Shown here: piece by piece, positions 1-64,000 of the stretch | How the letters are laid out: every line of letters begins with the position of its first letter | Numbering within the stretch: the stretch's first letter is position 1 | Source of the DNA: an uncultured Pirellulaceae bacterium | GTDB taxonomy: Bacteria; Planctomycetota; Planctomycetia; Pirellulales; Pirellulaceae | Assembly (NCBI GenBank): GCA_937967505.1 | Contig: CALCJM010000060.1 | Coordinates: 1-64,000 of the forward strand | Reading direction: 5' to 3' | Length of the DNA stretch: 64,000 nucleotides | Notes under the pieces: generated by a model | What the model was told of the DNA's origin: nothing | Seen by the model: only the letters and a program-made list of their open reading frames with translations | The model's database searches: none | Position numbers and translations under genes: made by a program

Positions 1-600
1 GTTTGGTGAACCAGAAGGACCACCACCCATCATTGCTCCGCCGCCACCCATAGGTGCTCCCATTGGAGCTCCCAAGGCACCGCCGTCTGCACAGGATGCG
101 AAAGCCAGTGGCTCTCCGCCGCCAACGTAACCACCATCCATGAACTCCTGTGGAGCTGCAGAAGAGTAGCTTGCCGGACCTGTGTAAGCTGGTTGAGTTG
201 TTTGCGGTGTTGCAAACTGTGGCTGTTGGTAAGCAACCGGACGAGCTTCTGGACCAGAGTAGTCCATTGCTTCACCAGCTTGCTGCGCCATGTAAGGTGT
301 TGCTGGTTGAGCGTTCGAAATTTCGATATCGTCAACCACTTGCACGACACCGAGATGTCCTGCTTGTTGAGCAGTCTTGAGGATCATCAATTCCTGTTCA
401 GGAGTTGAAACGTATCCTTTAAACCACACAGTTCCGCGCTCAACGTTCATATCAACGTTGAATCCGCGTAAGTTGCCTTGCTGCTGTTCCATTTGCAGCT
501 GGCCTTTAATGTAATCAGCAATTTGCTGATCGTTTGCCATGCCAAAACTCGGCATCAGCGAAGTAACCGCGACCGCGATTCCAAGCACTAAACGTCGCAT
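1..600 (-). CDS. BON-domain secreted protein (3' part outside window)
   Basis: The reading frame is open from an ATG at 600 to the window edge, giving 200 codons without a stop, so the C-terminus is missing. A good GGAGG ribosome site lies just upstream (604-609). The first 22 or so residues look like a Sec signal peptide ending in a Gly-Met-Ala motif. Residues about 25-95 resemble a BON domain, with a Val-Trp-Phe-Lys-Gly-Tyr-Val strand followed by a helix and a Val-Val-Asp-Asp strand as in osmotically induced or transport-associated BON proteins. After that the chain is low-complexity, rich in Gln, Pro and Ala, and then Gly/Met-rich. The role is probably envelope-associated. BON assignment is by pattern only; exact function unknown. 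Confidence 0.72.
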   Translation of the reverse strand, partial: MRRLVLGIAVAVTSLMPSFGMANDQQIADYIKGQLQMEQQQGNLRGFNVDMNVERGTVWFKGYVSTPEQELMILKTAQQAGHLGVVQVVDDIEISNAQPATPYMAQQAGEAMDYSGPEARPVAYQQPQFATPQTTQPAYTGPASYSSAAPQEFMDGGYVGGGEPLAFASCADGGALGAPMGAPMGGGGAMMGGGPSGSPN

Positions 601-1349
601 CAGATCCTCCAGGTACAATCCCGCGCCGCATGAAATTCAATTTAACCGTCAGGCTGACCTAGCAGCCAACGGCTGGGTCAATTGAACTTGTAGGCCGAGC
701 TTCAAAAAGTAAGCGTTTGCAAAACCGAAATGATTTGTTTCGGATTCAATTCCGTTTTGACGCCGTAAGAAGACCTTGTGATCCGAATTTGTTCGGTCAC
801 AAAAGGTCGCACCATAAAGTCAGTTGCCAAAGATGACTTGCTAACCAAGGTTATCCAAATCAAGCAACTTCTTTGATGCGATGGCACCACAAAAGAGTCA
901 AGAATGATTATCTGAATGCTGATCACGTTCGCGATCTGGCAAAAAGTCGAATCATCCATGATTCTGTTGCGAGTGTCCCCCCTCGCGGCTTCAATTATTG
1001 AACCCACGTTTGTATTCGGCAGGGACACCAAAGGACGTACACAATATTTCGGATTTTGCGGATGTTACAGGAAATTCTTTCTGTATGACGGCGGAATAGA
1101 TGCTGACGTGCTAGCGAGTCTGGCAAACCTGTCCGGTTGCGAAAACCCTTATGGTTGGAGTTCCAGTCGGAGGTCGTAATTCGAGGTCGGAGGTCGAAGT
1201 CGGAATGTGACTGGGGCGGATTGGCATTGGTACAATGGCGGCGTGCGTCGTTGGTGGTGCGAGCGAACCATTCTCGTGTCATCTATTCTCGTGTCATCTA
1301 TTCTCTCGTTCACCCTTTTGCGACGGCTAATTCCGCGACCCGTTTTTCA
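601..1349. other. Gene-free stretch with short tandem repeat
   Basis: No convincing gene is seen between the BON gene and the next start; small open frames here lack ribosome sites and domain signatures. A 15-base unit starting TTCTCGTGTC is repeated twice in tandem at 1271-1300, with a partial third copy. The stretch must hold the promoter for the minus-strand BON gene (above 600) and for the gene at 1350. Confidence 0.4.
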
Positions 1350-1703
1350 ATGACCAATAAACACTCTCAGGCAGCACTGATTCGACTACTTGAGTCAGGG
1401 ATTCGCGAAGTGGGAGATCTTGATAAAGATCGGTTCTTCATCATCGTCCAGAACGTTGTCGCTTCAGGCTCGCCACCTGACAAAATTATTGCATCTGTGT
1501 CAGTCCGATTTCTTCCCGGCGGTGCACCTTATTGTTGCGGTGAACCTGGCTGCTATTCACGCGTCTTCCGGGACGATGGGCTGGAAGAACTTGGTGATTT
1601 TGTCCGCCGCGAAATGAATTTGAAACAAACAGTTTCCGTCGAATTGAACGTGTACACCAAATACTACAACGGTATACGATTCTCTGCTCACCACGACGGA
1701 TAA
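1350..1703 (+). CDS. Hypothetical protein, 117 aa
   Basis: An ATG at 1350 gives a 117-residue soluble protein without signal peptide or membrane segment. I do not recognise the family. It contains a Cys-Cys-Gly-Glu-Pro-Gly-Cys patch around residues 56-62, in a region predicted as beta strands (Val-Ser-Val-Arg-Phe-Leu-Pro), and a second strand pair near the C-terminus ending His-His-Asp-Gly. The overall pattern resembles small proteins found near polymorphic toxin or immunity loci, but nothing in the neighbourhood supports that. The frame extends upstream to 1137, but the upstream portion is Arg-rich and unconvincing, so the later ATG is preferred. Confidence 0.5.
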   Translation: MTNKHSQAALIRLLESGIREVGDLDKDRFFIIVQNVVASGSPPDKIIASVSVRFLPGGAPYCCGEPGCYSRVFRDDGLEELGDFVRREMNLKQTVSVELNVYTKYYNGIRFSAHHDG

Positions 1704-1733
1704 CGCAGATTGGTAGGTGATTCACTCGCTGGC

Positions 1734-1849
1734 CAGGATTTTGCATGAACCGGCGAATGTTGTTCGTAGTACCGCCTTTAGGCGGAATCATGCAGAGCCG
1801 CCTAAAGGCTGTACTACAAACGGTTCGCGTTCGTTGATGCAAAATCCTG
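1734..1849. repeat. Inverted-repeat element, family C (MITE-like)
   Basis: The two arms of about 55 bases are imperfect reverse complements. Both outer ends read CAGGATTTTGCAT, and the inner core is a near-palindrome around GCCTTTAGGCGG with flanking GTAGTAC on both sides. It lies between two plus-strand genes and has no coding content. The structure suits a large cruciform or a non-autonomous mobile palindromic element. Only one copy is seen in this window. Confidence 0.7.
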
Positions 1850-2014
1850 TGGCGCTTCGGGCTGGTGTTGCGGCCGATCAGTCTTGCTCTCGTCAATCGG
1901 CCACCTCAAGTCCGTTTGTTGTTCAACCAACGATGAAGTGTTAAAATCAAACCGATTCAAACCGTCTCGTTTATCCGCGACGGTTGCAAAACATTCCGCT
2001 GAGTGAAGAAGAGA

Positions 2015-2548
2015 ATGCCAAAAACTGATCGGCGAAATATGCTCCGTGTTGGGCTTGCCTTTGTCGCACTGCCAAGCACCTTATTGCATCTGGGTTGTAC
2101 GCCCGGCCAGGAAAGTACGCTTCAAGAAGAAACAAAAACTTCGTCCGACAGTCAGACGACCGCGGCCGACGACAAGACTGAATCGACAGACAAAGGGAAT
2201 TCCATGCAAGTTCAATACCTCGAGATCGTGACTTCGGAAGTTGACGCTGTTTGCCAGACCTACTCGCAATTGCATGATGTGTCTTTCGGTGAGCCAGACC
2301 AAAATCTCGGTGGCGCGCGGACAGCAAAATTGGAAGGTGGTGGATTTCTTGGAGTCCGTGGACCATTGCGGGAAACGGAGACGCCTGTCGTGCGGCCTTA
2401 CGTTTTGGTTGCTGATATCAAAGCCGCCGTTGATGCGGCCGCCGAGGCTGGCGCCGAAATTGCACTGCCTCCAATGGAAATTCCTGGCCATGGAACTTGC
2501 GCCATCGTCATCCAGGGCGGAATCGAATCCGGTCTTTGGCAACTTTGA
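2015..2548 (+). CDS. Lipoprotein with VOC/glyoxalase-like domain
   Basis: This is a 177-residue secreted lipoprotein. The N-terminus has a twin-arginine-like Asp-Arg-Arg-Asn-Met-Leu, a hydrophobic stretch and a lipobox Leu-His-Leu-Gly-Cys, so it is probably lipidated and anchored in the membrane. A Ser/Thr/Asp-rich linker covers about residues 28-62. The rest (Gln-Tyr-Leu-Glu-Ile-Val onward) follows the beta-alpha-beta-beta-beta pattern of the vicinal oxygen chelate fold, but without clear metal ligands. An in-frame GTG lies at 2003; the ATG at 2015 is preferred because a purine-rich GAAGAAGAG lies just upstream. It ends 14 bases before the phosphatase gene, so the two are probably co-transcribed. 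Confidence 0.75.
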   Translation: MPKTDRRNMLRVGLAFVALPSTLLHLGCTPGQESTLQEETKTSSDSQTTAADDKTESTDKGNSMQVQYLEIVTSEVDAVCQTYSQLHDVSFGEPDQNLGGARTAKLEGGGFLGVRGPLRETETPVVRPYVLVADIKAAVDAAAEAGAEIALPPMEIPGHGTCAIVIQGGIESGLWQL

Positions 2549-2562
2549 ATCAACGGACCAGT

Positions 2563-3267
2563 ATGCCTGACGTGACAACTGACGATAACGATCAACCTGA
2601 TGGGCGAATTCTCGCGATCGGTGACATTCATGGTTGCTCAATCGCGTTGGAAACTTTGTTGCAATCCGTTGCAGTTAAGCCACAAGACACGGTTGTGTTT
2701 CTGGGCGACGCGGTTGATCGCGGTCCGGAGTCGCGGCAAGCCATTGATCAAATCCTGTCTTTGCGGGAGCGTTGCAAAGTCATCTTCATTGCGGGCAACC
2801 ACGAACAGATGATGCGGCAAGCCATCTCGGGTAGTGGACTGATGGACCAATGGTTGCAAGCTGGTGGTCAAGCGACTGTCGATTCGTACGGTGGATCACT
2901 GGACAACGTGCCGCCAGAACATATTCGGTTTTTGGTTTCAGGTGTCGCTTTTTGGGAATCAGAAAATGACATCTTCGTGCATGCGTGCCTCGAGTCCAAT
3001 ATCTCGCTGACCAACCAAACCAGTGATTATTTGCGTTGGAAACATCTTGGCGGCATGGAAGCACCGCATGTATCGGGCAAGCGAGTTGTCTGCGGGCACA
3101 CGGCTCAAAGAGATGGAGTGCCTTTGGTTTTCGACGGCTGGGCTTGCATCGACACGTTTGCCCATGGCGGCAAATGGCTCTCGTGCCTGGATGTTAATTC
3201 TGACCTGCTGGTTCAGGCGTCCGAGCAAGGCGACGTGCGCGAATTCCCGCTTTCCAAATACGCCTGA
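2563..3267 (+). CDS. PPP-family metallophosphoesterase (Ser/Thr phosphatase-like)
   Basis: A 234-residue cytoplasmic phosphoesterase. The metal-binding motifs of the calcineurin-like superfamily are all present: Gly-Asp-Ile-His-Gly (residues 20-24), Gly-Asp-Ala-Val-Asp-Arg-Gly (48-54) and Gly-Asn-His-Glu (78-81), with later metal-ligand histidines in the Phe-Val-His-Ala and Cys-Gly-His-Thr motifs. The spacing fits bacterial PPP-type phosphatases such as PrpA/PrpE and diadenosine tetraphosphatase-like enzymes. The substrate (phosphoprotein or Ap4A) cannot be told from the sequence. The frame stays open upstream into the lipoprotein gene; the ATG at 2563 begins the conserved part. Confidence 0.88.
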   Translation: MPDVTTDDNDQPDGRILAIGDIHGCSIALETLLQSVAVKPQDTVVFLGDAVDRGPESRQAIDQILSLRERCKVIFIAGNHEQMMRQAISGSGLMDQWLQAGGQATVDSYGGSLDNVPPEHIRFLVSGVAFWESENDIFVHACLESNISLTNQTSDYLRWKHLGGMEAPHVSGKRVVCGHTAQRDGVPLVFDGWACIDTFAHGGKWLSCLDVNSDLLVQASEQGDVREFPLSKYA

Positions 3268-3313
3268 GCTTTGCGGCGTTTGATCGCGCAAAAGCAACTC
3301 GGCCTCCCAACCC

Positions 3314-3991
3314 TCATTCGTATTTCCAGTTCAATCGCTTGCCCTCGGCGAGTTGAGAGATCATCGTTTCGATCCGTTTGGTTTTGGTTGTTGCTCGTTT
3401 GGCGGCAATGATCCACTCCAGGTAATCTCGCTTTTGACCGGGCGCAAGTGAATCATAGAATTTTCTGGCTGCCGAATTTCGTTTCAGCTCGACCGCCAAC
3501 TCGGCGGGAACCTTTGGAACAACAACCGGCTTTCGTTTGGAACGACTCCCCGTTGCTTTTTTAGTCGGCGACGATTTCTTTTTCGACTTTGACGCAGCCT
3601 GTTTCGATTGCTTCTTCTCCTCAGCTGCCAGTTCGTTGAGCGCCTTGGCGCGTCGAATGTAATCGACAAGAACTTTTTGGGTTGGCACTTCTTTGAGCGA
3701 GAGAAATTTTGCTGAGCACATGGAAGCTTTCGCACCGGTGCCGGTGAGAAACAAACCTGCAGGATCGTCGAGTTCTTTGGCGCGCCAAAATCCGAATCCG
3801 ACGTGCCCTTTGAAAGCAGCCATGCCACACATCAGGCCGTGATGGCTGAAGTAGGGACATCCCCACTTGATCACTTCTTCGACCTTGGGGCAGCCACGAT
3901 GAACGGCTTTGCGTAGCCGCTGCAGAATAGGTCGCGCGAACTCAGGGGAGTTCTCGATATATGCGTCAACCTTTGCGGACTCGTCTGCCAT
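3314..3991 (-). CDS. YdeI/OmpD-associated family protein (DUF1801 plus YdeI)
   Basis: A 225-residue soluble protein. The N-terminal half carries the DUF1801 pattern (Ile-Lys-Trp-Gly-Cys-Pro-Tyr-Phe, then Phe-Lys-Gly-His-Val-Gly-Phe-Gly-Phe-Trp). A Lys/Ser-rich linker runs over residues about 125-160. The C-terminal half carries the YdeI-like segment (Leu-Lys-Arg-Asn-Ser-Ala-Ala-Arg-Lys-Phe-Tyr-Asp-Ser-Leu-Ala-Pro, then Tyr-Leu-Glu-Trp-Ile). Some YdeI relatives affect resistance to cationic peptides, but biochemistry is lacking. It converges with the phosphatase gene on the other strand. Confidence 0.82.
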   Translation of the reverse strand: MADESAKVDAYIENSPEFARPILQRLRKAVHRGCPKVEEVIKWGCPYFSHHGLMCGMAAFKGHVGFGFWRAKELDDPAGLFLTGTGAKASMCSAKFLSLKEVPTQKVLVDYIRRAKALNELAAEEKKQSKQAASKSKKKSSPTKKATGSRSKRKPVVVPKVPAELAVELKRNSAARKFYDSLAPGQKRDYLEWIIAAKRATTKTKRIETMISQLAEGKRLNWKYE

Positions 3992-4064
3992 GGAGAAACC
4001 ATATGCTTAAAGAGATCGCTCTTGTCGAAATCGTCGGCCGAATCAGGTCACGACTGACATCACA

Positions 4065-4084
4065 GTTCACCATCATGGGTGAAC
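4065..4084 (-). terminator. Hairpin downstream of rpmF
   Basis: A perfect 7-base stem (GTTCACC / GGTGAAC) with a 6-base loop lies 11 bases past the rpmF stop. There is no T-run on the minus strand, so it could be an RNA-stabilising 3' stem or a weak terminator. Confidence 0.35.
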
Positions 4085-4094
4085 GCAACTGAGT

Positions 4095-4289
4095 CTACTC
4101 AGCGATGATTTCGGTCTTCGGAGCAGAGACGACGCGGCCCATGTAGAAGCCGCAAGTTGGGCAAACAACGTGAGTCGGAATGGTCGTGCTGCACTTGGCG
4201 CAGATCGTGAGATTCTTCGGCTTCAGCGCGTCGTGTGCGCGGCGTGTGCCGGTTCGAGAGTTAGAATGTTTACGCTTTGGGACAGCCAT
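4095..4289 (-). CDS. rpmF: 50S ribosomal protein L32
   Basis: A 64-residue protein starting Met-Ala-Val-Pro-Lys-Arg-Lys, the hallmark start of bacterial L32, followed by Thr-Arg-Arg-Ala-His-Asp-Ala. A Cys-X2-Cys (Cys-Ala-Lys-Cys) and a second Cys-X2-Cys (Cys-Pro-Thr-Cys) form the zinc-ribbon of the Zn-containing L32 form. L32 sits near the peptidyl transferase centre exit region of the 50S subunit. In many bacteria rpmF follows a DUF177 gene; that partner is not visible upstream here. An in-frame ATG at 4301 exists, but the later start matches the family. Confidence 0.95.
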   Translation of the reverse strand: MAVPKRKHSNSRTGTRRAHDALKPKNLTICAKCSTTIPTHVVCPTCGFYMGRVVSAPKTEIIAE

Positions 4290-4734
4290 GGCTTGATCCA
4301 AAAATTTGGAAAAAGTGAAAAGATTTAGGTAAATTCGTAGCGGAGAAGTTTAACGAATCGGCTTTCTACCGACAACGGCTTAATGTTTCTTTTAAGGATT
4401 AATAACAGGATTTTCCACAATTCGCTGCGGAAGGCAGCGGTTTGACACCGAAAGCGGTCAGGAATGCTGAGGGTTTTCTGCTTCGCTTCCAGCTTCGATT
4501 TCCCGACTGCCCAAGACGTTATGAGCGGCCAAACCTGGTTTCCTGGTGGACAAGTGAGCCTCAATTGCCGACGAAGGGGGTTGACAACGCTACTACTGAC
4601 CAATTAATCGTTGTCGTCTAAAGGTTGAACGTCAACCGCCTATTTATATATGTGAACAACACGTCGCGACCGCTATTTTCAATGCTTTGGCCGATTTCGG
4701 GCCTGGCTAATGGATGGCCTTCGTCGGAGAAACA
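4290..4734. promoter_or_regulatory. Divergent intergenic region between rpmF and topB
   Basis: A 445-base stretch separates divergent rpmF and topB and must contain promoters for both. An AT-rich segment (TATTTATATATGTG, about 4639-4652) could be part of the topB promoter. No gene is supported here; the open frame at 4325-4603 on the minus strand shows no domain and does not resemble DUF177. Confidence 0.4.
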
Positions 4735-7449
4735 ATGTCGAAAACGTTAATCGTCGCCGAGAAACCCAGCGTCGCAACCGATCTCGCTCGCGTCTTGGGC
4801 AAGATGGAAGAATTCGGCAAATTCGAGAAGAAGAAAGACTACTTTGAGAATGACAAAGCGTACATTTCGTCCGCAGTTGGCCACCTCGTTGAATTGAAAA
4901 TGCCGCTGACTCCGGAAGGAAAAAAACTTCCGTGGGGCATGAAGAACCTCCCCGTGATCCCTGATCGATTCGAGCTTCAGCCGATCGAACGGAACGAATC
5001 GCGATTCAAGTTGCTGGTCCGGCTGTTCAAAAAGAAAGACGTTTCGGTCATCGTTAACGCTTGCGATGCCGGGCGTGAGGGAGAGCTGATCTTCCGCTAT
5101 TTGCTCCAGTTGGCCGAACTCAAAAAAGACTTCACCGTCCGCCGCATGTGGATGCAGTCGATGACCGATGGCTCGATCATGGAAGCCTGGGCGAACCTTC
5201 GCTCCGACGAAGAGATGAACAACCTTGCCAACGCTGCGATCTGTCGATCGGAAAGTGACTGGCTTATCGGGCTTAACGGCACCCGCGCGTTGACTGCGTT
5301 CAACTCGCGACACGGCGGATTCAATGTCACCACCGCGGGACGTGTTCAAACGCCAACTCTTTCGATTTTGGCCGAGCGTGAGCGGGAGATCCGCGCGTTT
5401 GTGCCGCGTGCTTATTGGGAAGTCCACGGCACGTTCGGCGTTGAAAAAGGCGAATATGCAGGCCGCTGGTTCCGGGAGAAATTTGAAAAAGACCCCAACG
5501 ATGACCACGTCAAAGCGGAACGATTGTGGTCTCTCGAAGAAGCCGAGGCGGTCAAAAGTCGCTGCGAGGGTAACACCGGAATCGTAGAAGAGACGAAAAA
5601 GCCATCCAAACAAGCACCACCGCAGCTATTCGATTTGACTTCGCTGCAACGCGAAGGAAACAGTAAACATGGCTTCCCGGCCAACCGTACATTGCAGCTG
5701 GCTCAGGCTTGCTACGACCGACACAAAATCCTGACTTATCCGCGTACCGATTCGAAATACCTTCCCGAAGATTACGTAGATCAGGTGAAGGAAACGATCG
5801 CGAATTTTGCCGCTGGAAAAACCAACGCAGCGTTCGGCGATGACATGAAAGGCTACTGTCGCTGGATAATGGATAACAATCGGGTGACTCCGTCGAAGCG
5901 AATCTTCAACACCGCCAAAGTGAGTGATCACTTCGCAATCATCCCGACAGGAAAGATGCCGCCGGCAAGCCTCGATGATGGTGCGGCAAAAATTTACAAT
6001 CTGGTCCTCAAACGTTTCCTCGCGATCTTCTATCCATCGGCTGAATTCGAAGTCACCAAACGTATCACCCGGATCGGCGAGGACGCATTCAAAACTGATG
6101 GTCGCGTTCTTGTTGTTCCGGGTTTCCTTGAAGTCTACGGACGCAAGCCCGGGATGGCAGGTGATGCTGACGAGTTGTGCGGTGCAACCGATGGCGAATC
6201 GGCGACAGTCAATTCGATCGAGACTCTCGAGAAAGAGACTCGCCCACCTGCACGATTTACCGACTCGACCTTGTTGTCGGCCATGGAAACCGCCGGCAAA
6301 CGTGTCGACGACGATGAGCTTCGTGAAGCGATGAGCGAACGTGGCTTGGGTACACCGGCAACTCGCGCGAACATTATTGAGGGACTGATTCGTCAAAAGT
6401 ATCTGTTCCGCAACGAGATCCGCAAGAGCGAACTTGTCTGTTCCAACAAGGGTCTCGCGTTGATGGAATTGCTTAACGAGATGGGCATCGAAGAACTCGC
6501 TTCACCGGCGATCACTGGCGAGTGGGAATACAAACTCAAAGCGATGGAACAAGGGAAGCTTGAACGAAAATCTTTCATGGACGAGATCAAGCAGATGACC
6601 AACAGCATCGTGACCCAGACGAAGGACTACGTGGAGGTGTTGGTCAATCGCGTCTTCCCGGACCTGGAGGCGAAGTGTCCGGAATGCGGAGGTGCATCCC
6701 ACAAGCAGACCGACGGGCTGTTTCAGTGTAAGAATCCCGAGTGCATTTTCAAGTTGAAAAAGCACATTGCCAGCCACGAACTGACCGAATCCGAAGCCAA
6801 AACGCTGATCGAAACAGGCAAAGTTGGTCCGATTGAAACCTTCAAAAACCGCTTCGGCCAGCCGTTTGCGGCAGAGTTGGTTTTGGATAAACCGAAAAAG
6901 GTTTACAAGGTCAATTTTGTCTTTGAGGGTGACGAGGAACGAGCCAATGAGGTTGCGAACCTGAAGCCGGAACAGATCATCTGCCAGTGCAAACTGAAGG
7001 ACGACGGTGATGAACTAACGCCGGTTTACGAGACGGAAAAAGCGTTTTTGTGTCCGGCAATGGCAAAGGACAAGAATGAGAACGGCACGCGTATCTCCAA
7101 AACGATCCTGCAAAAGGAGATCCCGACCGATCAGGGGATCAAAATGTTTGTCGAAGGCAAAACAGATTTGATGCCCGGTTTCATCTCCAAGAAGGGGCGT
7201 AAATTTTCAGCGCACTTGACCGTCGATCGCAAGACCGGCAAACTTGGTTTTGAGTTTGCCCCGCGCAAGGCGAAGAAGAAAAAAGGCGAAGAGGAAGCAG
7301 ACACAGGCACTGAGGGTGACGCCAAGGTAAAGGTCAAAAAGGCATCGACAAAGAAGAAAACAACCACCGCCAAAAAGGCCACTAAGAAGAAAGCGGCCAA
7401 GAAAAAAACCACCAAAAAGAAGGCTGCAAAAAAGAAAGTGGCCGAATAG
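4735..7449 (+). CDS. topB: DNA topoisomerase III (type IA), Lys-rich tail
   Basis: A 904-residue type IA topoisomerase that relaxes or decatenates DNA through a single-strand break. It opens [12 protein letters not shown], as in TopB. The Toprim acidic motif Asp-Ala-Gly-Arg-Glu-Gly-Glu and the catalytic Tyr in Thr-Tyr-Pro-Arg-Thr-Asp-Ser are present. A four-Cys zinc ribbon follows near residue 648, then a C-terminal topoisomerase repeat (Gly-Lys-Thr-Asp-Leu-Met-Pro-Gly-Phe). The last 45 or so residues are a histone H1-like run of Lys-Lys-Ala/Thr repeats, which probably adds nonspecific DNA binding. The frame extends 7 codons upstream to 4714; the ATG at 4735 is preferred because it matches the family start. 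A family A repeat follows its stop. Confidence 0.95.
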
Positions 7450-7491
7450 ATCAATAACGTTGTCGAAGGTCGTGCAAGCGTTGCATTGGGC

Positions 7492-7595
7492 CAACGTAGC
7501 TACCGTCGCCAGACGGTGGAGCGTAAGTGAAAGCTCACCACTGCTCAATCGCCTGACACCAGTACATCCACGCTCTGGCGAGCGTAGCCACGTTG
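7492..7595. repeat. Palindromic repeat family A, copy 1
   Basis: An element of about 104 bases with outer arms of about 28 bases: the left arm begins CAACGTAGCTACCGTCGCC and the right arm, read in reverse, begins CAACGTGGCTACGCTCGCC. It lies between the convergent ends of topB and the TPR gene. Five more copies are present in the window. Confidence 0.85.
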
Positions 7596-7626
7596 TCAGA
7601 TTTCCCGCTGCGCTGATCAAAATCTA

Positions 7627-8571
7627 CTACTCGGCAGATTTCGCAGCCTCATCGCCTTCAGGCTCGTCTGCTTTCCCCTCGGCATCTTCCATTGGCTCGG
7701 TCGCTTCTTTGACCTCGGCCATTTCGTCGACGGACTTCACTTCAGGCTTGACTGCTTCAAAATCGCCGCCCGTATCGGCTCCGTCTTTGGTTTCCGTAGC
7801 CCCCTCCATATCCTTGGGGATATCGATTTCCGGGAACTCAATATTTGGTGCGTCTTCCACCGCCGCACCGGGTGCCTCCTCGTCGAAAGCGCTGTGATTC
7901 TTGAATTCATTGAATAACGCGATAAATTCGGGACTGGAGACTCTCGCCAGACCACGCTCGGCATCGCGGTACAGCAAGGAATCCGGTGCCTCTTCAATGT
8001 ACTTGGAGTATAACGCTTTGGCCTCTTCGAATTCGCCCAGACTCTCTGCCGCATAAGCCACGTTAAACAGAGCCCGACGTTGCTGCATGACGGTTTTGGT
8101 TGTGCTGGGGGCGTCGTATACCTTCTGGAACGACTCTTTGGCCCGTTTCACCAACTTCATCCCGCCCTCGCGGTCGAGTACCATCTGTTGCAAACCACGG
8201 TTCAATTCGTAGTCGCCGGCAAGTTGCAAAGCAAAATTGGTGGCCTTCTCATTGGGAAAGTCGTTTTCCATTTGCTTCAACGAATCAACATTCTGGTTGA
8301 TTCGAAACTGGTTGGTGGACAAGTCCAACTGCTTCCATGGCCCGGCGGCGACCGTTGCGCTGTTCTGCGTAAACAAATTCAGCAACACATAACCCAACAG
8401 CAACGTCAGTACGCCCAGCGCGAGATGCCCCCAGTACGGACGCGACGCCTCAAGCATCTTTTCAGCTTCTGATGGCTCGATTTCTACCTCGGAAGCCTGC
8501 CCTTTGACGTTGGGTGGCAGTTCGATGTCGCGACGGTTATTCTTTTTGTCTTCAGTCTTGATTTTTGACAT
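7627..8571 (-). CDS. TPR-containing membrane protein
   Basis: A 314-residue protein with a short cytoplasmic head, one transmembrane segment at about residues 46-67, and an extracytoplasmic helical part. The middle (residues about 115-225) has helix pairs with a TPR look, for example Phe-Asn-Val-Ala-Tyr-Ala-Ala-Glu-Ser-Leu-Gly-Glu-Phe-Glu-Glu-Ala. The last 90 residues are highly acidic and low-complexity, rich in Glu, Ala and Asp. The overall layout resembles YfgM-type membrane TPR proteins that assist the Sec translocon, but similarity is only architectural. It is transcribed divergently from the helicase gene. Confidence 0.7.
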   Translation of the reverse strand: MSKIKTEDKKNNRRDIELPPNVKGQASEVEIEPSEAEKMLEASRPYWGHLALGVLTLLLGYVLLNLFTQNSATVAAGPWKQLDLSTNQFRINQNVDSLKQMENDFPNEKATNFALQLAGDYELNRGLQQMVLDREGGMKLVKRAKESFQKVYDAPSTTKTVMQQRRALFNVAYAAESLGEFEEAKALYSKYIEEAPDSLLYRDAERGLARVSSPEFIALFNEFKNHSAFDEEAPGAAVEDAPNIEFPEIDIPKDMEGATETKDGADTGGDFEAVKPEVKSVDEMAEVKEATEPMEDAEGKADEPEGDEAAKSAE

Positions 8572-8894
8572 GGGTAGGAAAACGGATCAAACCGGCCCTG
8601 GTTAATTGTGTTGGTTGGCTGCGACGGAATCAGAAAGATTCAGCACATGGCCGTTTACTGTTAAACAAGGGGAAAGTATACGTCGTTCTGCAATCAATGG
8701 TCAATACCGCCGGTTCAATGCAGGGTGAATCGGCTCAAACAGTCTGCCAATCCGAAGCGACTGCGGAATCTTTACCGTTTTTGCGTCATTGCGGCCCCGG
8801 CATTTGCGTTTGACAACCACCCCCTGAAATAGATACTGACCACGCTCCGCAGACAATTCCGACTCAAGCGCCCAACTCACACGTCATTTCCACC
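8572..8894. other. Divergent intergenic region
   Basis: This 323-base stretch between the TPR gene and the helicase gene shows no supported gene. A plus-strand open frame at 8565-8813 overlaps the TPR start and has no recognisable content. It presumably carries both promoters. Confidence 0.35.
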
Positions 8895-10913
8895 ATGCAC
8901 GGCCTCAACCCGGACCAACTTGACGCCGTCAATACGCTTTCCGGGCCGCTGCTGGTACTGGCCGGTGCCGGCACCGGAAAAACGCGCGTGATCACCTACC
9001 GAATCGTCAAGCTGATTAAAACAGGGACGGCGCGCGAGCGCATCCTAGCGGTGACGTTTACCAACAAAGCCGCCAATGAAATGCGCGAGCGGCTGATGCC
9101 GATGATCCAGGTCAAGCGTAAGGCTCCCGGTCCGGACGACAAATTCAAACCAAAATACGCGCGGGACAGGTTCGCCGAAGACGATCCGCAACCAACCGTC
9201 TCAACTTTCCATTCGCTGTGTGTCAAGATTCTGCGACGACGAATTGACAAACTGGGCTATCCGCTCAAGTTCGCGATCTACAGTCGCGGCGACCAGGAAA
9301 GCCTTGCTAGGACGATCCTGCGGGAGATTAATGTCAACGACAAAATGCTGGCCCCCAACCAATTGCTGTTCCACATCGGTAGCTGGAAATGTAAATCGCT
9401 GAAACCAGGTGATGCAATCATGCAAAGCGAGAGCGATGCACAGCACCTGGCGGCGATCGCCTACCAACGTTACCAGCGGCAACTGAAACTCTCAGGCGCC
9501 GTTGACTTTGATGATCTGCTGTTGCTGACCGAACAACTTTTTCGTGATCACCCGGAGGTGCGACAAGAAGAGGCCGCGCGGTTTGACCATCTGCTGATTG
9601 ACGAATACCAGGACACCAACACCAGTCAGTACCGAATCGTCAAAGCATTGGCGGCATCGCATCGTAACCTGTGTGTCGTTGGCGACGATGACCAGTCAAT
9701 CTACGGTTGGCGCGGGGCCGAGGTCGAGCATATTCTTTCCTTTCACAAGGACTGGCCGGATGCCAAGGTGGTCAGGCTGGAGGACAATTACCGTTCGACG
9801 GAATCGATCATCGCCTACGCCAACGAGTTGATTCGGTTTAACAAAACTCGGCATGACAAAATTCTCCGTGCGGCACGCCCGGGCGGGGACAAACCCTCCA
9901 TCATCCAGTACGAAAACGAAACGGTCGAAGCTGAAGAAACGGTGCGTTCCATTCAACGCCGTTTGCAGGAAAAAGGGCGCGAGCCGCGTGACTTCGCCAT
10001 CCTGTTCCGCACCAATGAACAGCCGCGCCCCTTCGAAACCGAATTGCGGAAAGCCAAGCTGCCTTACGTGCTGGTCGGCGGGATGTCGTTTTTCGACCGC
10101 AAGGAAGTCAAAGATATCCTGTCCTACCTGCGTCTGCTGGAAGAGGAACCTGACGACATCTCGATCTTGAGAATTATTAACGCTCCACCCCGCGGCATTG
10201 GGAAAAAGTCCATCGAAACGCTACTGGACCACAGCGTCAAGCAGAAAGTGCCGTTGTGGGACATGATCACCGGCAGCGCCGACCGACCAAAACTGACCGC
10301 ACCGGTCACACGCGGGCTCAATGGGCTGGTCGATGCAGTCCAGGTCGTCAAATCACGCATGAGCGCCCTGTCGCTGGTCGAAACGTGTCGATTGTTGATC
10401 GACAAAATCAACTACAAGGCCGAAGTTGAAAAGAACTACCCGGTTCCCGAAGACCGCGAGACCCGTTGGGCCGTTGTTGAACAAATTGTCAGTGCTTTGG
10501 GCGAATACGAGCGATCGACCCGCAAGCCTACGATGACAAAGTTTCTTGACAAACTGTTGTTGGGTGATCAGAGCACCGATGATGACAAGGAAAAGCAGCT
10601 AAAAAAGAACGCGATCGCGCTAATGACATTGCATTCGTCAAAGGGACTGGAGTTTCCCGAAGTTTATATGGTCGGTCTGGAGGAAGGCATTTTGCCTCAT
10701 AAGCGTTCACTGGAGGACGATGATGCCGGTGTGCCCGAAGAGCGTCGTTTGTGCTACGTTGGCGTGACCCGGGCGGAGGAACTGCTGACGCTTTCGATGT
10801 CTCTGACACGGATGCGGTGGGGCAAGGCACGGGATACAAAACCAAGTCGATTCCTGTACGAATTGACTGGTAAGGCAGACCATCCTAACTACGCAGCCCG
10901 GGCGCGTGTGTAG
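8895..10913 (+). CDS. pcrA: UvrD/PcrA/Rep-family ATP-dependent DNA helicase
   Basis: A 672-residue superfamily 1A 3'-5' helicase. Visible motifs: the Q-motif start (Leu-Asn-Pro-Asp-Gln-Leu-Asp-Ala-Val), Walker A Gly-Ala-Gly-Thr-Gly-Lys-Thr (residues 24-30), motif Ia (Thr-Phe-Thr-Asn-Lys-Ala-Ala), the DExx box Leu-Ile-Asp-Glu-Tyr-Gln-Asp-Thr-Asn, motif III Gly-Asp-Asp-Asp-Gln-Ser-Ile-Tyr-Gly-Trp-Arg-Gly-Ala, and motif V His-Ser-Ser-Lys-Gly-Leu-Glu-Phe. It unwinds DNA in repair and replication restart. It is shorter than typical UvrD (about 720 aa) and lacks a long C-terminal tail, closer to Rep. The symbol is a best guess among pcrA, uvrD and rep. The DTW gene starts 12 bases downstream. Confidence 0.92.
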   Translation: MHGLNPDQLDAVNTLSGPLLVLAGAGTGKTRVITYRIVKLIKTGTARERILAVTFTNKAANEMRERLMPMIQVKRKAPGPDDKFKPKYARDRFAEDDPQPTVSTFHSLCVKILRRRIDKLGYPLKFAIYSRGDQESLARTILREINVNDKMLAPNQLLFHIGSWKCKSLKPGDAIMQSESDAQHLAAIAYQRYQRQLKLSGAVDFDDLLLLTEQLFRDHPEVRQEEAARFDHLLIDEYQDTNTSQYRIVKALAASHRNLCVVGDDDQSIYGWRGAEVEHILSFHKDWPDAKVVRLEDNYRSTESIIAYANELIRFNKTRHDKILRAARPGGDKPSIIQYENETVEAEETVRSIQRRLQEKGREPRDFAILFRTNEQPRPFETELRKAKLPYVLVGGMSFFDRKEVKDILSYLRLLEEEPDDISILRIINAPPRGIGKKSIETLLDHSVKQKVPLWDMITGSADRPKLTAPVTRGLNGLVDAVQVVKSRMSALSLVETCRLLIDKINYKAEVEKNYPVPEDRETRWAVVEQIVSALGEYERSTRKPTMTKFLDKLLLGDQSTDDDKEKQLKKNAIALMTLHSSKGLEFPEVYMVGLEEGILPHKRSLEDDDAGVPEERRLCYVGVTRAEELLTLSMSLTRMRWGKARDTKPSRFLYELTGKADHPNYAARARV

Positions 10914-10925
10914 GTGCATTCGGCG

Positions 10926-12170
10926 ATGAACCAACCTTCAAACACACTGCGGGGCCGCCATCGTGCGTTCCCGGATGAACCATACCGCGCTCGTTGCAAC
11001 GATTGCTTTCGTCCGGTAGATCTTTGCTATTGCGATGCCATTACACCGGTGGAAACGCGCACTGATTTTTTGATCCTGCAACATCGGCGGGAACGCACGC
11101 ATCCATTTAACTCGGCCCGAATCGCCGCCAGAGCGCTCACCCGTTGCACCGTTGTTTGCGACCGCAACGAACAACTGGCGCAAATGGAACTGCCTATTCA
11201 CTCGTCTGCCGGGTTGCTTTATCCGTCGCCAAACGCGCGGTTGCTGAATGACGTGCCCAAGCATGAACTGCCCGAGCAATTGGTGGTGATCGACGGCACA
11301 TGGCATCAGGCAAAAACACTCTACCGCGATGTGGAAGTGCTCCGTGCGCTTCCCTGTTTCGCGTTGGCACCGACGACACCGGGACAATACAAAATCCGTC
11401 TTGAACCCGATGCCACATCTCTTTCCACAGCGGAGGCCATCGTCGCGGCGGTCAAGCAGATGGAACCGGAGAATTCCGATATCGCTCGCCTGTTAGATGG
11501 TTTTCATGCGATGATTGACCTTCAGTTGGCACACCCTCGGGCCAACTATGGCGGCGAGACGACTCAATCGCAACGGGCACCAAATTTGAATGTTCCAAAA
11601 AGTCTTCTGTCCGGCGAACACGGGCAGGTGGTGTTCTACGCCGAAGCCACTCCGCTCGAGTTCACTCATACGTGCCAGTGGAGCAGCATGAAGCAGAAAC
11701 GCAAGCGTTGCCCGTTGCCACCGGTGTATGTTTGTGCGCAGCGCATCGACCGGCGGAATCCCAATGTCGAAGCATGCAGTGAAAACCAGTTTGTGCGATG
11801 CATTGCTCCTGCTGCCATGTTATCGCCAACCCATTTGCGGCATATGGGCCTGGATGAATCTGATTTCGCAACGGCGGTATCGGTGGAAGAATTCCGCGAC
11901 CAATGGAATGCCTTTCTGCGAGTGGATGATCGTCTGATTGCGTATCACGCCAGCAGCATTGGTTTGTTGCATAATGCAAAAGCACAAGTCCCACCGTTTG
12001 ATTTATTGCACAGCATTAACTACGATCCTGAACGCCGGTTTCCGGACATCGAGTCATTTCTGGCAGGCCGGGGAAGAACAGTTCAGGCACCAATTTGCAA
12101 GGGCAGGGGAGGGCAGCGACTGGCATCCGCCGTCGCGCTGACTCGATACTTGTCCGTATCAACAACGTAA
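10926..12170 (+). CDS. DTW-domain tRNA aminocarboxypropyltransferase with C-terminal extension
   Basis: A 414-residue protein. The N-terminal half (about residues 20-200) matches the DTW family, which adds a 3-amino-3-carboxypropyl group to uridine in tRNA (TapT/YfiP type): a Cys-X2-Cys...Cys-Tyr-Cys zinc-like cluster near residues 24-36, the Asp-Gly-Thr-Trp signature, and Arg-Leu-Glu-Pro before the end of the domain. The remaining 200 residues form an additional region I do not recognise, starting around Gly-Glu-His-Gly-Gln-Val-Val-Phe-Tyr-Ala-Glu-Ala. The start is the ATG at 10926; an in-frame GTG directly abuts the helicase stop. The stop codon lies inside a family A repeat, so the last few residues are repeat-encoded. 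Confidence 0.85.
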   Translation: MNQPSNTLRGRHRAFPDEPYRARCNDCFRPVDLCYCDAITPVETRTDFLILQHRRERTHPFNSARIAARALTRCTVVCDRNEQLAQMELPIHSSAGLLYPSPNARLLNDVPKHELPEQLVVIDGTWHQAKTLYRDVEVLRALPCFALAPTTPGQYKIRLEPDATSLSTAEAIVAAVKQMEPENSDIARLLDGFHAMIDLQLAHPRANYGGETTQSQRAPNLNVPKSLLSGEHGQVVFYAEATPLEFTHTCQWSSMKQKRKRCPLPPVYVCAQRIDRRNPNVEACSENQFVRCIAPAAMLSPTHLRHMGLDESDFATAVSVEEFRDQWNAFLRVDDRLIAYHASSIGLLHNAKAQVPPFDLLHSINYDPERRFPDIESFLAGRGRTVQAPICKGRGGQRLASAVALTRYLSVSTT

Positions 12171-12265
12171 TTACCGTCGCTAGGTGGTGGAGCACAGGTG
12201 AAATCTTTCTACTGCTCAAACGTTTAACGTTAGGCATCCACGCTCTGGCGAGCGTAGCCACGTTG
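12163..12265. repeat. Palindromic repeat family A, copy 2
   Basis: A copy of about 103 bases with the same arms as at 7492. It starts within the last codons of the DTW gene and provides that gene's TAA stop (12168-12170). The left arm has diverged (CAACGTAATTACCGTCGCTA). Confidence 0.85.
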
Positions 12266-12295
12266 CCGAATGTCGTGTTGGCGTCGCACTTGGAC

Positions 12296-12398
12296 CAGCG
12301 TAATTACCGTCGCCAGACGGTGGAGCACAGGTGAAATCTTTCCACTGCTCAAACGTTTACCATCAGGCATCCACGCTCTGGCGAGCGTAGCCACGTTG
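12296..12398. repeat. Palindromic repeat family A, copy 3
   Basis: A second copy in direct orientation, about 30 bases after copy 2, with the interior nearly identical to copy 2 (GAAATCTTTCCACTGCTC). The two lie between the convergent ends of the DTW and PTS IIA genes; the PTS stop is 4 bases away. Confidence 0.85.
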
Positions 12399-12402
12399 TC
12401 CA

Positions 12403-13104
12403 TTACAAATCTTGATCGGCATCGGCAATCAACGCGTGAATGGCGGCGGGGCCTTCGGCCGCACGCATTTCCGCCAGCAGTTCTGGATGCTGAATCAGAC
12501 GGCTGATCCGGGCTAGCACCCGCAAATGCACCGCCTCGTCAGTAGACCCGATCAGAAAAAAGATATCCGTCAAGCAACCGCGCGGACCGCCGAAAGGAAT
12601 ACCGCTGGTCGTGACGCCCAGCCCCAAAAAGGGCTCGCCCATCGCCTGCGGCATCGGACGGCGCGGGTGCAGTAATGCCACGCCGTTCTCAAGTGCGGTC
12701 GGATGAAGGTCTTCACGATTGTGAATCGCCTCGGCCATTTTTTCCGGCTCCCACAAGGCACCCGTCTGGGCCACCATACTACAGATGCGCGTGATGACCT
12801 TGCCCTTGGTCTTGGCCAACAACGGCGAAAAAATATTCTCCACGGCCAGCAAATCGGGGATGTGGAAATCTTCTACCGTCTGCTTGCGATTCTGAATCGC
12901 AAATACCTTTTCGACCTCTTCCAGTTCGCGCTGGTCAGACGCGCCAATACGGTCTTCAAACCAGTTATGGATCTCGGGGCGCGAAAAACGCCATTGACCG
13001 CCAATTCGGCGGCCCGGCAATTTGTCTCGTTCGGCCATCTTCCGTACCTGCTCCGGAGTCAGGTGGAGATAAGCAGAGAGTGTCTGAATGTCAAAGTCTT
13101 CCAT
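12403..13104 (-). CDS. HTH plus PTS EIIA (PtsN-like) protein
   Basis: A 233-residue two-domain protein. Residues about 5-52 form an excisionase/MerR-like helix-turn-helix (Leu-Ser-Ala-Tyr-Leu-His-Leu-Thr-Pro-Glu-Gln-Val-Arg-Lys-Met, then Gly-Gln-Trp-Arg-Phe-Ser). Residues about 75-230 resemble the EIIA-Ntr/fructose domain, including Glu-Asn-Gly-Val-Ala-Leu-Leu-His-Pro-Arg, where His146 would be the phosphorylated histidine, and a C-terminal Leu-Ala-Arg-Ile-Ser-Arg segment typical of the family. This suggests a phosphorylation-responsive DNA-binding regulator of nitrogen or carbon status rather than a sugar transporter component. No other PTS gene is nearby. Confidence 0.83.
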   Translation of the reverse strand: MEDFDIQTLSAYLHLTPEQVRKMAERDKLPGRRIGGQWRFSRPEIHNWFEDRIGASDQRELEEVEKVFAIQNRKQTVEDFHIPDLLAVENIFSPLLAKTKGKVITRICSMVAQTGALWEPEKMAEAIHNREDLHPTALENGVALLHPRRPMPQAMGEPFLGLGVTTSGIPFGGPRGCLTDIFFLIGSTDEAVHLRVLARISRLIQHPELLAEMRAAEGPAAIHALIADADQDL

Positions 13105-13230
13105 CGGAAAGCGCTATGGTCTGGGGTGGAAAATCGGAAGCGATATCCTAACACCCAACGGCCAACGTAGAAACGGCTGACGAAACATCGGACGGGTGTT
13201 TTTAACCTTCAAACACGGGGCAACCGAAGG

Positions 13231-13458
13231 CTAATACGACAGGACTCCATTGGCACGCATGTAGTCGATACAGTCGGGAACAAAACTGGGGGTCTGATAG
13301 AGGGCGTATCCACAGACAGCAAAAATGCTGAACAGTGCCACAAAGGTGATTACAGTCTTGATCGACTGACCGGCCTGCCGACGGCGGAAATACCTTACTT
13401 CCGTTTCCAGTTTCTCAAGGTAGTACTTTTCGGAGGTGAGTTGCTGATGATTTTGCAC
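13231..13458 (-). CDS. Small membrane protein, 75 aa
   Basis: A 75-residue protein with a charged N-terminal helix, possibly coiled (Glu-Lys-Tyr-Tyr-Leu-Glu-Lys-Leu-Glu-Thr-Glu-Val), one transmembrane segment at about residues 35-54, and a short tail. The start is a GTG at 13458; no in-frame ATG precedes it. No family is recognised. It lies 126 bases upstream of the PTS IIA gene on the same strand. The amphipathic-plus-membrane layout makes it a plausible real gene. Confidence 0.5.
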   Translation of the reverse strand: MQNHQQLTSEKYYLEKLETEVRYFRRRQAGQSIKTVITFVALFSIFAVCGYALYQTPSFVPDCIDYMRANGVLSY

Positions 13459-13734
13459 GGGAAAGTCTCATGGACAAGGGAAGGAAAGGATCAATGATCC
13501 GGTTGCAATTCTGCTTCTACCACGGCGTCGCAAGCGCCGTACCAAAGCCAACAATCGAGCGTCAGATCGGGTAAATTGCCGGTAAAACAGCGTTTTTGCA
13601 TTTCGGTGGGCGAAGAAGATGAGGCGTTTTTTAAACACGACCACCATGAAGAAGTGCAAAAAGACAACGTGTGTAAAAAAATCTCCCTCGGGAAATCTTC
13701 GTAGGTCAGACGCAGTCAGAATTTCCCATTGCCC

Positions 13735-14160
13735 ATGATCAAGATTGACGAATCGGGGGCTTGGGAGATTGAGCCGATCAGCGCGCGTGAATCGGCCAGT
13801 ATCTTTCGCACCGACGATGACCGGTTTGGCTATGTCAGATACAATGATGCCCCCCTTGAGCACTTCTACGGTATGCTCGACGACGATGGCAGTCTGACAA
13901 GCTTTGGGCCTGTCAGGGGGCCAGCGCTTCCGGAGCCCGGTCAGCCCGGGATTGCGCTGGCCATTCCACCGGCAGCACTGCTGCCCGTCATCGTAGTGAC
14001 GCGGCTTGCCTTCAATGACGGTTACTCAAGGAGCCATGTTCTCATTGCCGGCAACCGACGCGCGTCGATGCCGATCAATGCGCTCACTGTGGCAAGTATT
14101 GCGCTTGGGCGACTGGCAGTTAGGAATTTAACACCCGTTGGCGACGCTGCCAGCGTCTGA
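13735..14160 (+). CDS. Hypothetical protein whose 3' end lies in a repeat
   Basis: A 141-residue frame starting at an ATG. The first 80 residues are acidic, with a beta-rich look (Trp-Glu-Ile-Glu-Pro-Ile, then Phe-Gly-Tyr-Val-Arg-Tyr-Asn-Asp), and a hydrophobic stretch follows (Ala-Leu-Ala-Ile-Pro-Pro-Ala-Ala-Leu-Leu-Pro-Val-Ile-Val-Val). The last 17 or so residues and the stop are encoded by the family B-like repeat at 14108-14205, so the natural C-terminus may have been replaced. No family is recognised. It could be a degraded gene. Confidence 0.42.
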   Translation: MIKIDESGAWEIEPISARESASIFRTDDDRFGYVRYNDAPLEHFYGMLDDDGSLTSFGPVRGPALPEPGQPGIALAIPPAALLPVIVVTRLAFNDGYSRSHVLIAGNRRASMPINALTVASIALGRLAVRNLTPVGDAASV

Positions 14161-14205
14161 GCGACACTGGCAGCATCGCCAACGGTAAACGCTCAACTGC
14201 CAATC
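14108..14205. repeat. Palindromic repeat family B, divergent copy 1
   Basis: A diverged copy: the left end reads GCGACTGGCAGTTAGGAATT, the centre has GTTGGCGACGCTGCCAGCGT and its inverse, and the right end reads CAACTGCCAATC. It carries the stop of the preceding frame and lies about 77 bases before the GspF-like operon. Confidence 0.7.
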
Positions 14206-14281
14206 ACTTTACTGGCAGACTGATCTTTTGTCGCGTACAATTGTCAATGAAATTCTGATCCGCTTTTTTTTTGCCACTCGC

Positions 14282-15166
14282 ATGTCGACCGTTGCCAACG
14301 ATCTCGAACATTTTACCGACGGTCTGCTGGCAGCGCGGCTCGCGGGCATTCAGCTGGACATCAGCGATTCCTCCACTCCGCAGCTTCTCTCTCTTAAAAC
14401 GATCAAACGGTGGAAGGGGGCGGAACAGAATTCGGCAGATTTCGAAACCGTTCGCCTGGCCGCCGCATTCGATGTCTTTCGCCAAACCCGTTCGCTACCT
14501 GCCGCCGTCAAAGGGCTGTCCTTCCAATTCCGGGCCCGGCAACAAATTCAGCAACTGGCGCGGCGTACGATTTTGTATCTGATTCTGATCGTCTGTACCG
14601 CGATTGGCTGCCTGGGATTATTCTGGTTTGGTCTACGTCCGCAGCTGGAAATGATCCGCGCCGATATCGTCGCCACCAATTCTGTCACACTGGCAGAGCA
14701 CCATGATGGATTGATGGTGGCAGGCTGCATCATTTTGTGTGCGTCTCTTCTGCTGGGACTGTTACAGCAACTCAAGGGAGCGAACAACTGGACGGCTCGG
14801 CTCTTCGGCAGTCAGTCCAGTGTCGATTTGGGGCGACAAGCATTGTTTTGGGACACGGCGTTGCGGCTGGTCGATTCCGGCAGCTCTTATGACAGTGCGA
14901 CTGAAACGGCCGGAAAACTGTTACGGCTTGCGCCAGAGCAGCAGACTCATCTTGGAGAAATCACTGCTCATTGCACCAGTCAGATCGCCTCGAACAGAGA
15001 TCTGTTTGCCATGTTGGCACAGCAAAAACTTGAGACGGTTTCCAGCGCGCTTCCAACCGTCGCGGTGGCATTGGTCGGCGGTGTGTGCGGGTTGATCTGC
15101 GCGATCGCGACCTTCTATCCTGTCATGCGGCTACTGAGCGATATGGCCAAGGCGGCGGTCATATGA
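14282..15166 (+). CDS. GspF-like membrane protein 1
   Basis: A 294-residue polytopic membrane protein. The N-terminal 90 residues are soluble. Transmembrane segments lie at about 95-117 and 142-163, followed by a soluble helical bundle resembling half of a T2SSF domain (Phe-Trp-Asp-Thr-Ala-Leu-Arg-Leu-Val-Asp-Ser-Gly) and a final pair of hydrophobic segments (about 258-290). GspF/PilC proteins form the inner-membrane platform of type II secretion and type IV pili. The ATG at 14282 is chosen over the upstream frame, which lacks conserved sequence. Its stop overlaps the next ATG by 4 bases (ATGA). It is the most divergent of three such proteins in a row. Confidence 0.68.
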   Translation: MSTVANDLEHFTDGLLAARLAGIQLDISDSSTPQLLSLKTIKRWKGAEQNSADFETVRLAAAFDVFRQTRSLPAAVKGLSFQFRARQQIQQLARRTILYLILIVCTAIGCLGLFWFGLRPQLEMIRADIVATNSVTLAEHHDGLMVAGCIILCASLLLGLLQQLKGANNWTARLFGSQSSVDLGRQALFWDTALRLVDSGSSYDSATETAGKLLRLAPEQQTHLGEITAHCTSQIASNRDLFAMLAQQKLETVSSALPTVAVALVGGVCGLICAIATFYPVMRLLSDMAKAAVI

Positions 15167-16170
15167 GTGATTCTAAAATAGATGACATCTGGAAGTGCGT
15201 GGTCGGGAAGGAATTGGAGATCGCCAAGCAATTACGCGACTTCGGCCAGGTTCTACCAGCATCACTCAAACAACGAACTGCGGCGGTTGCCAAACAACTC
15301 GAACGCAGCGTGCAACGCGGCCCCGGTTTAAGCTGCCCCGAAGCGCACCATCAACTGCTTGCTGGCCGAGATGCCGTTGCAATTGTTTCACCATTGCTGG
15401 AACGGGCGGCACGTGTCGACTCTGGTGACGACCTGACCGCCGCAGACCTCGTGTCCGATCTGCAAATTGGGGTTTGTCGATTGCAGCGGAGCGATAACGA
15501 CCGCAGCAGCCTGATTGGGCCGTTTGTTTATCCCGGGGTGTTGACGGCCGGTCTGATTGGCCTTTTGGCAATTTTCAGCACGTATCTTATGCCGGAATTC
15601 ACGTCGGTGTTGGAAGAATTTGGAATTCCAATACCCAAACCGACACAATTTCTGTTGTCCATTTGTTGGTGTATTGAAACGGCATGGCCATTAGTGTGGC
15701 TTGGTGCGCTGCTGACGTTGCTACCGATGGTTGTCGAACTCTGTCGCTTCTCAGGGTGTGCGTTAAGTTTGGTCCGTTGGCTGGACAGGAGACTGGAGGG
15801 CAAACGATTGGCACTTGCAGCGTGGGCAGAGCATGCAGCGCTCTTGCTGCAATCGGGTATCCCTCAGGATTCGGCTGTCGCGACTGCCATGCGATCATCG
15901 AGACGATGGCTGCGGAACGGGCATTGGCCATGGCGATTCGGGCTGCTGGAACAGGCATTGAAACTGGGCGACACGTCGGCCAAGGTGGCGTTGCTCAATC
16001 AAACAGCAGATTACTACCGCGCCCGTCACCGAAGTTGGGTGCAGTGGTGGAGCGGCTTCCTGCCCTCAGCGCTGCTTTGTCTATTGGGTGGGTTTTTAAC
16101 ATTCGCTATTGTCTCAATCATCATGCCGTTGTTTGCCATACTATCCGGATTATCGGGGGGAGTGAATTGA
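15163..16170 (+). CDS. GspF-like membrane protein 2
   Basis: A 335-residue inner-membrane platform protein. The T2SSF signature is clear after the first hydrophobic pair: Met-Pro-Glu-Phe-Thr-Ser-Val-Leu-Glu-Glu-Phe-Gly-Ile-Pro-Ile-Pro-Lys-Pro-Thr, then Leu-Leu-Leu-Gln-Ser-Gly-Ile-Pro-Gln-Asp-Ser-Ala near residue 230. A final hydrophobic segment of the Ile-Ile-Met-Pro-Leu-Phe type follows. It starts by ATGA overlap with the previous gene and ends by a TTGA overlap with the next, so translation is probably coupled. Expected partners (GspE ATPase, secretin) are not in the window. Confidence 0.85.
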   Translation: MSDSKIDDIWKCVVGKELEIAKQLRDFGQVLPASLKQRTAAVAKQLERSVQRGPGLSCPEAHHQLLAGRDAVAIVSPLLERAARVDSGDDLTAADLVSDLQIGVCRLQRSDNDRSSLIGPFVYPGVLTAGLIGLLAIFSTYLMPEFTSVLEEFGIPIPKPTQFLLSICWCIETAWPLVWLGALLTLLPMVVELCRFSGCALSLVRWLDRRLEGKRLALAAWAEHAALLLQSGIPQDSAVATAMRSSRRWLRNGHWPWRFGLLEQALKLGDTSAKVALLNQTADYYRARHRSWVQWWSGFLPSALLCLLGGFLTFAIVSIIMPLFAILSGLSGGVN

Positions 16171-17249
16171 GCGACTCGATCACCCCAACAAATAGCTTCC
16201 CGGAGGCGCGTGTGCGCGATCGCCACAATCAAACGGTCACCGAACTGGCTCAAGCGATCCCGACACAGGAGCAGATGATCATCTCGATCCTTGCCGCGTC
16301 GTGGCAACCGCATACGGAGTCGTGGAATCGCAACACTTTGGTTGAATTACTTCAGAATTTTGCACGCGACGTTAGTACAAACTTCGAGCACCGGATTGCT
16401 GCAGCGGTGCCATGCATCATATCGGGCAAGCCTGTAGAGGAAACGTTGAGTGAATGCCGGGTGATCGGTGGCCTGACGTTTGAGGCGCTTAAGGTCACTG
16501 CTGCCAAATCGCAACTGAGTGATTTTTTTGGGTGCTGGATGAATCAGGCGTTAACCACTGCCGAACTTGTTCCGCACGAACGCACGGTCACGGCAAAACT
16601 GGTGCGACTTGGCTTGACGGGGGCGATAATCTTAAATGTGTTGTTTTTTGTGATGCTGTTCATCATCCCCGAATTCCAAAAGATGTTCGAGGAATTCGGC
16701 CTCGAGCTGACAGGCCCTACATCGTTTATGATGATTTGGGCCGAAAGAATTGTCAGGTTCTGGTTCATCCTTGGCCCCGTCATGCTCTTGATTGGTATTC
16801 TCTTCGTGCGCGGGGCAAGTTTTGCCACGTGGTGGCGGCGCTGGTCACCACGCTCGTGGACGGTTAATTCATGGGACAAGCATGATCGGAGGCGGCTGGC
16901 GTTGGGGTGGGCAATGCGGGCCGGCCCACGCCCGGACTTGATTGATCTTCCTGCCAGTAAATTTGACGCGACAGCCACGCTTGAAAAACAACTATGCTCG
17001 GCCCGCATTCTGACCAAGCGCGAATCAGCGGCACTATCGGCCACCGATGATGGTGATTTGAAAGACTGGTTACTGGAAAAGATGATCGACGGCCGACGCA
17101 CAAGACGGGTTCGCAACCAGAACGTCGTGGCCACCATTCTGATCGGGGCAGGGCACTGCTTCCTGGCGCTGGTTGTGGTGCTGGTCGCGGTAAGCATTCT
17201 GGGCAGTCTGCTGGTCATTGTTGAAGGACTCGCAGGAGCGCGGCCATGA
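16167..17249 (+). CDS. GspF-like membrane protein 3 (TTG start)
   Basis: A 360-residue T2SSF protein. The middle has Ile-Ile-Pro-Glu-Phe-Gln-Lys-Met-Phe-Glu-Glu-Phe-Gly-Leu-Glu-Leu-Thr-Gly-Pro-Thr flanked by hydrophobic segments, the classical GspF centre. The C-terminal third has the second helical domain and a last membrane segment. The start is taken as TTG at 16167: it overlaps the preceding stop by 4 bases (TTGA) and has a purine-rich GGGGGGAG 6 bases upstream. The frame is open much further upstream (to 15684), but there it is only a shadow of gene 2. It ends in an ATGA overlap with the first pseudopilin. Confidence 0.83.
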   Translation: MSDSITPTNSFPEARVRDRHNQTVTELAQAIPTQEQMIISILAASWQPHTESWNRNTLVELLQNFARDVSTNFEHRIAAAVPCIISGKPVEETLSECRVIGGLTFEALKVTAAKSQLSDFFGCWMNQALTTAELVPHERTVTAKLVRLGLTGAIILNVLFFVMLFIIPEFQKMFEEFGLELTGPTSFMMIWAERIVRFWFILGPVMLLIGILFVRGASFATWWRRWSPRSWTVNSWDKHDRRRLALGWAMRAGPRPDLIDLPASKFDATATLEKQLCSARILTKRESAALSATDDGDLKDWLLEKMIDGRRTRRVRNQNVVATILIGAGHCFLALVVVLVAVSILGSLLVIVEGLAGARP

Positions 17250-17668
17250 TCAAACATTCTCAATCAACTACCCGGCGGGCTGGATTGACCAAAACCGAAG
17301 TACTGGTTTCGGCTGTATTGTTGACCGCCGTCATGAGTGTCACTGCCAGTATGTTTCACAACATTAATCTGGTCTGGAAAAATATTCGTCATCATAGAAT
17401 CGCGATGGGCGAATTGTCCGACCAGCTGGACATGCTGACTCGCAACCCTCAAGGCGACATTAAGGCCGTTATCAAGGAACTACAACCTTCATCGATTTGC
17501 CGCGCGGCATTGTGGGAACCGGCACTGACAGCCAGCATCGCCAAAGACAAACTGGGCCAACGGATCGACGTTGAACTTAAGTGGCGATCGACCAACGGAA
17601 CTCGCAAATCGCCACGTTCCAATTCGGTCAAACTTTCCGGGTGGCTGACGGGAGGGAAGCCCAAATGA
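17246..17668 (+). CDS. Minor pseudopilin-like protein 1
   Basis: A 140-residue protein with a type IV pilin-like start: a basic leader, Arg-Ala-Gly-Leu-Thr-Lys-Thr-Glu-Val-Leu-Val-Ser, and a hydrophobic helix. The glutamate at position +5 after the likely prepilin peptidase cleavage site (after Gly) is present. The remainder has no recognised domain. It is translationally coupled on both sides by ATGA overlaps. Probably a minor pseudopilin of the GspI/J type. Confidence 0.75.
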   Translation: MIKHSQSTTRRAGLTKTEVLVSAVLLTAVMSVTASMFHNINLVWKNIRHHRIAMGELSDQLDMLTRNPQGDIKAVIKELQPSSICRAALWEPALTASIAKDKLGQRIDVELKWRSTNGTRKSPRSNSVKLSGWLTGGKPK

Positions 17669-18219
17669 GAAAGAATGATGTCAACAAACGCCTTGGTTAC
17701 ACTCTACTGGAGTGCCTGATCATGATTTCCATGTTGACCGCATTGATGACGATCGCGCTTTCATGGATTCACATTTCGATGAAATTCAGCAAAACGATCA
17801 AGCAACGGGCGACGATCCACCGTCAATTGGCGCGGCTTTCACGTGAGTTGCGATCGAATATTACAGACGCCGATCGTTTTCAGATTGATGGCGAAACATT
17901 ATCGCTAACCGACGGTGCGACAAATACGACGTACACCATCTCCGCTGGGGCGATTGAACGCAAGCGGCGGATGGCACCGGTTGGCGATGAAACGGTCGTC
18001 AATATAGAGGCCTTTCAAATCGGCAGTGATGTCGATGCGAAATGGAGTACGGGAACCGTCTCCGGACAGCCGGACTGGGTCGAGTTGACGATCAGGCAGC
18101 GCCCCGTTACGACCGTCTCCCGGGATGCATCCAAAAAGTTCGTCAACTCTGTTGGCAGCTTGGAGACTCCCAAGCTGGAACTTCATCTGCGAGCCTCGTC
18201 ACGAAAGGCCTCCAAATGA
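17665..18219 (+). CDS. Minor pseudopilin-like protein 2 (GspJ-like)
   Basis: A 184-residue protein with leader Lys-Arg-Leu-Gly-Tyr-Thr-Leu-Leu-Glu-Cys-Leu-Ile-Met-Ile, i.e. Gly at the prepilin peptidase site and Glu at +5, then a 20-residue hydrophobic helix. The globular part is beta-rich (Thr-Tyr-Thr-Ile-Ser-Ala-Gly-Ala-Ile-Glu-Arg-Lys-Arg), resembling GspJ/PilW. The start overlaps the previous stop (ATGA at 17665-17668). The upstream extension of the frame is a shadow of pseudopilin 1. Confidence 0.78.
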   Translation: MRKNDVNKRLGYTLLECLIMISMLTALMTIALSWIHISMKFSKTIKQRATIHRQLARLSRELRSNITDADRFQIDGETLSLTDGATNTTYTISAGAIERKRRMAPVGDETVVNIEAFQIGSDVDAKWSTGTVSGQPDWVELTIRQRPVTTVSRDASKKFVNSVGSLETPKLELHLRASSRKASK

Positions 18220-18653
18220 CCAAACAACACTCTGCGTTTCGCCCCGTGAAAACTGGCCGAGGTTTATCTGGCATGAGGGAGGAGCGCGTCGGCGCGCTGC
18301 TGTTTGCAGTGCTGGTTTGCATTGGTGTTACATTGGCCCTGATGTTGGCAGCATTACAAACCAGCCTTAACCAGCGGCGGCAGCTGTCGCGCGAGTTACA
18401 GATGGAACAGACGCGCTTACTGCTCAATGCCGCGATACGATCCGAGGCGGTTGAAGACTGGCGCAAGTCCTTGGCGAATACCGACGCACCTGATCCTTTG
18501 GAAATCACCGTCCGGTTGCCGATTGGCAAGCAGGCCACCGTTACCGCCGTGAAACCCGACGAGACCAACGTTACACTGATGGCGATGATTGGCGATGTTG
18601 AAAATCCAATTTCGCAAACACGCCGCTCCGGGTTGTTAAAGCAGGAAGATTGA
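18216..18653 (+). CDS. Small membrane-anchored pilus-system protein (GspK/PilX position)
   Basis: A 145-residue protein with a basic N-terminus, one hydrophobic helix (Ala-Leu-Leu-Phe-Ala-Val-Leu-Val-Cys-Ile-Gly-Val-Thr-Leu-Ala-Leu, residues about 27-46) and a helical then beta-rich extracytoplasmic part. The start is an ATGA overlap at 18216. The hydrophobic helix begins Arg-Val-Gly-Ala-Leu, similar to GspK/PilX leaders, but the +5 Glu is missing, as in GspK. It is the last gene of the overlapping block; the DUF1559 gene follows 45 bases later. Confidence 0.68.
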   Translation: MTKQHSAFRPVKTGRGLSGMREERVGALLFAVLVCIGVTLALMLAALQTSLNQRRQLSRELQMEQTRLLLNAAIRSEAVEDWRKSLANTDAPDPLEITVRLPIGKQATVTAVKPDETNVTLMAMIGDVENPISQTRRSGLLKQED

Positions 18654-18698
18654 ATCGTAGCGTTTGAACAATATTCAAAACTGAAAACGAGACCATTG

Positions 18699-19697
18699 AT
18701 GAATACAAAAATGACGCCTGACAAAAACCTTCCCCGTTGTCAGTACCGCCGCGCGTTTACGCTTGTCGAACTCCTTGTCGTAATCGCCATCATTGGCATC
18801 TTGATCGGGATGCTGCTGCCGGCGGTCCAACAGGTCCGTGAGGCAGCGCGTCGGTCTGAGTGCCTGAATAATATCGCACAACTTGGCTTGGCCGCGCATA
18901 ACTACGAGTTCTCGAATGAGCGTTTTCCCGAGGGCGTGGTGGATAGCGGTAAGGGGCCCATCCTGTCCACACCCAGTGGGCAGCATATCAGCCTGTTTGT
19001 GCAACTGCTGCCGTTTCTTGAGCAGCGCGGGATGGCCGACCGATTCGATGTCAAGGCCGGCACTTACGCACCGGTAAACGGACCGGTGCGGGAACTTAAT
19101 CTGCCAATGCTGATTTGCCCATCGCAGGGATCAAAAGAGTGCCTTTTAGCAACCAATTTTGCGGCGGCGGGCGGTGGCATTGGAGGGGCAGACAGCCCAA
19201 CCATGGACGATTCCATGGCAAACGGATTTAGCATGACCGATCCGGCTGGCCAAGGCACCGATACGGTCGCAATCAGTAGCTATGCCGGCTGCCAGCACGG
19301 AAGTGAGACTCCCATCGACAGCGACAACAACGGTCTGTTCTTTTTAAATAGCCGAATCGGTTTCGAGGACATCTACGACGGCAGTAGCAATACGGTCCTG
19401 TTCGGCGAATACATCTCCGATGAGAACTGGAATCTGGGATGGGCCTCCGGAACACGCGCGACACTGCGAAACATGAGCACTATTGAAGATTTTAATTCCG
19501 TCTTCTCGACCATCCAGACTGGAGTGGCACCGAAACCAGACTTCGTCGGTGGATTCAGCAGCCCGCACCCTGGAACGTCCTCGTTCTGTATGGCTGACGG
19601 TTCCGTTCGTTCGCTCAGTTTGACTCTTGACCCCAAGATCTGCGAAAATATCGGCAACCGGGAGGACGGCGAGATGATGGGCGATTGGGATTATTGA
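18699..19697 (+). CDS. DUF1559 pseudopilin-like protein (H-X9-DG type) 1
   Basis: A 332-residue protein with a type IV pilin leader (Ala-Phe-Thr-Leu-Val-Glu-Leu-Leu-Val-Val-Ile-Ala) and the planctomycete DUF1559 continuation Gln-Val-Arg-Glu-Ala-Ala-Arg-Arg. Pro-Phe-Leu-Glu-Gln near residue 106 and a C-terminal His-Pro-Gly-X-Ser...Ala-Asp-Gly-Ser motif complete the family pattern. Such proteins are expected to be processed by prepilin peptidase and exported as surface or pseudopilus subunits. Its position directly behind three GspF-like proteins and three minor pseudopilins suggests it is the major subunit of that system. The ATG at 18699 is preferred over a TTG three bases earlier. Confidence 0.92.
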   Translation: MNTKMTPDKNLPRCQYRRAFTLVELLVVIAIIGILIGMLLPAVQQVREAARRSECLNNIAQLGLAAHNYEFSNERFPEGVVDSGKGPILSTPSGQHISLFVQLLPFLEQRGMADRFDVKAGTYAPVNGPVRELNLPMLICPSQGSKECLLATNFAAAGGGIGGADSPTMDDSMANGFSMTDPAGQGTDTVAISSYAGCQHGSETPIDSDNNGLFFLNSRIGFEDIYDGSSNTVLFGEYISDENWNLGWASGTRATLRNMSTIEDFNSVFSTIQTGVAPKPDFVGGFSSPHPGTSSFCMADGSVRSLSLTLDPKICENIGNREDGEMMGDWDY

Positions 19698-19763
19698 GTA
19701 ACGCATTCGGGCATGCAGACGATCCGTTTTTTGGAACAACTTACTTTTGCAGGCGAGCCGATT

Positions 19764-19868
19764 AGGCGATTGGCAGTTGAAAGTTTACCGTTGGCGATGC
19801 TGCCAGCTTCGCTCCGACGCTCTCAGCGTCGCCAACCGATGGTAAATTCCTATACTGCCAGACCAGTC
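19764..19868. repeat. Palindromic repeat family B, copy 2
   Basis: It begins AGGCGATTGGCAGTTGAAAG, continues through a self-complementary core (GTTGGCGATGCTGCCAGC and its inverse) and ends with TACTGCCAGACC. It follows the pseudopilin operon and may act as a transcript 3' structure. Confidence 0.8.
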
Positions 19869-19937
19869 GTCTTACGGAAGCAACAGACATAAGCCCCTCT
19901 TTTTTAACCAAACCGCTGATCGTACGAAAGACAATCG

Positions 19938-20771
19938 TTGGAATCCGTGAGCGACCACAATTTGAATTTAATTGAACAGCCTCGGGATTCGCCTGTGACC
20001 ACTGTCCCGATCGATGTCGCCTGGCGAGAAATGAAAACTTCCGACGCGTATTGGTCAGGTTACCCGGGGATGTTGATTGGCGGATTCGTATTTTTCCAGA
20101 TGTTTTTTCTGGTGCTTTCGGTGGCGTTTTTTGGCCCGGTCAGCATTTTGATTCTTTTTGGAGGAACCGGATGTGGGCTTGCGGTGGTAGGGATCATCGG
20201 CGCTGTAGTATTTTCGTTGGTGCGTGTGATGAATGCCTCGATGAAGTTTCCGATCCCGTCGCGCTGGGCGGTCGTGCTGGCCGCGTCGCTGACTGGGCTG
20301 TGCATTTCTGTTTTGTTCCTGTTGTTCCTGCTGACGGGGACACCGCTATCGTTCGCCAAGCTTCAACTGGAATCGTCCATGGTCGGCCCTGTTTTTCTAA
20401 CGGCTTTTCTGCAAGCAGGTGCGTGGCTGGGAGCGGATTTGGAAATCCGAAGATTTGGGCAGCGCGCTGTAGTAAGTGACTCCGACATAGCTGCCACCGG
20501 CAATCAGCGCCGGTTTGGCATTGCCCAGTTGATGATGGGAACGTTTTGGCTGGCAGGGACGCTGGGGATTTTGGGTTCGATCAGCCGCATGAGCAATTTA
20601 GACAAAGACGGCCTCTTCGTTTTGGCTGGTGCCTTTTCTGCGGCGTTTTTGTCGTTGAGCTGTGCCGCGGTTCTGGTTGGCCTGACCAAGACGTTACGCG
20701 CCCTTCAGAAGGCGGTCTTTAGAGGGCTGCAGTGGTTACGCAACATGCTGTTTCATCACAGTCGAAAGTAG
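19938..20771 (+). CDS. Multi-pass membrane protein, unknown function
   Basis: A 277-residue protein with about six hydrophobic segments: two paired segments between residues 44-95, one at 108-133, one near 148-165, one at 198-214 and one at 224-249. No catalytic motif or known family is recognised. The start is uncertain: TTG at 19938 or GTG at 19947; no suitable ATG occurs near. The next gene is convergent. Confidence 0.6.
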   Translation: MESVSDHNLNLIEQPRDSPVTTVPIDVAWREMKTSDAYWSGYPGMLIGGFVFFQMFFLVLSVAFFGPVSILILFGGTGCGLAVVGIIGAVVFSLVRVMNASMKFPIPSRWAVVLAASLTGLCISVLFLLFLLTGTPLSFAKLQLESSMVGPVFLTAFLQAGAWLGADLEIRRFGQRAVVSDSDIAATGNQRRFGIAQLMMGTFWLAGTLGILGSISRMSNLDKDGLFVLAGAFSAAFLSLSCAAVLVGLTKTLRALQKAVFRGLQWLRNMLFHHSRK

Positions 20772-20823
20772 CCCCTACCGCCAGTGACAAACTGCAAATT
20801 ACCGCTGCTATCTGCTCGGAATT

Positions 20824-22332
20824 CTAGCCGATCATCTGTTCAACGATCTCGCCGTGAACGTCGGTCAAACGGAACCGTCGCCCCTGATACTTGAATGTCA
20901 AACGTTCGTGATCGATTCCCAACTGCTTTAATAAGGTCGCGTTGAAATCGTGCACGTGCACCGGGTCTTCAATAATGTTGTAGCCAAATGGATCCGTGCT
21001 GCCGATCACACCCGGTTTGACGCCGCCGCCTGCCACCCAAGACGTAAAACAGCGCGGGTGATGGTCGCGTCCGTAGTTTCCGTTGGTCATCACGCCCTGG
21101 CAATAGGAAGTACGTCCAAACTCGCCACCAAAAATCACCAGCGTATCGTCCAACATTCCCAGCCGCTTGAGATCCTTGACCAGCGCCGCGGATCCCTGAT
21201 CGACATCTTTCGCTTGGCCCACGATGCCCTTGGGGAGATTTGCGTGATGGTCCCAATCCTGATGATACAGCTGAATAAATCGCACACCTTTTTGCGCTAG
21301 GCGACGTGCCAGCAAACAGTTGGCCGCGTACGTCCCGGGTTTCCGCGCGTCCTCTCCGTACAGCTCAAATGTTTCGGCTGGTTCATCGGAGATGTCGGTT
21401 ACTTCCGGAACGCTGGTTTGCATGCGGTACGCCATTTCATATTGAGCGATGCGCGACTCGATTTCCGGATCAAGTTCTTTTTCAAACTGGTGTTGATTCA
21501 GGTGCTTGATTTTTTCCAGTTGAGCCCTGCGGCGCGAGCGGCAGACACCGTCGGGGTTGGAAAGGTAGAACACGGCGTCTTTCCCGGATCGGAACCGGAC
21601 CCCCTGATAGCGCGAATCCAGAAACCCTGATCCCCACAGACGCGAGTACAAAGGTTGTCCGCCTTTGCCCGCGGTCGCCAGCACCACAAATGCCGGCAGG
21701 TTTTCGTTTTCCGATCCCAATCCGTATGACAGCCACGATCCAAAGGACGGACGACCGGCGATTTGCGAACCTGTCTGGAACATCGTGATCGCCGGGTCGT
21801 GATTAATCGCTTCGGTGTGCAATGAGCGAATAAAGCACAGGTCGTCCACGATGTCACGGTGATAGGGTAACAGCTCGCTCAGCCACGCCCGGTTTTCGCC
21901 GTATTGCTTGAACTTGAATTTGGAACCTGCCAACGGCAACCCGGTCTGGTTGGACGACATGCCGGTCAAACGTTGTTCGCCGCGCACCGATGGCGGAAGC
22001 TCTTCTCCATGCCTCTTGTTCAGCAGCGGTTTGTAGTCGAACAGGTCATGCTGTGCCGGGCCGCCGGACTGAAACAGGTAGATCACGCGTTTTGCTTTGG
22101 GAGGAAAATGAGGCACCCCCTCCAGCCCGCCAAACCGCGCGGCCGGCTGGACGTTTTCGGCTCCGTTGGCTTCGTCGGCTGGACCATTGGCCTTCACCGA
22201 CGCCCCCAACAACGAAGACAACGCCATTGCACCAACGCCAGCGGCACTGGTTTTGAAGAAGTGCCGTCGGTTGGTGCGCAGGAGCGCATTTAATTGCTGC
22301 CGCGTTGGATTATTGTTGTTGAAAATATCCAT
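20824..22332 (-). CDS. DUF1501 protein (sulfatase-like, Tat-exported)
   Basis: A 502-residue protein of the DUF1501 family, related to the alkaline phosphatase/sulfatase fold and extremely common in planctomycetes. It has a twin-arginine leader ([12 protein letters not shown]). Later come [15 protein letters not shown], the family start, and Gly-Gly-Glu-Phe-Gly-Arg-Thr followed by Gly-Arg-Asp-His-His-Pro near the C-terminus, which contain predicted metal-site residues. DUF1501 genes almost always pair with a DUF1549/DUF1553 cytochrome gene, as here (148 bases upstream on the same strand). The ATG at 22332 is chosen over 22356 because the leader starts there. Confidence 0.93.
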
Positions 22333-22480
22333 GTTGGTTTCCTGAAGGTTGTACAAGTATCTTATTTACCGAACGTTTTGCCCGATCGCTCTGTTGCCGC
22401 AAGGTAGCGATTGCAATGTTTAAAGCAGGTTAATCGCAATCGACAATCGCAATCGGCACGCCTGGATGACATGGTCCGAA

Positions 22481-25400
22481 CTAGCGTTTGGTGAAGGTCG
22501 CGTCCAGATTCATGATGGCTTGAATCGTCGTCGTCATCGCTGCCAGATCGATTTTGTCGATTGCTTCGTCCGCCTCCGATTCACCCAGTTTCAACAGCGC
22601 GGACGCCTCCTCCGGTTTCTGTGCGTAGTATTTGCGTTCTTCTTTCAACAACTCCAGTAGCGTTTGGGTCTCCAGTTCATCCGGCTGGCGTCCGGCCAGC
22701 CGCACGAATGCGGTCTGTAATTGCCGTTGTTCTTCAGCGTTTTCCATCGTCAGCACCGTTTGTGCCAGATGACGTGCCGCTTCGACGTATTGGACATCGT
22801 TCAACAGCACCAGTGCCTGCAGCGGTGTGTTGGTGCGCGAGCGCGCGATCGTACATACCTCTCGGCTGGAGGTGTCAAATGCCATCATGTTGGGCAGTGG
22901 CGCTGTGCGTTTCCAGACACTGTATAACGAACGCCGGTATAGCGATTTCCCCACCGACTGTTTCCACGCCGGCGACATCGAATTGGACTCCTTCCACAGG
23001 TCACCTCCCGGCTGGTATGGCGAAACCGGAGGCCCACCCGCGGCGCGATTCATCAACCCTGACGCGGCCAACATCAGATCCCGAATCTGCTCGGCCCCCA
23101 ACCGGTACGCCGGCCCCCGTCCCAACAGCCGGTTCTCGGGGTCTTTGGCAACTGCCGCGCGCGATGCGGCCGAATCCTGACGGTAGGTCGATGACAGCAC
23201 GACATGCTTGCAAAACCGTTTGACATCCCAGCCATTGTCAACAAAGTCCACCGCCAGATAGTCCAGCAACTCCGGATGCGTCGGCAGTTCGCCCTGGAGT
23301 CCGAAATTTTCCGGAGTTCGAACCAGGCCGTCGCCAAAAAAGTTTGCCCACAAACGGTTTACGATGACGCGTCCGGTTAACGGGTTTTTCCGGTCAACGG
23401 TCCACTGTGCCAGTGCCACCCGATCAGCCTGCTGTCCGTCGGCAACCTTCAGTGGCGGACCGATACGACCGGGCGTCTCGCGCGCGACAAGAGTTTCATC
23501 AGAAGTTTCTGCATCGTAGGCACCTCGCGCCAACACGTGTGCCGGACGTGGCGTTTCAGTTTCTTCCATGACAGGAATTTCATTCATTGCCTCTTCGGCC
23601 ATTACAAATGCCTCGACGGCTGCGAGCAACTCTTTCCGTGCGGCAAGTGCTTCGCCGTCTACGGTTGACGCGATATAGTCGGCGTCAACGTCCAACGGTT
23701 CGCCGGTAACCAGAAAATCAATCTCGACTTGGGTCAGAACGCGTGAGAACAACCGCACATCGGCAATCAAACCACCAGCCAGCCCCCGGTCACGAAAGCG
23801 CTCTCCCACGACAAAGTCGCCCCCATGATCGACCTTGACGTTTGCACTTTTGACTTTGTAATCGCGTACAACTCGGGTCGGCAATTCCTTCCCGTTGAGA
23901 AACAACTTTAACCCAGTGGCTTTTGACAATCCGTCCCACGTTGCCACCAGCAAATGCCATTGATCTTTCGGAATGGGATCGATCGTGCGCACGCCCATCG
24001 CGTTACCCGGCCAGACGCGATACATGCGTGATTCGAGGTATCCGTCTGCGATGGTCAGATCCCAACCGTTGTATCCCGCGTCCGTGCCGCGCGTATGGTG
24101 AGCGATCACGCTGCGGTCGGCGATGCGCCGGGTTTCCCGCAGATTAAAAGCAACCGAAAAAGGCGTCCAACGATCAAACGGAGTGATGTTTTTCGCCGTT
24201 ATTCCGATCTCACCATCGAGCGCCATAGCCTTTCGATCTCCCTCGAATGGCTCCGGACGCGGCGCGGGACACTCGCTCGCATCGACCAACTCGCGCTCTT
24301 TCGCCCAATTCCGGTCGCTGGTGGAGGGATGATAGATTTTCTTGTCTTTTTTATCGAATGGTTTGTCAAAATCCAGCATCAAGATCTGGTCGGCCAGCGT
24401 CTTGCGTTTTGCTTCCTCTTCTGCCTGCTGTTGATAGTCGCCGGCAGAAAACCTCTCTGCGACCTTGGCTTTTGATGACTCCCACTTCTCCGTGGCCCGG
24501 GCAATATTGCTTCTGGCATCTTCCAGCGTCTGTGCCTGTTCGGCCGTTGGCAGCAGCAAGGTTGGAGAAGGAACTTTTGCCGTTCGGTCATACAGCCCGT
24601 TTTCGTCGATCGAATTAAAGAACGCCGACAGCGCATAATAGTCACGCATACTGACCGGATCGTATTTGTGATCGTGACATCGACAGCATTCAAAGGTCAG
24701 CCCCAATACGGCCGACCCGTAAGTGTGAACGCGATCGGCCACATTCTCCAACCGCCACTCTTCAAAAATGGCACCGCCTTCGTTGTTCAGGCGGTGGATC
24801 CGGTTGAAGGCCGTTGCGAGTTTCTGTTCAGTGGTCGGTTGTTCGAGCAAATCGCCTGCCAACTGCCAAGTGAGAAACTTGTCGTACGGCAAATTGTCGT
24901 TGAAAGCTTTGACCACCCAGTCGCGGTAGGGCCACTGCGTGTTCAATTTGTCTGATTGGTAACCGTAGGAATCCGCATAACGCGCCGCATCCAGCCACGC
25001 GACGGCCATGTGCTGGCCGTAATCGGAGGAGCCCAACAGGCGATCGGCGTGAGACGCATAAATGGTTTCTCTGGCTTCAGCAGAGGTTGCCGCTGCGAGT
25101 TGTTTTTGAAAACTGGCAATATCTGTTTCGGTGGGGGGCAATCCCGTCAGGTCAAATGATGCACGCCGAAGCCATCGCAGTGGCGACGCGGCATTGGTTG
25201 GCTTCATTGTTTCCTGATCAAGCCGATGCATCACGAACCGGTCAAGTGGTTGGTGCGGCCACGATTCGTCGCTGACCGGGGGGGCGGATACGGCGTTAGG
25301 CAATGTGACGAATGCCCAATGCTGCTCATAATGGGCACCCCCGTCCACCCATCGTTCCAGCAACACTTTTTCCTGCTCATCAAGCGAAAGATGGGATTCG

Positions 25401-25690
25401 GGTTTCGGCATCACGTAGTCGGGATCGTCGCTGAGAATACGGTCGAGGAAATCTCCCGATTCGATCGAATCCCGCGCCTCTTCCTCAATATCGAATCGCA
25501 GATCGGCCGCGCGGTTCTCGTCATCCGGGCCGTGGCAAAAGTAACACTTGTCAGAGAGGATCGGCCGGATATCCCGGTTGAAATCGATTGCCTTTTCCTG
25601 GCAAACGCCATCGCCTGCGGCAATCAGTGTTAACAGGATTGTCGTAAAGAAAATGACAAACGGACTGCGAGCGTCAGAAACATTTTTCAT
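22481..25690 (-). CDS. DUF1549/DUF1553 protein with cytochrome c and LamG-like domains
   Basis: A 1069-residue secreted protein. A signal peptide (to about residue 30) is followed by a planctomycete cytochrome c domain with a single heme site Cys-Tyr-Phe-Cys-His (49-53). DUF1549 follows (Trp-Leu-Asp-Ala-Ala-Arg-Tyr-Ala-Asp-Ser). A LamG/concanavalin-like domain fills the middle (about 430-670), with Asp-Gln-Trp-His-Leu-Leu-Val-Ala-Thr-Trp-Asp-Gly and Leu-Phe-Leu-Asn-Gly-Lys-Glu-Leu. DUF1553 makes up the C-terminal third (Asn-Pro-Leu-Thr-Gly-Arg-Val-Ile-Val-Asn-Arg-Leu-Trp). With the DUF1501 partner it forms the standard PSD1-type module, thought to act on complex polysaccharides outside the cytoplasmic membrane; the actual reaction is unknown. 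Confidence 0.93.
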   Translation of the reverse strand: MKNVSDARSPFVIFFTTILLTLIAAGDGVCQEKAIDFNRDIRPILSDKCYFCHGPDDENRAADLRFDIEEEARDSIESGDFLDRILSDDPDYVMPKPESHLSLDEQEKVLLERWVDGGAHYEQHWAFVTLPNAVSAPPVSDESWPHQPLDRFVMHRLDQETMKPTNAASPLRWLRRASFDLTGLPPTETDIASFQKQLAAATSAEARETIYASHADRLLGSSDYGQHMAVAWLDAARYADSYGYQSDKLNTQWPYRDWVVKAFNDNLPYDKFLTWQLAGDLLEQPTTEQKLATAFNRIHRLNNEGGAIFEEWRLENVADRVHTYGSAVLGLTFECCRCHDHKYDPVSMRDYYALSAFFNSIDENGLYDRTAKVPSPTLLLPTAEQAQTLEDARSNIARATEKWESSKAKVAERFSAGDYQQQAEEEAKRKTLADQILMLDFDKPFDKKDKKIYHPSTSDRNWAKERELVDASECPAPRPEPFEGDRKAMALDGEIGITAKNITPFDRWTPFSVAFNLRETRRIADRSVIAHHTRGTDAGYNGWDLTIADGYLESRMYRVWPGNAMGVRTIDPIPKDQWHLLVATWDGLSKATGLKLFLNGKELPTRVVRDYKVKSANVKVDHGGDFVVGERFRDRGLAGGLIADVRLFSRVLTQVEIDFLVTGEPLDVDADYIASTVDGEALAARKELLAAVEAFVMAEEAMNEIPVMEETETPRPAHVLARGAYDAETSDETLVARETPGRIGPPLKVADGQQADRVALAQWTVDRKNPLTGRVIVNRLWANFFGDGLVRTPENFGLQGELPTHPELLDYLAVDFVDNGWDVKRFCKHVVLSSTYRQDSAASRAAVAKDPENRLLGRGPAYRLGAEQIRDLMLAASGLMNRAAGGPPVSPYQPGGDLWKESNSMSPAWKQSVGKSLYRRSLYSVWKRTAPLPNMMAFDTSSREVCTIARSRTNTPLQALVLLNDVQYVEAARHLAQTVLTMENAEEQRQLQTAFVRLAGRQPDELETQTLLELLKEERKYYAQKPEEASALLKLGESEADEAIDKIDLAAMTTTIQAIMNLDATFTKR

Positions 25691-25790
25691 GGCAAATTAA
25701 GCATCTTCCCGGCAGAGAGCAACGAGTGATGGAGGCTGGTAAATATTATTACGGTCCAGATTCGAAATGGCAAAATCATGGCGATGAAAG

Positions 25791-26828
25791 TTGAGTCGTG
25801 AAATCTTAACGAGATTTATCTCAACAAAGGCCGTGTCAGGACAATGTGACCATTTTTCATCGCAGCTGCATTTTACCCACTACCCGTATCGTCATTCCAC
25901 GCTAATCTTAACCAAGTTTCTCCAATTATTGTCAAATCCCAATGGAAGAAGCGGCTTGAGAGCAAAATATGAGCATGTTGATCTGGCTGATCGTGCTTCG
26001 CTGGTGATGTTGGACCTGAGCTTGCCCGTCTTCGACAAAACGTGGCATTTCCATCCGGAAGTCGAGCTGACCTACATTATTAAGGGGCGCGGCGAGCGTT
26101 TTGTCGGTGCCAGTATCGAGCCATTTGAGCCCGGCGATCTGGTGTTGTTGGGCAAGAACACGCCTCATTACTGGAGTTCCGAAGTGCGCTGCGATGAACC
26201 GGCGCAGAACCATCGTAAACCACAACCGGATCAGGCGCAGGCGACGGTATTCCAGTTTCCGGAAACGATCATCGATTCCTACGTCGAACTGGAGTTTGTG
26301 CAAAAACTGCTGAAAGTGCACTCGATTGGTGGATTGAAGTTCGATGCCGATGATCAAATAGTACGGGCGATTAATCATGTCAAAAGCAAAACAGCGGGGT
26401 TTCGGTTACTGGCATTGTTAGAACTGTTAACACTACTTGGCAGCCGCGCTTACAAGCGCCTTTCGTTGATGGCAACTGATGCCTCGATCGACATCAAGGC
26501 TAACCATCGCATCAGTCGTGCCACCGAGTACGTGCATCGCAATCTTGGCAATCCGGATCTGTCACTTCCTGAAGTGGCCAAAGCGGGCGGGATGAGTCCA
26601 TCGGCGTTCAGCCGCTATTTTCACCGCGTCACCGGAAAAACGCTTAACCGATTCATTGCAGCCAGACGAATCGAGGTCGCCAGTAAATTATTGGCTGAGA
26701 CGCAGCGGTCAATCACGGAGATTGCGCTGGAGGCCGGTTTTGGTTCCCTGTCATCCTTCAATCGACAGTTTAAGCGATTGCAAAACATCTCTCCGCGGGC
26801 CTTCCGGGACAAACATCGGAAGAAGTAG
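25791..26828 (+). CDS. AraC-family transcriptional regulator with cupin sensor
   Basis: The frame gives 345 residues from a TTG at 25791; typical relatives are about 290 residues, so the true start could be 40-50 codons later, near the sequence Gly-Leu-Arg-Ala-Lys-Tyr-Glu-His-Val. A cupin-like ligand-binding domain (Trp-His-Phe-His-Pro-Glu-Val-Glu-Leu, then Phe-Glu-Pro-Gly-Asp-Leu-Val-Leu-Leu) precedes a double helix-turn-helix. The HTH has Leu-Pro-Glu-Val-Ala-Lys-Ala-Gly-Gly-Met-Ser-Pro-Ser-Ala-Phe-Ser-Arg and the AraC signature Ile-Ala-Leu-Glu-Ala-Gly-Phe-Gly. Divergent to the DUF1553 gene, so regulation of that module by a sugar-type ligand is possible. Confidence 0.9.
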   Translation: MSREILTRFISTKAVSGQCDHFSSQLHFTHYPYRHSTLILTKFLQLLSNPNGRSGLRAKYEHVDLADRASLVMLDLSLPVFDKTWHFHPEVELTYIIKGRGERFVGASIEPFEPGDLVLLGKNTPHYWSSEVRCDEPAQNHRKPQPDQAQATVFQFPETIIDSYVELEFVQKLLKVHSIGGLKFDADDQIVRAINHVKSKTAGFRLLALLELLTLLGSRAYKRLSLMATDASIDIKANHRISRATEYVHRNLGNPDLSLPEVAKAGGMSPSAFSRYFHRVTGKTLNRFIAARRIEVASKLLAETQRSITEIALEAGFGSLSSFNRQFKRLQNISPRAFRDKHRKK

Positions 26829-27283
26829 AAGCACCAGAGAATTTTACTCCCCGACCCATTCAGCAGATCGCCAGAAAAAAATGATGAATGTACATCGCCC
26901 GGCGACCCCCGGGTCGCGCTAGCGCGATCTGGATCAGACCGATTGTGGCAGGTAGGTTTTCACTTTGCCACCGATTGTCAACGCTGCAAAATCACCTATC
27001 ATCCAGACCTCCGGGAAATTGGTTGGATTTAATACGTTTCGCCCTCGCACTTAACGGCCCCCTAAAGCACATTGAACGCCAACAATGCAGCTTTGGCACC
27101 CTTGGGGAAATCAGCCCCTCCAACCTTATCCAGACTCACATTTTCGCACTCTTTCCCGGAGTTTTTGCGAATTTGAGTCTGTGAAAATTTTCACGAAGTC
27201 GATATCATTAGTCACGAGCTCGGTTAAGTAGTGGTGCTGCGTACCCGTGTCAGAGTCTTCATCTTCATAATGAATAAATCCAT
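26829..27283. promoter_or_regulatory. nqr upstream region with stem-loop and palindrome
   Basis: This 455-base stretch has no supported gene. A stem-loop at 27131-27181 has outer arms CAGACTCA / TGAGTCTG and inner CGCA / TGCG. It is followed directly by the perfect palindrome GTGAAAATTTTCAC at 27181-27194, about 90 bases before nqrA. A short GC-rich dyad (GCGACCC / GGGTCGC) lies at 26902-26918. These could be an attenuator or terminator and an operator for the nqr operon; none is tested. Confidence 0.45.
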
Positions 27284-28648
27284 ATGATTCACACGATTAA
27301 AAAAGGGCTGGATCTACCCATCACCGGGAAACCCGTCCAGTCGATTGAACCCGGACCGGCGATTTCTCACGTGGCGTTGTTGGGCGACGATTACCATGGC
27401 ATGAAGCCAACCATGTTGGTTGCCGCAGGGGACAGCGTCAAAGCTGGCCAGCCGGTTTTCACCGACAAGAAAAACGAGGGCGTGACTTTTGTGGCTCCGG
27501 CGGCCGGCAAAGTCAAAGCCGTCAACCGTGGTGCCAAGCGTAAGTTTTTATCGCTGGAGATTGAAATTGATGGTGATGCTGAAGAAACTTTCAGCGTGCC
27601 CGGTTCGCCTTCGTCGGTTGATCGCCAAACGGCGGGGAAATTCCTCGTACAGTCGGGACTGTGGCAGTCCTTTCGCACGCGCCCCTACAGCAAGGTCCCC
27701 ACAATCGGTTCTGAGGCCGATGCGATTTTCGTCACTGCCATGGATACCAATCCGCTGGCTGCCGAACCTGAACTGATCATTGCCGAAAACAAGGAACTGT
27801 TCGTCACAGGCCTTCAGATCGTGGCCAAACTGACCCAGGGTAAGACCTACGTTTGCACTCGTCCCGACTCACGTGTCCCTGGCGACAACGTGCCCAATGT
27901 CAGTTTCGAGCAGTTTGCCGGCATGCACCCGGCGGGGTTGGTCGGCACACACATTCATACACTGCATCCGGTTGGGCCTGATTCACGTCCGGTATGGCAC
28001 ATTGGCTATCAGGATGTGATCGCGATCGGTCACCTGTTTACAACAGGTAAACTGATGACCGAGCGCGTCGTGGCGGTTGCTGGTCCGGCGATTGAAAACC
28101 CGGGTCTTTTAAGAACCCGTTTGGGTGCGTCAATTTCGGATCTGTTTTCCGGACGTGCCGTTGGTGAAAATTCACGGATCGTTTCGGGATCATTGTTCAA
28201 CGGGCGGACTGCGGCAAATGAGGTTGCCTATCTGGGACGTTACCATAATCTGGTTTCCGTTCTGGAAGAGGGCAACAAGCGCGAGTTTTTGGGCTGGCAG
28301 ATGCCTGGCGGCGACAAATTCTCGGTAACACGAATTTATGGTGGATCGTGGTTGGCTCAGTTTAAAGAGAAACTGTTTCCGCTAACGACCAGTTCCGGTG
28401 GTAGCAAACGCGCGATGGTTCCTGTTGGGACCTACGAACGCGTGATGCCGCTGGATATGCTGCCGACGCAGTTGTTGCGGGCGTTGATCGTTGGTGCCCA
28501 GACCGGCGAAACCGAACCCGCCCAACAATTGGGGGCACTTGAATTGGACGAAGAAGACCTGGCACTTTGCACCTATGTTTGCCCGGGCAAATACGAATAC
28601 GGTTCCATCCTGCGGAAGAATCTGACTCTAATCGAGAAAGAGGGATAA
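27284..28648 (+). CDS. nqrA: Na+-translocating NADH:quinone reductase subunit A
   Basis: A 454-residue peripheral subunit of Na+-NQR, the primary sodium pump that oxidises NADH with ubiquinone. The start [13 protein letters not shown] is diagnostic. The body contains Thr-Arg-Pro-Asp-Ser (Cys-Thr-Arg-Pro in other members), [11 protein letters not shown] and a C-terminal Tyr-Val-Cys-Pro-Gly-Lys-Tyr-Glu-Tyr. NqrA carries the quinone-reduction side and lies on the cytoplasmic face. First gene of nqrABCDEF; nqrB starts 6 bases after its stop. Confidence 0.97.
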
Positions 28649-28653
28649 CAAGC

Positions 28654-29943
28654 ATGCTGCGTAAATTACTCGACAAAGTCGAACCGCTGTTTCACCAGGG
28701 CGGCCCGCTGGAGAAACTGTATCCGCTTTACGAAGCCAACGATACGTTTCTGTATACGCCGGGAGAGGTTGCCACAGGTGAAACCCACGTGCGCGATGCG
28801 ATCGACCTGAAACGCATGATGTCCATGGTCATCGTGGCGCTGATTCCCTGCATCCTGATGGCGATGTACAACACCGGCTATCAGGCTCAGAAAATTTTCG
28901 CCGCCGGGCTGGCTGAAGTTCCATCGGGTTTCACTGTCGCGGAAGGACTGTGGAATGGCGACTGGCGATTCACTGTCCTTGAGGCAGCGGGCGTCGATGT
29001 CACATATAACCGGGGGTCGTTCCTCAGTATCGGCAGTATTTTGCCTTGCCTGTTCCACGGTGCACTGTATTTCCTGCCTGTCTACGCGGTCTGTATGTTT
29101 GTCGGTGGTCACTGTGAAGTGGTTTTCTCGATCCTTCGCAAACACGAAATCAACGAGGGCTTTCTGGTTACCGGGATGCTGTTTCCGTTGACGCTGCCGG
29201 CGACAATCCCGCTGTGGCAGGTTGCCATTGGAATCGCCTTTGGTGTCATCGTGGGCAAAGAAATTTTCGGAGGTACCGGAAAGAACTTCCTGAACCCCGC
29301 TCTCACCGCCCGCGCGTTTTTGTACTTTGCCTACCCAACCAAAATCAGCGGTGATGCAGTTTGGACCGCCGTTGATGGTTACACAGGGGCCACCGTTCTG
29401 GGGGCAATGGCCAGTGCGACCACAGGGACTACTGCTGAAATTTCCAAAACCATGACCAGCGTCGGTGGCTGGGGGTGGTGGGACTACTTCATTGGAAACA
29501 TTCACGGGTCAATGGGCGAAACCAGCGTGCTGTGTTGTATTTTCGGTGCGGCCGTCCTGATTGCGACGCGTGTTGGTTCATGGCGAATTATGTCCGGTGT
29601 TGTGGCTGGCATGGTTGCCTTTTCCAGCCTGCTATGTCTGATCCCGGGGGCAGCACCTATCACGTACATGGGCCCAATGTGGCACCTTGTGGTGGGCGGT
29701 TTCGCTTTTGGAACGGTCTTCATGGCCACAGATCCGGTGTCAGCTTCCATGACTCCTACCGGTAAGTGGATCTATGGCGTGCTGATCGGATTTTTGACCG
29801 TGCTTGTGCGAGTGGTCAATCCGGCATTTCCCGAAGGTATCATGCTGGCGATTCTGTTCGCCAACGTGTTCGCTCCACTGATTGATTACTTTGTTGTTCA
29901 AGCCAACATCAAACGGAGGACCGCTCGTTATGCAGTCGGATAA
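28654..29943 (+). CDS. nqrB: Na+-NQR subunit B
   Basis: A 429-residue polytopic subunit with about ten membrane segments. It has the typical start (Lys-Leu-Leu-Asp-Lys-Val-Glu-Pro) and the [15 protein letters not shown] motif. The Gly-Tyr-Thr-Gly-Ala-Thr motif at 242-247 places the covalently bound FMN on Thr247, the ApbE target. Together with NqrD/E it forms the sodium path. The ATG at 28654 follows an AGGGATAA segment; the frame extends upstream only as a shadow of nqrA. It overlaps nqrC by 14 bases. Confidence 0.97.
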
Positions 29944-30808
29944 AAATTACGATAAAGATTCACCGGTCAACGTCATTCTCCTGGCGGTGGCGTTGTGCGT
30001 AGTGTGTTCGCTGGTTGTTTCGTCGGCCGCCGTCGGACTGCGTTCGTGGCAGGACGCCAACGTGCTGTTGGACAAACGGGCCAATATCCTGAGTGTTGCC
30101 GGTTTTGAAGATGTGGCGACGGCAAGTATCAATGACGTTTTCTCCAAACGATTCACCGTCGAATTAATCGACATGAATACCGGCTTACCGGCCGCCAAAG
30201 AGGCGATGGCAGCGATGGAAGCGGCAGGGAAAAAATACGCCGACGAAGCAGAGACGATTGACAAATACGACCAAATCTGGGCGTCGAAGTCGAAAAAGCC
30301 CTCGGTCAGCGACGAACTGTCCCGAGAGGAAGACAAAACCCAGATCAAGTATCGTGAAAAATTCTCTCACGTGTACGTGTTGAAGTCGGAAGACGGCAGT
30401 ACTGTTGAAAAATACGTTTTCCCCGTTCGCGGTTATGGACTGTGGTCAATGATGAAGGGTTACCTGGCCGTTGAGCCAGATCTGCAAAAGATCGCGGGTT
30501 TGACCTTCTACGAACACGGCGAAACACCAGGGCTTGGTGGCGAAATCAAAAGCGCGCGATTCAAAAGCCAATGGCCTGGTAAGGAGATTTATGGCGAGGA
30601 CGGCAATGTGGCCGTACGTGTGATGAAGGCCGCTCCCAAAGATAAATACAGTGTGGATGCACTTTCTGGAGCGACCATTACTTCAACCGGCGTCTCTAAT
30701 TTGATGCAGTATTGGCTGGGACCAAACGGTTTCGGCCCGTACATCGACCAGAAAAAAGGCAAGACGCAAACCACGATGATCAAGTCGGGAGACACAAACA
30801 ATGGGTAA
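29930..30808 (+). CDS. nqrC: Na+-NQR subunit C
   Basis: A 292-residue subunit with one N-terminal membrane segment (about 14-36) and a periplasmic FMN-binding domain. Ser-Gly-Ala-Thr-Ile-Thr-Ser at 246-252 is the flavinylation site (Thr249). Gly-Glu-Thr-Pro-Gly-Leu-Gly-Gly-Glu precedes it, as in all NqrC/RnfG proteins. Residues about 95-140 include an extra charged stretch rich in Lys, Asp and Glu, not typical of gammaproteobacterial NqrC. The start overlaps the end of nqrB. Confidence 0.96.
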
Positions 30809-31424
30809 AAGTAACAAGGATCTGATTTTGGATCCTGTCTTCGACAACAACCCTATCGCGCTTCAGGTGCTGGGCATCTGTAGCGCTCTGGCGGTGACGA
30901 CTCAGCTATCCACATCCTTCGTGATGGCGGTTGCGGTAACGATTGTGACGGCGTGCGCCAGTGCAGCGATTGCGGCGATCCGCCATCGCATCCCGTCCAG
31001 CATCCGTATCATCGTCCAGATGACCATCATCGCCTCGCTGGTGATCGTGGTGGACCAAGTGCTGAAAGCATTTGCATTTAAACTGTCTCAGGAACTGTCC
31101 GTATTCGTGGGCCTGATCATTACCAACTGTATCGTCATGGGACGCGCGGAAGGTTTTGCGATGAAGAACAGCGTCAAGGACAGTTTCTTGGACGGTATCG
31201 GTAACGGGCTGGGCTACGGCCTGATCCTGCTGGTGGTCGGTTTTTTCCGTGAACTGTTCGGCAGCGGGAAGCTATTTGGCCAGATTATTTTGCCTTTGAA
31301 GGCCGATGGCGGCTGGTACGAACCCAACGGTTTGATGCTGCTGTCTCCATCTGCGTTTTTCATTATTGGTTTCTTTATCTGGGCACTCCGCACTTGGAAG
31401 CCTGACCAGATCGAAAGTGCGTAG
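30801..31424 (+). CDS. nqrD: Na+-NQR subunit D
   Basis: A 207-residue membrane protein with six hydrophobic segments. The [19 protein letters not shown] start is diagnostic and includes the cysteine that takes part in the intramembrane iron centre shared with NqrE. A Gly-Leu-Ile-Ile-Thr-Asn-Cys-Ile-Val segment supplies the second cysteine. It overlaps nqrC by 8 bases. Confidence 0.97.
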
Positions 31425-31487
31425 GACGCTGCACCAGCGAACCGCTTCGGTAATTTTCGAAACACAAATTTTAACTCGGCGTTAATC

Positions 31488-32090
31488 ATGGACATTCAAG
31501 CACTCGGCAATCTGTTTTTAAAATCAGCGTTTGTCGATAACCTCGCACTGGCTTACTTTTTGGGAATGTGCACCTTTTTGGCCGTTTCCAAAAACGTCAA
31601 AACGGCATTGGGACTGGGTGTTGCAGTTATCGCAGTTCAGACCATTACGGTTCCAATCAATAACCTGATCTACAATCTGATACTCAAAGAGGGTGCCTGG
31701 TTAGTCCCTGCAAACTTGGAATTTCTTGGCCTGATTTGTTTTATCGGCGTGATTGCGGCGATGGTGCAGATCCTCGAAATGACGCTCGATAAATTCTTCC
31801 CGCCGCTATACAACGCATTGGGGATTTTCCTGCCGCTGATCACGGTGAACTGTGCCATCCTTGGTGGAACCCTGTTTATGCAACAGCGCGATTACACGTT
31901 TACAGAAAGCGTCGTGTTTGGAGTTGGCAGCGGATTTGGTTGGGCGGCAGCGATCGCCGGCCTGGCCGGGATTCGCGAGAAACTGCGTTACTCTGACATC
32001 CCGGCTCCACTACGCGGGCTGGGCATCACTTTTATTATCGTTGGGTTAATGGCACTTGGTTTCCAGGCATTTCTTGGAATTCAGGTTTAA
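31488..32090 (+). CDS. nqrE: Na+-NQR subunit E
   Basis: A 200-residue membrane protein homologous to NqrD and RnfA, with six hydrophobic segments. Diagnostic parts are [10 protein letters not shown], [12 protein letters not shown] (iron-centre cysteine) and [10 protein letters not shown] (second cysteine). It lies 63 bases after nqrD. Confidence 0.97.
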
Positions 32091-32191
32091 GGTTGACGAA
32101 CAAGTTTTAAAAAAACAGAGCAGGGCAGGGCGTTGTTCCTCTTTGGCGGTCGTGTTCCTGATTCAATAACTGACTTACAGCAGATAATCAT

Positions 32192-33412
32192 ATGGATATC
32201 CTTTTAGGTGTGGCGCTTTTTACGATCGTGGTCGTGGCATTGGTTGGACTGATTCTGGTTGCCCGGACGTTTCTGGTCTCATCCGGTGCGGTCAAGATCA
32301 TGATCAATGGCCAGAAGGAAATCGAAGTCGCCGCTGGCGGCAAATTGATGAACGTGCTGGGCGATGCCGGCATCTTTGTTTCGTCGGCATGCGGCGGCGG
32401 CGGAACCTGTGCCCAGTGCCTGGTGAAGGTCGAGGCAGGCGGTGGCGATCTGTTGGAAACCGAAAAAGGGCACATCAACAAAAAAATGGAACGTCAAGGT
32501 TGCCGACTGTCCTGCCAGGTACCCGTCAAGCAAGACATGGTTGTCGAGGTTCCCGAAGAAGCGTTTGAAACAAAAAAATGGGAGTGTACCGTACGCTCCA
32601 ACGACAACGTGGCCACCTTCATCAAAGAACTGGTGCTGGAGCTGCCCGAAGGCGAGGACGTTGCCTTTAAGGCCGGTGGCTACATTCAGATCGAGGCACC
32701 ACCACACGTTGTCAATTATAAAGATTTTGACATCGGTGAAGAGTATCAGGGAGATTGGGACAAATTCGATGTTTGGAGATACGTTTCCAAGGTTGACGAA
32801 GAGGTTGTTCGCGCCTATTCGATGGCAAACTACCCGGGTGAAAAAGGCATCATCATGTTGAACGTGCGCGTCGCCTCGCCACCACCACGCGCCCCCGAAG
32901 GCACGCCACCCGGAAAGATGTCCTCATTTATCTTTAACCTGAAGCCGGGCGACAAGGTCACGATCTCAGGGCCTTATGGCGAATTCTTCATCAAAGACAC
33001 CGATGCAGAAATGGTTTACATTGGCGGCGGTGCCGGCATGGCCCCGCTACGAAGCCATATTTTTGAACTGTTCCGCAACCTGAAAACAGGACGCAAGGTA
33101 ACCTACTGGTATGGCGGTCGAAGTTTACGTGAGTTGTTCTATGTAGATCATTTCCGCAAAATTGAAGAGCAGTTCCCGAACTTCAAATTCAATATTGCGC
33201 TGTCTGATCCTCAACCGGAAGACAACTGGGACGGCTATGTTGGTTTCATTCACCAAGTGTTGTTGGACGAATACCTGTCCAAGCACGAATCACCCGAAGA
33301 CAACGAGTACTATATCTGTGGTCCGCCAATGATGAACGCGGCGGTCTTCCGAATGCTTGACGATTTGGGCGTGGAACCGGAAAACATTGCTTACGACGAT
33401 TTTGGCGGGTAA
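32192..33412 (+). CDS. nqrF: Na+-NQR subunit F (NADH-oxidising)
   Basis: A 406-residue electron-input subunit. An N-terminal membrane helix (2-24) is followed by a 2Fe-2S ferredoxin domain with Cys67, Cys73, Cys76 and Cys108. The FAD domain has Arg-Ala-Tyr-Ser-Met-Ala-Asn-Tyr-Pro, and the NADH domain has [12 protein letters not shown] and Tyr-Tyr-Ile-Cys-Gly-Pro-Pro-Met-Met. NADH donates electrons through FAD and the iron-sulfur centre to the NqrD/E iron site. It lies 101 bases after nqrE, so a separate promoter inside the gap is possible. Confidence 0.97.
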
Positions 33413-33525
33413 ATTTCCCGATGGGAGTTGGACTTCCGCCGTCCACGGCATTAGTGCCGGCATTTATCATTTCACTGCCGGGCCCCAGTCACCTTAGGTC
33501 ATTTCGAACCCTATGACGTAACTTC

Positions 33526-34887
33526 ATGAATCGATCAAAGACCACCAGAACACGGGTTCAACTTCAGGCTCTATTTTTGTTTCTGATGATGCTGGCCGGC
33601 TTGGTAGTGTCCAATCACTTGCTGAACGCTGCGGTGGTCGCGTCCGTTGGTGCCTCTTCAACAGTGCGTGAATTTCAGGTAGAGATTCGCGGCATCACGA
33701 TGGGAAAGGTTCCCTACAAAATCATCGTGGTGGCTGATCCTCCCGAAGAGAGGTGTCTGGAGATTAAACAAGCGGTTGTCGCGGCGCTTGATTCGGTCAA
33801 CCAGTTGATGTCAACCTATCGGCCTGACTCAGACGTTAGCCGTTTCAATGCCACTGATTCGACCGAGTGGTTTGCTGTCGATCCCGAAACCGCGCTGGTG
33901 GTGCAGCGGGCGTTGGAGATCAGCCGTATGACCGACGGTGCTTTCGACATCACGGTTGGCCCGGCGGTTAACAAGTGGAATTTCGGACCCCAAAAAAATG
34001 TCTTCCAACCACTCTCCGACCGGCAAGTCGCAGAGCTGCAGACGCTGGTGGGATACACACACCTTCAGGTACGTTTGGAACCGGCGGCGATCAAAAAAAC
34101 TATAGCGCGACTTCAGATTGACCTGTCCGCCATCGCCAAAGGTTACGCGGTCGATCAAGTCGGTGCGAAGCTTGAATCAATGGGGTTTCAGCGGTATCTG
34201 GTCGAGGTCGGTGGCGAGGTGACCGTACGCGGCCAGCGCGCTGGAGGGGGGAACTGGATTGTCGCTATCGAATCCCCTGATGCCAAGCAAGCGACAAACG
34301 CTGCAGCCAGCACGATTCGCAAAACATCGTTGAACAATGTTGCAGTCGCAACTTCAGGAGACTATCGTAATTTTCACCTCTACGAGGGGCAGCGTTATTC
34401 ACACACGATTGACCCAACCACTTGCCGTCCTGTCAACCACTTGTTGGCGTCCGCATCGATCGCAGCCAGCGATTGCATGACTGCCGACGCTTGGGCAACC
34501 GCAGCCATGGTGATGGGAACGCAACGCGCCCATCAAACGGCCGCCGCAAACGGCATCGCCATTCTGACCTTTACGCGCGGTGACGGCGACTACACCCAGC
34601 AGCGTGGCGGCGACTACCCGCTGGTCACTGAAGAACCGGTAACCGACGACGTTGCCGCAAAAATACGGACAGGAAACAAAAATTCAATTGCCCCGACGTT
34701 TCTGGCTGCATTGGCCGTGTTTCTGCTGGCCGTTGTAGGTATGGCGATCGGTGCCATCGTGGCCAACAAACCCGTCACGGGATCCTGTGGCGGTATCGCG
34801 GCGGCTGTCGGTGAGGATGGCGAATCTTCATGCATGGTGTGCTCAAAACCGGTCAGTGACTGCACGCTGCCCGACGCCCCCTCATAG
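33526..34887 (+). CDS. ApbE flavin transferase fused to NqrM-like C-terminus
   Basis: A 453-residue protein that appears to join two Na+-NQR maturation factors. A signal anchor covers about 13-36. ApbE spans about 50-370, with Ser-Thr-Tyr-Arg-Pro-Asp-Ser, [12 protein letters not shown], Val-Glu-Val-Gly-Gly-Glu, Tyr-Ser-His-Thr-Ile-Asp-Pro and Ala-Asp-Ala-Trp-Ala-Thr-Ala. This enzyme attaches FMN to NqrB and NqrC threonines. The end has one membrane segment (391-413), then Gly-Ser-Cys-Gly-Gly-Ile and three more cysteines (436, 439, 446), matching the short NqrM protein (DUF539) needed for NQR assembly. The layout puts ApbE outside and the cysteine tail inside the cell. It closes the nqr operon. 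Confidence 0.9.
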
Positions 34888-34997
34888 CGGAACCTTGTTT
34901 CAAACGGTATAACGGCGTCCCTCCCGGATTTTTTGGCAGGCGATACTTTGTAGTGGGAAATGGTAGATCTGTGGCCCTTGAGTCATAAAATTTCACG

Positions 34998-35023
34998 AAC
35001 AACCTGTCAATGTGGTTGTTTTT
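34998..35023 (+). terminator. Putative terminator after nqr/apbE
   Basis: Stem AACAACC / GGTTGTT with a 9-base loop, followed by TTT, 110 bases after the apbE-nqrM stop. The stem is short and AT-rich, so strength is uncertain. The remaining sequence between 34888 and 35228 shows no gene. Confidence 0.5.
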
Positions 35024-35228
35024 AGATCATCGGTAGCCCATCCCAACTGCGATCTGTCGGCAGCCACGCCCCCCACCAGCCTCGCCTACCGGTACCACAG
35101 CTTGCGGTCAACAGCAGCACCTCCGTCTCGCGTTTGTCAGGCACTGGGCGGTTTGGTTTTTTTGACAATGTTTGTCGATCTGTTCTAATAACCAGATCCG
35201 TTTTTCCTCGTTCAAGTTTTGCCCAACC

Positions 35229-38200
35229 ATGTCGGAACGCGCTGATCAGTCTTTCGAATCGATCGTCAAAATTGCCGCCTCACTTTCGTCGGTTCAGCTT
35301 GAGCAAATGCTGTTGATGTTGACCCCTTCGACCCGTGCGATGGTTCGGCAGGCTCTGGGAAACAATCGACCGTCAGACAACAATCTCCCGGATCCTGACG
35401 CTTCACCTCGCACGGTGGCTGAAGATCGGATGCAGGACAATCCTCTGCCGAACGGAGATTTTAATCAGCCCACCGGCTGCGGTTCACATCAGCGATTGCC
35501 TGCCACCGTCATTTTGGATTCGGATTCCGCTTCGACCGTCGCATCGGATCCAACGGGACCGTCGCTTCAGGATGGTGTGAGTCTCATTAAGCTGCACGCG
35601 CGTGGTGCGTTTGGCGAAGTGTTCGTGGCTCATGATCAGTCTCTCTCGCGCGAGGTCGCGGTGAAACGCCTGCGGCCTGACCTGGCACACGATCAACGGC
35701 GTGCCACCCGTTTTGTGCGCGAGGCCGAGATCACGGCGCAGCTGCAACATCCGGGCATTGTGCCAATCTACAGCTTGAACGTAAACGATGCCGGCAGCAA
35801 TTATACGATGCCGTTGGTATCTGGATCGACCCTGCACAACCTGATTGTTGACACTCATGAAAAACTGGGCCCTCGACCAAACCGGGATCAGTGGCAATCC
35901 GGGATTCGTCCACTATTGATCCACTTTATCGCCGCCTGCCATGCGATCGATTATGCACACTCCCAGCAAGTGCTTCATCGTGATATCAAACCCGCCAATA
36001 TCATTATCGGCCAGCAAGGACAAACATTGGTGCTGGACTGGGGATGTGCAAAAAAATTCAATGAAGCCGACCATGAAATCGAACCATTGGAAATCGAAAA
36101 TGATGAACTGGAGGAGATCTTTGGGGAGGGCTTTAGTTCAAGGATGACCGTCGCCGAATCTGTCATGGGTACCCTTGAGTTTATGAGCCCTGAACAGGCC
36201 GGTGGCAAGGGTTCCAGTGTCGGGCCCGCCAGTGACATTTTTGGTCTGGGGGCCACTCTGTTTCATCTAATTACTGGCGATTTCGCAATTCAAACCAGTG
36301 GCTCGGACACCAAAGAAATTGATAGCGCACTAAAGCAGGTACGGCAATGCGACTTTCGCCGCGTAGAAGAGGTGGCCCCACGCGTGCCGCCTGCCATTGC
36401 AGCGATCTGTCACCGCGCGATGGCAACGAATCCGGCCCAGCGCTATGCGACTGCCGATGATTTGGCACGCGATGTCGATGCATTTTTGGCGGGGACCCCC
36501 GTGTCTGCCTATCAGGAATCGTGGACCGACAGAACCGGACGGTTTGTCAAACGACACCGGACACTATTTACAACGCTGCTGGGAGTACTGTTGGTTGGTT
36601 TCGCTTCGGCAGTCCTGTTGGCACTGATGGCCAACCTGCAACGCGCGGCATTGACCGATAAAAATAACGAACTGGCCAATCTAAATATACAACTGGAGAA
36701 ATCAGTAACCATCGAACAGCAATTGGCCGCCGAGGCAATTGTCAGGGAACAAAAAAGTGTACAGCAGCTCTACCAGACCCAGATGTTGCTGGCCAGCGAG
36801 GCTTCTTCGGAACCTGGTGGTGTCGGTCGTATGCGGCAACTGACCAATCGCTGGCGCGATGACCAGTTCAAGGCCTTTCGCGGCTGGGAATGGCAGCACC
36901 TCGATGCACTCGGTCATAGAGAACTCTGGAGCATCAAATCGGGCGCCACCGCAAACAAGATTATGTTCACCCGTGATGCAGCCCACGGACGGATCCTCGA
37001 TACCGGTGCCGGATTGATGCTGGAAATTGACACCGATGGCGAACGTTTGCTGGATCCTGCAACGCTTCCCGACAATGTCACTACGGCCGATTTCAACCGG
37101 GATCAGTCGCAAATGGCCCTCGGGTTTCGCGACGGTAGCGTAAAAGTCTATGATATGACCGGGAAAAAACTGAAGCCGGTCGAGTTCTTACATTTGACTT
37201 CTGCCGTTACTGATGTCTGCTGGAATATTGGCGGCGACATGCTGGCGACATGCGACTCGTCAGGTCAGATGGTCGTCTGGCAGTGGTACGAACAGGCGAT
37301 CGTTGCGAAAGCATCGGGCGTTCTGAATCAACCCAACAAAAGACTGTTGAATTGGTCCTACGACGGGAAACAGGTTTGCTGGACTACCGGCCGAGACCTC
37401 AGGGCGCTGAACATTGAAAACCAGACCGAAGTAGTGCTCGCACAAGATCACTGGATCGTGTCGCCCTGCTGGAGCCACGAAGGGAAGTTGATTGCCTACA
37501 TCGGCCCGGAAAACGTAATCGCTGTCGTTGATCCCGCCGCCAAAAAGACGACACGCTTCAAAGGCCATCAATTATTTATTGAATCGCTGTCATGGCATCC
37601 GCACAGGCACTACCTGCTGTCCTCCAGCGCCGACGGAACGGTCAGGATTTGGAATGCCGACACCGAAAAACAAACACACTTGCTCTTGGGACACAACGCA
37701 CACGTCTATTCAGCAGCCTGGACTTCTGCGGGGGATAAAGTTGTCTCCGGCGGTTTACCGGAAGATGCGTTGCACGTCTGGGACCTGACCACCCTCGGAA
37801 GTGCCGCGTTTGAACGTGAGCTTCAGGACCACCCTGCCGTCGCATGGCACCCCGACGGGCAGCAACTTGCCGTCGCCGAAGGCGTCGATATTGTGATCCA
37901 GGACGAACGCGGCCGGACACGCTGGATGCGCGATCTAGGTGCAAACAACACATCAATCTACGGGATTGATGTCGATGCCCAAGGCAAGAAGATTGCCTGT
38001 GTCTCTCGCAAGGGGCGTGTGTGGACGGTCAGTTTTGAAACCGGGAAATTGGAGAAGCTCTACGATCCGGGCAGCGATCAAAATCTCTATCCCGACCTCA
38101 CCAGCAAATCCGTTGCCTGGTCACCCGAGGGCCTGTTTCTTGCAGCGGTTGGTTCCAACGGAGAAGTTCGGGTTTGGAACACGCAAACCGGCATCAACAT

Positions 38201-38711
38201 TGCGGAGACCTTGCCGATCTGCGGCAAATCGCTGGTGGTTTCTTGGCAGCCATCGGTGAACTCTGATCAGTCATGGCTGGCAGTGGCGGGGACTCAAGAT
38301 AATATCACAATCTTCGACGCGCGCAAAAAAACTGTCATCGCAGAACTGCGGCAGCCGGGCTGGAAAACCGGACTTGACTGGTCACCAGAGGGCGATGCGC
38401 TGGCAATCTCCGACCGCAGGAGCGTCGCGATCTGGCAGATCAACAATTCAGAAAAACCGGAACTGACCGGTGTCTGCGAGGGGCCCAGCGCGATGGTGCT
38501 GGATCTCTCGTGGAGCAACCAATCTGACCGGATCGCCGCGTTAACCGAAGACGGAAAAGTCTGTCTTTGGAACGCCCGAACCAGAGCCTACATCGCGAAA
38601 TTTGATTTGCACCAGCGCGTGCCCTATTCGATTCACTGGAGCCCCGACGGTAGGCGTCTGGTTTCCACCGCTCGTCATGGACGCATCGAATTCCAGGGCA
38701 TCGATCAGTAA
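35229..38711 (+). CDS. Ser/Thr protein kinase with C-terminal WD40 propeller
   Basis: A 1160-residue membrane-anchored kinase. A disordered N-terminus (about 1-120) precedes a Hanks-type kinase domain: the glycine loop reads Ala-Arg-Gly-Ala-Phe-Gly-Glu-Val, the Lys is in Val-Ala-Val-Lys-Arg, and the catalytic loop His-Arg-Asp-Ile-Lys-Pro-Ala-Asn is near 250. The metal motif is Asp-Trp-Gly instead of Asp-Phe-Gly. Met-Ser-Pro-Glu-Gln marks the activation segment end. A transmembrane helix (about 445-468) and a short coil follow. The rest, presumably extracytoplasmic, has many WD40 repeats (Ser-Ser-Ala-Asp-Gly-Thr-Val-Arg-Ile-Trp-Asn is a clear one). The stop codon is at the edge of a family B repeat. 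Start chosen at ATG 35229. Confidence 0.92.
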   Translation: MSERADQSFESIVKIAASLSSVQLEQMLLMLTPSTRAMVRQALGNNRPSDNNLPDPDASPRTVAEDRMQDNPLPNGDFNQPTGCGSHQRLPATVILDSDSASTVASDPTGPSLQDGVSLIKLHARGAFGEVFVAHDQSLSREVAVKRLRPDLAHDQRRATRFVREAEITAQLQHPGIVPIYSLNVNDAGSNYTMPLVSGSTLHNLIVDTHEKLGPRPNRDQWQSGIRPLLIHFIAACHAIDYAHSQQVLHRDIKPANIIIGQQGQTLVLDWGCAKKFNEADHEIEPLEIENDELEEIFGEGFSSRMTVAESVMGTLEFMSPEQAGGKGSSVGPASDIFGLGATLFHLITGDFAIQTSGSDTKEIDSALKQVRQCDFRRVEEVAPRVPPAIAAICHRAMATNPAQRYATADDLARDVDAFLAGTPVSAYQESWTDRTGRFVKRHRTLFTTLLGVLLVGFASAVLLALMANLQRAALTDKNNELANLNIQLEKSVTIEQQLAAEAIVREQKSVQQLYQTQMLLASEASSEPGGVGRMRQLTNRWRDDQFKAFRGWEWQHLDALGHRELWSIKSGATANKIMFTRDAAHGRILDTGAGLMLEIDTDGERLLDPATLPDNVTTADFNRDQSQMALGFRDGSVKVYDMTGKKLKPVEFLHLTSAVTDVCWNIGGDMLATCDSSGQMVVWQWYEQAIVAKASGVLNQPNKRLLNWSYDGKQVCWTTGRDLRALNIENQTEVVLAQDHWIVSPCWSHEGKLIAYIGPENVIAVVDPAAKKTTRFKGHQLFIESLSWHPHRHYLLSSSADGTVRIWNADTEKQTHLLLGHNAHVYSAAWTSAGDKVVSGGLPEDALHVWDLTTLGSAAFERELQDHPAVAWHPDGQQLAVAEGVDIVIQDERGRTRWMRDLGANNTSIYGIDVDAQGKKIACVSRKGRVWTVSFETGKLEKLYDPGSDQNLYPDLTSKSVAWSPEGLFLAAVGSNGEVRVWNTQTGINIAETLPICGKSLVVSWQPSVNSDQSWLAVAGTQDNITIFDARKKTVIAELRQPGWKTGLDWSPEGDALAISDRRSVAIWQINNSEKPELTGVCEGPSAMVLDLSWSNQSDRIAALTEDGKVCLWNARTRAYIAKFDLHQRVPYSIHWSPDGRRLVSTARHGRIEFQGIDQ

Positions 38712-38811
38712 GGCGATTGGCAGTTGAGAGCTTACCGTTGGCGATGCTGCCAGCTTCGCTCCGACGCTGGCAGCGTCACCAACGCATGGTAAATTCCTGA
38801 CTGCCAGTCGC
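38710..38811. repeat. Palindromic repeat family B, copy 3
   Basis: It begins with the last bases of the kinase stop (TAAGGCGATTGGCAGTTGAG) and ends CTGCCAGTCGCCC. The core is GTTGGCGATGCTGCCAGC and its inverse. It lies between the convergent kinase and PVC-dehydrogenase genes. Confidence 0.85.
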
Positions 38812-38877
38812 CCAAACGTCTATCAATCGATAAGTCTGCCAATGGTGTGCACCAGCGTGAGGCACCTGCGAATCGCA

Positions 38878-41800
38878 TCACTGCCCGGCCTGCATTAACC
38901 ACCCAATCAAATCCAGTTGCTGCTGCTGCGACAGGGGGGCCAGCAGACCTTCGGGCATCAACGATTGATCCGACTGCCTTCGTTCCTCAATCATGGTTTT
39001 GTCAATTCTTACAATTTCATCTTTGGTCTGTACTCCAATCACTCTGTCGGTTTCCTCGACCACCACACCCGTGACCAGCCGGCCATCATCCAACAGGATC
39101 ACGGACGAACGAAACGAAGTCGCTAGGGTAGCGCCCGGATCTAAAATGTTCTCCAACAGATAGTTTAAATTTGCCCGGTTGGCCCCCGTCAAATCAGGGC
39201 CAATCTTTCCACCTTTGCCAAACATTCGATGGCACTTGCCGCAAACCTGCTCGAACACGCGCTGCCCGCTGGATAAATCAACCTTCGACAACTTCTCCGG
39301 CGTCATTGCCGCAGCCATCTCAGCAATCTGCAATTTACGTTGTCCGGACGTTTTTCTAACCGCGCCCCACACGCTGGCCAGACGCGCGTCAAGTTTTTCA
39401 TCGCCAAAGCTGATCACTTGACGCGCGTGCCAGGCCGTGAACAGACTGCGATTGACCGTTTCATCTGCGATCGCGTCAAGTAAGTCTGCGGACCATTTGG
39501 GCCGTGCGGTAAGCGTATCTATCGCTCCGGATTTTGCGTCCTGGTGCAGGGTTTCAAACGACGCCAGCAACATTTCCGAAACCACCGGAGAGTCAAAACG
39601 GATCATCGTTTTAATCGTATCAAGTGCAAGCGCCCGTTCGGTCAGTAGTGGTTTCAGACGGACCAGATCATCGTCACCGACACTTGATTTCCCCAACGAA
39701 AGAATCGCCTGGCGTCGAATTGGGGCTGCGGCGGACCTGTCCAGTGCAACCTCCAACAACGACGCAACGGATCGACCATCGCCAAACACCCCATTCAGTT
39801 CATCAATCTCCCCCAAAATCTTCAGCCGTTCGGATTCAGTAATTTCGGTATCCCTTTCGAATCTTGTCACGAACTCTGGCCATGATGCGGGCCGATCGGC
39901 TCGCGCCCAACCCTCCAGTCCCACCGTCATCCCCCGCAGCACATCGCGCCGGACGGATCGCGAATCAGCGGCCGTTGCCTCAAGCAATCGTTCAATCGCA
40001 GCGGGGTGGCTGTCGATTTCGGACACCATCCGGCGCACGATGTTCCGCCGCAGGACCGGAATACGACTGTGACGCGCAAGCTCAATCGCAGCATCGCAGT
40101 TGTTCATCAGAAGTGGTTCAATGCGATACCAAATAAGACAGGGTTGCGCGCGGTCGTTGGCATCCTGTTCGTGGTTTGCCAACAGGGCGGCGATCTCCAA
40201 TGCACTTTCGGGTGGCAATCGATTCAGACCACTGGCAATATACAGCCGCACCAATTCAGAGGAATCGTCAACGGCCAACTTTCTCAAACACTCGATCGCA
40301 TCGGTGCTTACCTTCCGCAGTCCATCGGTCAACAACCTGACCGCCCAAACCCGCAAATGTTCGTCTGCCGCTGCGCTTAAGCGAATCAGTTGCGTGTCCC
40401 TGACTCTGTCGATACTGTACAAAAACCAGACCGCTGCCAAACGTTGCGCGGTGGATAAATTTGAATCAAACACCATTCGCTCGGCCGAATAGACCGTGTC
40501 GTCATCCAGCGCCGACTCATGATGTCGATTAACCAGCTCGCGCCTTGCCGCACGCACCCACCATTGATTGGAATTCAGAAAATGTTTCAACAGTTCCGCT
40601 TCTGGCAGTTTGCCCAAGTCCAGCGGTTTCTGTTGCCCGGAACCATCGGAACTTCCGTAACAAAATTTGTAGATACGGCCGGAGCTACGGTGAATGCCGT
40701 CATTTTCATGGCATTCTCCGATATCTGACCAATCCAACACAAACACATTCCCGTCGGGGCCGTACCGAAGTTCGACGCCCCGAAACCACGGATCGCTGGT
40801 GGGAAAGATGTCTTTTCCATGAGTCGCCGTGTAGGAATTTCCCGCGCGTCTGACGTGGTCCTGATTCAATCGGCGACCATGAAAGTTAAGCGTGATCAAG
40901 GCCTGGTCAAAGGACGACGGCCATGATGCTCCCTGGTAGATCATCAGCCCGCTATGTGCATGGCCGCCTCCGGCGGCGTCCGTTCCCGTTGACAGAGCTC
41001 CCTTCTTTGCCTTCCACCAACGCTCGCCTTCTGCCCAGTGAACATGATCGGCCGTCTGCTGGATCACCTGATAGGTGTGGGGGTTAAAGTGCGAACCATA
41101 CATCCGTGTATATCGTGCACCGGGAACCACATGAAACAGGTGCCCGATGACTGTGTTAATCATGAACATTTCTCCCTGCCGGTTGTAGTCCCATCCCCAC
41201 GGATTGGTTGATCCGTGTGCCACCACCTCAAATTTTTTCGAGAGAGGATGGTACCGCCAGATCCCACAATTGATTTTCTGACGTTCATTGGCTGATGAAC
41301 CGGGCAAACCGACGTGGGAGGTTGCTAGGATGCCATGCCGACCATACAGCCACCCTTCAGGCCCCCAACGCAGGCCGTTGACGATATTATGAGCGACGGC
41401 TTGGTCATCGAATCCGGTCAATACCGACTCCGCCGGCCCGTCAGGAATGTCGTCACGATTGCGGTCAGGAATAAATACCATCTCGGGCGCAGCAGTTAAC
41501 CAGACTCCACCTAAACCTATTTCGATTCCCGTTACCAATTTCGACTGATCCCAGAAAATCTTGCGATTGTCAAAGACACCGTCATGGTCAGTGTCTTCGA
41601 AAATCAACACCCGGTCATTGACCGACCGGTCAAACCGCAGGTCAATGTCCCCATAGGTATAGTTTTCCACCACCCACAACCGGCCGCGGTGGTCAAAGGT
41701 CATCGCGATCGGCTGCCGCACATCGGGTTCCGCTGCAAATACAGTTGCCGAAAAACCGTCGGGGAGGTCGAACGCTGCGAGCGCCTCGCGCGCTGTCGTC

Positions 41801-41922
41801 AAGGGCTTGGTCAATTTCTGGGTATCGACTACTTCAGAAATTTGCTGCTGTTTGGGGGCCACCGGTTCATCCGGGGCAAGGTAGGGGACCAACAGAGCGC
41901 AAGCAAGGCAAAGAGTTTTCAT
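38878..41922 (-). CDS. PVC-type heme-binding dehydrogenase with HEAT-like repeats
   Basis: A 1014-residue secreted protein of the large planctomycete 'membrane-bound dehydrogenase' family. A signal peptide covers about the first 15 residues. Then comes a beta-propeller (PQQ/glucose dehydrogenase-like) with Met-Thr-Phe-Asp-His-Arg-Gly-Arg-Leu-Trp-Val-Val-Glu-Asn-Tyr and Leu-Arg-Trp-Gly-Pro-Glu-Gly-Trp-Leu-Tyr. The middle is alpha-helical with HEAT-like repeats. The C-terminus carries one c-type heme site Cys-Gly-Lys-Cys-His (near residue 890) and Gly-Pro-Asp-Leu-Thr-Gly-Ala-Asn. Probably a periplasmic sugar or alcohol oxidase passing electrons to its own heme; substrate unknown. The ATG at 41922 begins the signal peptide. 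Confidence 0.92.
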   Translation of the reverse strand: MKTLCLACALLVPYLAPDEPVAPKQQQISEVVDTQKLTKPLTTAREALAAFDLPDGFSATVFAAEPDVRQPIAMTFDHRGRLWVVENYTYGDIDLRFDRSVNDRVLIFEDTDHDGVFDNRKIFWDQSKLVTGIEIGLGGVWLTAAPEMVFIPDRNRDDIPDGPAESVLTGFDDQAVAHNIVNGLRWGPEGWLYGRHGILATSHVGLPGSSANERQKINCGIWRYHPLSKKFEVVAHGSTNPWGWDYNRQGEMFMINTVIGHLFHVVPGARYTRMYGSHFNPHTYQVIQQTADHVHWAEGERWWKAKKGALSTGTDAAGGGHAHSGLMIYQGASWPSSFDQALITLNFHGRRLNQDHVRRAGNSYTATHGKDIFPTSDPWFRGVELRYGPDGNVFVLDWSDIGECHENDGIHRSSGRIYKFCYGSSDGSGQQKPLDLGKLPEAELLKHFLNSNQWWVRAARRELVNRHHESALDDDTVYSAERMVFDSNLSTAQRLAAVWFLYSIDRVRDTQLIRLSAAADEHLRVWAVRLLTDGLRKVSTDAIECLRKLAVDDSSELVRLYIASGLNRLPPESALEIAALLANHEQDANDRAQPCLIWYRIEPLLMNNCDAAIELARHSRIPVLRRNIVRRMVSEIDSHPAAIERLLEATAADSRSVRRDVLRGMTVGLEGWARADRPASWPEFVTRFERDTEITESERLKILGEIDELNGVFGDGRSVASLLEVALDRSAAAPIRRQAILSLGKSSVGDDDLVRLKPLLTERALALDTIKTMIRFDSPVVSEMLLASFETLHQDAKSGAIDTLTARPKWSADLLDAIADETVNRSLFTAWHARQVISFGDEKLDARLASVWGAVRKTSGQRKLQIAEMAAAMTPEKLSKVDLSSGQRVFEQVCGKCHRMFGKGGKIGPDLTGANRANLNYLLENILDPGATLATSFRSSVILLDDGRLVTGVVVEETDRVIGVQTKDEIVRIDKTMIEERRQSDQSLMPEGLLAPLSQQQQLDLIGWLMQAGQ

Positions 41923-42036
41923 CAACACGGCCAACCACCAGTTCGACAATCAAGACTATCCCGCAATCCTCAAATATTTCGTCTCATTCTACACAAATTG
42001 GCAGAGTGAGCAGACATATCTACATGCTTAAAGCCC

Positions 42037-42140
42037 AAAACGTAGCGAGTGTTGCCAGACGGTGGAGCATAACGGAACAAGTTCGCCGCAGGCTAAAGCA
42101 TCCCCAAGTTCTTCCACACTCTGGCGAGCGTAGCCACGTG
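42037..42140. repeat. Palindromic repeat family A, copy 4 (tandem 1)
   Basis: First of three head-to-tail copies with a period of 126-127 bases. The left arm is somewhat diverged (CGTAGCGAGTGTTGCCAGAC). The interior is a variant shared by all three tandem copies (CATAACGGAACAAGTTCGCC) and different from copies 1-3. Confidence 0.85.
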
Positions 42141-42162
42141 CCTACCCAAACGTTAGTCGCAA

Positions 42163-42266
42163 AAAACGTGGCTACCGTCGCCAGACGGTGGAGCATAACG
42201 GAACAAGTTCGCCGCAGGCTAAAGCGTCCCCAAGTTCTTCCACGCTCTGGCGAGCGTAGCCACGTG
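42163..42266. repeat. Palindromic repeat family A, copy 5 (tandem 2)
   Basis: Second tandem copy, almost identical to its neighbours. The left arm (ACGTGGCTACCGTCGCCAGA) and right arm pair closely. Confidence 0.85.
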
Positions 42267-42288
42267 CTTACCCAAACGTTAGCCGCAA

Positions 42289-42392
42289 AAAAACGTAGCT
42301 ACCGTCGCCAGACGGTGGAGCATAACGGAACAAGGTCGCCGCAGGCTAAAGCATCCCCAAGTTCTTCCACGCTCTGGCGAGCGTAGCCACGT
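42289..42392. repeat. Palindromic repeat family A, copy 6 (tandem 3)
   Basis: Third tandem copy. The linker between tandem copies (ACCCAAACGTTAG) is also repeated. The array sits between the 3' end of lptB and the 5' end of the PVC-dehydrogenase gene. Confidence 0.85.
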
Positions 42393-42444
42393 ACTTACCC
42401 AAGCCATCAGCTTCGGACATCAATTGAACCTTTCTTTCCAAAGT

Positions 42445-43386
42445 TCAATCGAGATCTGTGGATCGGAACGGGGCGACCACCTTTTTCAACTTCCGATTAC
42501 GGGGTTTGGAAAATGTGATCTTCGAATGCGCGCTTCCGATCGCCGCACCATCAACCCCGGGAGCTCCACCTTCGGAACGCGCCTCCATCGGCAACGTGGT
42601 AACGGAGCCAGATGCGTGCCCCGAATCCACCCGCCGTCCACCGCGATCCGCAGCAGACACCTCAGGCAACTCGATGTCGCCAAGATACTTCTTTCTTACC
42701 TCTTCGTGGCGCACGATCTGCTCCGCCGAACCACTGACCAGAATCCTGCCTGCGCTGACCACGTAAGTTCGATCGGCCAACTGTAGGATCGCCCGCGCAT
42801 CATGATCGGTAATCAACACGGCAATCCCGTGATCGCTTAACTCCTTAATGACCACGCGAATATTTTGAACTGTCACCGGATCGATTCCGGCAAACGGTTC
42901 ATCCAGCATGATGATTTGTGGATTCGAGACCAGGCATCGCGCGATCTCCAGTCTTCGGCGTTCGCCACCAGACAAATCGCCCGCCTTCGATTTGCGGATA
43001 TGTGTGATTTTAAACTGTTCCAGTAACTCTTCGCAGCGCGCCTTCTGCTGCCGCCGCGAGAACCCCAAAAACTGCATCATTCCCTTCAGGTTTTGCTCAC
43101 AATTCAACTTTGCGAATACGCTGGACTTTTGAGGCAGGTAGCCCATCCCGCCCTCGCGCGATCGCAAATACATCGGCCATTTGGTAACCTCTTTTCCTTG
43201 CAGAAACACGCGTCCCCGATTGGGCGTGACGATACCGCACATCATCTTAAAAGACGTCGTCTTACCCGCACCATTGGGCCCCAACAGACCAACGATCTCC
43301 CCCGCGTTAACGTCCAGCGATACGCCGTCCACGACGCGTCGTCGTCCATAAATCTTCACCAAACCATCGGCTTCAAGAATTGGCAC
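42445..43386 (-). CDS. lptB: LPS export ABC transporter ATP-binding protein LptB
   Basis: A 313-residue ABC ATPase. Walker A Gly-Pro-Asn-Gly-Ala-Gly-Lys-Thr-Thr, Gly-Tyr-Leu-Pro-Gln-Lys-Ser-Ser-Val-Phe (Q-loop form typical of LptB), signature Leu-Ser-Gly-Gly-Glu-Arg-Arg-Arg, Walker B Ile-Ile-Met-Leu-Asp-Glu-Pro-Phe-Ala-Gly-Ile-Asp-Pro and switch Thr-Asp-His-Asp are all visible. LptB powers transport of lipopolysaccharide to the outer membrane with LptF/LptG. The first 240 residues match the family; an additional C-terminal tail of about 70 residues is rich in Ser, Gly and Arg and has no known domain. It is 35 bases downstream of lepB on the same strand. Confidence 0.93.
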   Translation of the reverse strand: MPILEADGLVKIYGRRRVVDGVSLDVNAGEIVGLLGPNGAGKTTSFKMMCGIVTPNRGRVFLQGKEVTKWPMYLRSREGGMGYLPQKSSVFAKLNCEQNLKGMMQFLGFSRRQQKARCEELLEQFKITHIRKSKAGDLSGGERRRLEIARCLVSNPQIIMLDEPFAGIDPVTVQNIRVVIKELSDHGIAVLITDHDARAILQLADRTYVVSAGRILVSGSAEQIVRHEEVRKKYLGDIELPEVSAADRGGRRVDSGHASGSVTTLPMEARSEGGAPGVDGAAIGSAHSKITFSKPRNRKLKKVVAPFRSTDLD

Positions 43387-43421
43387 ATCTCACCTCCATG
43401 ACTAACACCACAACCGCTTGC

Positions 43422-45284
43422 CTAGCGAATAAACTTCATCCGTTTGAAGTTCGGAAAAAACGGTAATGGCTCGTTCAGCGAATGCGGCCAGAACACAAAC
43501 AACGCACGTCCGATCAGCATCTCGCGTTCAACAAACTTGGGACCACTCCAGACGCGTCCGTCCAAACTCTCGGCGCTGTTATCACCCATCGGAAGGAACT
43601 GGTCCTTGCCGGGGTCTTCGTAGTCTTCCAGATAAAACATGGGAGTTGTCTGCCCTTTTTTTCGGGAAAACAGATCCCTGGCGGCCTTGCTGCTCCATTT
43701 TTCCGGACTTCGCATCATTTGATAGACCAACGACGGATCCGCCAGTGACTCGTTTTCCATCTGGGAAACCTGCACCTGTTCGCGTAATGAGTTACGGCGG
43801 TACTTCATTTCCCCAAAACGATGGAAGCGTTCCAGTAACCGTGCGAGCGAACCGGTTTGATTGGTCGATGTGTAATACACGTCGCGAAAACAGGCGATGT
43901 GATTAATGGTCACTTCAAGATTTTGACAGCCGATTCCCAGCGGTTCGGCGTCTGCTGAATCCTCGATAGAGAAATGGGGAACCGGAATGTCCGACCGTCG
44001 GTAGTCCATCGCATTGAATTCCACCACGCTGTCATCGACCCAAAGATACAATCGATCATCGGCATTAAAGAAACGGACCTTGTATCTGCCCGCCGACGTG
44101 ATGGCCGTCTGGCCTGCAGGTTCCGCGACCGGGTTGCCGTCAGCATCGACGAACTCAATCGTGGATCCCTCCGGTGTTTTTACCGCCAATGTCGCCTTGC
44201 CAGTTTGCGAGTTGACCGTGCAAGTGAAATGAGCACCGCCTTCGACGATCTCGAAACTCAAATTCCCTTTCCCCGACACAATTTCCAAATTGGCCTCAAA
44301 ACCAATGTCGCCCACCCAGTGATAGCCAACGCTTTTTTTGTCCATTGGTCCAATCACGCCATCATTATGAGCGACGTAGTCATTCACCAAACGTCCCTTC
44401 ACATCGAACTCTTTAATCTCGCCCGCGCTGTCGAGCATCTCATTGATTTGCTCCCATTCGACCTCATCGGGACGATTGTTGCTAAACCGCAACCAACTCA
44501 CTTCAGGACGCGCGGTCGATCGATAACGCAAGCTTTCACCAAAGCCCTCGCCAACCCAGTTGGGTTCGCCGCCACGCTGTTCCCAGGATCGTGGCCAACC
44601 GACCTGCCGCAGTGAACTGCCAAAATATCTGGTGTCCGCAATTCGCTCGGCAGTCTGCACCAACTTTTCAGGTGGCTTGGGCTGAATTTTCTTCGACCAG
44701 GTCTCGTCTGGCTGTTTATGCATCGTGTAGATGTCACCGTTTTCGATCAGGATGTTCTCCCCCGGCAACCCAATCAGACGCTTGATGTAGTTCTGTTTGG
44801 CATGATTGGGATTTTTGAAAACAATCACATCGTACCGCTGGGGATCCTCAAAATCGTAGACGAATTTATTGACCAAAATCCTGTCGCCATTGAAGGTATT
44901 GTGTTCTGGATTGGACCGTTTGGTGGGGGTCGTGAAACGGCATAAGGGACAGGTCGTTGCGGCGACCTTGGCATCGTGGCTGGCCCCAACCTGATAATGG
45001 TACCCACACTGTCCGCATCCCAAGTCCTTGTGTTGCCCTTGAAGGGAGGGTGCCATTGACCCGGTTGGAATGATAAAGGCTTCGGCTTCGAATGCCTTGA
45101 ACATCATTGCCAGCACCACGGCGATCACAATCGATTCGACCGTTTCCCGGACGGCCATGCTTTTGAAGAATCCAAAGATTCCCGGTGGCTGATCGTCCGC
45201 AAGGATTGTTGCCGCCGTGCTGGCCTTCGCTTTAACAGCGCGAGGCTCTTCTCCGGGAAAAGACCGTTTTCGTCGTTTGGCCAT
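43422..45284 (-). CDS. lepB: Signal peptidase I with zinc-ribbon and large insertion
   Basis: A 620-residue type I signal peptidase, about twice the usual size. A basic head and one membrane helix (about 50-66) precede the catalytic Ser76 in Ile-Ile-Pro-Thr-Gly-Ser-Met-Ala-Pro-Ser. A four-Cys zinc-ribbon (90, 93, 112, 115) is inserted right after. The general base Lys168 is in Tyr-Ile-Lys-Arg-Leu-Ile-Gly-Leu-Pro-Gly-Glu. Then comes an insertion of more than 300 residues with a beta-sandwich look (Arg-Leu-Tyr-Leu-Trp-Val-Asp-Asp). The conserved Gly-Asp-Asn-Ser-Ala-Glu-Ser-Leu-Asp-Gly-Arg box ends the catalytic core. It removes signal peptides at the outer face of the membrane. Such enlarged forms are typical of planctomycetes. 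Confidence 0.92.
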   Translation of the reverse strand: MAKRRKRSFPGEEPRAVKAKASTAATILADDQPPGIFGFFKSMAVRETVESIVIAVVLAMMFKAFEAEAFIIPTGSMAPSLQGQHKDLGCGQCGYHYQVGASHDAKVAATTCPLCRFTTPTKRSNPEHNTFNGDRILVNKFVYDFEDPQRYDVIVFKNPNHAKQNYIKRLIGLPGENILIENGDIYTMHKQPDETWSKKIQPKPPEKLVQTAERIADTRYFGSSLRQVGWPRSWEQRGGEPNWVGEGFGESLRYRSTARPEVSWLRFSNNRPDEVEWEQINEMLDSAGEIKEFDVKGRLVNDYVAHNDGVIGPMDKKSVGYHWVGDIGFEANLEIVSGKGNLSFEIVEGGAHFTCTVNSQTGKATLAVKTPEGSTIEFVDADGNPVAEPAGQTAITSAGRYKVRFFNADDRLYLWVDDSVVEFNAMDYRRSDIPVPHFSIEDSADAEPLGIGCQNLEVTINHIACFRDVYYTSTNQTGSLARLLERFHRFGEMKYRRNSLREQVQVSQMENESLADPSLVYQMMRSPEKWSSKAARDLFSRKKGQTTPMFYLEDYEDPGKDQFLPMGDNSAESLDGRVWSGPKFVEREMLIGRALFVFWPHSLNEPLPFFPNFKRMKFIR

Positions 45285-45388
45285 GAAATGTTAAAAGGCT
45301 AAAAAAATGGATCGTCTGTTATTGATTTCAGCAAGGCTGTACCCTCACAAAATTGTAGTCGTTTGCCGATTCTTTGAACATATCGATC

Positions 45389-46354
45389 TTATCGGCACCG
45401 CCAAAACTGCTCCTGCCGAATCCCCAGCTTTTTCTGCGTTTGGGCGATGTCTTGGCGGAACCGCTTGGCATCCTCCGGGTAACCCTTGGTCGGCCTCAAA
45501 CCTTCCTGGTGTTGAGCCCAATACCCGTTCCAAGCCCGCATATACACCTCGCGCAAGTACTTGGACACCATCGACGCCAGTGCCACCGGTAATTGGTCCT
45601 CCCCTCTGGCGGTAAAACGAATTTCAGCGTCCACCGCTTGATCCAACCACCGATAAACACTCTGTTCGCCCGACTCTCTGGCAACAAGGACCTCACGGTT
45701 GGTCAAATAGCGCTCAATCAAATGACGATAACTGGAGCGCCCGCCGTGCTTGTCACAGTCCACCAATACCGCCCCCTCGCATTCTGCCAGTAAGCGATCG
45801 ATCACATTCATCGTGCACCCGGAAAGCATATTGGCTTTGTTCCCCTCGATGGCAATCGCATCATTAAACTCCTCCGGCAATACAATTTCCGCATTCACGT
45901 TCAACAGGGACACATCGCTGGACGCGCACTGTGTCAAAAATCGATCCGCCGCGCGCCCCACCGCATCAACCGAACATTTAACCGGTAACGGTACGGCCTG
46001 GTCGGCCAACCAGAACACCCTAGAGAAAAAATCGTCCGTCACATCGCGTTTTACCACGCGTGTCAATTCCCGCAAACTGCGCGGGATCCTCCCTGCCAGC
46101 AGGGAAAGCATCGTCAGAACCGAGCGTTCCAGTTGCTCGATCGACTTCGACCGATAGACGACTTTGGAATCTGCGATCGCGATCGATTGCTTGTCAGGAT
46201 GATTGCGCCCCGGGGGGCGATCAACCACACACGGAGAAAGTAACTGGTACAGATCATCATCGCGCCCATTTGTCTTCCACAGCGTTCCTGTCACAACCAG
46301 CGGTCCCAAATTAGGACCATACCCCGCCTCGTCAGTTCCAATTTTGAAGGGCAA
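45389..46354 (-). CDS. Ribonuclease HII-like protein
   Basis: A 321-residue protein. The start Gly-Thr-Asp-Glu-Ala-Gly-Tyr-Gly-Pro-Asn-Leu-Gly-Pro-Leu-Val-Val is an RNase HII/HIII motif I (Asp8, Glu9), although the canonical Arg of Asp-Glu-Ala-Gly-Arg-Gly is Tyr. Ala-Asp-Ser-Lys (61-64) matches the second motif. The third acidic cluster could be Val-Asp-Cys-Asp-Lys-His-Gly-Gly (198-205), and the C-terminal Ser-Met-Val-Ser-Lys-Tyr-Leu-Arg-Glu matches the last motif. The fold is therefore RNase H-like, with catalytic acids apparently kept, but the protein is about 100 residues longer than RNase HII, with unusual inserts. RNA/DNA hybrid cleavage is inferred only. Confidence 0.78.
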   Translation of the reverse strand: MPFKIGTDEAGYGPNLGPLVVTGTLWKTNGRDDDLYQLLSPCVVDRPPGRNHPDKQSIAIADSKVVYRSKSIEQLERSVLTMLSLLAGRIPRSLRELTRVVKRDVTDDFFSRVFWLADQAVPLPVKCSVDAVGRAADRFLTQCASSDVSLLNVNAEIVLPEEFNDAIAIEGNKANMLSGCTMNVIDRLLAECEGAVLVDCDKHGGRSSYRHLIERYLTNREVLVARESGEQSVYRWLDQAVDAEIRFTARGEDQLPVALASMVSKYLREVYMRAWNGYWAQHQEGLRPTKGYPEDAKRFRQDIAQTQKKLGIRQEQFWRCR

Positions 46355-46608
46355 GAAAACTCTCCTGTGAGGATTCGGTAAGGCTGTACGGCGGAAGGCC
46401 AGAACAACGGCAACTCTTGAACAGGATTGTAACGTCTACAACTAATCGGCAACAGCATCTTCCAAACGCGCGCCAATGCGGGACAATTATCCAATCAACG
46501 AACGGAAGCACACCCAATTACAGAGCGTCTTCCGCCTTACGCCCCCGTGGCCTCCAATCCCATCCATCCATCCATCCATTCCAAATCAAAGTTAAACGGA
46601 CTATCACC

Positions 46609-47346
46609 ATGGCGATGTTTGCCAAACTAGAAAATCGTAACCTCCAACCGGAACTGATGGATGATCCGACGCTACCAGATGCCCAACATGATCATGCATT
46701 GCGTGGCCTAACCCGCATCCATCAATTTTCCGGACTGGTGAACCGTTTTTGGAACCCGGTCCGCACCTGTCTCGAACTGCAATCGCAGTATCGCAGCGCG
46801 GCGGCACCTTTGCCGCGAATTATGGATGTCGGGTGCGGCGACGGTTACCTGCTTCGGCAAATTGGCCAGAAGGCAAGAGCGGCCGGGATTGCGGTCGAAC
46901 TGATCGGCATCGATATGAGCGAAACGGCTTTGCGATTGGCAGAGGCTAAATCGCAGGCTGAACAGATTCAAATTAAGACCCGACAGGTGGACATCCTCCA
47001 ACAAGATCTCCCGCCGTCAGACATTGTGATCAATTCATTATTTCTCCACCATTTTGAGGCTGATCAGGTGGTGCAGATCCTGACGAAGTTCAGCGCTGCG
47101 ACAAAACTGCGGTTGATTGTGGAAGACTTGCGCCGGACGTCGCTCGGATATGTGTTAAGCTATGTCGCGGGTCATGCACTGACCCGCAGTTCGGTCGTTC
47201 ACTACGATGCCCTGCGTTCGGTGGAAGGTGCGTTTACCTGCGGCGAAATGCACGTCTTGGCCAGTCAGGCAGGGCTCGTCGGACACACCTTGACGAAACG
47301 CTGGCCCGAACGTTTTGTCATCGATTGGTCAAACAAGAACCAGTGA
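46609..47346 (+). CDS. SAM-dependent methyltransferase (type III PKS cluster)
   Basis: A 245-residue class I methyltransferase. Motif I is Met-Asp-Val-Gly-Cys-Gly-Asp-Gly-Tyr (72-80), and the acidic residue of motif II is in Ile-Gly-Ile-Asp-Met-Ser. Asn-Ser-Leu-Phe-Leu-His-His-Phe replaces the usual motif IV. It probably methylates the polyketide product made by the gene two positions downstream. The frame is open up to 46417, but the upstream part is unconvincing and includes a run of CATC units; the ATG at 46609 starts the conserved portion. It lies 62 bases before the oxidoreductase gene. Confidence 0.85.
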   Translation: MAMFAKLENRNLQPELMDDPTLPDAQHDHALRGLTRIHQFSGLVNRFWNPVRTCLELQSQYRSAAAPLPRIMDVGCGDGYLLRQIGQKARAAGIAVELIGIDMSETALRLAEAKSQAEQIQIKTRQVDILQQDLPPSDIVINSLFLHHFEADQVVQILTKFSAATKLRLIVEDLRRTSLGYVLSYVAGHALTRSSVVHYDALRSVEGAFTCGEMHVLASQAGLVGHTLTKRWPERFVIDWSNKNQ

Positions 47347-47408
47347 CAGCCTGCGCACAAGCTGATTCAGTGGCCTGCCTTGCACAATACTTCTACTGAA
47401 ACCACTCC

Positions 47409-48563
47409 ATGACCCAACTTCATCCTCTTGACTGTTGCAGTGATGAAGGTCATCGGTGGGATTTGATCGTCATCGGAGCTGGCCCCGCCGGATCCGGCGC
47501 GACGATTTCGGCACTCCATCCGGATGCCGGTGAGCGAAAAGTATTGTTACTCGATGCAAAGGCGTTTCCGCGTCGCAAAGCCTGTGGAGGCTGTTTGAAT
47601 CCGCGTTCGATTGGATTGTTGAAAAACTTGGTCGGGCCACATCATCCTCTGTGGGACAATTCGATTCAACTTTCGGAGTACCAGATTTTCCATCGCCAAA
47701 GATCTTTCACCTATCCGGTCGAATCCGGATGCGCTGTCGATCGGGCTGTCATGGATGCCGCCTTGGTAAAACAAGCCCAGCGTGCAGGGGCGACGTTCAT
47801 CGACAAAGCCACCGCGCGGCTGGGGCCGATTGATGGAGAGTTTCGGATCGTGCACGTCACGGCCGGTCAGCGTCAATTTGCGTTGCGAGCTAAATGTGTG
47901 GTGATCGCCAGTGGGCTTGGCAACCGCACCGCCGGCGATTTCCCTGATCTTCATCAATCGCCCTCGAAGAACTCGCGAGTCGGCGTCGAAGCAGTCTTCG
48001 ATGCCAATCGATCCGGTTACCAACGCGGCAGGCTTGCCATGGTGGTCGGGACGCAGGGCTACGTTGGCCTGACAGAGATCCAAGGAGTGCGTTTGCACGT
48101 GGCCGCGTCGGTCGATCGAAAGTTTCTTCAAACCTACGGCCCTGAAAAGGCCGTCGCTCAGTTGCTGCAACAGGCAGGAGCCCCCCAACTTTCACAGACA
48201 GGCGCGCGTTGGAAGGGAACGCCGCCATTAACCGCGCGAGCGATCAGATTGGCAGATCGGCGGGTGTTTCTGGTGGGTGACGCCGCCGGTTACGTGGAAC
48301 CATTTACTGGCGAGGGAATTCGCTGGGCACTTGAAAGCGCCCAAGGGGTGACGCCAATGGTTGATGCAGCTGTGGCAGGCTGGACCGACGATCTGATTGA
48401 GCAATGGGAACACTGGTACGCGCGATCCATCACCAACCAACAAAAATTGTGCCGGCAACTTTCGTCCGGGCTTAAACGCCCCGCTCTCCGCTGGGTGGCT
48501 CACCAGGCACTTCGTTTCAGCCCGCCTCTGGCTGCAAAAATCATTCAAAAAATTAACTCCTAG
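47409..48563 (+). CDS. FAD-dependent oxidoreductase (geranylgeranyl reductase-like)
   Basis: A 384-residue flavoprotein of the PHBH/GGR fold. The dinucleotide-binding motif Ile-Gly-Ala-Gly-Pro-Ala-Gly-Ser-Gly is at 22-30. Arg-Lys-Ala-Cys-Gly-Gly-Cys-Leu-Asn follows (a geranylgeranyl-reductase-like CxGG region), and Val-Gly-Asp-Ala-Ala-Gly-Tyr-Val-Glu-Pro-Phe-Thr-Gly-Glu-Gly is the second FAD motif. Likely a hydroxylase or reductase tailoring the polyketide. Starts 6 bases before the polyketide synthase gene, so it is in the same operon. Confidence 0.9.
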   Translation: MTQLHPLDCCSDEGHRWDLIVIGAGPAGSGATISALHPDAGERKVLLLDAKAFPRRKACGGCLNPRSIGLLKNLVGPHHPLWDNSIQLSEYQIFHRQRSFTYPVESGCAVDRAVMDAALVKQAQRAGATFIDKATARLGPIDGEFRIVHVTAGQRQFALRAKCVVIASGLGNRTAGDFPDLHQSPSKNSRVGVEAVFDANRSGYQRGRLAMVVGTQGYVGLTEIQGVRLHVAASVDRKFLQTYGPEKAVAQLLQQAGAPQLSQTGARWKGTPPLTARAIRLADRRVFLVGDAAGYVEPFTGEGIRWALESAQGVTPMVDAAVAGWTDDLIEQWEHWYARSITNQQKLCRQLSSGLKRPALRWVAHQALRFSPPLAAKIIQKINS

Positions 48564-48569
48564 GTTTGC

Positions 48570-49784
48570 ATGAGCCCCATCATTCGCGGAATCGGTACTG
48601 CCGTTCCTCCACACGTCATGACGCAGCCTGCCGCACTGGCGATGTTCCAAGATTTAACCTGTGTCGATCAACGGCAACGACGATTGGCGAAGGTCTTGTT
48701 TGAAAAAGCGGCCGTTGAGCAACGTCACACCTTCGTGCCCCATCAATCGGCCTACCGCTGGTGCAGTCCCGACCCGGTTCCGACAGACCAATGCGATATC
48801 AGTTATCTTTCGACAGCTCCGGAGCCAATTCCAGCCTTGCAACCCGGTGCCAGCCCGGGACTGACGACGGGGCAGCGGTCGAAATTGTACGCACATTACG
48901 CCGGAAAACTTGCGGCGGATTCCGCCGGCAAAGCGATACAGGACTCCGGGGTCTCGCCTGCTTCGGTCACACATTTAGTTACCGTATCCTGTACTGGTTT
49001 CGCCTCGCCCGGACCGGACATTCATTTGGTGAAAACACTGGGGCTGCCGGCAACGATCCAGCGGACAAACGTCGGCTTCATGGGCTGTCATGGATCAATC
49101 AATGGGATGCGGGTGGCATTGAACATCGTGAAAGCCGATCCGGCGGCAGTCGTGCTGATGACATCTGTTGAACTTTGCAGTCTGCATTGCCGTTTCCAGT
49201 GGGATAGTGAGAAAATTGTCGGCAACGCACTGTTTGGAGACGGTTCCGCGTCGCTGGTGTTCACCGGGGATGCGGTAGATTCGGCTTCACCCGCCAAGGG
49301 GGAAACGTGTTGGCAACCGATCGCAACCGGTTCGGTACTGATCCCCGACTCTGAACCGGCACTTAGTTGGCACGTGGGCGATCACGGTTTCGAGATGGTT
49401 CTAACCAGCGATATCGGCGATCACATCCGGGCATCGCTGCACAGGTGGTTGGTGGAGTGGCTGGCCGAACAGGGAATTGATTTCGAACGGATTACTTGCT
49501 GGGGCGTTCACCCGGGCGGCCCCAGAATCCTGTCGGCGGTCCAATCAAGCCTTGGTCTGACAGCGGAACAGCTTTTAACCTCGACTGGTGTCCTGCGTGA
49601 ATTTGGAAACATGTCGTCACCGACAGTACTGTTTATCCTTGAGCGCTTCCGCCGGCAGATTGCCCGGCAGTCGACTGGACCGCACGGCCCTGACACCGAT
49701 CAGAGGCCAACCAATTATTGCGTGCTGATTGCATTTGGCCCGGGAATGATGGCCGAAGTCGCATTGTTAAAATGCCGTGGCTAG
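48570..49784 (+). CDS. Type III polyketide synthase (chalcone-synthase-like)
   Basis: A 404-residue chalcone/stilbene-synthase-family enzyme that condenses acyl-CoA starters with malonyl-CoA. The catalytic triad is visible: Cys173 in Gly-Phe-Met-Gly-Cys-His-Gly, His314 in Gly-Val-His-Pro-Gly-Gly-Pro, and Asn347 in Glu-Phe-Gly-Asn-Met-Ser-Ser-Pro. Thr-Val-Ser-Cys-Thr-Gly-Phe-Ala-Ser-Pro-Gly and Leu-Phe-Gly-Asp-Gly-Ser-Ala are also typical. The bacterial forms related to this (alkylresorcinol or alkylpyrone synthases) use long-chain starters. Three-gene clusters with a methyltransferase and an FAD enzyme are known in planctomycetes, and type III PKS loci there have been linked to alkylresorcinol-like lipids. 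Product remains inferred. Confidence 0.93.
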   Translation: MSPIIRGIGTAVPPHVMTQPAALAMFQDLTCVDQRQRRLAKVLFEKAAVEQRHTFVPHQSAYRWCSPDPVPTDQCDISYLSTAPEPIPALQPGASPGLTTGQRSKLYAHYAGKLAADSAGKAIQDSGVSPASVTHLVTVSCTGFASPGPDIHLVKTLGLPATIQRTNVGFMGCHGSINGMRVALNIVKADPAAVVLMTSVELCSLHCRFQWDSEKIVGNALFGDGSASLVFTGDAVDSASPAKGETCWQPIATGSVLIPDSEPALSWHVGDHGFEMVLTSDIGDHIRASLHRWLVEWLAEQGIDFERITCWGVHPGGPRILSAVQSSLGLTAEQLLTSTGVLREFGNMSSPTVLFILERFRRQIARQSTGPHGPDTDQRPTNYCVLIAFGPGMMAEVALLKCRG

Positions 49785-50029
49785 AGCGCGCTGGCCGCGC
49801 CAACGAAACGCCCCAATATGCGAATTGGCACTATTCCCGGCGGCAGGCATAGAACAGTCTTGGAAAGGGCATGGATGCGGCCAAGCCTCGGGCGGCCAGA
49901 ACGGTCGATGGGGCTGTCGAGCGATGGTCGCTCAGCGGCAGTCGTTCTATCGAAATGTAAGTCTGCGCCCACGGTTGGAAAGTTTGTCTTCCTTTGCTAC
50001 ATTTGAGAGTTGTTGAAAACATCGCCAAG

Positions 50030-50102
50030 GCCCCTGTAGCTCAGTGGATAGAGCACAGCTTTCCTAAAGCTGGTGTCGCAGGTTCGATTCCTGCCAGGGG
50101 TG
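50030..50102 (+). tRNA. tRNA-Arg (CCU anticodon)
   Basis: A complete cloverleaf can be folded: acceptor GCCCCTG with CAGGGGT (G-U at the first pair), D arm GCTC / GAGC, anticodon stem CAGCT / AGCTG with loop TTCCTAA (anticodon CCT), and T arm GCAGG / CCTGC with loop TTCGATT. The discriminator base is G. CCA is not encoded. It reads AGG codons. Confidence 0.95.
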
Positions 50103-50414
50103 CTTTGTTTTCTTTGGGTTTTGAAAGCCTCCTGTCCGACAAACTTTTGTATGGTGTGAGCCTCCCTTCAGTAAAAATCGTTCGCACACCGGTAAACACC
50201 AGCACTTATCAGTCTGGAGTGCCCTCATTTATCACTCCCCGGCCCCCCTGAAGCGCAATACAGGATCGCATTTTTTCGAAACAAACCACATAATTTGTCA
50301 GCCGAAGCTTGGGGCAAATCGGCCTCGGAAGCTTTTGGCATTAAAATTATTTCGAGGTGTTGAAATTGACTCAGAATTCTACCTCGAAGCCAGCCAGTCA
50401 TTGGATAGGGTCAG
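50103..50414. other. Gene-free stretch after tRNA-Arg
   Basis: Between the tRNA and the oxygenase gene no coding or RNA feature is seen. No repeat of the tRNA 3' end was noticed here. The stretch begins the accessory-looking zone. Confidence 0.35.
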
Positions 50415-52769
50415 ATGAAGGCGAAGAATATTCAACAGTTGGCCAACTGTATCGCCAGCGTTGCAAAGCAGGACGCAGCGTTCGTCGCGTCCGATCAATT
50501 TGATCTTGCGGTTGTCAAAGACGCGATTGAAATCGAAGGTATCGGACCAGTCAAATTGCCGATGCGGCCCAAAGACGTGCGGGAACTAATCGCTCGCGCA
50601 CACTCAGCCCCGTACGGCAAAGGAACGCAGACGCTCGTCGATGCTTCGGTACGCGATTCGTTGGAAATCAACGCCTCACGCCTGAGTTTTTCTGACCCGT
50701 GGAAGGCCGCGATTCAGCAAACTGTTCGAAGCGTTGCCGAGGAACTTGGATTGCCGCCCGATCGGATCACTGCCAAGCCTTACAAATTGTTGATCTACCC
50801 CAAGGGAGGATTCTTTTTGCCTCACCGGGACAGTGAAAAGCACGCATCAATGGTGGCCAGCCTGATCGTCATGCTGCCCTCAAAATTTGGCGGTGGGGAC
50901 CTGATTGTCGAACACCAACAGAAACGCCAAAAGTTTGCTTTCAATAACGCCAGAAAACAGGAGGCCTGTGATTGTGCGGCGTTTTACGCAGACTGCCTGC
51001 ACGAAGTACGCAAGGTCACCAGCGGAGTGCGCGTTTGCTTGTCCTACAACTTGAGCCTGAAAGCTGAACGCAAGAATAAAGAGCCCGCAAGAAAAGTTGA
51101 TCCAATGGACCCGTTGGTCACGGCAATCGAAAACTGGACGCAAGCCCGGTCGGCACACCCGCTGGTCTTTGCGTTGGAGCACCAATATACGGCTAACGGT
51201 CTAAAGCCGGATTTACTCAAGGGCAAAGACCGAACCATGGCTAGGCACCTGATCGCCGCCGCCGAACGAGCGAATTGCTGTTTGCATTTTGGGCAAGTCG
51301 AACGACACTTGGTCGAACACGCCATGGACGGGTTTTCGGAGTATGCCGGATACCGGCGAGGAAGGTATCGCGACCACTATCGACGTCCAAAAATCACCGA
51401 TCCTTCCGAACTTGAGATTCTCGAGATCATTGACGATTGCGTGTGCGTTGATGGTTGGAAGTCTGCGACGGGCAAACGTGTTCCGATGGGGCCGTTATCG
51501 GTCGGTGGAGATTCGATCGTCTCGCAGGTGCCGGTCGAGCAGTGGAAACCAACGTCGTTTGACTATGAAGGCTACACCGGTAATGCAGGCAACACGTTGG
51601 ACCGCTGGTACCATAAGTCGGCAATCACAATCTGGGCTCAAGCGGATCACTTCGACGTACTGGTGAAAATGGGCATGGAAAGCAGCATCGCCCAATTTCT
51701 AAAACAGCAGCACAAACTTCTACGCCGCAAGACGCCAGATCCGGAACTCCATGACCAACAGGTACAGTTTGCACGTGCGATTATCACAGGTTGGCCCAAT
51801 CGCCTGTACTTTTTCGACCGTCAACCACCAGAGAGATTGGTTCATCTGGAAGATTTTGCCAACGCGTTGCCGGAACTGAAGGATCTTGAACTGATCGGCG
51901 AGTTTCTCCGGAGGATCGCGCTGCGCGATTGGTCGCTACCGCTGGACAAGCTGATTTGCGAAAGCTCGAAATGTTTTAATGTAGAGAGTCTGACCACCGT
52001 TATCTCGGACTATCTTGACACTGTGCCGGCACCGAACCAGTACGGAAGAACCATGGCATCGGGGCTACCACTCCGCGACGCGCAATGGTTGCTGAAGCTT
52101 GCAAACTTAAAATCAGGAGCGCGCTTTAACAGCGAGCAGCTTCGTCAGTTCCGCCAGCCGATGATCGAACGCATCAGCAAAAAGATTGACGAAATTTTCC
52201 AAGCATACCACCCGCAAACTCAATCCATTATCGAAGCTTTGCCCGTGTTGATGAAAACTGCGATCGCGGCAAGCGACGAAGCCGGATTCGCCGAGTGTTA
52301 TGCGCTTCGGGAGAAAGCTGGCGAGCTGCTGGAAGTTCGGGATTTTGATGTCGTGGCGTGCGGCGAACTGATTGCATGGTCCGACAAGAACCATGATCAG
52401 CGTTTGAGCTCATTGGCGACTTGGCTTCAAAAGGTGCGTGAGTTTCTGAAGCGTGCAACGAACGCACCTCCGCAGCCCCCCATCGATTTCACTCGGCCTG
52501 CGGAGGTCAGTTGCGACTGCAATGAGTGCCATCAGTTGGCGGCATTTCTGTCATCAGCGGATCAGGAGCATGGAACGATCAAAGCACTAAAACGCAAGTG
52601 CGAACACCTTGAGGCGCAGATTGCAAGCGACCAACTGGACGTGGTTGCCACCATCGACCGCCTCACCCGTCCTTTTACGCTTCGCTTAAGCAAAACGACC
52701 GACAGCTTCCGACGATCGCAAAGGCAATATAGGGCAGACTTGAAACTGCTGGCATCACTCCCCGAGTAG
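50415..52769 (+). CDS. 2OG-Fe(II) oxygenase (prolyl-4-hydroxylase-like) with long C-terminal region
   Basis: A 784-residue protein without a signal peptide. The N-terminal part (about 115-215) matches a prolyl 4-hydroxylase-type double-stranded beta-helix: Tyr-Lys-Leu-Leu-Ile-Tyr-Pro-Lys-Gly-Gly-Phe-Phe-Leu-Pro-His-Arg-Asp gives His137 and Asp139; Phe-Gly-Gly-Gly-Asp-Leu follows; Asp-Cys-Leu-His-Glu-Val provides His196 and Arg206 binds 2-oxoglutarate. The following 570 residues are not recognised; they contain helical stretches and a C-terminal coiled-coil-like region (Leu-Lys-Arg-Lys-Cys-Glu-His-Leu-Glu-Ala-Gln). Substrate unknown. It may modify proteins or nucleic acids. Confidence 0.82.
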   Translation: MKAKNIQQLANCIASVAKQDAAFVASDQFDLAVVKDAIEIEGIGPVKLPMRPKDVRELIARAHSAPYGKGTQTLVDASVRDSLEINASRLSFSDPWKAAIQQTVRSVAEELGLPPDRITAKPYKLLIYPKGGFFLPHRDSEKHASMVASLIVMLPSKFGGGDLIVEHQQKRQKFAFNNARKQEACDCAAFYADCLHEVRKVTSGVRVCLSYNLSLKAERKNKEPARKVDPMDPLVTAIENWTQARSAHPLVFALEHQYTANGLKPDLLKGKDRTMARHLIAAAERANCCLHFGQVERHLVEHAMDGFSEYAGYRRGRYRDHYRRPKITDPSELEILEIIDDCVCVDGWKSATGKRVPMGPLSVGGDSIVSQVPVEQWKPTSFDYEGYTGNAGNTLDRWYHKSAITIWAQADHFDVLVKMGMESSIAQFLKQQHKLLRRKTPDPELHDQQVQFARAIITGWPNRLYFFDRQPPERLVHLEDFANALPELKDLELIGEFLRRIALRDWSLPLDKLICESSKCFNVESLTTVISDYLDTVPAPNQYGRTMASGLPLRDAQWLLKLANLKSGARFNSEQLRQFRQPMIERISKKIDEIFQAYHPQTQSIIEALPVLMKTAIAASDEAGFAECYALREKAGELLEVRDFDVVACGELIAWSDKNHDQRLSSLATWLQKVREFLKRATNAPPQPPIDFTRPAEVSCDCNECHQLAAFLSSADQEHGTIKALKRKCEHLEAQIASDQLDVVATIDRLTRPFTLRLSKTTDSFRRSQRQYRADLKLLASLPE

Positions 52770-52900
52770 GTGAATAGGTTAGGGAGCCAGTCGTTGGATC
52801 GGCCAAGTTTCATTTTGTCTCTCTATCAGATGCAAAACCACCTCTCAGCACTCGATAGGTTACTCGGTGAGCCCACCGTCCCAACCGCCATTGCTTATTT

Positions 52901-53638
52901 TTAGTTAGCTGGATTAACGCTGCCAACGACACGGCTAAAAATATGCCCGCCCGTTAAAAAATCTGCAAAGCAAAGCCCTATGGCAAGCACTAGCGGAACA
53001 ACTACGTGCTTCATGCTGTAAACAGGGCGGTCTACCCGACTGACGGCATTGGTTGATGCCCTCCACTCTACCTTTAAGAAAGTAACCGAAAATGCAATTA
53101 CCGCGTAGGCTATGATCGCAAGAATCGAGTACCAATCGGAGGCTCTCCCGCCATTAGAGTCGAGTGGCCCTGATGTAATCGCGTAAGCACTTACTGTACC
53201 TGCAGCGGCAAACAAACCGAAAAACAGACCGCGACTTTTTGCTTCGAGTTTCCAATAAATATCTGCTTTGTCCCGTTTTACGACTTCGTCTTCGAAAAAG
53301 ACAAGTTCTTTCAAGGACAAAGACGATCGAATCACAGGCACTACCGTCCCGGCCAAGTAATGCCATCGATGAAGGATCAGGCGAAAACGCCCTGCTTGAA
53401 GTACGTCTATCGAAACAATCAGCAACGGAACCAAGCATTTCCAATGGTCGATTCGATCAGCACATCGCTTTCGAGCAACACGCAAACTAGCGTTGAGGAA
53501 ATCGTCCCAATTAGGCGATTGGCAGTTGAAGCTTACCGTTGGCGATGCTGCCAGCTTCGCTCCGACGCTGGCAGCGTCGCCAACGGATGGTAAATTCCCA
53601 GCTGCCAGTCGCCTTAATACCTGTCTGCTCGAAGGCAC
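52901..53638 (-). CDS. Membrane protein, unknown; 5' end disrupted by a repeat
   Basis: The frame gives 245 residues, but about its first 43 residues are encoded by or lie just before the family B repeat at 53511-53617, so the real start is unclear and may lie downstream of the repeat (for example a TTG near 53490). The C-terminal half has three hydrophobic segments: Leu-Phe-Phe-Gly-Leu-Phe-Ala-Ala-Ala-Gly-Thr-Val, Ala-Ile-Ile-Ala-Tyr-Ala-Val-Ile-Ala-Phe and Val-Val-Pro-Leu-Val-Leu-Ala-Ile-Gly-Leu-Cys. No family is recognised. The gene may have been damaged by repeat insertion. Confidence 0.5.
   Translation of the reverse strand: MPSSRQVLRRLAAGNLPSVGDAASVGAKLAASPTVSFNCQSPNWDDFLNASLRVARKRCADRIDHWKCLVPLLIVSIDVLQAGRFRLILHRWHYLAGTVVPVIRSSLSLKELVFFEDEVVKRDKADIYWKLEAKSRGLFFGLFAAAGTVSAYAITSGPLDSNGGRASDWYSILAIIAYAVIAFSVTFLKVEWRASTNAVSRVDRPVYSMKHVVVPLVLAIGLCFADFLTGGHIFSRVVGSVNPAN
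53511..53617. repeat. Palindromic repeat family B, copy 4 (full length)
   Basis: The best-preserved copy: the outer ends are TTAGGCGATTGGCAGTTGAA and, read in reverse, TTAAGGCGACTGGCAGCTGG, so the terminal inverted repeat runs about 20 bases. The inner arms are GTTGGCGATGCTGCCAGC / GCTGGCAGCGTCGCCAAC. Confidence 0.88.
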
Positions 53639-53874
53639 GCCTCCGGAGACTTTACGGAATTTAAACGTTGGTCATCCTACGTCGCAAAGCCGTTGTCCAA
53701 ATTGGAGCTTGGAAATTAGCGCTTGTCAACTTCGGTCTCAGATCCGTCTTTGATTTGGAAGTTGGTATATTGCGCGGCGGAACGCTGGTTAGCTTTTTCA
53801 CGATATACTCAAACACTGCTGTTCTCATAGACGAATCCGAGACTTGACAACATTGGAGCAAGGGATCGGACTTA

Positions 53875-54138
53875 TTGCAATGCAATGGCGCAGTCTGGGT
53901 CGAGGGATCTTCTGATGTTGTCTACCGCAACAAATGGATCGAATTGCACGCCCACGAAAGGTCGATCGTTGCGCCACGAAAAGGACTCGACTTCCAATTT
54001 CAAATGTATGGCGGGGCTCTGCTGGACAGCATGTGCATTACTGCTGAAAAGCTAACCGAAGAAGAACAGGCAATTCATCTCTCGTCAGTTTTCGGCACTG
54101 CGATCGAAGGGCATCAACAACATAGGCCTCTGGCATGA
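53875..54138 (+). CDS. Small hypothetical protein or gene remnant, 87 aa
   Basis: A frame of 87 residues that must start at a TTG, without a clear ribosome site. The content is soluble and has no recognised domain (Arg-Asn-Lys-Trp-Ile-Glu-Leu-His-Ala-His-Glu-Arg, then Gln-Met-Tyr-Gly-Gly-Ala-Leu-Leu-Asp). It lies in a stretch with other damaged genes, so it could be the 3' remnant of a larger gene. Confidence 0.3.
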   Translation: MQCNGAVWVEGSSDVVYRNKWIELHAHERSIVAPRKGLDFQFQMYGGALLDSMCITAEKLTEEEQAIHLSSVFGTAIEGHQQHRPLA

Positions 54139-54177
54139 AGAAGGAAATACTAATGCGTGCTCAATTGAAGACCATTA

Positions 54178-54236
54178 CGTTGCGAAGGCTGCCAGCCTTC
54201 TTGGTCCAAATTTGAAGGCTGGCAGCCTTCGCAACG
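54178..54236. repeat. Perfect inverted repeat, family D
   Basis: Two 23-base arms (54178-54200 and 54214-54236) starting CGTTGCGAAGGCTGCCAGCC are exact reverse complements around a 13-base loop. The arm itself contains the partial palindrome GAAGGCTGCCAGCCTTC. The rest of 54139-54453 shows no gene. It is unlike families A and B but shares the TGCCAGC word with family B. Confidence 0.85.
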
Positions 54237-54453
54237 GATGGGGCAATGATCTCGGTTGTAACATGTTAACCCGAAAGCTATCCGCTCTTACCGGAATGTG
54301 TGTATGAAAACCGCTTGAAAAGACCGGCGTCGCGTTAAAACTCTATTTGCCTCATTCCTTTTGTTCTCAAGTTGAAAGGAAGAGGATGGATTCTCAACGA
54401 CGATGCAGCGAAAGTCCGAAAAAATTTGCGTCAGAGTCAGAAAGTTTAAAAAG

Positions 54454-55120
54454 TCAATTGATTGGATTTCGCACGGCTTGAGCTGGTTTTGAGACTGCAT
54501 CCAGCGTTGGCGACGAAACAATCTGCTCACTGTGAATGGAACGTACCAGACGGTCAAGCGTCATGATGCTGAGTGATCCGGTGACGCAGACGCCGAACAA
54601 AGGGATCGTCACCAAGGGAAAGGTGGCGATGTTTTCCATTAGCGGGACGTTCATCAGCGCGAACGTAAGCCCGGTGCCGACAGCGAGCACAAAGTCGAGC
54701 ATGCCAAACACATGGAACAACATATAATTTCATTTTCTTGCCGGGGCTCAGCAATACCAACGGCACCAAGAATCCGACGGCGAGATCGCCGTACCCCGCA
54801 TTGTGGACAAAGGCCTCAGGCAGCACCCCTTGACTCCCGTACCACAGAAATGCGAACCCGGCCGGGATTCGCCACAGATGAAACAGCGTCAGATGTTTCA
54901 GCGCGATTGAGTTGATGTAATGCCTGAAAACGTCCGATCGGAAGTAGATCGCGAGCGGGATAGCAATACCGGCGACAACCCATAACGGGAGAGTTTGGAT
55001 GGGGAGTGCCGTAAACAGGCCAAAGTAGCCGGCTGCGGCAACTCCGCCAAACCACGCGGTGAGCCAAAAGGTGAATTGTCGATCAATGCTGTCAAGAGAC
55101 TTGAATTCTTGAGTGCTCAT
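54454..55120 (-). pseudogene. Membrane protein gene with frameshift
   Basis: The N-terminal part reads from an ATG at 55120 (Met-Ser-Thr-Gln-Glu-Phe-Lys-Ser-Leu, with AGGAAATC upstream) through several hydrophobic segments to Leu-Leu-Ser-Pro-Gly-Lys-Lys-Met-Lys-Leu-Tyr. At about 54712-54722 the hydrophobic, protein-like sequence continues in another frame (Leu-Phe-His-Val-Phe-Gly-Met-Leu-Asp-Phe-Val-Leu-Ala-Val-Gly-Thr-Gly-Leu) to the stop at 54454. The first frame, if read on, becomes Arg/His-rich nonsense. A single-base indel, real or a sequencing error, explains this. The intact product would be a six-segment membrane protein of about 220 residues; function unknown. Confidence 0.75.
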
Positions 55121-55213
55121 AAGATTTCCTGAAGTTTGTTGTAAAATTCGTCTTTTCGATAGATGTACATGCAACTATCGGCCTAAAAAATGCCTTTGGT
55201 TTTCTGCGTCCAT

Positions 55214-55594
55214 TTAAAGCTTGGCGGCCATTCGTTGAGCGTTCTGCCAGAGCGGATATGCTTTTCGAATGATTTCGCGTCCAGCGTTGGAAAGTCGCAT
55301 TGGGCAGCTTCGACCATCGTCCCCCTCGAGTTCCTCGACCCATCCGCGCTCTTTTAATCGCTCCATCGTCCGCGAAAGGGTCGATCGATCGAGATGAAGG
55401 GCTTCCCCAATCTGACTCGGAAGGGCTTCGCCCTTTTTTTCAATGGCAACGAGAACACTTTCAAAGAATTGAAATCGAGTTCCGATCGGCAAGAAGCTTA
55501 CTGTCTCAGCGGCAGCGCGATGATGCTGTACCGGCTCCGATTCGTGACTTGGAGCCACCGTGAGCGTTAGCAGAAGGAGCCATGTGGTCTGCAA
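55214..55594 (-). CDS. MarR-family regulator, N-terminus apparently damaged
   Basis: Residues about 36-126 of this frame form a good MarR winged helix: Leu-Pro-Ser-Gln-Ile-Gly-Glu-Ala-Leu-His-Leu-Asp-Arg-Ser-Thr-Leu-Ser-Arg-Thr, then Leu-Lys-Glu-Arg-Gly-Trp-Val-Glu and a Leu-Ser-Asn-Ala-Gly-Arg-Glu segment. The usual N-terminal dimerisation helix is not recognisable; the first 35 residues look unrelated, and the sequence upstream in other frames is also not clearly MarR. It is probably truncated or frameshifted. It sits just upstream of the frameshifted membrane gene on the same strand, so both may have formed one regulated unit. Confidence 0.6.
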   Translation of the reverse strand: MQTTWLLLLTLTVAPSHESEPVQHHRAAAETVSFLPIGTRFQFFESVLVAIEKKGEALPSQIGEALHLDRSTLSRTMERLKERGWVEELEGDDGRSCPMRLSNAGREIIRKAYPLWQNAQRMAAKL

Positions 55595-55858
55595 CCTGCA
55601 CCAATCTTCTCGTGCGACTCGTGGGATCGGTCATGAGTCGTTTGACGGCAACCAATCGAAAGGATGACGGTCTGTTGGGGAAGGTTATCTTGACCTCGCA
55701 CGAATCGCGTAGGCAGAAAATTCGCTCAAGGAAAGCAAGGGGAAATTTTTCAATCCGAGATCGTCTTCCCAACTGGTAGACTTGGGGTCCTCCGAATGGT
55801 TCCTAGGCGAATGATTGGAAAACCAAACCAACCTTTTATACGACTGTAGTTGCTAACC

Positions 55859-56935
55859 ATGAATCTGACACGAACTGCCCTGTTACTGTTTTTCAGCTTG
55901 AGCTTCTTCGGAGGTGAACGCACCAACGCCGATTCGCCAACGTTGATTGTATCAGCCACCGGCGAGCGACGTCTGGATGCCTACACTGTTGATGGCGACG
56001 GCAACCTCAATCAACAGTTCCAAACGGAGATGGAGAGCAAGCCGGCCGCATCCTGTTTCGATATGGCCGGGCGCTATTTTTATGTGGCGGGCAGTGACCC
56101 CACGACCATCAATGTGTTTCGCGCCGAAAAAACAAAATTGACTCATCTGCAAACGGTCAACATCGAATCCAAGCCGTCATATCTACGCATCACACCTTCG
56201 GGACAGTTTCTGCTCGCTTCTTACTACGCAAGTGCACAAGTCACCGTGCATCGAATGGTTGGTGAAGGTCGATTGTCGGACGCACCGCTGCAAACGTTGG
56301 CTGTTGCTCCCCACGCGCACTGTGTCACCTGCGATCCGTCGGGTAAGTTTGTGTTTGTCTCCCACACCAGTGTCAGCCGAATTTCACAATTTCGAATGGA
56401 TGACAAAACGGGACAACTCACTGCCAACAATCCATCTGTCTTGCAACGAGCCGAAGGCGTCGCGCCGCGACACCTTTGGTTTCACCCAACTGCGGATTTC
56501 GCATTTGGAAGCAATGAAAAAGGGCGCAGCATCAGCGTCTATTCGTTTGAAAAACAGTCGGGCTTGATCAGCGAAATCCAAACCTTGGCCAGCATGCCGA
56601 CGGACATCAAAGGCAAAGCAACAACCTCGCGCGTGCAAGCGCATCCATCGGGAAAGTTTGTTTATATCGCCAACCGTGGTCATGGCAGCATCGGCGCGTT
56701 TTCCTTTGATAAAGAATCTGGCAAGCTGAAGTTTCTTCAGCACGCCAATTCTGCTGTCACCGTGCGCGGTTTCGACATTTCACCCGACGGAAAATTTCTG
56801 GTCGCCGCCGGTTCCACATCAAACCAATTAATGTGCTATCGGATTACAGCAGACGGAGCACTCGCTTCTACAAAAACAATCGACAGTGGTAAAAGGCCGT
56901 GGTGGGTTACTTTTTTCCCGGCCTGCGAAAACTAA
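55859..56935 (+). CDS. Secreted lactonase family protein (beta-propeller, Pgl-like)
   Basis: A 358-residue protein with a signal peptide (about 22 residues) and a seven-bladed propeller pattern of the PF10282 lactonase family, related to 6-phosphogluconolactonase: Pro-His-Ala-His-Cys-Val-Thr-Cys-Asp-Pro-Ser-Gly-Lys-Phe, then Arg-His-Leu-Trp-Phe-His-Pro, His-Pro-Ser-Gly-Lys-Phe-Val-Tyr-Ile-Ala-Asn-Arg-Gly-His and Phe-Asp-Ile-Ser-Pro-Asp-Gly-Lys-Phe-Leu. The ATG at 55859 is chosen; an in-frame TTG lies 9 bases earlier. Export suggests a substrate other than cytoplasmic 6-phosphogluconolactone. Confidence 0.9.
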   Translation: MNLTRTALLLFFSLSFFGGERTNADSPTLIVSATGERRLDAYTVDGDGNLNQQFQTEMESKPAASCFDMAGRYFYVAGSDPTTINVFRAEKTKLTHLQTVNIESKPSYLRITPSGQFLLASYYASAQVTVHRMVGEGRLSDAPLQTLAVAPHAHCVTCDPSGKFVFVSHTSVSRISQFRMDDKTGQLTANNPSVLQRAEGVAPRHLWFHPTADFAFGSNEKGRSISVYSFEKQSGLISEIQTLASMPTDIKGKATTSRVQAHPSGKFVYIANRGHGSIGAFSFDKESGKLKFLQHANSAVTVRGFDISPDGKFLVAAGSTSNQLMCYRITADGALASTKTIDSGKRPWWVTFFPACEN

Positions 56936-57396
56936 AGTCCGCTGGCTTTCATACGGTCGCAGCCAGCAAGTACCATGTGGATGACACATGGCTGCTACAC
57001 GGGCGACGCAGTTGGATAAAGCATACCAGGCGGATACGACCGGGTTGGTGTTGCTCTCAGGAGGAGATGACCTGCCGCCAAAGATGATTGCGGCTCAATC
57101 ACTTGCCCAACACGTTCGAAGTTCCAGGTCCGAAAGGACTTGCGTTTGTATTACGACGAAATATCACGAAGAAACCCGACGGCTGGATGATTTGGTTGGC
57201 AAGGTCTGAAGATTCAGCCGCCGTTTCTTGCCGACTTTGCTCGATCCGGTCAGTTTATTGCAATTGCGAGGATGCTACCGGAGCAATAAATTTGCAATCC
57301 ATATACTGTAGTGTATAGTCTAAAACCTTGGTCCGTCGGAACAAGGGTTCGGCTGATTAGTGAACAACTACCTCGACAGCAGGGTTCGGTTTAAGC
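56936..57396. promoter_or_regulatory. Intergenic stretch with operator-like palindrome
   Basis: No supported gene; a plus-strand open frame around 57088-57318 has protein-like stretches (Phe-Glu-Val-Pro-Gly-Pro-Lys-Gly-Leu-Ala-Phe-Val-Leu-Arg-Arg) and might be the remnant of a gene. Near the end, TATAC-N6-GTATA at 57302-57317 forms a palindrome about 80 bases before the DUF1559 start and could be an operator. Confidence 0.4.
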
Positions 57397-58398
57397 ATGT
57401 TAAAACAATTTTCACGTCGCCAGACGCACGGGTTCACGCTGGTGGAATTGCTGGTAGTTATCGCGATCATCGGTATACTAATCGGAATGCTTTTACCTGC
57501 CGTCCAGAACGTTCGGGAGGCAGCCAGAAGAACGGAATGCCTGAATCGTCTCCGTCAAATTGGTTTGGCGACCACCATGTTTCACGATGCCCATGGCGCA
57601 TTCCCGCCGGCGCGACTCTATTCAAAAAAATATGCCGTAGCACCGCTGGACGCCGGGAGTGACCAACCCACTTGGTTGGTCCGAATTTTGCCCTTTCTTG
57701 AACAGCAAGCCTTTTACAGGCAATGGGATCTGTCAAAATCCTACACTGATCACGCTGAGGAGACAGTGACGACGGCCATCGGTTCATTCGTGTGCCCATC
57801 GCGCCGGTCAACGGACGGTGCACGGGCACCGACATCACGCACGCAGGTGCTGGTGACGTCGCCATGTGGTTGCGGTGGCTGGGTGGAGATTGATGTGGTC
57901 GGCGGTGCGACGGGGGATTACGCCGGGAATCACGGCGACCTGTCTCCAGGATCCACCGGTTCGGCATCGGATTACTACTACGGTGGTAATGGTACGGGAG
58001 TGATCATCTCCTCGCAGGCAAGGCAAAACGGCAATGCCAGTTTGAAGTGGGTCGATCGAATCAGTTACGTCAGCATCACCGATGGCTCAAGCCAAACGGC
58101 GTTGGCGGGCGAGCTTCACGTTACCCCGAAAAACCTGAATAAAACGCCTTTTAACGGTCCGATCTACAACGGCGAAGACTTGGCCGCTTTCGCACGCATC
58201 GGCGGTCCGGGAGTTCCAATCCGATCAAGCTCGGACGACCCCACGACCTCTATTCTCGGATTTGGCAGCTGGCATCCTGGCACTTGCAACTTCGTTTACG
58301 CCGACGGAAGCACCAAAGCGCTCAACAACGGAATAGACACCGTTACACTGGGGCAGATTTGCAATCGCAGCGATGGCGAAGTTCAAATCGTTGACTAG
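57397..58398 (+). CDS. DUF1559 pseudopilin-like protein 2
   Basis: A 333-residue protein with leader His-Gly-Phe-Thr-Leu-Val-Glu-Leu-Leu-Val-Val-Ile and Val-Arg-Glu-Ala-Ala-Arg-Arg. The family marks Leu-Pro-Phe-Leu-Glu-Gln-Gln, Asp-Gly-Ser-Ser-Gln-Thr, His-Pro-Gly-Thr and Ala-Asp-Gly-Ser are present. A Cys-Gly-Cys-Gly-Gly-Trp patch near residue 150 is unusual. It is followed 26 bases later by a lipoprotein gene, a pairing frequent in planctomycetes. Confidence 0.92.
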   Translation: MLKQFSRRQTHGFTLVELLVVIAIIGILIGMLLPAVQNVREAARRTECLNRLRQIGLATTMFHDAHGAFPPARLYSKKYAVAPLDAGSDQPTWLVRILPFLEQQAFYRQWDLSKSYTDHAEETVTTAIGSFVCPSRRSTDGARAPTSRTQVLVTSPCGCGGWVEIDVVGGATGDYAGNHGDLSPGSTGSASDYYYGGNGTGVIISSQARQNGNASLKWVDRISYVSITDGSSQTALAGELHVTPKNLNKTPFNGPIYNGEDLAAFARIGGPGVPIRSSSDDPTTSILGFGSWHPGTCNFVYADGSTKALNNGIDTVTLGQICNRSDGEVQIVD

Positions 58399-58424
58399 AA
58401 AAATGATCACGGAGGATTCCACCA

Positions 58425-58916
58425 GTGAGTTCAGGATTGAAACACTTATCTGCGCGACATCATGCTATCGCGGCCATATGCTTGGCTGTCGCCCTGATGT
58501 GTTCCGTTGGATGTAATTCGGATCGGTTGCCGACCCATCCGGTGGAAGGCAGTGTGCAGTTTGAAGACGGCACGAACCTCATGTTCGGCGATATTGAATT
58601 TTTCAGTGCGAGCCAGCGAGTGAACGCGCGTGGGAAGATTCAGCGCGACGGCACGTTCACCGTCGGCACATACGCGCAGAACGACGGAGCGGTTGAAGGA
58701 AAGCATCGGATAATCATCTTGCAAGTCACAGGAGACTACCTGACTGAAAAGTATGCAGATCAAATCAAGCATGAGCATGGTGAATTGATCCATTCAGCCT
58801 ACTTCGATTATCGCACTTCCGAACTCGAGTGTACGATCACGCCCGGAACCAATCGTGTTGAATTGACTGTGCGAAAACATCCTCGGCAAACCGAAGATGG
58901 ATTACCGAAGAATTAA
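58425..58916 (+). CDS. Planctomycete lipoprotein (carboxypeptidase regulatory-like)
   Basis: A 163-residue lipoprotein with a GTG start, supported by a GGAGG 9 bases upstream (58411-58415). The lipobox is Cys-Ser-Val-Gly-Cys. The mature part begins Pro-Val-Glu-Gly-Ser-Val-Gln-Phe-Glu-Asp-Gly-Thr, like the beta-sandwich lipoproteins that accompany DUF1559 genes. Phe-Ser-Ala-Ser and Gly-Thr-Phe-Thr-Val-Gly-Thr-Tyr continue the sandwich pattern. Probably held in the outer or inner membrane next to the DUF1559 protein. Confidence 0.82.
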   Translation: MSSGLKHLSARHHAIAAICLAVALMCSVGCNSDRLPTHPVEGSVQFEDGTNLMFGDIEFFSASQRVNARGKIQRDGTFTVGTYAQNDGAVEGKHRIIILQVTGDYLTEKYADQIKHEHGELIHSAYFDYRTSELECTITPGTNRVELTVRKHPRQTEDGLPKN

Positions 58917-58972
58917 GCTGAAAACTTGAACTAATTCACTTGACCCGGCGTACCTTTAAAGACATACTGTTC

Positions 58973-59434
58973 ATGTCGGGTCATCGGAACCAAACCACTG
59001 GTTCTGGAATAAAAGTGCGTTTCAAGCAAACGAAAATCTGTTTTTTCGTCGCCTACTTGGGTTTATTACTGAACCTCGGTCCGTCGCTGCACCACCTTGA
59101 CTTGTTCGGGTTCCACACACATTGTGGAAGCATCAGCTGCTCTCATCACCACGATGATAGTTCTCATCACCACGCCGATTCGCATTGCAGCCATTCTTTT
59201 TGCGACCATTCGCATCCACAGCCTAAATCATCGGAAAGCCTGACGGTTCGTTCTGGTTCGGCTGACCATGACTGCCCATTCTGCGATTTCTTCGATCAGT
59301 ATCATGTGATTGTAGAACCCGTCGAGACGGTCCCGTTCTATCAATTTGCTTTGGTTCCTGTCACCGAACGGCCCTCTGATGTCTGTTTGGTCAACTTCAA
59401 TCCTGTAGCGCGTGGTCCACCCGCTACTGTCTAA
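58973..59434 (+). CDS. Exported His/Cys-rich protein (DUF2946-like)
   Basis: A 153-residue protein. A hydrophobic segment at about 23-38 may be a signal anchor. Then comes a cluster with about twelve His and four Cys between residues 48 and 81 (for example Cys-Ser-His-His-His-Asp-Asp), followed by Asp-His-Asp-Cys-Pro-Phe-Cys-Asp-Phe at 98-106. The Cys-Pro-X-Cys motif after a hydrophobic helix recalls DUF2946 proteins, often found with copper or TonB genes. A metal-binding or metal-buffering role is likely. The start at 58973 is preferred over a TTG at 58940. Confidence 0.68.
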   Translation: MSGHRNQTTGSGIKVRFKQTKICFFVAYLGLLLNLGPSLHHLDLFGFHTHCGSISCSHHHDDSSHHHADSHCSHSFCDHSHPQPKSSESLTVRSGSADHDCPFCDFFDQYHVIVEPVETVPFYQFALVPVTERPSDVCLVNFNPVARGPPATV

Positions 59435-59883
59435 ATCCGCGCCTTTTGCATTTCGATCGAGGGTGGGTAATGCCCGACCTTCTTTCTTGCCAGTGCCCGG
59501 ATATCCGAACGCGCGCTTCCTGCCAGCTTTTTACTCAGTGGCGATGGTTTTTCCATCGGATGCTGCATAAAGCGATAGGTATGGAAAGTGCGTAGTGAAA
59601 TAAGCGAGCAACTTTCTGAGCGAGCGTTGCGCACCATCATTCGAGCTTCATTGTTCCGAATGGAGGTCAGCGAATCCGCCAGCGTAGGTTGTTAGGCGAG
59701 CAAACTTTTGAGCTACCGTCGTGGACGCCTGTCATGTTCTGATGGCCCGACTATCCGTCTGTCTTGACGGGTTGTCCGCGGCGGATTTTCGAAAATACGT
59801 CTGACAAATAAATTGATTCAATCGCTGCATGAGAGCGACCAACGTGGTAACCCATCACCAAAACCATAACACGGGTGTACAAA
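59435..59883. other. Gene-free stretch
   Basis: No convincing gene or RNA is seen between the His-rich gene and the next DUF1559 gene. The short minus-strand frame at 59431-59640 has no ribosome site and no domain. A promoter for the gene at 59884 is expected here. Confidence 0.35.
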
Positions 59884-60990
59884 ATGTTTCGTGACATCGA
59901 AGAAAACAACATCGCGCGATCACCTCATCCGCAAGGCTTTACGCTGGTAGAATTATTGGTCGTCATTGCCATTATTGGAGTTTTGGTGGGGATGCTCCTG
60001 CCGGCAGTCCAGAGTGTTCGTGCAGCGGCGCGTCGCACGACCTGTGCGAATAACATGCGACAAATTGCACTTGCCGTGCACAGCTACGAATCGGCTCACC
60101 AACGTTTCCCAGTTAATCAAATCGGACCGGGAGCTGCCAGCGGAAGCGGAGGCTACGCGTCCGGGTTTTACAGCTGGCTGGTTCCAGTTCTGCCGCAACT
60201 TGAGCAGGGAAATTTGTACAACGGGTTCGACTTACGCCGTAGCAATGGAGATGCGGACGGTCACAGAATGAGCGATACGCACCCCAATGCCTCTGCCGCC
60301 AGTACGCTGGTGGATGTCTTTCTATGTCCATCTGATCAGCCCAACCGGAACAACGCAACGATTTTGGGGTCGGCCAATCCTGCCCCGGGAAGTTACGCGG
60401 GCAACGCCGGCTGGCCGTCTTACGCCACGGGAATCTCCGGCGAACGTGCTGCTCCCGGTGCCCACAATGGTGCGATTCCACTGGTTCATCCTTCGCAGAA
60501 CGTCAGTTGGCACGTCAGCAAGATTGGGCTTAATCAATTTTCTGACGGGACATCCAATACGGCGTTGCTTTCCGAGCGACTGATTCAGTCCGGAAACAGT
60601 GCCGCCGAAATCAGGGAAGCGGACGACCGTCTACGTTCACTTCACATCCTCGAGCGGCGGGAAACACTGGCCGAAATCGTGGATCAAATGTCCAGTTCTC
60701 ATGCTCACATTTTTGAATCGGCACATATCGGCCGATCGTGGTCCAGCGGATCACCGCTGGTCGCCCCCACCTACATGCACGTACAACCACCCAATTCGCC
60801 GATTGGGCACTACAACACCAGCATGGACGAAGGTGATTTCGTCATTTCGGCCAGCAGTCGCCACCCAGGCGGCGTCAATGTCGCGCTGGTGGATGGTTCT
60901 ATTCAATTCGTATCAGATTCTGTTTCAAAAGAGGTTTGGTGGGCTGTCGGAAGTCGGGACGACGGCCGTGTTGAATCTCTGTCAAACTAG
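59884..60990 (+). CDS. DUF1559 pseudopilin-like protein 3
   Basis: A 368-residue protein with pilin leader Gln-Gly-Phe-Thr-Leu-Val-Glu-Leu-Leu-Val-Val-Ile and Val-Arg-Ala-Ala-Ala-Arg-Arg. Asp-Gly-Thr-Ser-Asn-Thr and a C-terminal His-Pro-Gly-Gly-Val-Asn-Val-Ala-Leu-Val-Asp-Gly-Ser complete the pattern. Starts at ATG 59884; an in-frame GTG is 9 bases earlier. It lies 26 bases before the PEP-CTERM gene. Confidence 0.92.
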   Translation: MFRDIEENNIARSPHPQGFTLVELLVVIAIIGVLVGMLLPAVQSVRAAARRTTCANNMRQIALAVHSYESAHQRFPVNQIGPGAASGSGGYASGFYSWLVPVLPQLEQGNLYNGFDLRRSNGDADGHRMSDTHPNASAASTLVDVFLCPSDQPNRNNATILGSANPAPGSYAGNAGWPSYATGISGERAAPGAHNGAIPLVHPSQNVSWHVSKIGLNQFSDGTSNTALLSERLIQSGNSAAEIREADDRLRSLHILERRETLAEIVDQMSSSHAHIFESAHIGRSWSSGSPLVAPTYMHVQPPNSPIGHYNTSMDEGDFVISASSRHPGGVNVALVDGSIQFVSDSVSKEVWWAVGSRDDGRVESLSN

Positions 60991-61016
60991 TTTTTTAAAA
61001 TTTGGAGTACACAACG

Positions 61017-61814
61017 ATGAAGTTTAATTTTTTGTTCTCGACCGCTTGCCTTACGACCACAGCGCTGGCAATGATGTCGACAAACGCATTCGCACAGCAT
61101 CAGGATGTTGAGTTTGGGTACAACGACCTTGCCAACCCAACCGCGTTTGAGATCGATTCGACCAATTTTACCTCCGAAGGTTTTCTTTACTTCGAAAGTG
61201 AACTGGAAGCGCGTGACCCATTCGATACTAGCGACCTTAGTTCTGATGAACCGGGGTTTACGACCAATGATGGTGAAGGGTTGTTGGTCAATCAGGGTGA
61301 TCAAATTTGGTTCAATGTGTTGGACGCATCGGTACACTCAAGCTTTGGTGCAGGTTATGTCAATTTTTATAACCCGGTTACTGATGCGTTGGAGGCCAGT
61401 GGAAGACTTGCGATTCTCGACAACTCAGGCTCAACAACCGATCTGGTTCTCAACGGTGGTTCCATTGAATCCGGGGTAAATCCCCAGTTTATTGGCTCCG
61501 CAGACGCCGATGGCGATGTCCATGATCATGTGGTTGTTGACCTGCTTGACGATAGTACCGCTCCACAAGGCGCGTATGGAATTCTGCTGCAACTGCAAAG
61601 TGATTTTGATGCTGCCGATTCGACCATCGATCTAAGTTCAGATCCCTTTTGGTTCGTGTTCAACCACGGCCTGTCGGAATCTGATTTCGATTCAGTAGCA
61701 CTGACTCAGTTCGGCGTTTCGTCGGTTCCCGAACCCGGAACACTGTCGCTTGTTGGTTTGGGGCTGGTGACCATCTTGGTGCGCCGGCGCAGAGAACTGG
61801 CAAAGAGCGCATAG
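61017..61814 (+). CDS. PEP-CTERM sorting-domain protein
   Basis: A 265-residue secreted protein. The signal peptide ends at Asn-Ala-Phe-Ala. The body is acidic, beta-rich and low in Cys, as usual for exported extracellular proteins. The C-terminus has the PEP-CTERM tail Val-Pro-Glu-Pro-Gly-Thr-Leu, a hydrophobic helix and Arg-Arg-Arg-Arg, recognised by exosortase. No exosortase gene is in the window. The ATG at 61017 is chosen over 61002 because the leader starts there. Confidence 0.88.
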   Translation: MKFNFLFSTACLTTTALAMMSTNAFAQHQDVEFGYNDLANPTAFEIDSTNFTSEGFLYFESELEARDPFDTSDLSSDEPGFTTNDGEGLLVNQGDQIWFNVLDASVHSSFGAGYVNFYNPVTDALEASGRLAILDNSGSTTDLVLNGGSIESGVNPQFIGSADADGDVHDHVVVDLLDDSTAPQGAYGILLQLQSDFDAADSTIDLSSDPFWFVFNHGLSESDFDSVALTQFGVSSVPEPGTLSLVGLGLVTILVRRRRELAKSA

Positions 61815-61875
61815 TTTTGTGACACCAAATTAAACCGACCCAATAAAGTGTTGACTGTGTTTGCCCCTACCCGAA

Positions 61876-61915
61876 GCGTACCACGGTAACAATCCGAAAG
61901 ACCGTGGTGCGTTTT
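61876..61915 (+). terminator. Intrinsic terminator after PEP-CTERM gene
   Basis: A stem of 11-12 pairs (CGTACCACGGT with ACCGTGGTGCG, containing a G-U pair) with a 13-base loop and a following TTTT. It lies about 60 bases after the stop. Confidence 0.78.
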
Positions 61916-61960
61916 AGGCCGGCAATTCGCAATCTACCAACATGAAAGCTGCCGGGAGGG

Positions 61961-62284
61961 TCATTGGACCTGATCTTCCATCATTCGTCGTGCTTGATTG
62001 GCTGCGGTCGTCCATTGGCCATTTCGCGCGTCGGCAATAATGGCCTCAATCCACGCACGCTCATTGCTGGGTATGGCATTGATGTCATCTTGTGACAGCA
62101 TTTCTTCGACCTTGGTCAAGTGCGTTTCATTCCTAGACAGACAGGCGCTATAGAGTGCTTTGGAATACTCGTAGGTCAGCGCACTGACCTTTCCGTAGCC
62201 TTGGTTGAGGTACCACAGGCCAAAGGCCGAGAAAGAAATCGTTAGGAAAAGTATCAACAACGATGCAGATTTTCTTGCGTTCAT
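61961..62284 (-). CDS. Small single-span membrane protein, 107 aa
   Basis: A 107-residue protein with one hydrophobic segment at about 8-27 and a helical extracytoplasmic part. No family is recognised. Its ATG (62284) overlaps the stop of the preceding DUF1559 gene by 4 bases, and GGAGTG lies just upstream, so translation is coupled. The frame extends to 62335 without good reason. Likely a partner of the DUF1559 protein. Confidence 0.68.
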   Translation of the reverse strand: MNARKSASLLILFLTISFSAFGLWYLNQGYGKVSALTYEYSKALYSACLSRNETHLTKVEEMLSQDDINAIPSNERAWIEAIIADARNGQWTTAANQARRMMEDQVQ

Positions 62285-63378
62285 TTCCACTCCTTGATGA
62301 CTTCTCCCTCGTTGATGCTGCTGAGTTCGGCCCACGTGATCAGATCGATACTTTCAGAAATGAAGTGAACAGACCCGTCACCCATGCAAACATTTCCGCC
62401 ACCGGTGTGTTCGGAATACATTTGTCCGACGTGGTAGGTGGGAAAATTGACAGGATGAATAATCGGGAACCCGGTAATGTCCAGTTCACCTCCAGATGGC
62501 CCCATGTGGTACAGCACCAGCGTCGCAGCGCCGTCCGGTCCGTTCTCTGGCGACGAAAAATTTGGGTGAACCGTTGCACCGGGTACCACCCCCACCCAAG
62601 TCTTGTCACTCAAACGGGACGAGTGTTCTCCCAGAAAAATACTTTGCGTTGTGCCGTCGCGCACCTCGGAGATGCGGGTTTTTGAGTTGCGATAGAATGG
62701 CCCGTCCGCAACCCGGGAGACGTCTCCGTGGATTCCAATCGATCTGGTCGTCGATGTGTAGATATCTGTGAAAATCGATCCCGTGCGATCAACTCCGGCC
62801 TCAGATCCCCAAGCGCTTTCCTGCCCGTGACTGGCAACATAGTGAGATCGACCAAGCACGACAGGGGTCGCGCCATCTGGTGAATACGGATTTTTTTCAC
62901 CGTCAACAACTGAAAATGGTTGATCGTCTCCTGATGAGGACGGGCATAGAAAAACAGGAATCTGATTCTGGATGATCTCCCGATGCTTTGGGGTCCAGAT
63001 TGCAGCGGAAAAATCGATACGTCTGTGAATATTATTGCCTTCGACAAACGGCAACAAATGGGCCCCCCATCCCCATCCTGGCCCCGCGTTCCATGTAACG
63101 GGATCGATATGAACCCCCGCAGGAGCCGTTCCGTCGCGACTTGGTGTGGATGAAAACCCCGGTGGGAAATACCCATGAGCACCTTCATAACCATGCAGCG
63201 CCAGTCCAAGCTGTCGCAGATTGTTCGCACATGATGCTCGCCGGGCCGCCGCACGCACCTGTTGAACCGCCGGTAGCAGCATCCCAACCAAAATACCAAC
63301 GATGGCGATGACCACGAGTAATTCCACCAGCGTAAAGGCCTGTTGTCTACGTCTAAGATTCATTATTTGTGCACCCAT
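62281..63378 (-). CDS. DUF1559 pseudopilin-like protein 4
   Basis: A 365-residue protein with leader Ala-Phe-Thr-Leu-Val-Glu-Leu-Leu-Val-Val-Ile and Val-Arg-Ala-Ala-Ala-Arg-Arg. Asp-Gly-Thr-Thr-Gln-Ser, then a late His-Thr-Gly-Gly-Gly-Asn-Val-Cys-Met-Gly-Asp-Gly-Ser, match the family. Start at ATG 63378 or 63363; both leave the leader intact. It is divergent from mntR, and two MntR-box-like palindromes lie 33-71 bases upstream of its start, so Mn-dependent control is possible. Confidence 0.92.
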   Translation of the reverse strand: MGAQIMNLRRRQQAFTLVELLVVIAIVGILVGMLLPAVQQVRAAARRASCANNLRQLGLALHGYEGAHGYFPPGFSSTPSRDGTAPAGVHIDPVTWNAGPGWGWGAHLLPFVEGNNIHRRIDFSAAIWTPKHREIIQNQIPVFLCPSSSGDDQPFSVVDGEKNPYSPDGATPVVLGRSHYVASHGQESAWGSEAGVDRTGSIFTDIYTSTTRSIGIHGDVSRVADGPFYRNSKTRISEVRDGTTQSIFLGEHSSRLSDKTWVGVVPGATVHPNFSSPENGPDGAATLVLYHMGPSGGELDITGFPIIHPVNFPTYHVGQMYSEHTGGGNVCMGDGSVHFISESIDLITWAELSSINEGEVIKEWK

Positions 63379-63410
63379 TCCAACAACCTGCCAAAACAAC
63401 CTGCCCCATC

Positions 63411-63426
63411 GGTAGCCACTGCTACC
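63411..63426. promoter_or_regulatory. MntR-box-like palindrome 1
   Basis: GGTAGC-CACT-GCTACC, a perfect 6-base inverted repeat with a 4-base spacer. Core TAGC-N4-GCTA equals the core of the Escherichia coli MntR site. Its centre is 24 bases from the second site. Confidence 0.7.
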
Positions 63427-63435
63427 GATTAAAAT

Positions 63436-63449
63436 GTAGCGTTTGCTAC
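63436..63449. promoter_or_regulatory. MntR-box-like palindrome 2
   Basis: GTAGC-GTTT-GCTAC, a perfect 5-base inverted repeat with a 4-base spacer. It overlaps the probable -35 element of mntR, a position fit for autorepression. Confidence 0.7.
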
Positions 63450-63470
63450 GGATGGCGACAAGTGTATAAT
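63443..63470 (+). promoter_or_regulatory. mntR promoter
   Basis: A -10 element TATAAT (63465-63470) and a -35-like TTGCTA (63443-63448) with 16-base spacing, followed by AGAGGAA as ribosome site before the ATG at 63497. Confidence 0.65.
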
Positions 63471-63496
63471 CTGGAATTATTCAGCGAGAGGAATCC

Positions 63497-63940
63497 ATGA
63501 AAAAAGAGATCAAGGCACGTGCGGTTGCTTATGCGCGAACGCGCGATCACCACGCTAATGAAACGGCCGAAGACTATGTCGAGGCTGTAGCGGATATTAT
63601 TGCGGAACTGGGTGAATGTAGAGTCCTTGATTTGGCAGGGCATTTCAGCGTGAGTCACGTGACGGTTTCGCGCATCGTGAAGCGTCTACAGGAGGAGCAA
63701 CTATTGCTCTCGCAACCATACCGGCCTGTCGAACTGACGCCGAAGGGGGCCAAGCTTGCGAAACGTGTGCGGGAGCGGCATCACGTGGTGCTGAATTTCC
63801 TGATCGCGATCGGCGTCGATAAGCGTAATGCCGAAATCGATAGTGAGGGGATTGAGCATCATGTCGGCCCCAAAACCCTCGCAGCGATGAAAAACTTCCT
63901 GAAACGTCCGTCGACATCTCAACCGCCAGAGTGTGACTGA
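63497..63940 (+). CDS. mntR: Manganese-responsive regulator MntR (DtxR family)
   Basis: A 147-residue DtxR-family repressor. The winged helix includes Val-Leu-Asp-Leu-Ala-Gly-His-Phe-Ser-Val-Ser-His-Val-Thr-Val-Ser-Arg. The metal ligands of Bacillus MntR appear conserved: Asp26, Glu29, His95, Glu117, Glu120 and His121 (Asp-Ser-Glu-Gly-Ile-Glu-His-His). The proteobacterial MntR resemblance (Glu-Arg-His-His-Val-Val-Leu-Asn-Phe-Leu) is strong. With Mn(II) it would bind the two upstream palindromes. The downstream gene, just beginning at the window edge, may be the regulated transporter. Confidence 0.93.
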   Translation: MKKEIKARAVAYARTRDHHANETAEDYVEAVADIIAELGECRVLDLAGHFSVSHVTVSRIVKRLQEEQLLLSQPYRPVELTPKGAKLAKRVRERHHVVLNFLIAIGVDKRNAEIDSEGIEHHVGPKTLAAMKNFLKRPSTSQPPECD

Positions 63941-63969
63941 TCAACAAAAACAACATTTTGATGGGGTTA

Positions 63970-64000
63970 ATGACGGCTTCAAAAAGTAATCGCCAGCAAG
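63970..64000 (+). CDS. Possible start of next gene (cut by window end)
   Basis: An ATG at 63970 (or in-frame ATG at 63961) opens a frame Met-Thr-Ala-Ser-Lys-Ser-Asn-Arg-Gln-Gln that runs off the window. It begins 29 bases after mntR, so an operon partner such as a manganese transporter is plausible but cannot be identified. Confidence 0.35.
   Translation, partial: MTASKSNRQQ

Follow-up and report, generated by a model that had tools for sequence, protein, structure and literature searches.

The 64,000-nucleotide stretch of Pirellulaceae DNA analyzed here, hereafter the window, contains at 46609-49784 three successive open reading frames (ORFs) on the + strand, coding for a methyltransferase (MT), an FAD enzyme and a type III polyketide synthase (PKS), spaced 62 and 6 bases apart (Table 1). 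The trio and its spacings are thus as described in the initial annotation, which had been made from the DNA letters and their translations. The MT frame (ATG at 46609, stop at 47346) itself extends upstream as far as a TTG at 46417. A run of CATC tetranucleotides at 46560-46582, approximately 26 bases upstream of the MT start, may be slippage-prone or may merely be due to chance, and scans for promoters and terminators returned fewer sites than in shuffled sequences. The window also encodes members of the DUF1501 and DUF1559 families, which we take to be typical of planctomycetes, and a PSCyt1 protein. The latter is a planctomycete family, so named by Pfam. The source genome, a 5.0 Mb assembly of 183 contigs rated 88.9% complete, has a second match to Chal_sti_synt_N (34 bits; locus L002) within a 334-aa ORF that, judged by eye, looks like a KAS III-like protein, so that no type III PKS other than that of the window was found in this incomplete assembly.

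Table 1. Genes of the three-gene operon and its immediate neighbors in the window
Feature	Position	Strand	Evidence
RNase HII-like gene, upstream neighbor outside the pathway	45389..46354	-	PF01351
SAM-dependent methyltransferase, HidA position, 245 aa	46609..47346	+	Pfam, NCBIfam, DVGCGDG motif
FAD-dependent oxidoreductase, GGR/halogenase/hydroxylase fold class, HidB position, 384 aa	47409..48563	+	TIGR02032, motifs, model
Type III polyketide synthase, HidC position, 404 aa, Cys173/His314/Asn347	48570..49784	+	PF00195, PF02797, triad, model
tRNA-Arg (CCT), downstream neighbor outside the pathway	50030..50103	+	ARAGORN

The PKS contains both chalcone synthase (CHS) domains, scoring 89.1 bits against PF00195 and 87.7 bits against PF02797 (gathering score 27 each), along with the Cys-His-Asn triad at exactly the residues first pointed out as intact, and none of the three varies among 48 aligned operon PKSs, that of the window being one of them. 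This set derives from the 52 of 96 loci with all three frames complete, whereas in the others a partner was missing or a frame was unclosed or interrupted by a stop; L068-L070, which lie on the same contigs as L022, L024 and L023, and L110, with its short FAD frame, were dropped. A search of the three proteins against NCBIfam recovered nothing over the curated cut-offs. The best match of the PKS in this search was DpgA (NF042429), and it could accordingly be asked whether the enzyme is DpgA-like, producing 3,5-dihydroxyphenylacetyl-CoA from malonyl-CoA alone. However, the match scores 159 bits against a cut-off of 425, on which count we rejected DpgA identity, and the family context of the PKS is one of MT and FAD enzymes, making such an activity exceedingly improbable.

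In the alignment Met276 of the window PKS falls in the column of a chalcone synthase Phe, which we take to be the CHS F265 position (CHS numbering), and this column holds Met in all 48 operon PKSs. Trp267, His206 and Cys203, presumably equivalent to CHS G256, T197 and T194, respectively, are also invariant across the 48. Replacement of CHS Phe265 by Met is a mark of the HidC clade, according to the portion of PMC8086630 accessible to us. The PKS, whose predicted model has a pLDDT of 91.1, carries an extended loop at about residues 66-97, which is common to the four congeners that possess the operon, and other relatives also vary in length in this region. In a profile search the top solved sequences are 4b0n, a brown algal PKS, and PKS18, with the Mycobacterium marinum type III PKS also near, and 7d41, 4b0n, PKS11 and PKS18 come within the first ten in a fold search. 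PKS18 and the algal enzyme are long-chain acyl enzymes, and PKS18 is an alkylpyrone enzyme. With PKS11 likewise named in its PDB title as making alkylpyrones, the window PKS might be thought to generate alkylpyrones by lactonization, with the tailoring enzymes acting on the pyrone. Against this, PKS18 has N/L/C in the T197/G256/F265 columns versus H/W/M in 48 of 48 members of the operon family, and expressed PKSs from the operon or its variants gave resorcinols, as stated in the accessible sections of PMC10896814. We hence regard pyrone formation as quite improbable, and favor formation of a 5-alkylresorcinol.

The MT matches the Methyltransf_25 model of Pfam (49.4 bits against a gathering score of 27; 7.4e-13) and PRK06202 of NCBIfam (151 bits, below the cut-off of 243). 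Its DVGCGDG motif is present in a loose form in 67 of 70 MT homologues, a first, strict form having matched nine of the same 70 (L068-L070 left out).

The biochemical role of the FAD enzyme is less straightforward. It is recognized by FAD_binding_3 of Pfam (28.8 bits; gathering score 22), but its best named model is that of the geranylgeranyl reductase (GGR) family, TIGR02032 (GG-red-SF), at 119.1 bits. It carries GxGxxG and PFTGEG signatures, and the latter, in what we take to be a GGR-like form, recurs in 68 of 72 FAD-enzyme homologues (L068-L070 left out here too). In fold comparisons with its predicted model (pLDDT 92.1), the closest structures are the pyrrole halogenases (Z 36-38; PltA 37.6) and a GGR-like protein (35.5). 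The structure alignments A3 and A4 comprise 36 relatives each, hand-picked from usable frames. Taken together, the model match, the signature and the closest folds could indicate a halogenase or a GGR-like reductase, for example one that saturates the acyl chain, rather than a ring hydroxylase. Yet the score falls below the curated GGR cut-off of 158.8 bits, and the motifs that we take to define flavin-dependent halogenases, WxWxIP and FxxPxSxG, were found in none of the 72 homologues, that of the window included. Moreover, PHBH-type hydroxylases also align, with Z about 32, so the fold gives no decision among hydroxylase, reductase and halogenase. The cyanobacterial product hierridin B bears an extra ring hydroxyl (PMC10896814, part of the article). 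On balance, a reductase or halogenase seems somewhat unlikely, and by analogy with the hierridin pathway the FAD enzyme probably hydroxylates the ring of an alkylresorcinol.

To assess the conservation of the trio we searched for the PKS in 60 genomes, namely the window's own and 59 relatives, and obtained a match in 17 of them, the window's own included. In 13 of the 17 stretches contributed by the other 16 genomes the MT, FAD and PKS genes are neighbors, the PKS match being interrupted by a stop in two of the 13; a further two have adjacent MT and PKS genes without an FAD gene in line, one has the PKS alone and one is a PKS fragment at the contig edge. A wider survey considered the best 80 of 569 relatives, from which the named loci are drawn. 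MT>FAD>PKS occurs on one strand in 60 of these, the other arrangements being FAD>PKS in five (some at contig ends), PKS alone in nine (meaning that neither partner was detected at the search threshold) and others in six. Such recurrence argues against a chance neighborhood, although the 80 being the best of 569 relatives, 60/80 is not a frequency in nature. By their record titles, which may be wrong for metagenome bins, the 60 loci among these best 80 of 569 include seven from cyanobacteria, four each from Hydrogenedentota and Gemmatimonadota, three from Acidobacteria and one from Elusimicrobia. Pairwise distances of the three proteins are correlated over the 48 operons (Mantel r 0.65, 0.69 and 0.70; none of 999 permutations as high), as expected if MT, FAD and PKS travel together. 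The coefficients fall to 0.48-0.57 over the 44 operons left when the four congeners are removed, and shared host ancestry may contribute to part of the correlation.

Operons of this type have already been described, and the window's copy is by itself ordinary. Milke et al. (2024, PMC10896814; the following is from the sections accessible to us) reported that, of 96 type III PKS genes from planctomycetes, 58 lie in an MT-FAD-PKS operon, and obtained alkylresorcinols from expressed PKSs of Gimesia maris, R. baltica, S. maiorica and 'S. ferox', with pentadecyl- and heptadecylresorcinols among the products of the expressed planctomycete homologues; two planctomycete PKSs from outside the operon gave no product. 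Co-expression with the MT and FAD genes of G. maris led to one extra methyl, probably on carbon, and according to the authors the role of the G. maris flavin enzyme has yet to be explained. The same study drew a parallel with hidABC, proposed horizontal transfer between phyla and put the identity of planctomycete and cyanobacterial proteins at 48-55%; as far as its accessible text goes, a 2025 review (PMC12078418) repeats these findings. The locus in the window resembles this planctomycetal operon in gene order, protein families, catalytic triad and the planctomycete-typical families nearby. It resembles the picocyanobacterial hidABC operon for hierridin (Costa et al. 2019, as cited through PMC10896814 and PMC8086630, both in part) in its MT>FAD>PKS order and in the Met at the CHS F265 position. 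The window PKS is 40-44% identical to its cyanobacterial counterparts among the best 80 of 569 relatives, the corresponding values being 30-33% for FAD and 31-38% for MT; these lie below the 48-55% of PMC10896814 and count against the assignment. The connection to planctomycete alkylresorcinol clusters drawn in the initial annotation thus holds up, given the shared order, the HidC-clade Met and the alkylresorcinols made by expressed homologues (PMC10896814, as above). A further point of comparison lies outside these phyla. The srsABC cluster of Streptomyces griseus includes a methyltransferase. By its description in the accessible part of PMC8086630, it also joins an alkylresorcinol PKS to a hydroxylase gene, the combination proposed for the window's operon.

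We estimate at about 80% the probability that the locus is a hidABC-type operon, inherited as a three-gene cassette, in which the PKS makes a 5-alkylresorcinol that then undergoes methylation and probably ring hydroxylation; the product of the trio is very probably a methylated phenolic lipid. To go by the expressed homologues, the PKS would load a C16-C18 acyl-CoA (or acyl-ACP), add three malonyl units and close the 5-alkylresorcinol via a decarboxylating C2-C7 aldol condensation. Less firmly, the MT would methylate a ring carbon (probably, as in G. maris) or an oxygen (as with HidA), and the FAD enzyme, on the pattern of hierridin B, may hydroxylate the ring to give a methylated phenolic or hydroquinone lipid. 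The original suggestion of a methylated, oxidized alkylresorcinol/quinone-like lipid is therefore sustained with respect to methylation, through the G. maris co-expression, whereas its oxidized or quinone-like part leans on cyanobacterial hierridin B (PMC10896814, in part).

The position of the enzyme in a tree of the PKSs qualifies this picture. The tree, which is midpoint-rooted, has 78 rows, L068-L070, L025 and L027 having been dropped (the last two repeat L073 and L076), and includes relatives of tested enzymes rather than HidC or the enzymes from R. baltica, S. maiorica and G. maris. The window's PKS clusters with those of its four congeners in a starred clade. Most rows divide between two large groups, with 34 and 36 members and SH-aLRT values of 86 and 91, neither of them starred, and eight rows lie outside both. 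The first unites two Gimesia rows, Rhodopirellula sp. SM50 with TBK1r and all nine cyanobacterial rows; the second, with the window, has rows labeled Pirellulaceae, Lacipirellula, Isosphaeraceae, Hydrogenedentota, Gemmatimonadota and Acidobacteriota. A topology joining the window's clade to the Gimesia/cyanobacteria group was rejected (p-AU 0.0035), the group having been chosen after the tree was seen. The window PKS differs from the published planctomycetal type in its place in the tree, outside the group with the Gimesia and Rhodopirellula SM50/TBK1r enzymes, and in the longer 66-97 loop shared with its congeners. To our knowledge no product has been reported for any enzyme placeable in the window's group, and it is likely that no tested enzyme falls on this side of the tree. 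As the PKS lies outside the group with the relatives of tested enzymes, we infer even the resorcinol core of its product by analogy. One might go further and suppose, as a rather doubtful proposition, that the second large hidABC-type group represents unexplored chemistry, yielding a lipid unlike the hierridins and spreading between species as a three-gene cassette; were this true, the product would be a locally adaptive, swappable phenolic lipid.

Within the window's genus the PKS is present in five of 28 genomes and the MT in the same five; among the 16 genomes of the genus with at least 90% completeness and at most 5% contamination, one has the MT. The operon flanks are common to the congeners G008, G011 and G013, and those of G001 differ. 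Nevertheless, the operons of G001 and G011 share 81.4% DNA identity over 3175 bases, essentially just the three genes, and their proteins are 86% (MT), 80% (FAD) and 83% (PKS) identical, compared with 86, 78 and 80% between G011 and G013. The RNase HII of G001 is 44% identical to that of G011 and 69% to that of the window genome, and the G011 protein is 75% identical to the nearer of two copies in G013. The G013 bin has two RNase HII-like genes (L180 and L181), 45% identical to each other, reflecting either a second copy or a mixed bin. An operon at 81.4% DNA identity set against an RNase HII at 44% suggests transfer of the cassette into G001, and at the sequence level the simplest reading is apparently that it moved there from a G011-like donor. 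The three genes appear to be inherited, and at least once in the genus to have been transferred, as one unit. In G001, the regulator adjoining the operon is 94% identical to its counterpart in G005 and 92% to that in G000, against 84% in G011, and the flank on this side is collinear with G005 and G000 at 73-82% DNA identity; these observations led us to reject misbinning as the main cause of the G001 result. The G001 context could possibly still reflect a chimeric assembly. On the other G001 flank, a 734-aa protein is 60% identical to its equivalents in G005 and G012 and 53% to that in G000, and has no match in G011 at E 1e-60; this flank is not decisive. The G005 contig ends at the operon-flank region, so that the exact borders of the insertion are unreadable.

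In the window the operon sits between the RNase HII gene and the tRNA-Arg, and in G001 the RNase HII gene and the tRNA-Arg (CCT) are separated by 876 bases that contain no operon. Searches for an operon remnant in this interval of G001 and in the 1.5 kb past RNase HII in G005 produced only matches with E of at least 0.1; G005 lacks an MT within that 1.5 kb and any PKS or MT match genome-wide (rated 87% complete). The operon may have been gained between RNase HII and tRNA-Arg in the window's lineage or lost in its sisters, both being possible. In GC3 the three operon genes (0.57-0.60) roughly equal or fall slightly short of nine other genes of the window (0.60-0.66), so composition shows no recent import. 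A repeat search for mobile-element borders gave only short pairs, direct of 14-17 bases and inverted of 14-23 bases. One inverted pair, 46607-46620 and 50017-50030, brackets the operon with 13/14 pairing, a value reached in none of 40 mononucleotide shuffles of the flanks; since one arm takes in the MT start and the other reaches the tRNA, we draw no conclusion from it.

The locus is thus a little unusual in two respects, its branch with seemingly unexplored chemistry and the apparent unit-wise movement between species of the genus. It is of modest importance for two questions that PMC10896814, to judge from its accessible sections, does not answer, namely what planctomycete alkylresorcinols do in nature and what the flavin enzyme contributes. 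The genus includes close species that carry the operon, lack it or appear to have exchanged it, a natural set in which to compare lipids.

Certain other genes of the window deserve mention in their own right. The region 27284-34887 has Na+-NQR-like genes (NqrA, an NQR2/RnfD/RnfE family member and an NADH/FAD/2Fe-2S protein) and, after them, an ApbE-family gene. A single 1179-aa frame at 35172-38711 combines a Ser/Thr protein kinase with a large WD40 repeat region. At 43422-45284 is a signal peptidase (S26) of 620 aa, which is long for its family, has two matched stretches and shows 77-80% identity to its counterparts in two sister genomes.
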